Shown here one piece after another: positions 1-10,102 of a stretch of DNA of 10,102 bases; within the stretch, counting starts at the first letter, position 1; each line of letters starts with the position of its first letter. The notes below the pieces were generated by a model. The model did no database searches. It was not told the DNA's origin and worked only from the letters and a program-made list of their open reading frames with translations. The DNA lies in contig MNYV01000057.1 of NCBI GenBank assembly GCA_001873285.1, positions 1 to 10,102 on the forward strand, given 5' to 3'. The position numbers and the translations under genes are program-made. This DNA is from Nitrospirae bacterium CG2_30_53_67. Lineage in GTDB: Bacteria; CG2-30-53-67.

Positions 1-1208
1 TCCTCTTTGAACGCCTTCATATAGGATCCGGAGAGAGCCCAGTGGTCCCCCAAATTATAGGTGAGACCCAGGCCTAGATGCTGTTCCACAATAGCCGGGA
101 AGACGACATTGTTGAAGACATCCTTTTCGTCGATCGGGGACTCGGCCCAGTTGTATCCGATACGCAGGGTCAGATCCTTGTTGACCGCATAGCGGGCGCC
201 TAGGGCCACCACAACCTGATTGTCCCAGCCGAAGGGAAGATCGATACTCTTTGCGTTCGGGTTGACAGCTCCCGAAAGCGTATTCACCGTGGTGAAGTCT
301 CCGGACAGCTCGACCTCGTCATGCGTAGACTTCCAGTTGATCCACTTGACATCCGCTTCCAGGGTCAGGGCATCCATAGGCTTGATCGCGATCCCGATGG
401 CGGCCTGCTGGGGAAAGTCCATGTCCAACTTATAGGTGCCGCCGTTGCTGTACGCCAGGTTATCCCCGTCTGGAAAATTATTTACGGAACCGTTGCGGTA
501 CTTCATGTCCGGGAACCACTGCTTAGAAATATAAGAGGCGCCCACGCTCACCATATCGTTGACCTTGTAGATGGCACCCAGGGAGACCCCTCCGCCGTAA
601 ACTCCGGTGGCGCGGGGCAGAGCCAAACTCGCTGCGTCGAAGATCTCGTAGAACTCCACCTGTTGGTAGTCGAAGTCCAGGCTCACGCCCAGGGCCAGTT
701 GCTCGTTCACCTTCCAGGCAAGAGTAGGAGCCATCTTCCATAACTGGATGGACGAGTACATGTCGGCATCGCCGAACACGCTGCCGGCATTAATGATATC
801 ATAATCCACACCCAGACCGGCCGTGGCGTACATGCCGCCTCCGAAGAAGACATCGTCACGACCGAAGGCCGGAGCCGTCCACCCGAAGGCGGGGATGCCG
901 TAGAGTTCAGATCCTCCTGATGTCTCCTCTCCGGGTCCGCCCAATGCTGAATTTAATTTTTTAAAATCCACTGAACGCTCAGGCATAAAGGCCTCTCCAT
1001 TGAAGTCGGCGCGGTTACCGATTACAGCCATACCCGCGGGGTTGGTGATGGCGGTCATGGCATCTTCAGGCGCGGCGGTCACGGCGCCCCCCATCCCCTT
1101 CTGGGTGGAGCCGATACCCATCAATTGATAACCATTGGTGGCAAAAGATGTGGCGGTAAAACAAAACAGGAATAAAAAGAGACTTGCGGAAAAAAGGGTT
1201 CGTTTCAT
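1..1208 (-). CDS. OmpP1/FadL/TodX-family outer-membrane transport protein (3' end cut by window edge)
   Basis: This frame is open from an ATG at 1208 to the window edge and encodes 402 residues without a stop. The family forms beta-barrel channels that take long-chain fatty acids or other hydrophobic compounds across the outer membrane; the substrate here cannot be told. Residues 1-23 are a signal peptide (KR, then a Phe/Leu-rich core, likely cleaved after SFA). The mature end starts TNGYQLMGIG and continues to GMGGA and NPAGMA, the hallmark N-terminal 'hatch' of OmpP1/FadL. The rest is alternating aromatic/polar strands such as LALGVSLDFDYQQVEF and LTLRIGYNWAESPI. E. coli FadL has about 446 residues, so roughly 40-60 residues are missing. 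A strong ribosome binding site (GAGGAGG) lies 6 nt before the ATG. The gene follows two exported paralogues on the same strand and has its own predicted promoter at 1417-1445. Confidence 0.92.
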   Translation of the reverse strand, partial: MKRTLFSASLFLFLFCFTATSFATNGYQLMGIGSTQKGMGGAVTAAPEDAMTAITNPAGMAVIGNRADFNGEAFMPERSVDFKKLNSALGGPGEETSGGSELYGIPAFGWTAPAFGRDDVFFGGGMYATAGLGVDYDIINAGSVFGDADMYSSIQLWKMAPTLAWKVNEQLALGVSLDFDYQQVEFYEIFDAASLALPRATGVYGGGVSLGAIYKVNDMVSVGASYISKQWFPDMKYRNGSVNNFPDGDNLAYSNGGTYKLDMDFPQQAAIGIAIKPMDALTLEADVKWINWKSTHDEVELSGDFTTVNTLSGAVNPNAKSIDLPFGWDNQVVVALGARYAVNKDLTLRIGYNWAESPIDEKDVFNNVVFPAIVEQHLGLGLTYNLGDHWALSGSYMKAFKE

Positions 1209-1416
1209 GTTCTTCCTCCTCTCTTAAGGGTTTGAATGATAGAGAAACTTTCCCTCGGAAAACCAGGATCTTTTTTTATCCCGATAATCACCCCCTTTGC
1301 TCTCTGTTCCCTCTCCTCCATAAAGCCGTTTCATCACCTCTTCATGGAGGGAAAAATCATAAAAAATGTTCTTATTTCAAGATGTTGGATAGAATCTTAA
1401 ACATATACCTTTAAAA
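1209..1416 (-). other. Long 5' leader of the FadL-like gene, with a possible 36-codon upstream ORF
   Basis: The roughly 200-nt stretch between the predicted promoter and the start codon has no recognised riboswitch or terminator. On the minus strand it contains an ATG at 1334 that opens a 36-codon reading frame (starts MKRLYGGEGTES) ending with TAA at 1224-1226, 15 nt before the FadL-like start and just before its ribosome binding site. The GAGGTG before this ATG is too close to be an ideal ribosome binding site, so translation is uncertain. A short inverted repeat, CTCCAT...ATGGAG, flanks the ATG of the small frame. Confidence 0.3.
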
Positions 1417-1445
1417 ATCATAAAACAGGTATTTGATTATGTCAA
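1417..1445 (-). promoter_or_regulatory. Predicted sigma70-type promoter of the FadL-like gene
   Basis: On the minus strand a perfect -35 box TTGACA (1440-1445) is followed by a 17-bp spacer and a near-consensus -10 box TATGAT (1417-1422). Transcription would start near 1410, giving a leader of about 200 nt before the ATG at 1208. The promoter sits in AT-rich DNA just past the stop codon of the upstream gene. Confidence 0.7.
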
Positions 1446-1478
1446 GATTTATTTATATTTTTTTGATGGATTAAAAAG

Positions 1479-2528
1479 CTATGGATTCTGGATCAATTGC
1501 AGCAGCGACTTGTAGATCCTGCTTGAGAAGTTGGGGTCCCGGGCAAGAAAGATACTCCCGGTTCTGTACGGATTGTCCCACAGGTAGAAGCGCATCCTCC
1601 AGAACTGGTCGAGGATCCCGACCCGGACCTCGCCCTCTTCGATGAAAATCAGGATCTCGATCGGGAACTGTGTCAGATGATAGATGCCGCTGCAGGGGTC
1701 CCGGTTAAGAATGGCCGGCCACTTCAGACCGCTGTAGTTCAATGCCTGATCCTCCGAATTCTTCTGAGTCACCCCGAGGATACAGGCCTGATCTTGGATC
1801 ATGGTTCGGGAGACCACCCTCCATCCGGATTCATTTTTTGATGAAGTCTTCACGATCCGGTCACAGACGTCTTTTAAGACAGCGGTAGAATCCTTGCGGA
1901 TCGGCACGGTCTTGATGATATCCAGATGGTCCAGGAACCGGCTCCAAAAGAAACGGACGTCCCGGTCATTACGGATGGGGGGGAGCTGCTGCGTGAGAAT
2001 AGTCCCTTCCATCCCCTTGACGCAGAAGGTGACCAAATCTTCTCTCACCTCCCTGGCCAGGCCGATCATCTCGTCCTGTTCCGAAAAAGGAAGGTCTGCA
2101 AAAAAAACCTTGGTGAGGAACTCGGGATTGGTAAAAACCACCACGACCTTGGACCCTTCTTCATAAACACCGATCCGGACCGGAAGAAAGATCAGGTGAC
2201 GGGGCCCCTTGGCAAGGACCGCCCGGTCATAGTCTGCGTTGTGGATGAGATAGACTCTCGCCCGGGTGCGGCAGATATCGGGCGTATCCAGGTCCCAGTT
2301 GGATATCAGTTCCCAGTCGGACTGGCTGATATTGGTCTCTATTCTTGAACAGACGGACTCAAAAGAAGCCTCCACCTCCAAAGCCTTCTGGTAGAGACCG
2401 TAGCTCTGCCCCGGATCGAGCCGCTCTTTGATGTCCCTCCGGAAGTCATCCAGGAAGGCATACAGTGACGTCTGAAAACCAAAAATCAGAATGAACAGGT
2501 AAAACCATGACCATTTGAGATGCCTCAT
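1479..2528 (-). CDS. Exported protein of unknown function, DUF302-like paralogue 2
   Basis: No function is recognised. With the ATG at 2528 the protein has 349 residues. This start is preferred over the ATG at 2546 because GGGAGGGG lies 4 nt before it, and because the product then starts MRH and has exactly the length of its neighbour at 2737-3786. Residues 1-24 form a signal peptide (Trp/Phe/Leu/Ile-rich core, likely cleaved after SLYA). The N-terminal half follows the DUF302 pattern: an SFESV helix, then a strand ending VRIGVYEEGSKVVVVFTNP. The C-terminal half ends with WRMRFYLWD (about residues 310-318). Both blocks recur at matching positions in the neighbour. Six cysteines in the mature region could form disulfides in the periplasm; the paralogue has only two. 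It lies between that paralogue and the FadL-like channel, all on one strand. The DUF302 link is from pattern memory, not a search. Confidence 0.85.
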   Translation of the reverse strand: MRHLKWSWFYLFILIFGFQTSLYAFLDDFRRDIKERLDPGQSYGLYQKALEVEASFESVCSRIETNISQSDWELISNWDLDTPDICRTRARVYLIHNADYDRAVLAKGPRHLIFLPVRIGVYEEGSKVVVVFTNPEFLTKVFFADLPFSEQDEMIGLAREVREDLVTFCVKGMEGTILTQQLPPIRNDRDVRFFWSRFLDHLDIIKTVPIRKDSTAVLKDVCDRIVKTSSKNESGWRVVSRTMIQDQACILGVTQKNSEDQALNYSGLKWPAILNRDPCSGIYHLTQFPIEILIFIEEGEVRVGILDQFWRMRFYLWDNPYRTGSIFLARDPNFSSRIYKSLLQLIQNP

Positions 2529-2572
2529 GAACCCCTCCCGAATCATTGACGGCCTCTATCATTTCGTCATGC

Positions 2573-2601
2573 AATCTACCACAAGCTTCCAAGGTTGACA
2601 A
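2573..2601 (-). promoter_or_regulatory. Possible promoter of the second exported paralogue
   Basis: On the minus strand TTGTCA (2596-2601) is followed by a 17-bp spacer and TAGATT (2573-2578). It lies between the terminator of the preceding gene and the start at 2528, where a promoter is expected. The boxes are only moderately close to consensus. Confidence 0.4.
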
Positions 2602-2677
2602 GGAACTATTTTGGTCCTGCTTTCCTTGCTGCAAAAAAAAAATAATCGTGTCTTTGAGTGTTTATGGCTTTCCCCAT

Positions 2678-2712
2678 AAAAAAACCCTGCCGGTTCAATC
2701 CCGGCAGGGTTT
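2678..2712 (-). terminator. Intrinsic terminator after the first exported paralogue
   Basis: A perfect 12-bp stem (AAACCCTGCCGG at 2682-2693 pairing with 2701-2712) encloses a 7-nt loop. Read on the minus strand it is followed by an uninterrupted run of seven T (2678-2684). It lies 24 nt past the stop of the gene at 2737-3786 and should separate it from the downstream paralogue. Confidence 0.9.
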
Positions 2713-2736
2713 GATAAAACTAATGAACTGACTCAG

Positions 2737-3786
2737 CTATTTGCCGGACTTCCCGGTCACCATATTCTCAACATCGGAGAAGATGATGGATGGAATCAGG
2801 GTGTTCTTTGCAAAGGCCGCATATCCTGAATCCCAGAAGTAGAGCTGCATTCTCCACATCTCACCGTACTGGGCGATCTGCCACTTTCCGTTCTTCCCTT
2901 GATAAATCACGAGTTCCAGGGGAAGGGCGGGCGCATGATCCACGCCTGGATATTTGTTATTATCTTTCTTGTCGCCGAAACGGAAATCAGAATTGATGTT
3001 CACGCATTTGAGTTCCGTGTAGGTATTGGTGATCCCCATCCAGCCGATTTTATCGTTGAACTTCTTCACGGCCACGACTTTCCACCCCTTCTCAGGATCG
3101 GACTGAAGGCTCTTGCTGGCGTTGTTCTTCAACTCATCCATGATCGAATCGAGGCTCGCGGTCCCTTCCATCTCTTTTGCAGTCAGGAGGCTCTCTCTGA
3201 AGTCTCTCCACTTGGCCATCATCTTGGCCGGGCCGTCACCGTTATACCCGCGGTACTTACTGGCGCCACGGACCGGTTCCTGCTGTTTGTTCACCACTTT
3301 TCCGGGAACGGCCTGAATCACCTGGATAAGTTCGTTTTTGGCCGCAGTCGCAGCGGACATCAAGGCATCTCTGCTCTTTTCGCCTTCAAAGTAAACATTG
3401 GCCAGGGCATCCGGGTTGGCGATATTGATGTTGACCTTGCCGTCGCCTTCATAGACCCCGATTCTCATGATCAGAGCTGAAATCGCATCAGAAGACAGGT
3501 TGTTGTCCAAGGCAGCCTGATTGAATGCAGGAGAGGTCAGAACATAGGTGCGGCACTTCTGGGCGTTGTCCGGAACCGTAATATCCATCTTTCCGATGAG
3601 TTCAAGTTTGGAGCCGGCTAAACTCTTTTCCAGGTCGGCCGTAGCCTCAGCAAAACTCCCATCCGCCTCCAAAACCTTCTGAAAACTGCCGTATTCGTCT
3701 TTGGCCATGGCCGAAGAGGCAAGAAAGACCACCAGGGCTAACACGGCCGAAAAAACCATACCACTCTTCCAAAAAATGTGTCTCAT
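2737..3786 (-). CDS. Exported protein of unknown function, DUF302-like paralogue 1
   Basis: A 349-residue exported protein; no function is recognised. Residues 1-28 are a clear signal peptide (MRHIFWKSG, a Val/Ala/Leu core, cleavage after AMA). The region of about 36-165 matches the order of elements in DUF302 proteins: an SFAEA helix, an ELIGKMD strand, RTYVLTSPAF, MRIGVYE (107-113), then GKVNINIANPDAL and a helix. A second segment (about 205-349) has a similar order (helix, GWKVVAVK, PLELVIYQ, GKWQIAQ) and ends with WRMQLYFWD (311-319), so the protein may be two diverged DUF302-like units; that is an inference. The ribosome binding site GGGAGGG lies 6 nt before the ATG. It has its own predicted promoter, a long leader and a terminator, so it is probably transcribed alone. 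It is clearly paralogous to the gene at 1479-2528. Confidence 0.87.
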   Translation of the reverse strand: MRHIFWKSGMVFSAVLALVVFLASSAMAKDEYGSFQKVLEADGSFAEATADLEKSLAGSKLELIGKMDITVPDNAQKCRTYVLTSPAFNQAALDNNLSSDAISALIMRIGVYEGDGKVNINIANPDALANVYFEGEKSRDALMSAATAAKNELIQVIQAVPGKVVNKQQEPVRGASKYRGYNGDGPAKMMAKWRDFRESLLTAKEMEGTASLDSIMDELKNNASKSLQSDPEKGWKVVAVKKFNDKIGWMGITNTYTELKCVNINSDFRFGDKKDNNKYPGVDHAPALPLELVIYQGKNGKWQIAQYGEMWRMQLYFWDSGYAAFAKNTLIPSIIFSDVENMVTGKSGK

Positions 3787-3943
3787 AAGTTTCCCTCCCT
3801 ATAAAGTTTTTATGAATACCAAAAATAACCCACTCATTTCCCTCCTACTGCTCATACTCATTGCTTTATGACTCCCCCCTTTCTTTAATAATTTGAGTGA
3901 GAGTTCCTTGATTCCAAAAGGATTGAACTTCTTTCAGTTGTTA

Positions 3944-3959
3944 ATTCTAATATTAGAAT
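3944..3959. repeat. Perfect 16-bp palindrome in the leader of exported paralogue 1
   Basis: ATTCTAATATTAGAAT is identical to its reverse complement. It lies about 42-57 nt downstream of the predicted transcription start. This would suit an operator for a dimeric regulator or a small RNA hairpin, but no regulator is indicated. Confidence 0.5.
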
Positions 3960-4007
3960 AAACTCATAAATACTTAATTTTATTATTTTTTTACGAAAGT
4001 ATGAAGT

Positions 4008-4036
4008 AACATACCCAAACCTGAAGCGGCTGTCAA
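4008..4036 (-). promoter_or_regulatory. Predicted sigma70-type promoter of exported paralogue 1
   Basis: On the minus strand a perfect -35 box TTGACA (4031-4036) is followed by a 17-bp spacer and TATGTT (4008-4013). The -35 box starts only 15 nt after the lpdA stop codon. Transcription would begin near 4001, leaving an AT-rich leader of about 215 nt. Near its end the leader carries a 12-codon frame (MSGLFLVFIKTL, 3837-3799) after AGGAGGG; its stop overlaps the ribosome binding region of the main gene. Confidence 0.6.
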
Positions 4037-4051
4037 GACTTTTTTCGGAAC

Positions 4052-5449
4052 TTATTTTTCTTTTGGAAGATGAATGGAAACCCCATGAACGGCGTGAGCC
4101 GCCTCCATCACGGCCTCAGAGAGGGTGGGATGGGAATGAATCGTCTCCCCGAGGTCATGCACCGTCCCTCCCATCTTCATCAATACCGCTCCTTCATGGA
4201 CCAGATCCGATGCGTGTGCGCCCATGATATGCATGCCGAGGAGCCGGTCGGTCTTGGCATCGGCGATGATCTTGGCCATCCCGGTGATCTTTCCCATGGC
4301 ATGGGACTTGCCGAGCCCTCGGAAAGGAAAGCTCCCTATCCGGACTTCATATCCCTGTTCCCTTGCCTGCTGCTCGGTCAGTCCCACCATGCCGATCTCC
4401 GGCATGGTGAATATGGCCGAAGGAACCACGGTATAATCCATGACCCGATCCCCGCCCATGGCATTTTCCACGGCGGTCATCCCTTCTGCAGAGGCTACAT
4501 GCGCCAGCATGATCCCGCCGACCACATCACCGATGGCATAGATCCCAGGGATATTGGTCTGCATCCGTTCATTGACTTTGATCTCCCCTCTGGGGCCTCG
4601 GTCAATACCCACGCCTTCAAGGTTCAATCCCTCGGTATTGAATGCCCGTCCTATGGAAACCAGGACCTGATCCGAGACCAGCTCTTCCCCGTTCCCCAAG
4701 CTGGCGACCATCTTTCCGCCGGCCCTCTCTTTCACGGATTGGATCTTCTGATTACAGTGGAGTTTGATCTTGTTCTTTTTCAACTCCCTTTCCAGGAGCA
4801 TGGAAATCTCCTCATCGGCAAGGGAGACGGCATGGGGCAGCATCTCCACCATGGTCACCTCGGCCCCCATGGCGTTCAGAATAAAGGCGAACTCACAGCC
4901 GATCACACCGGCCCCGATAATGAGCAGGGTTTCCGGGACTTTCTTGAGCAGCAGGGCCTCATCGCTTGAGATGATCTTTCCACCGTCAAAGGGGAAGACG
5001 GGGATATCGGCCGGACGCGAGCCTGTGGCCAGAATGATGCAGTCGGCGGAGACCTTCTCTTCATTCCCGTCATGGAGTTTGACCCGCACGGTCTTTCGGT
5101 CCTCAAGAGAGCCTTTCCCCTCTAACAGCCGGATCTTGCTGCTCTTGAAGAGCGAGCGGATCCCCTTGACCTGCGTGGCCACGATCTTGTTCTTCCGGTC
5201 CATGATGGCCTGAAGGTTGAAGGTGACCTCCCCGCTGACCTCTATACCATAATCCTCGGCATGGCGGACCAAAGAGAGGGCCTCGGCCGAATAGACCAGG
5301 GCCTTGGTCGGGATGCATCCCCAGTTCAGGCAGGTCCCTCCGACCTCCTGATCTTCCACAACCGTTACTTCCGCTCCAAGCTGCGCGGCCCGGATGGCGG
5401 CCACATACCCGCCCGGCCCGGCGCCGATCATCACGATTCGTTTAGACAT
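4052..5449 (-). CDS. lpdA: Dihydrolipoyl dehydrogenase (E3 / glycine cleavage L protein)
   Basis: This cytosolic FAD enzyme reoxidises dihydrolipoyl groups on carrier proteins with NAD+, serving the glycine cleavage system and 2-oxoacid dehydrogenase complexes. At 465 residues it has the usual family length. Visible in order are: the FAD-binding GAGPGGY (9-15), the redox-active disulfide in GGTCLNWGCIPTK (C40 and C45), the NAD-binding GAGVIGCEF (about 176-184), the second FAD contact AIGDV with AHVAS after it, and the C-terminal dimer-interface HSHPTLSE with the catalytic His-Glu pair. GAGGGA lies 7 nt before the ATG. gcvH lies upstream on the same strand, which suggests a glycine cleavage role, but an intrinsic terminator and a dispersed repeat lie between them. 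The repeat leaves only 26 bp before the start codon, and no clear promoter was found. No other E2 or glycine cleavage gene is in the window. Confidence 0.97.
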   Translation of the reverse strand: MSKRIVMIGAGPGGYVAAIRAAQLGAEVTVVEDQEVGGTCLNWGCIPTKALVYSAEALSLVRHAEDYGIEVSGEVTFNLQAIMDRKNKIVATQVKGIRSLFKSSKIRLLEGKGSLEDRKTVRVKLHDGNEEKVSADCIILATGSRPADIPVFPFDGGKIISSDEALLLKKVPETLLIIGAGVIGCEFAFILNAMGAEVTMVEMLPHAVSLADEEISMLLERELKKNKIKLHCNQKIQSVKERAGGKMVASLGNGEELVSDQVLVSIGRAFNTEGLNLEGVGIDRGPRGEIKVNERMQTNIPGIYAIGDVVGGIMLAHVASAEGMTAVENAMGGDRVMDYTVVPSAIFTMPEIGMVGLTEQQAREQGYEVRIGSFPFRGLGKSHAMGKITGMAKIIADAKTDRLLGMHIMGAHASDLVHEGAVLMKMGGTVHDLGETIHSHPTLSEAVMEAAHAVHGVSIHLPKEK

Positions 5450-5475
5450 TCAGTTCCCTCTTGCGTTATCTTTTT

Positions 5476-5629
5476 AGGTTCTTCTCCCATTTAGTGGGTA
5501 AAAAGGGTTCGAGGATTCCAGGGTTCAAGGATTCAAGTGAAATACTAAAACGCAAGCAAAATCTCCAGAGAAAGACACTGGAACCCTTGACCCCTGATGT
5601 TTTCATCCACTCTTTTGGAGATGATCTAA
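5476..5629 (-). repeat. Dispersed repeat copy A, upstream of lpdA
   Basis: This roughly 154-bp segment recurs as its reverse complement at 8499-8667, at about 90% identity by eye. The main difference is two extra 8-bp units in the other copy. Its outer part holds CCCATTTAGTGGG, then four 8-bp units of the type GGRTTCRA. A conserved core contains GCAAGCAAAATCTCCAGAG, followed by units in the opposite orientation. The units flanking the core pair as an imperfect hairpin with stem arms of about 20 nt. Read toward lpdA, it ends 26 bp before the start codon. It lies between the gcvH terminator and lpdA and so fills most of the lpdA upstream region. Short open frames across it are by-products of the repeat. 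Confidence 0.85.
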
Positions 5630-5653
5630 AATTACAAATTCCCGTCATGACAG

Positions 5654-5686
5654 AAAAAAAGGGATCCTTTTTGAGAATCCCTTTTT
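5654..5686 (-). terminator. Intrinsic terminator after gcvH
   Basis: A 10-bp stem (AAAAAGGGAT at 5656-5665 with ATCCCTTTTT at 5677-5686) encloses an 11-nt loop. On the minus strand it ends in a run of seven T (5654-5660). It starts 21 nt past the gcvH stop. The opposite strand also ends in five T, so it could act in both directions. Confidence 0.82.
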
Positions 5687-5706
5687 GATCATTGCCAAGA
5701 CATGGG

Positions 5707-6093
5707 CTATTCGCCTTCTTCTTCCAGAAACTTCTGATAGGCAGCGGCATCCATGAGAACTTTGATTTCGGATGGATCAGAGAGCTTCAACCGGACGATC
5801 CAACCGTCCCCGTAGGGGCTTTCATTGATCGTATCCGGAGAATCCTCGATATCCTCGTTGACCTCGATCACGGTCCCGCTGACGGGCGCGATCACCGAAG
5901 AGGTGGCCTTTGTGGATTCCACCTCTGCCATCTCATCACCCGCCTCAAATTCATCTTCCTCTTCAGGGACATCCACATAGACGATGTCTCCCAAGCTCTC
6001 CTGGGCAAAATCCGTGATACCGATCGTCCCCTCATCGTCCTCAACTCGTACCCAGGTATGGTCCTTCGAATATTTCAGATCCTCTGGATACAT
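5707..6093 (-). CDS. gcvH: Glycine cleavage system H protein
   Basis: This lipoyl carrier shuttles the aminomethyl intermediate between the P, T and L proteins of the glycine cleavage system. The ATG at 6093 gives 128 residues, typical for the family. An upstream GTG at 6102 is in frame but is part of the ribosome binding sequence AGGAGGTG; AGGAGG lies 8 nt before the ATG, so the ATG is chosen. It shows the N-terminal KYSKDHTWV and GITDFAQESLGDIVYV. The lipoylated lysine lies in VESTKATSS (Lys62 from this start), followed by APVSGTV and the C-terminal GDGWIVRLK. The protein is very acidic, ending LEEEGE. It is followed by an intrinsic terminator and then lpdA. The gcvT and gcvP genes are not in the window. 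H-like proteins can also act in lipoate transfer, so glycine cleavage is inferred from the family. Confidence 0.95.
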   Translation of the reverse strand: MYPEDLKYSKDHTWVRVEDDEGTIGITDFAQESLGDIVYVDVPEEEDEFEAGDEMAEVESTKATSSVIAPVSGTVIEVNEDIEDSPDTINESPYGDGWIVRLKLSDPSEIKVLMDAAAYQKFLEEEGE

Positions 6094-6162
6094 CCCCAGC
6101 ACCTCCTTTTTAATGGTTGAGACCTCTTCCAGATCACCAACAATAAATCTGAAAACGCGCTG

Positions 6163-6191
6163 ATCTTATACAACATGTTTTTATCTGTCAA
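6163..6191 (-). promoter_or_regulatory. Predicted sigma70-type promoter of gcvH
   Basis: On the minus strand a perfect -35 box TTGACA (6186-6191) is followed by a 17-bp spacer and TAAGAT (6163-6168); an overlapping TATAAG gives a 15-bp spacer. The start would be near 6156, about 60 nt before the ATG at 6093. That leader is too short for a glycine riboswitch, and none is seen. Confidence 0.65.
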
Positions 6192-6238
6192 GTGTAAAAA
6201 AACCGGAAAGTCAAAACAAAGATTTTGAGATAAAACCG

Positions 6239-7006
6239 TTAGAAAAACCAGAACCTTTTGGGTTTGGGAAGCCTTTTGGCCGGGGCCGGGTCTATGCTTT
6301 GGCAGCGAAGAACCGCTTCCGGATAGTCCTTGACCAGCCTCATGGCCCCCGTTTCTCCGATGATCTGCCCGGCCGCACGAACCGCAGGGGAAAGATCGGG
6401 CCTCCTCCAACCGGTAGAATGGGCATCCGAGGCAATGAAATGCACGGCATCCGCCTCGATCATCCTGCAGGCAAAGCGTTCGCAATCCTTGCCGAATTCC
6501 CCGGTCAGGCTCATGGCCGTGACCTGGCACAGGGCCCCCTGGTCCAGCAGATCAAGAAGGATCTCCTCCCGTTTCAAAATCACCTGATTTCTTTCGGGAT
6601 GAGTGATCACCGGCACCAAGCTGCTCCCGATCATCCTCTGGACCACCTCGTTTAGCTTCGGCGGCAGGACCATGGAGGGGAGTTCCATCAGAAAATACCG
6701 GCTGTTATTCAGGGTCAGCGCCTGGTTTGTCTGTATCATCTCCACCATGTCGGGAATTAGGTGCAAATCAGCGCCGACATAGAGGTTCAAGGGGATCCCT
6801 TCAGATTCAAGGGCCTCACGGGTCTTAACATAGGCATTCAGGATCGACTCCCTGCTGGTTGAAAAGAGACCGTTGAACATATGCGGGGTGGCAAAAACCG
6901 TTGTAATCCCATGGTCAACGGCCATGCGGCACATATCGAGGGTTTCCTGTAAATTCTCAGGTCCGTCGTCCAGTCCCGGGAGAATATGGCAGTGGATATC
7001 GATCAT
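6239..7006 (-). CDS. PHP-family protein-tyrosine phosphatase (CpsB/CapC/YwqE type)
   Basis: A metal-dependent phosphatase of the PHP superfamily, 255 residues, the usual size. Characterised relatives dephosphorylate bacterial tyrosine kinases that control capsule and exopolysaccharide export. The metal-site motifs are present: DIHCHILPGLDDGP (3-16), ATPH (39-42), ELP (Glu108), THPER (His136) and ASDAH (Asp194, His196). At residue 80, where I recall relatives having Glu in a GAE motif, this protein has Asp (GADLH). The tail ends in a basic and aromatic stretch, KRLPKPKRFWFF. The start is fixed by the conserved metal motif directly after the Met, yet there is no ribosome binding site; a heptamer tandem repeat begins 4 nt before the ATG. 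No polysaccharide or tyrosine kinase genes are near, so its target is unknown. gcvH follows with its own promoter. Confidence 0.9.
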   Translation of the reverse strand: MIDIHCHILPGLDDGPENLQETLDMCRMAVDHGITTVFATPHMFNGLFSTSRESILNAYVKTREALESEGIPLNLYVGADLHLIPDMVEMIQTNQALTLNNSRYFLMELPSMVLPPKLNEVVQRMIGSSLVPVITHPERNQVILKREEILLDLLDQGALCQVTAMSLTGEFGKDCERFACRMIEADAVHFIASDAHSTGWRRPDLSPAVRAAGQIIGETGAMRLVKDYPEAVLRCQSIDPAPAKRLPKPKRFWFF

Positions 7007-7010
7007 GAAT

Positions 7011-7035
7011 TCAGTTGTCAGTTGTCAGTTGTCAG
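7011..7035. repeat. Heptamer tandem repeat (TCAGTTG, about 3.6 copies)
   Basis: TCAGTTG repeats at 7011, 7018 and 7025 and ends with a partial TCAG. It directly abuts the phosphatase start codon and occupies the place of its ribosome binding site. Confidence 0.9.
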
Positions 7036-7155
7036 CAAATACAAATCTTTTATGAAACATACCTCTTCTCCAATACTTCAGTCAACCCAAGATTCCAAAA
7101 TGTGATAACTGCCGAAGGCAGCAAGGATAGAGAAAGGCGGGTCATGCGGCGCAAA
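7036..7155. other. Intergenic stretch without recognised genes
   Basis: Between the heptamer repeat and the large palindrome nothing coding is supported. A small hairpin, CTGCC GAA GGCAG (7109-7121), is visible. A promoter for the phosphatase would have to lie here, but I cannot point to a convincing one. Confidence 0.5.
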
Positions 7156-7318
7156 GTGGTCCTGTTCGTAAATGTGGTGGCGTACCGAGAGGGTCGTAGG
7201 GCGGTCTCATCAAGGCGCGCGACTGAGGTGTACCCCCTGTGGTACGCCGCAAGGAGCGAAACGCAGAGGAGGCGGCCCTACGGCACTCGAATACCACCAT
7301 ATTTACGAATAGGGCCAC
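7156..7318. repeat. Large imperfect palindrome, MITE-like element
   Basis: The left arm (7156-7234, 79 nt) and right arm (7241-7318, 78 nt) are imperfect reverse complements around a 6-nt centre. Good matches include TTCGTAAAT with ATTTACGAA, CGTAGGGC with GCCCTACG, and GTACC with GGTAC beside the centre; the mid-arm is weaker. It is richer in GC than the surrounding intergenic DNA. Flanking similarity may extend the arms to about 7137 and 7355. It lies between the divergent phosphatase and mqnE genes. Open frames on both strands are by-products of the palindrome and resemble no protein I know. No transposase or clear target-site duplication is seen, so a non-autonomous mobile element is an inference. 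Confidence 0.75.
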
Positions 7319-7361
7319 TAATGGACGGAGTCCCGGAGCGGCAAGCATCATGCCATTTTCA

Positions 7362-7391
7362 TTGATTCTTTTTCAATAGGTATGGTATCTT
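7362..7391 (+). promoter_or_regulatory. Weak candidate promoter of mqnE
   Basis: TTGATT (7362-7367), an 18-bp spacer and TATCTT (7386-7391) lie just before mqnE, between the palindrome and the gene. Both boxes are imperfect. This is offered only as the best match in the available space. Confidence 0.3.
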
Positions 7392-7413
7392 TTTTATTCT
7401 TGAAGAGAGACCT

Positions 7414-8502
7414 ATGGATATTCTGGATATGGTTCAGAGCAAGGTGGAAGAGGATCAACGGATCAGCCCTGACGAGGCATTGGCCCTGATGGAGTCCCAT
7501 GACCTCCTCAGGCTGGGGAGGATCGCCTCTATCCGGCGCCAGGCCAAAAACGGGAACCTCGCTTATTTTATCGTCAACCGCCACATCAATCACACCAATA
7601 TCTGTGTGAACCGCTGCGCCTTCTGCGCCTTCAGCCGGGATGAGAAGGATCCGGATGCCTATACCATGGATCTCTCCGAGGTCATCAAAAGGGCTGAGCT
7701 GGGCGCGGCAGAGGGCGCCACGGAGTTTCATATTGTGGGGGGGCTGCACCCCCATCTCCCCTTCGATTATTACCTGGATCTCCTTTCCGCGCTCCGGCAG
7801 CGTTTCCCCCATATCCACATCCAGGCATTCACCGCCGTGGAAATAGACTATTTCAGCCGGATCACAGGACTCCCCCTCGAAGATCTGCTAAGAGAACTCA
7901 AACAGGCCGGTCTCGGATCCCTCCCCGGAGGGGGCGCCGAAATCTTCGGCCCCAAGGTCAGGCAAATCATCTGCCCTGAGAAGATCTCAGGTGAGCGATG
8001 GCTTGAAATCATGGAAGCGGCTCACGGAGCAGGTCTCAAATCCAACGCCACCATGCTTTATGGCCATCTGGAGAATCTTAAAGACCGGGTTGATCATATG
8101 TCAAGGCTCCGGGATCTGCAGGACCGTACCGGCGGATTCCAGGCCTTTATCCCCTTGGCCTTCCACCCGGAAAACACGCGTATCCCCCAAACCGGAATGA
8201 CCACGGGTCTGGACGATCTCAAAACCCTGGCGGTCAGCCGGATATTCCTGGATAATTTCGGCCACATCAAGGCCTTCTGGATCATGCTCGGAGAAAAAAT
8301 CGCGCAGGTCTCGCTCCTATTCGGTGTGGACGACATAGACGGCACCGTTGTGGAAGAAAAGATCACCCATGCCGCCGGGGCCATGACCTCCGAGGTCCTC
8401 TCACGAGAGGCCCTGGTCCGGATGATTCAAAAGGCAGGCAAGATTCCTGTGGAACGGGATACGCTTTATCACGAGATCAGACGGTATGATAATGAAAATT
8501 AG
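7414..8502 (+). CDS. mqnE: Aminodeoxyfutalosine synthase (radical SAM, menaquinone synthesis)
   Basis: MqnE joins the adenosyl part of S-adenosylmethionine to the enolpyruvyl-benzoate made by MqnA, giving aminodeoxyfutalosine, an early step of the futalosine route to menaquinone in the cytosol. The protein has 362 residues, the family's usual length. The radical-SAM cluster motif CxxxCxxC is CVNRCAFC (C64, C68, C71), preceded by NRHINHTN. Family-typical blocks follow: VGGLHPHLPFDYYL (about 108), LPGGGAEIF (about 170), SNATMLYGH (about 209), TGGFQAFIPLAFHP (about 239) and LDNFGHIKAFWIMLG (about 278). The ending AFWIMLG and ERDTLYHE distinguish it from MqnC. AGAGAG lies 4 nt before the ATG. The stop TAG at 8500-8502 coincides with the edge of the following dispersed repeat. 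mqnC follows on the same strand. MqnA, MqnB and MqnD are not in the window. Confidence 0.95.
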   Translation: MDILDMVQSKVEEDQRISPDEALALMESHDLLRLGRIASIRRQAKNGNLAYFIVNRHINHTNICVNRCAFCAFSRDEKDPDAYTMDLSEVIKRAELGAAEGATEFHIVGGLHPHLPFDYYLDLLSALRQRFPHIHIQAFTAVEIDYFSRITGLPLEDLLRELKQAGLGSLPGGGAEIFGPKVRQIICPEKISGERWLEIMEAAHGAGLKSNATMLYGHLENLKDRVDHMSRLRDLQDRTGGFQAFIPLAFHPENTRIPQTGMTTGLDDLKTLAVSRIFLDNFGHIKAFWIMLGEKIAQVSLLFGVDDIDGTVVEEKITHAAGAMTSEVLSREALVRMIQKAGKIPVERDTLYHEIRRYDNEN

Positions 8503-8667
8503 ATTATCTCTAAAAAATGGGTGAAAACATAAGGGGCCGAGGGTCCCAGGGTTCAAGGGTTCCAGTGTTTTTCTCTGGAGATTTTGCTTGCTTTTCAGTA
8601 TTTCACTTGACCCCTTGAACCCTGGAATCCTCGAACCCTTTTTACCCACTAAATGGGAGAAGAACCT
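8499..8667 (+). repeat. Dispersed repeat copy B, between mqnE and mqnC, with a hairpin core
   Basis: This is the reverse complement of the repeat at 5476-5629, slightly longer because one arm has two more 8-bp units. The 35-nt arms at 8533-8567 and 8604-8638 are imperfect reverse complements and would form a long hairpin in DNA or transcribed RNA, with a 36-nt loop that holds the conserved core. The repeat begins in the last bases of mqnE, supplying its TAG stop, and ends 30 bp before the mqnC start. The orientation relative to mqnC is the same as that of copy A relative to lpdA. A minus-strand open frame here is an artefact of the repeat. Confidence 0.87.
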
Positions 8668-8697
8668 TAATTTTAAATTTGCCGTAAAATTTTATCT

Positions 8698-9771
8698 ATG
8701 AACCTGAACACTACAAATGCGATAGAAGAAAAGATCCGGGAAGAAAAACGCCTTACCCAAGAGGAGGGGTTGTTTCTCCTGGAGAAGGCCGACCTTCTGA
8801 CGCTTGGAGAGTGGGCGCAGCGGAGCAGGCGCCGGAAACACCCGGACCAGACCGTGACCTTCATCATAGACCGGAACATCAATTACACCAACATCTGCAT
8901 CAACCGGTGCCGTTTCTGCGCTTTCTACCGCTCCAAAGGAGACCCGGACGCCTATCTCCTCTCCCGGGAAGAGACATTCAGGAAAATCCAGGAGACCCTG
9001 AATCTGGGCGGGACCCAGATCCTGATGCAGGGGGGGCTTCATCCGGACCTCTCCATTGAATACTTCGAAGAACTCTTCCATGAGATCAAAACGAGATACC
9101 CAATCCACATCCACGCCCTGTCTCCCCCTGAGATCGTTCATCTCTCCCGTCAGTCCGATCTCTCCATCCGGGATGTGCTGACCAGGCTGAAGGCCTCAGG
9201 ACTCGATTCCATCCCCGGCGGCGGCGCGGAGATCCTCGTAGACCGCGTCCGCTCCCGGATCAGCCCCAACAAGATCTCGCAGAAGATCTGGCTCGACGTC
9301 ATGAGGGAGGCGCATGGGCTCGGCATCCCGGCTTCTGCCACCATGATGTTCGGAAGCATAGAAGAACCGGAAGATGTGATTCAGCACCTGATCCGGATCC
9401 GGGATCTGCAGGACGAGACCGGCGGTTTTACCGCCTTCATCCCGTGGAGTTATCAACCTGGGAATACCGAACTGGGGGGCGAGACCGTTACAGGGGTGGA
9501 GTATCTCAGGGTCCTCTCCATTTCCCGGCTCCTGCTGGACAATATTGACAACATTCAGGCCTCATGGGTCACACAGGGGGCCAAGATGGGGCAGGCGGCC
9601 CTGTTCTTCGGCGCCAATGACTTCGGAAGCACCATGATTGAGGAGAACGTGGTCTCGGCCACCGGGGTCTCCTACCGGATGAGCGCCGAGGAAATCATCC
9701 GGCTGATCCGGGATGCGGGATTCCAAGCGGCACAAAGGAATACGACCTATCAGATCTTAAAGAGGTTTTAA
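8698..9771 (+). CDS. mqnC: Cyclic dehypoxanthine futalosine synthase (radical SAM, menaquinone synthesis)
   Basis: MqnC cyclises dehypoxanthine futalosine to its spiro cyclic form, which MqnD then converts to dihydroxynaphthoate. The protein has 357 residues. The iron-sulfur motif CxxxCxxC is CINRCRFC (C67, C71, C74), after DRNINYTN. Further family blocks are QGGLHPDLSIEYF (about 110), IPGGGAEIL (about 170), SATMMFGSIE (about 212), FIPWSYQPGNTEL (about 245) and ASWVTQGAKMGQAALFFGANDFGSTM. The WSYQPGNT and SWVTQG blocks mark MqnC rather than MqnE, to which it is clearly paralogous. The ATG at 8698 is the only sensible start, but no ribosome binding site precedes it; the 30 bp before it are AT-rich and follow directly on repeat B. 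Co-transcription with mqnE through the repeat is likely but unproven. No terminator is seen after the stop; a third repeat copy begins there. Confidence 0.95.
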   Translation: MNLNTTNAIEEKIREEKRLTQEEGLFLLEKADLLTLGEWAQRSRRRKHPDQTVTFIIDRNINYTNICINRCRFCAFYRSKGDPDAYLLSREETFRKIQETLNLGGTQILMQGGLHPDLSIEYFEELFHEIKTRYPIHIHALSPPEIVHLSRQSDLSIRDVLTRLKASGLDSIPGGGAEILVDRVRSRISPNKISQKIWLDVMREAHGLGIPASATMMFGSIEEPEDVIQHLIRIRDLQDETGGFTAFIPWSYQPGNTELGGETVTGVEYLRVLSISRLLLDNIDNIQASWVTQGAKMGQAALFFGANDFGSTMIEENVVSATGVSYRMSAEEIIRLIRDAGFQAAQRNTTYQILKRF

Positions 9772-9777
9772 AAAGAG

Positions 9778-9930
9778 GGACTTCTTTCATCTGGTGGGTA
9801 GAAAGGAGTCAAGGAGTCAAGGGGTCGAGGGGTCGAGGGGTCAAGGGGTCAAGGAGTCAAGGAGTCAAGGAGTCAAGGAGTCAAGGGTTCAAGGGGTCAA
9901 GGATTCCAGGGGTCAAGTGAAGTGCTCAAA
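9778..9930 (+). repeat. Dispersed repeat copy C (diverged), downstream of mqnC
   Basis: The left edge (CTTCT...CAT...GTGGGTA.AAAGG, 9781-9806) resembles the edge of copies A and B. After the expanded 8-bp array, the segment TCAAGTGAAGTGCTCAAAC resembles the TCAAGTGAAATACTAAAAC of copy A. It has the same orientation in the window as copy A. It runs directly into the four-helix-bundle remnant, which suggests that A and B carry the upstream part of such a gene. Confidence 0.65.
9805..9916. repeat. Tandem array of 14 8-bp units (consensus GGRGTCAA)
   Basis: Fourteen consecutive 8-bp units run without a gap: GGAGTCAA, GGGGTCGA, GGGGTCAA, GGGTTCAA and GGATTCCA variants. Copies A and B of the dispersed repeat carry four units of the same type at the same place, so this is an expansion. 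As 8 is not a multiple of 3, unit changes would shift any reading frame across it. Confidence 0.93.
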
Positions 9931-10102
9931 CACTACAAGGAGTTAAAGGAAGGGCCCCAGTCTTATCAATTATGCTTGGAGATTTACAAATTGCGAATTG
10001 GAGACACAAGTATTACTCGCTGGAGATCTTGGTTATATCAGGGATGAGAAGTTAAAGAGACTTAAGAGTGATATCGAGGAGGTTGAGCGGATGCTCAAGG
10101 CA
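9917..10102 (+). pseudogene. Broken 'four helix bundle' protein gene (23S-IVP/S23 family), cut by window edge
   Basis: Two pieces of one family are seen in different frames. In the first frame SEVLKHYKELK (from 9918) and SYQLCLEIYKL (to about 9993) resemble helix 1 of four-helix-bundle proteins, usually YKxLKVWQK followed by a helix ending YxLT. In the second frame ELETQVLLAGDLGYI (from 9995) and DIEEVERMLKA (to 10102) match the C-terminal helices, where ELETQ and LGYI are family hallmarks. About 55-65 residues normally separate these parts, so an out-of-frame internal deletion has occurred near 9994. The usual VWQ after LK also reads EGP here. The family is a small helical protein first seen inside 23S rRNA intervening sequences; its function is unknown. 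The 3' end lies past the window. Confidence 0.7.

Follow-up and report, generated by a model that had tools for sequence, protein, structure and literature searches.

A probable MITE-like family with an IVP-derived interior in a Nitrospirae genome, and the association of IVP genes with inverted short-unit arrays

Three repeat copies (A, B and C) in the window, by which we mean the whole 10,102-nucleotide stretch analysed, very probably belong to one family of short non-autonomous DNA transposons that is MITE-like and mobile and has an inner part derived from an IVP gene. IVP genes encode four-helix proteins (23S_rRNA_IVP / TIGR02436), and the usual setting of the IVP genes that we sampled was between matching inverted arrays of short units, a strong association that extends beyond this genome. 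The window corresponds to contig C57 in G000, a draft assembly of 183 contigs and 2.36 Mb. Its features are given below, with genomes, contigs and loci elsewhere labelled G, C and L.

5477-5627, + strand: copy A, a two-ended MITE-type element between lpdA-like and gcvH genes
5477-5502, + strand: left end of copy A
5503-5537, + strand: 8-bp units of copy A
about 5536-5577, + strand: core of copy A
about 5578-5595, + strand: inverted units of copy A
about 5601-5627, + strand: right end of copy A
7011-7035, - strand: heptamer array, TCAGTTG x3.6, directly upstream of a CpsB-like start codon
8501-8666, - strand: copy B, two-ended, in the opposite orientation to A, between two CofH/MqnC-type radical SAM genes
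8666 and about 8501, - strand: left and right ends of copy B, respectively
9777-10102, + strand: copy C, an IVP-bearing element truncated by the contig end
9777-9802, + strand: diverged left end of copy C, GGGACTTCTTTCATCTGGTGGGTAGA, assigned from sequence
9803-9917, + strand: array of 14.4 8-bp units in copy C (AAGGAGTC / AAGGGGTC)
9913-9990, + strand: 5' fragment of the four-helix (23S_rRNA_IVP) gene in copy C, with helix 1 SSEVLKHYKELKEGPQSYQLCLEIYK
9992-10102, + strand: C-terminal IVP fragment of copy C, shifted by one base relative to the 5' fragment

Copy C is a 23S_rRNA_IVP gene with an internal deletion that fuses helix 1, out of frame, with the C-terminal part. The initial annotation had described a repeat that runs into a broken four-helix gene, and both frames involved were indeed IVP parts with the middle of the gene deleted between them. 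Translation from 9913 gives SSEVLKHYKELKEGPQSYQLCLEIYKL before departing from the family frame, and translation from 9992 gives CELETQVLLAGDLGYIRDEKLKRLKSDIEEVERMLKA, the C-terminal part of IVP. Positions 70-105 of PF05635 (23S_rRNA_IVP) match window positions 9992-10099 (E=2e-5), and copy C, being a fragment, scores 25.8 bits against the 23S_rRNA_IVP profile, for which the curated cut-off is 33.8. The left end and the four bases following it are identical to the consensus left end at 23 of 30 positions. This places the element start at 9777, one base before the 9778 given initially, while the end at 10102 is a contig break inside the repeat. Near-identical copies of C (97-100%) lie at the ends of contigs C106, C176, C1, C113, C22, C123 and C94. 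Three copies less damaged than C (L028, L030 and L032) give KELKVWQKSYQLCLEIY or close to it and retain the DNA coding for the VWQK motif, which has become EGPQ in copy C.

Copies A and B form inverted repeats of 124 nt that are 94% alike. The initial annotation had read copy A in the same register as copy C, and SSEILKRKQNLQ is indeed found within the 5461-5688 frame. Its suggestion that A and B are 5' remnants of such genes was right in that they derive from the same unit, but both element ends are kept and they are not truncated 5' pieces. The SSE-L stretch, which had been taken for the 5' remnant of a gene, comes from an arm-adjacent motif, TCAAGTGAARTRCTnAAA, that is seen at either element end. 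In copy A this motif stands at the GGTTC-type end, whereas the IVP gene begins from the GGATC-type end. The A/B core shows modest similarity to the IVP gene ends (p 0.008 and 0.019). Considering that both ends and arms are kept, that the core likeness is modest and that the SSE-L motif occurs at either end, A and B are two-armed deletion or rearrangement derivatives of the IVP-bearing unit.

With up to three mismatches allowed, G000 has at least 87 left ends of the element, GGTTCTTCTCCCATTTAGTGGG, and G001, the single congener compared, has 15; the reversed control pattern was found 0 times. A DNA search of G000 with its own sequences located about 20 IVP-bearing places and scores of A/B-type places (at least 40), and 43 core copies were read. 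Upstream flanks of the copies were mutually unrelated and ended at the left end of the element. The opposite end, read inward, is GGATCATCTCC or GGTTCATCTCC. Terminal inverted repeats (GGWTCWTCTCC...AGTGGGT) and inverted arrays of 8-bp units were common to elements with and without IVP remnants. L297 (contig C78) is near-perfect at both ends and lies between the flanks TATTTTAA/TATTTTAA. The IVP-bearing copies differ by internal deletions, ranging from a 198-bp form to shorter joins, while the arms stay constant, and at L003 the reverse complement of the left end lies directly 3' of the gene. No intact IVP gene of the window subfamily was found in the 183-contig draft of G000.

Several smaller features accompany these copies. 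Many A/B copies (L052, L064, L070, L300, L309, L312 and others) have a nested insert of 80-130 bp, sometimes longer (GCCGTCGCAGACGG...GCGGGACACGCGAAGCGTAACC), and L068, L107, L108, L114 and L308 have a small hairpin (CCCCGTTAGAGGACAACCTCTAACGGGG or close) at the arm-adjacent TTCAC/GTGAA site. A separate repeat of about 165 bp with 26-bp inverted ends (AGTGGTCCTGTTCGTAAATGTGGTGG), found at window positions 7155-7319 and at L310, is probably another MITE. G000 also encodes an IVP relative of 209 codons with a '4helix_suffix' domain (TIGR04258) at L006 (C145, 3688-3897, - strand).

The suggestion in the initial annotation that repeat and gene spread together as a unit was borne out by target duplications and empty sites, which demonstrate by comparison that the family has moved. 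In a single fixed register, 9 of 28 two-ended copies without IVP sequence had an AT-rich 8-bp target duplication matching at 7 or 8 of 8 bases, while other registers (offsets 0, 2 and 3) gave 7/8 in one copy only, L052. The IVP-bearing copies have the same terminal inverted repeats as A and B, and those with two ends included duplications of 8/8 (L023 and L029) and 7/8 (L030 and L032). In copies A and B, which are older, the duplication has decayed; copy A matches at 4/8 bases, so that no clear 8-bp duplication remains there. Empty sites, a check proposed along with that suggestion, were sought by aligning element-free joined flanks through the junction in G001. Three were located for A/B-type copies, at L071, L051 and L114 (94%, 83% and 79% identity across the junction), each with a single copy of the duplicated stretch. 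The site of L069 in G001 is split by about 330 bp, and a family search finds an element there too.

These properties place the family close to MITEs, which are likewise about 150-410 bp long, high in copy number and devoid of a transposase, with terminal inverted repeats and a fixed-length, AT-rich target duplication. Shared terminal inverted repeats, the 8-bp duplication and three empty sites were all found in the window family. It differs from MITEs in its interior, an IVP cassette with arrays of 8-bp units, and no autonomous partner was found. No autonomous element or transposase with matching ends was detected in the 183-contig draft, and the family therefore looks like a MITE mobilised in trans. 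The ends and duplication resemble those of the ISL3 family, although we do not class the element as ISL3. No PF01610 (DDE_Tnp_ISL3) transposase was found in G000, and the ISL3 transposases of relatives lack these ends and were rejected as partners. An IS beside a copy in contig C107 (L299) was likewise rejected, as it is unrelated and was inserted adjacent to the element. The likely course is that a DDE-type transposase encoded elsewhere cuts at the element ends. The IVP product would then not be the transposase, and its dispensability for movement may explain why the gene decays in most copies. The interior would derive from a four-helix (23S_rRNA_IVP / TIGR02436) cassette, that is, an IVP gene flanked on both sides by short-unit arrays in inverted orientation.

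To place this cassette in a wider context, we sampled 80 IVP loci from GTDB genomes of many phyla, of which 79 were testable; they were chosen as best matches to a six-sequence alignment and are therefore not a random sample. The 300 bp upstream of each gene were compared with the reverse complement of the 300 bp downstream, with 273 shifted positions at the same loci as controls. The median arm match was 39, versus 19 in the controls (p=1e-34). It exceeded the control 95th percentile at 67 of 79 loci and the 99th at 60, while at 12 of 79 the 95th was not exceeded. In both flanks, only lags 7 and 14 showed elevated autocorrelation (0.40 and 0.38, respectively, vs 0.26). The units vary between cassettes but match between the two arms of one cassette: the median match was 39 with the own arm and 16 with foreign arms, and the own partner was the best of 76 in 45 cassettes.

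Most units are 7 bp long. Those of the window family are 8 bp long, and its unit AAGGRKTC exceeds the 7-bp AAGGATC of L174 by one base. A loose skeleton, NYNRGKN, is common to the heptamers (3.9 bits of information versus a shuffled maximum of 3.4), and the upstream arm had more G than C at 68 of 79 loci. The median outer length of a cassette was about 470 bp. Other IVP genes in G000, G001, G005 and G007 also have short units on both sides, of different sequence; one of the IVP genes, L001, scores 128 bits against a cut-off of 24 for the 23S_rRNA_IVP / TIGR02436 profile. The initial annotation had tied the gene to one upstream repeat and named intact genes without it as evidence to the contrary. 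Such genes exist (L001, L002 and L073-L076), yet arrays of other units flank them on both sides. The link is therefore between the gene and inverted short-unit arrays, not one particular sequence. The unit type of the heptamer array at 7011-7035 also flanks IVP genes at L175, L212 and L214. That array resembles the TAACTGA arrays of Beggiatoaceae (PMC4679880).

The breadth of this pairing bears on whether the window elements are an ordinary MITE family that captured an IVP gene once in the lineage as a passenger, with no deeper link of gene and array. We consider this very unlikely. Many copies do lack IVP sequence, and the ends and duplications are of the DDE type, but the same pairing recurs with different units at the 67 of 79 loci from many phyla, which refutes passenger capture as a full account. 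How the genus acquired its DDE-type ends may still be described in this way. Direct flanking duplications were not in excess at generic IVP cassettes. This means that the mobility of the window family cannot be extended to them, and that the 8-bp duplication is a property of the DDE-type ends of this genus rather than of IVP cassettes in general. Five phage cassettes were searched for with empty-site patterns, which had no match at the DNA level, nor did the flanks of a Brucella cassette when sought in plasmids. No IVP was found in INPHARED phage records, and only 21 were found among 2.9 million viral contigs. Cyanobacterial plasmid IVP genes are located in gene clusters and were outside the flank scoring. 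Of two genomes compared at the carA-carB interval, one has an IVP cassette there, whereas the other has an inverted repeat that is GC-rich and unrelated (G006:C10:7844-8333 vs L145, G007:C165).

How the two arms of a cassette stay alike can be followed in a few related loci. L146 and L147 are one site in two related genomes with matched flanks, and here both arms switched together to another unit. L334 and L350, on related phage contigs, show a weaker joint change. On a viral contig (L351, 1-760), two tandem IVP genes with one array between them represent a duplicated cassette. These cases argue against the arrays being mere targets, such that IVP genes insert preferentially into pre-existing heptamer hairpins and neither make nor carry them. 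IVP-less heptamer arrays are common in some bacteria, as two reports describe (PMC4692102, PMC4679880), which would suit such targeting. Still, at both pairs of loci the arms acquired a new unit and the gene remained in place, and the tandem duplicate carries gene and arm together, so we regard targeting as unlikely.

Seven cassettes lie inside DNA-methylase reading frames. At L001 (G000, contig C159, 600-2210), the cassette sits within a frame of 536 codons that is open throughout and aligns with plasmid methylases without the insert (GEPDI...GLDIYDPTTG). In three loci from other phyla (L148, L149 and L150), N6_N4_Mtase proteins carry the insert at this same position, L175 has one elsewhere in such a protein, and L160 and L188 have inserts in other methylase types. 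In all seven the host is read in the same frame relative to IVP, with no stop; that relative frame is stop-free in only 4 of 74 other IVP genes. The methylases without an insert amount to an empty site at the protein level, which argues against RNA excision there. The host methylase frame at L001 (600-1470) also contains other in-frame short repeats, PHRTLAPEGKSPQPLFGKGG, PPHPGPLPRRGEG and PTPLNPPLRRGEDKGG, which are reminiscent of the in-frame palindromic elements of Rickettsia.

The question of excision arises from the intervening sequences (IVSs) of 23S rRNA, in which an S23/IVP ORF of the same family (PF05635) is likewise bracketed by stem-forming inverted repeats. These IVSs have been called selfish, with an unclear origin (PMC4990558). 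The cassettes described here could be similar RNA elements, with arrays selected as an RNA stem, cut from the host transcript by RNase III, and an IVP gene in the loop; they would spread through RNA, for example by a reverse transcriptase acting in trans, given the kinship of IVP and Avd. Besides the shared protein family (PMC4990558), the predicted folds agree with this: the sense RNA of the Brucella cassette forms a long stem whose loop contains the ORF (z -6.9), and copy B RNA forms one long hairpin on the element's strand (z -5.5). IVP also weakly matches the Avd model NF033474 (E 1e-7), with a score of 32.1 that is below the cut-off of 80.

However, neither the window nor any of the 80 IVP loci lies in rRNA according to Rfam. 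The cassettes are instead dispersed between genes or in methylase ORFs, and their arms, unlike those of the IVSs, are arrays of 7-8 bp units. The window family has 8-bp duplications of the DNA type, and excision would make it needless for seven cassettes to keep the host methylase frame open. Among mismatches between arms, 118 keep pairing through G-U in the sense RNA and 151 break a pair, so G-U-keeping changes are not in excess and this wobble test leaves selection for an RNA stem unsupported. We therefore find an IVS-like RNA element quite unlikely. That the mismatches do not favour G-U despite strong folds speaks for a process at the DNA level, which may be what keeps the arms of the general cassette alike. 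Most simply, this process would be replication slippage combined with template switching from one hairpin arm to the other, and an IVP oligomer might bind these arms.

Other known systems share parts of this organization. REP/BIME sequences with RAYT (TnpA-REP) are likewise scattered hairpin repeats with a related parent gene that the same repeats bracket. In contrast to the Y1 transposase of that system, the gene here encodes a four-helix protein, and the window family has DDE-type duplications. Avd of the diversity-generating retroelements belongs to a homologous four-helix protein family (PMC10053308). The general IVP cassettes further resemble the GGGAATC and TAACTGA heptamer arrays, which are also tandem 7-bp units in intergenic DNA. 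Cyanobacterial STRRs are heptamer arrays as well. The solved IVP protein 2gsc is XCC0516 of X. campestris. In the accessible text of the reports, 70-75 inverted pairs of the GGGAATC heptamer are described for Xanthomonas (PMC4692102) and TAACTGA arrays for Beggiatoaceae (PMC4679880), and that text contains no mention of the IVP family (S23, four helix). No description of the link between IVP and arrays was found in the open-access literature. Since subscription papers were outside this search, the link can only provisionally be said not to have been described before.

A broader reading, which we hold possible but doubtful, is that IVP genes are the parents of a widespread and unrecognised class of hairpin elements, each cassette making and keeping its own inverted heptamer arms. 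The reported heptamer arrays (TAACTGA, GGGAATC and STRRs) would be IVP-less offspring. The cassettes themselves would insert through a hairpin route assisted by IVP, leaving no target duplication and at times landing in frame within DNA-methylase genes. The finding of the gene between matching inverted arrays at most loci ties the function and spread of IVP/S23 to the question of how bacterial intergenic heptamer arrays arose. The genus offers a family that has spread recently and whose empty sites allow movement to be tested, and cassettes nested in frame within methylase genes are a second testable oddity.
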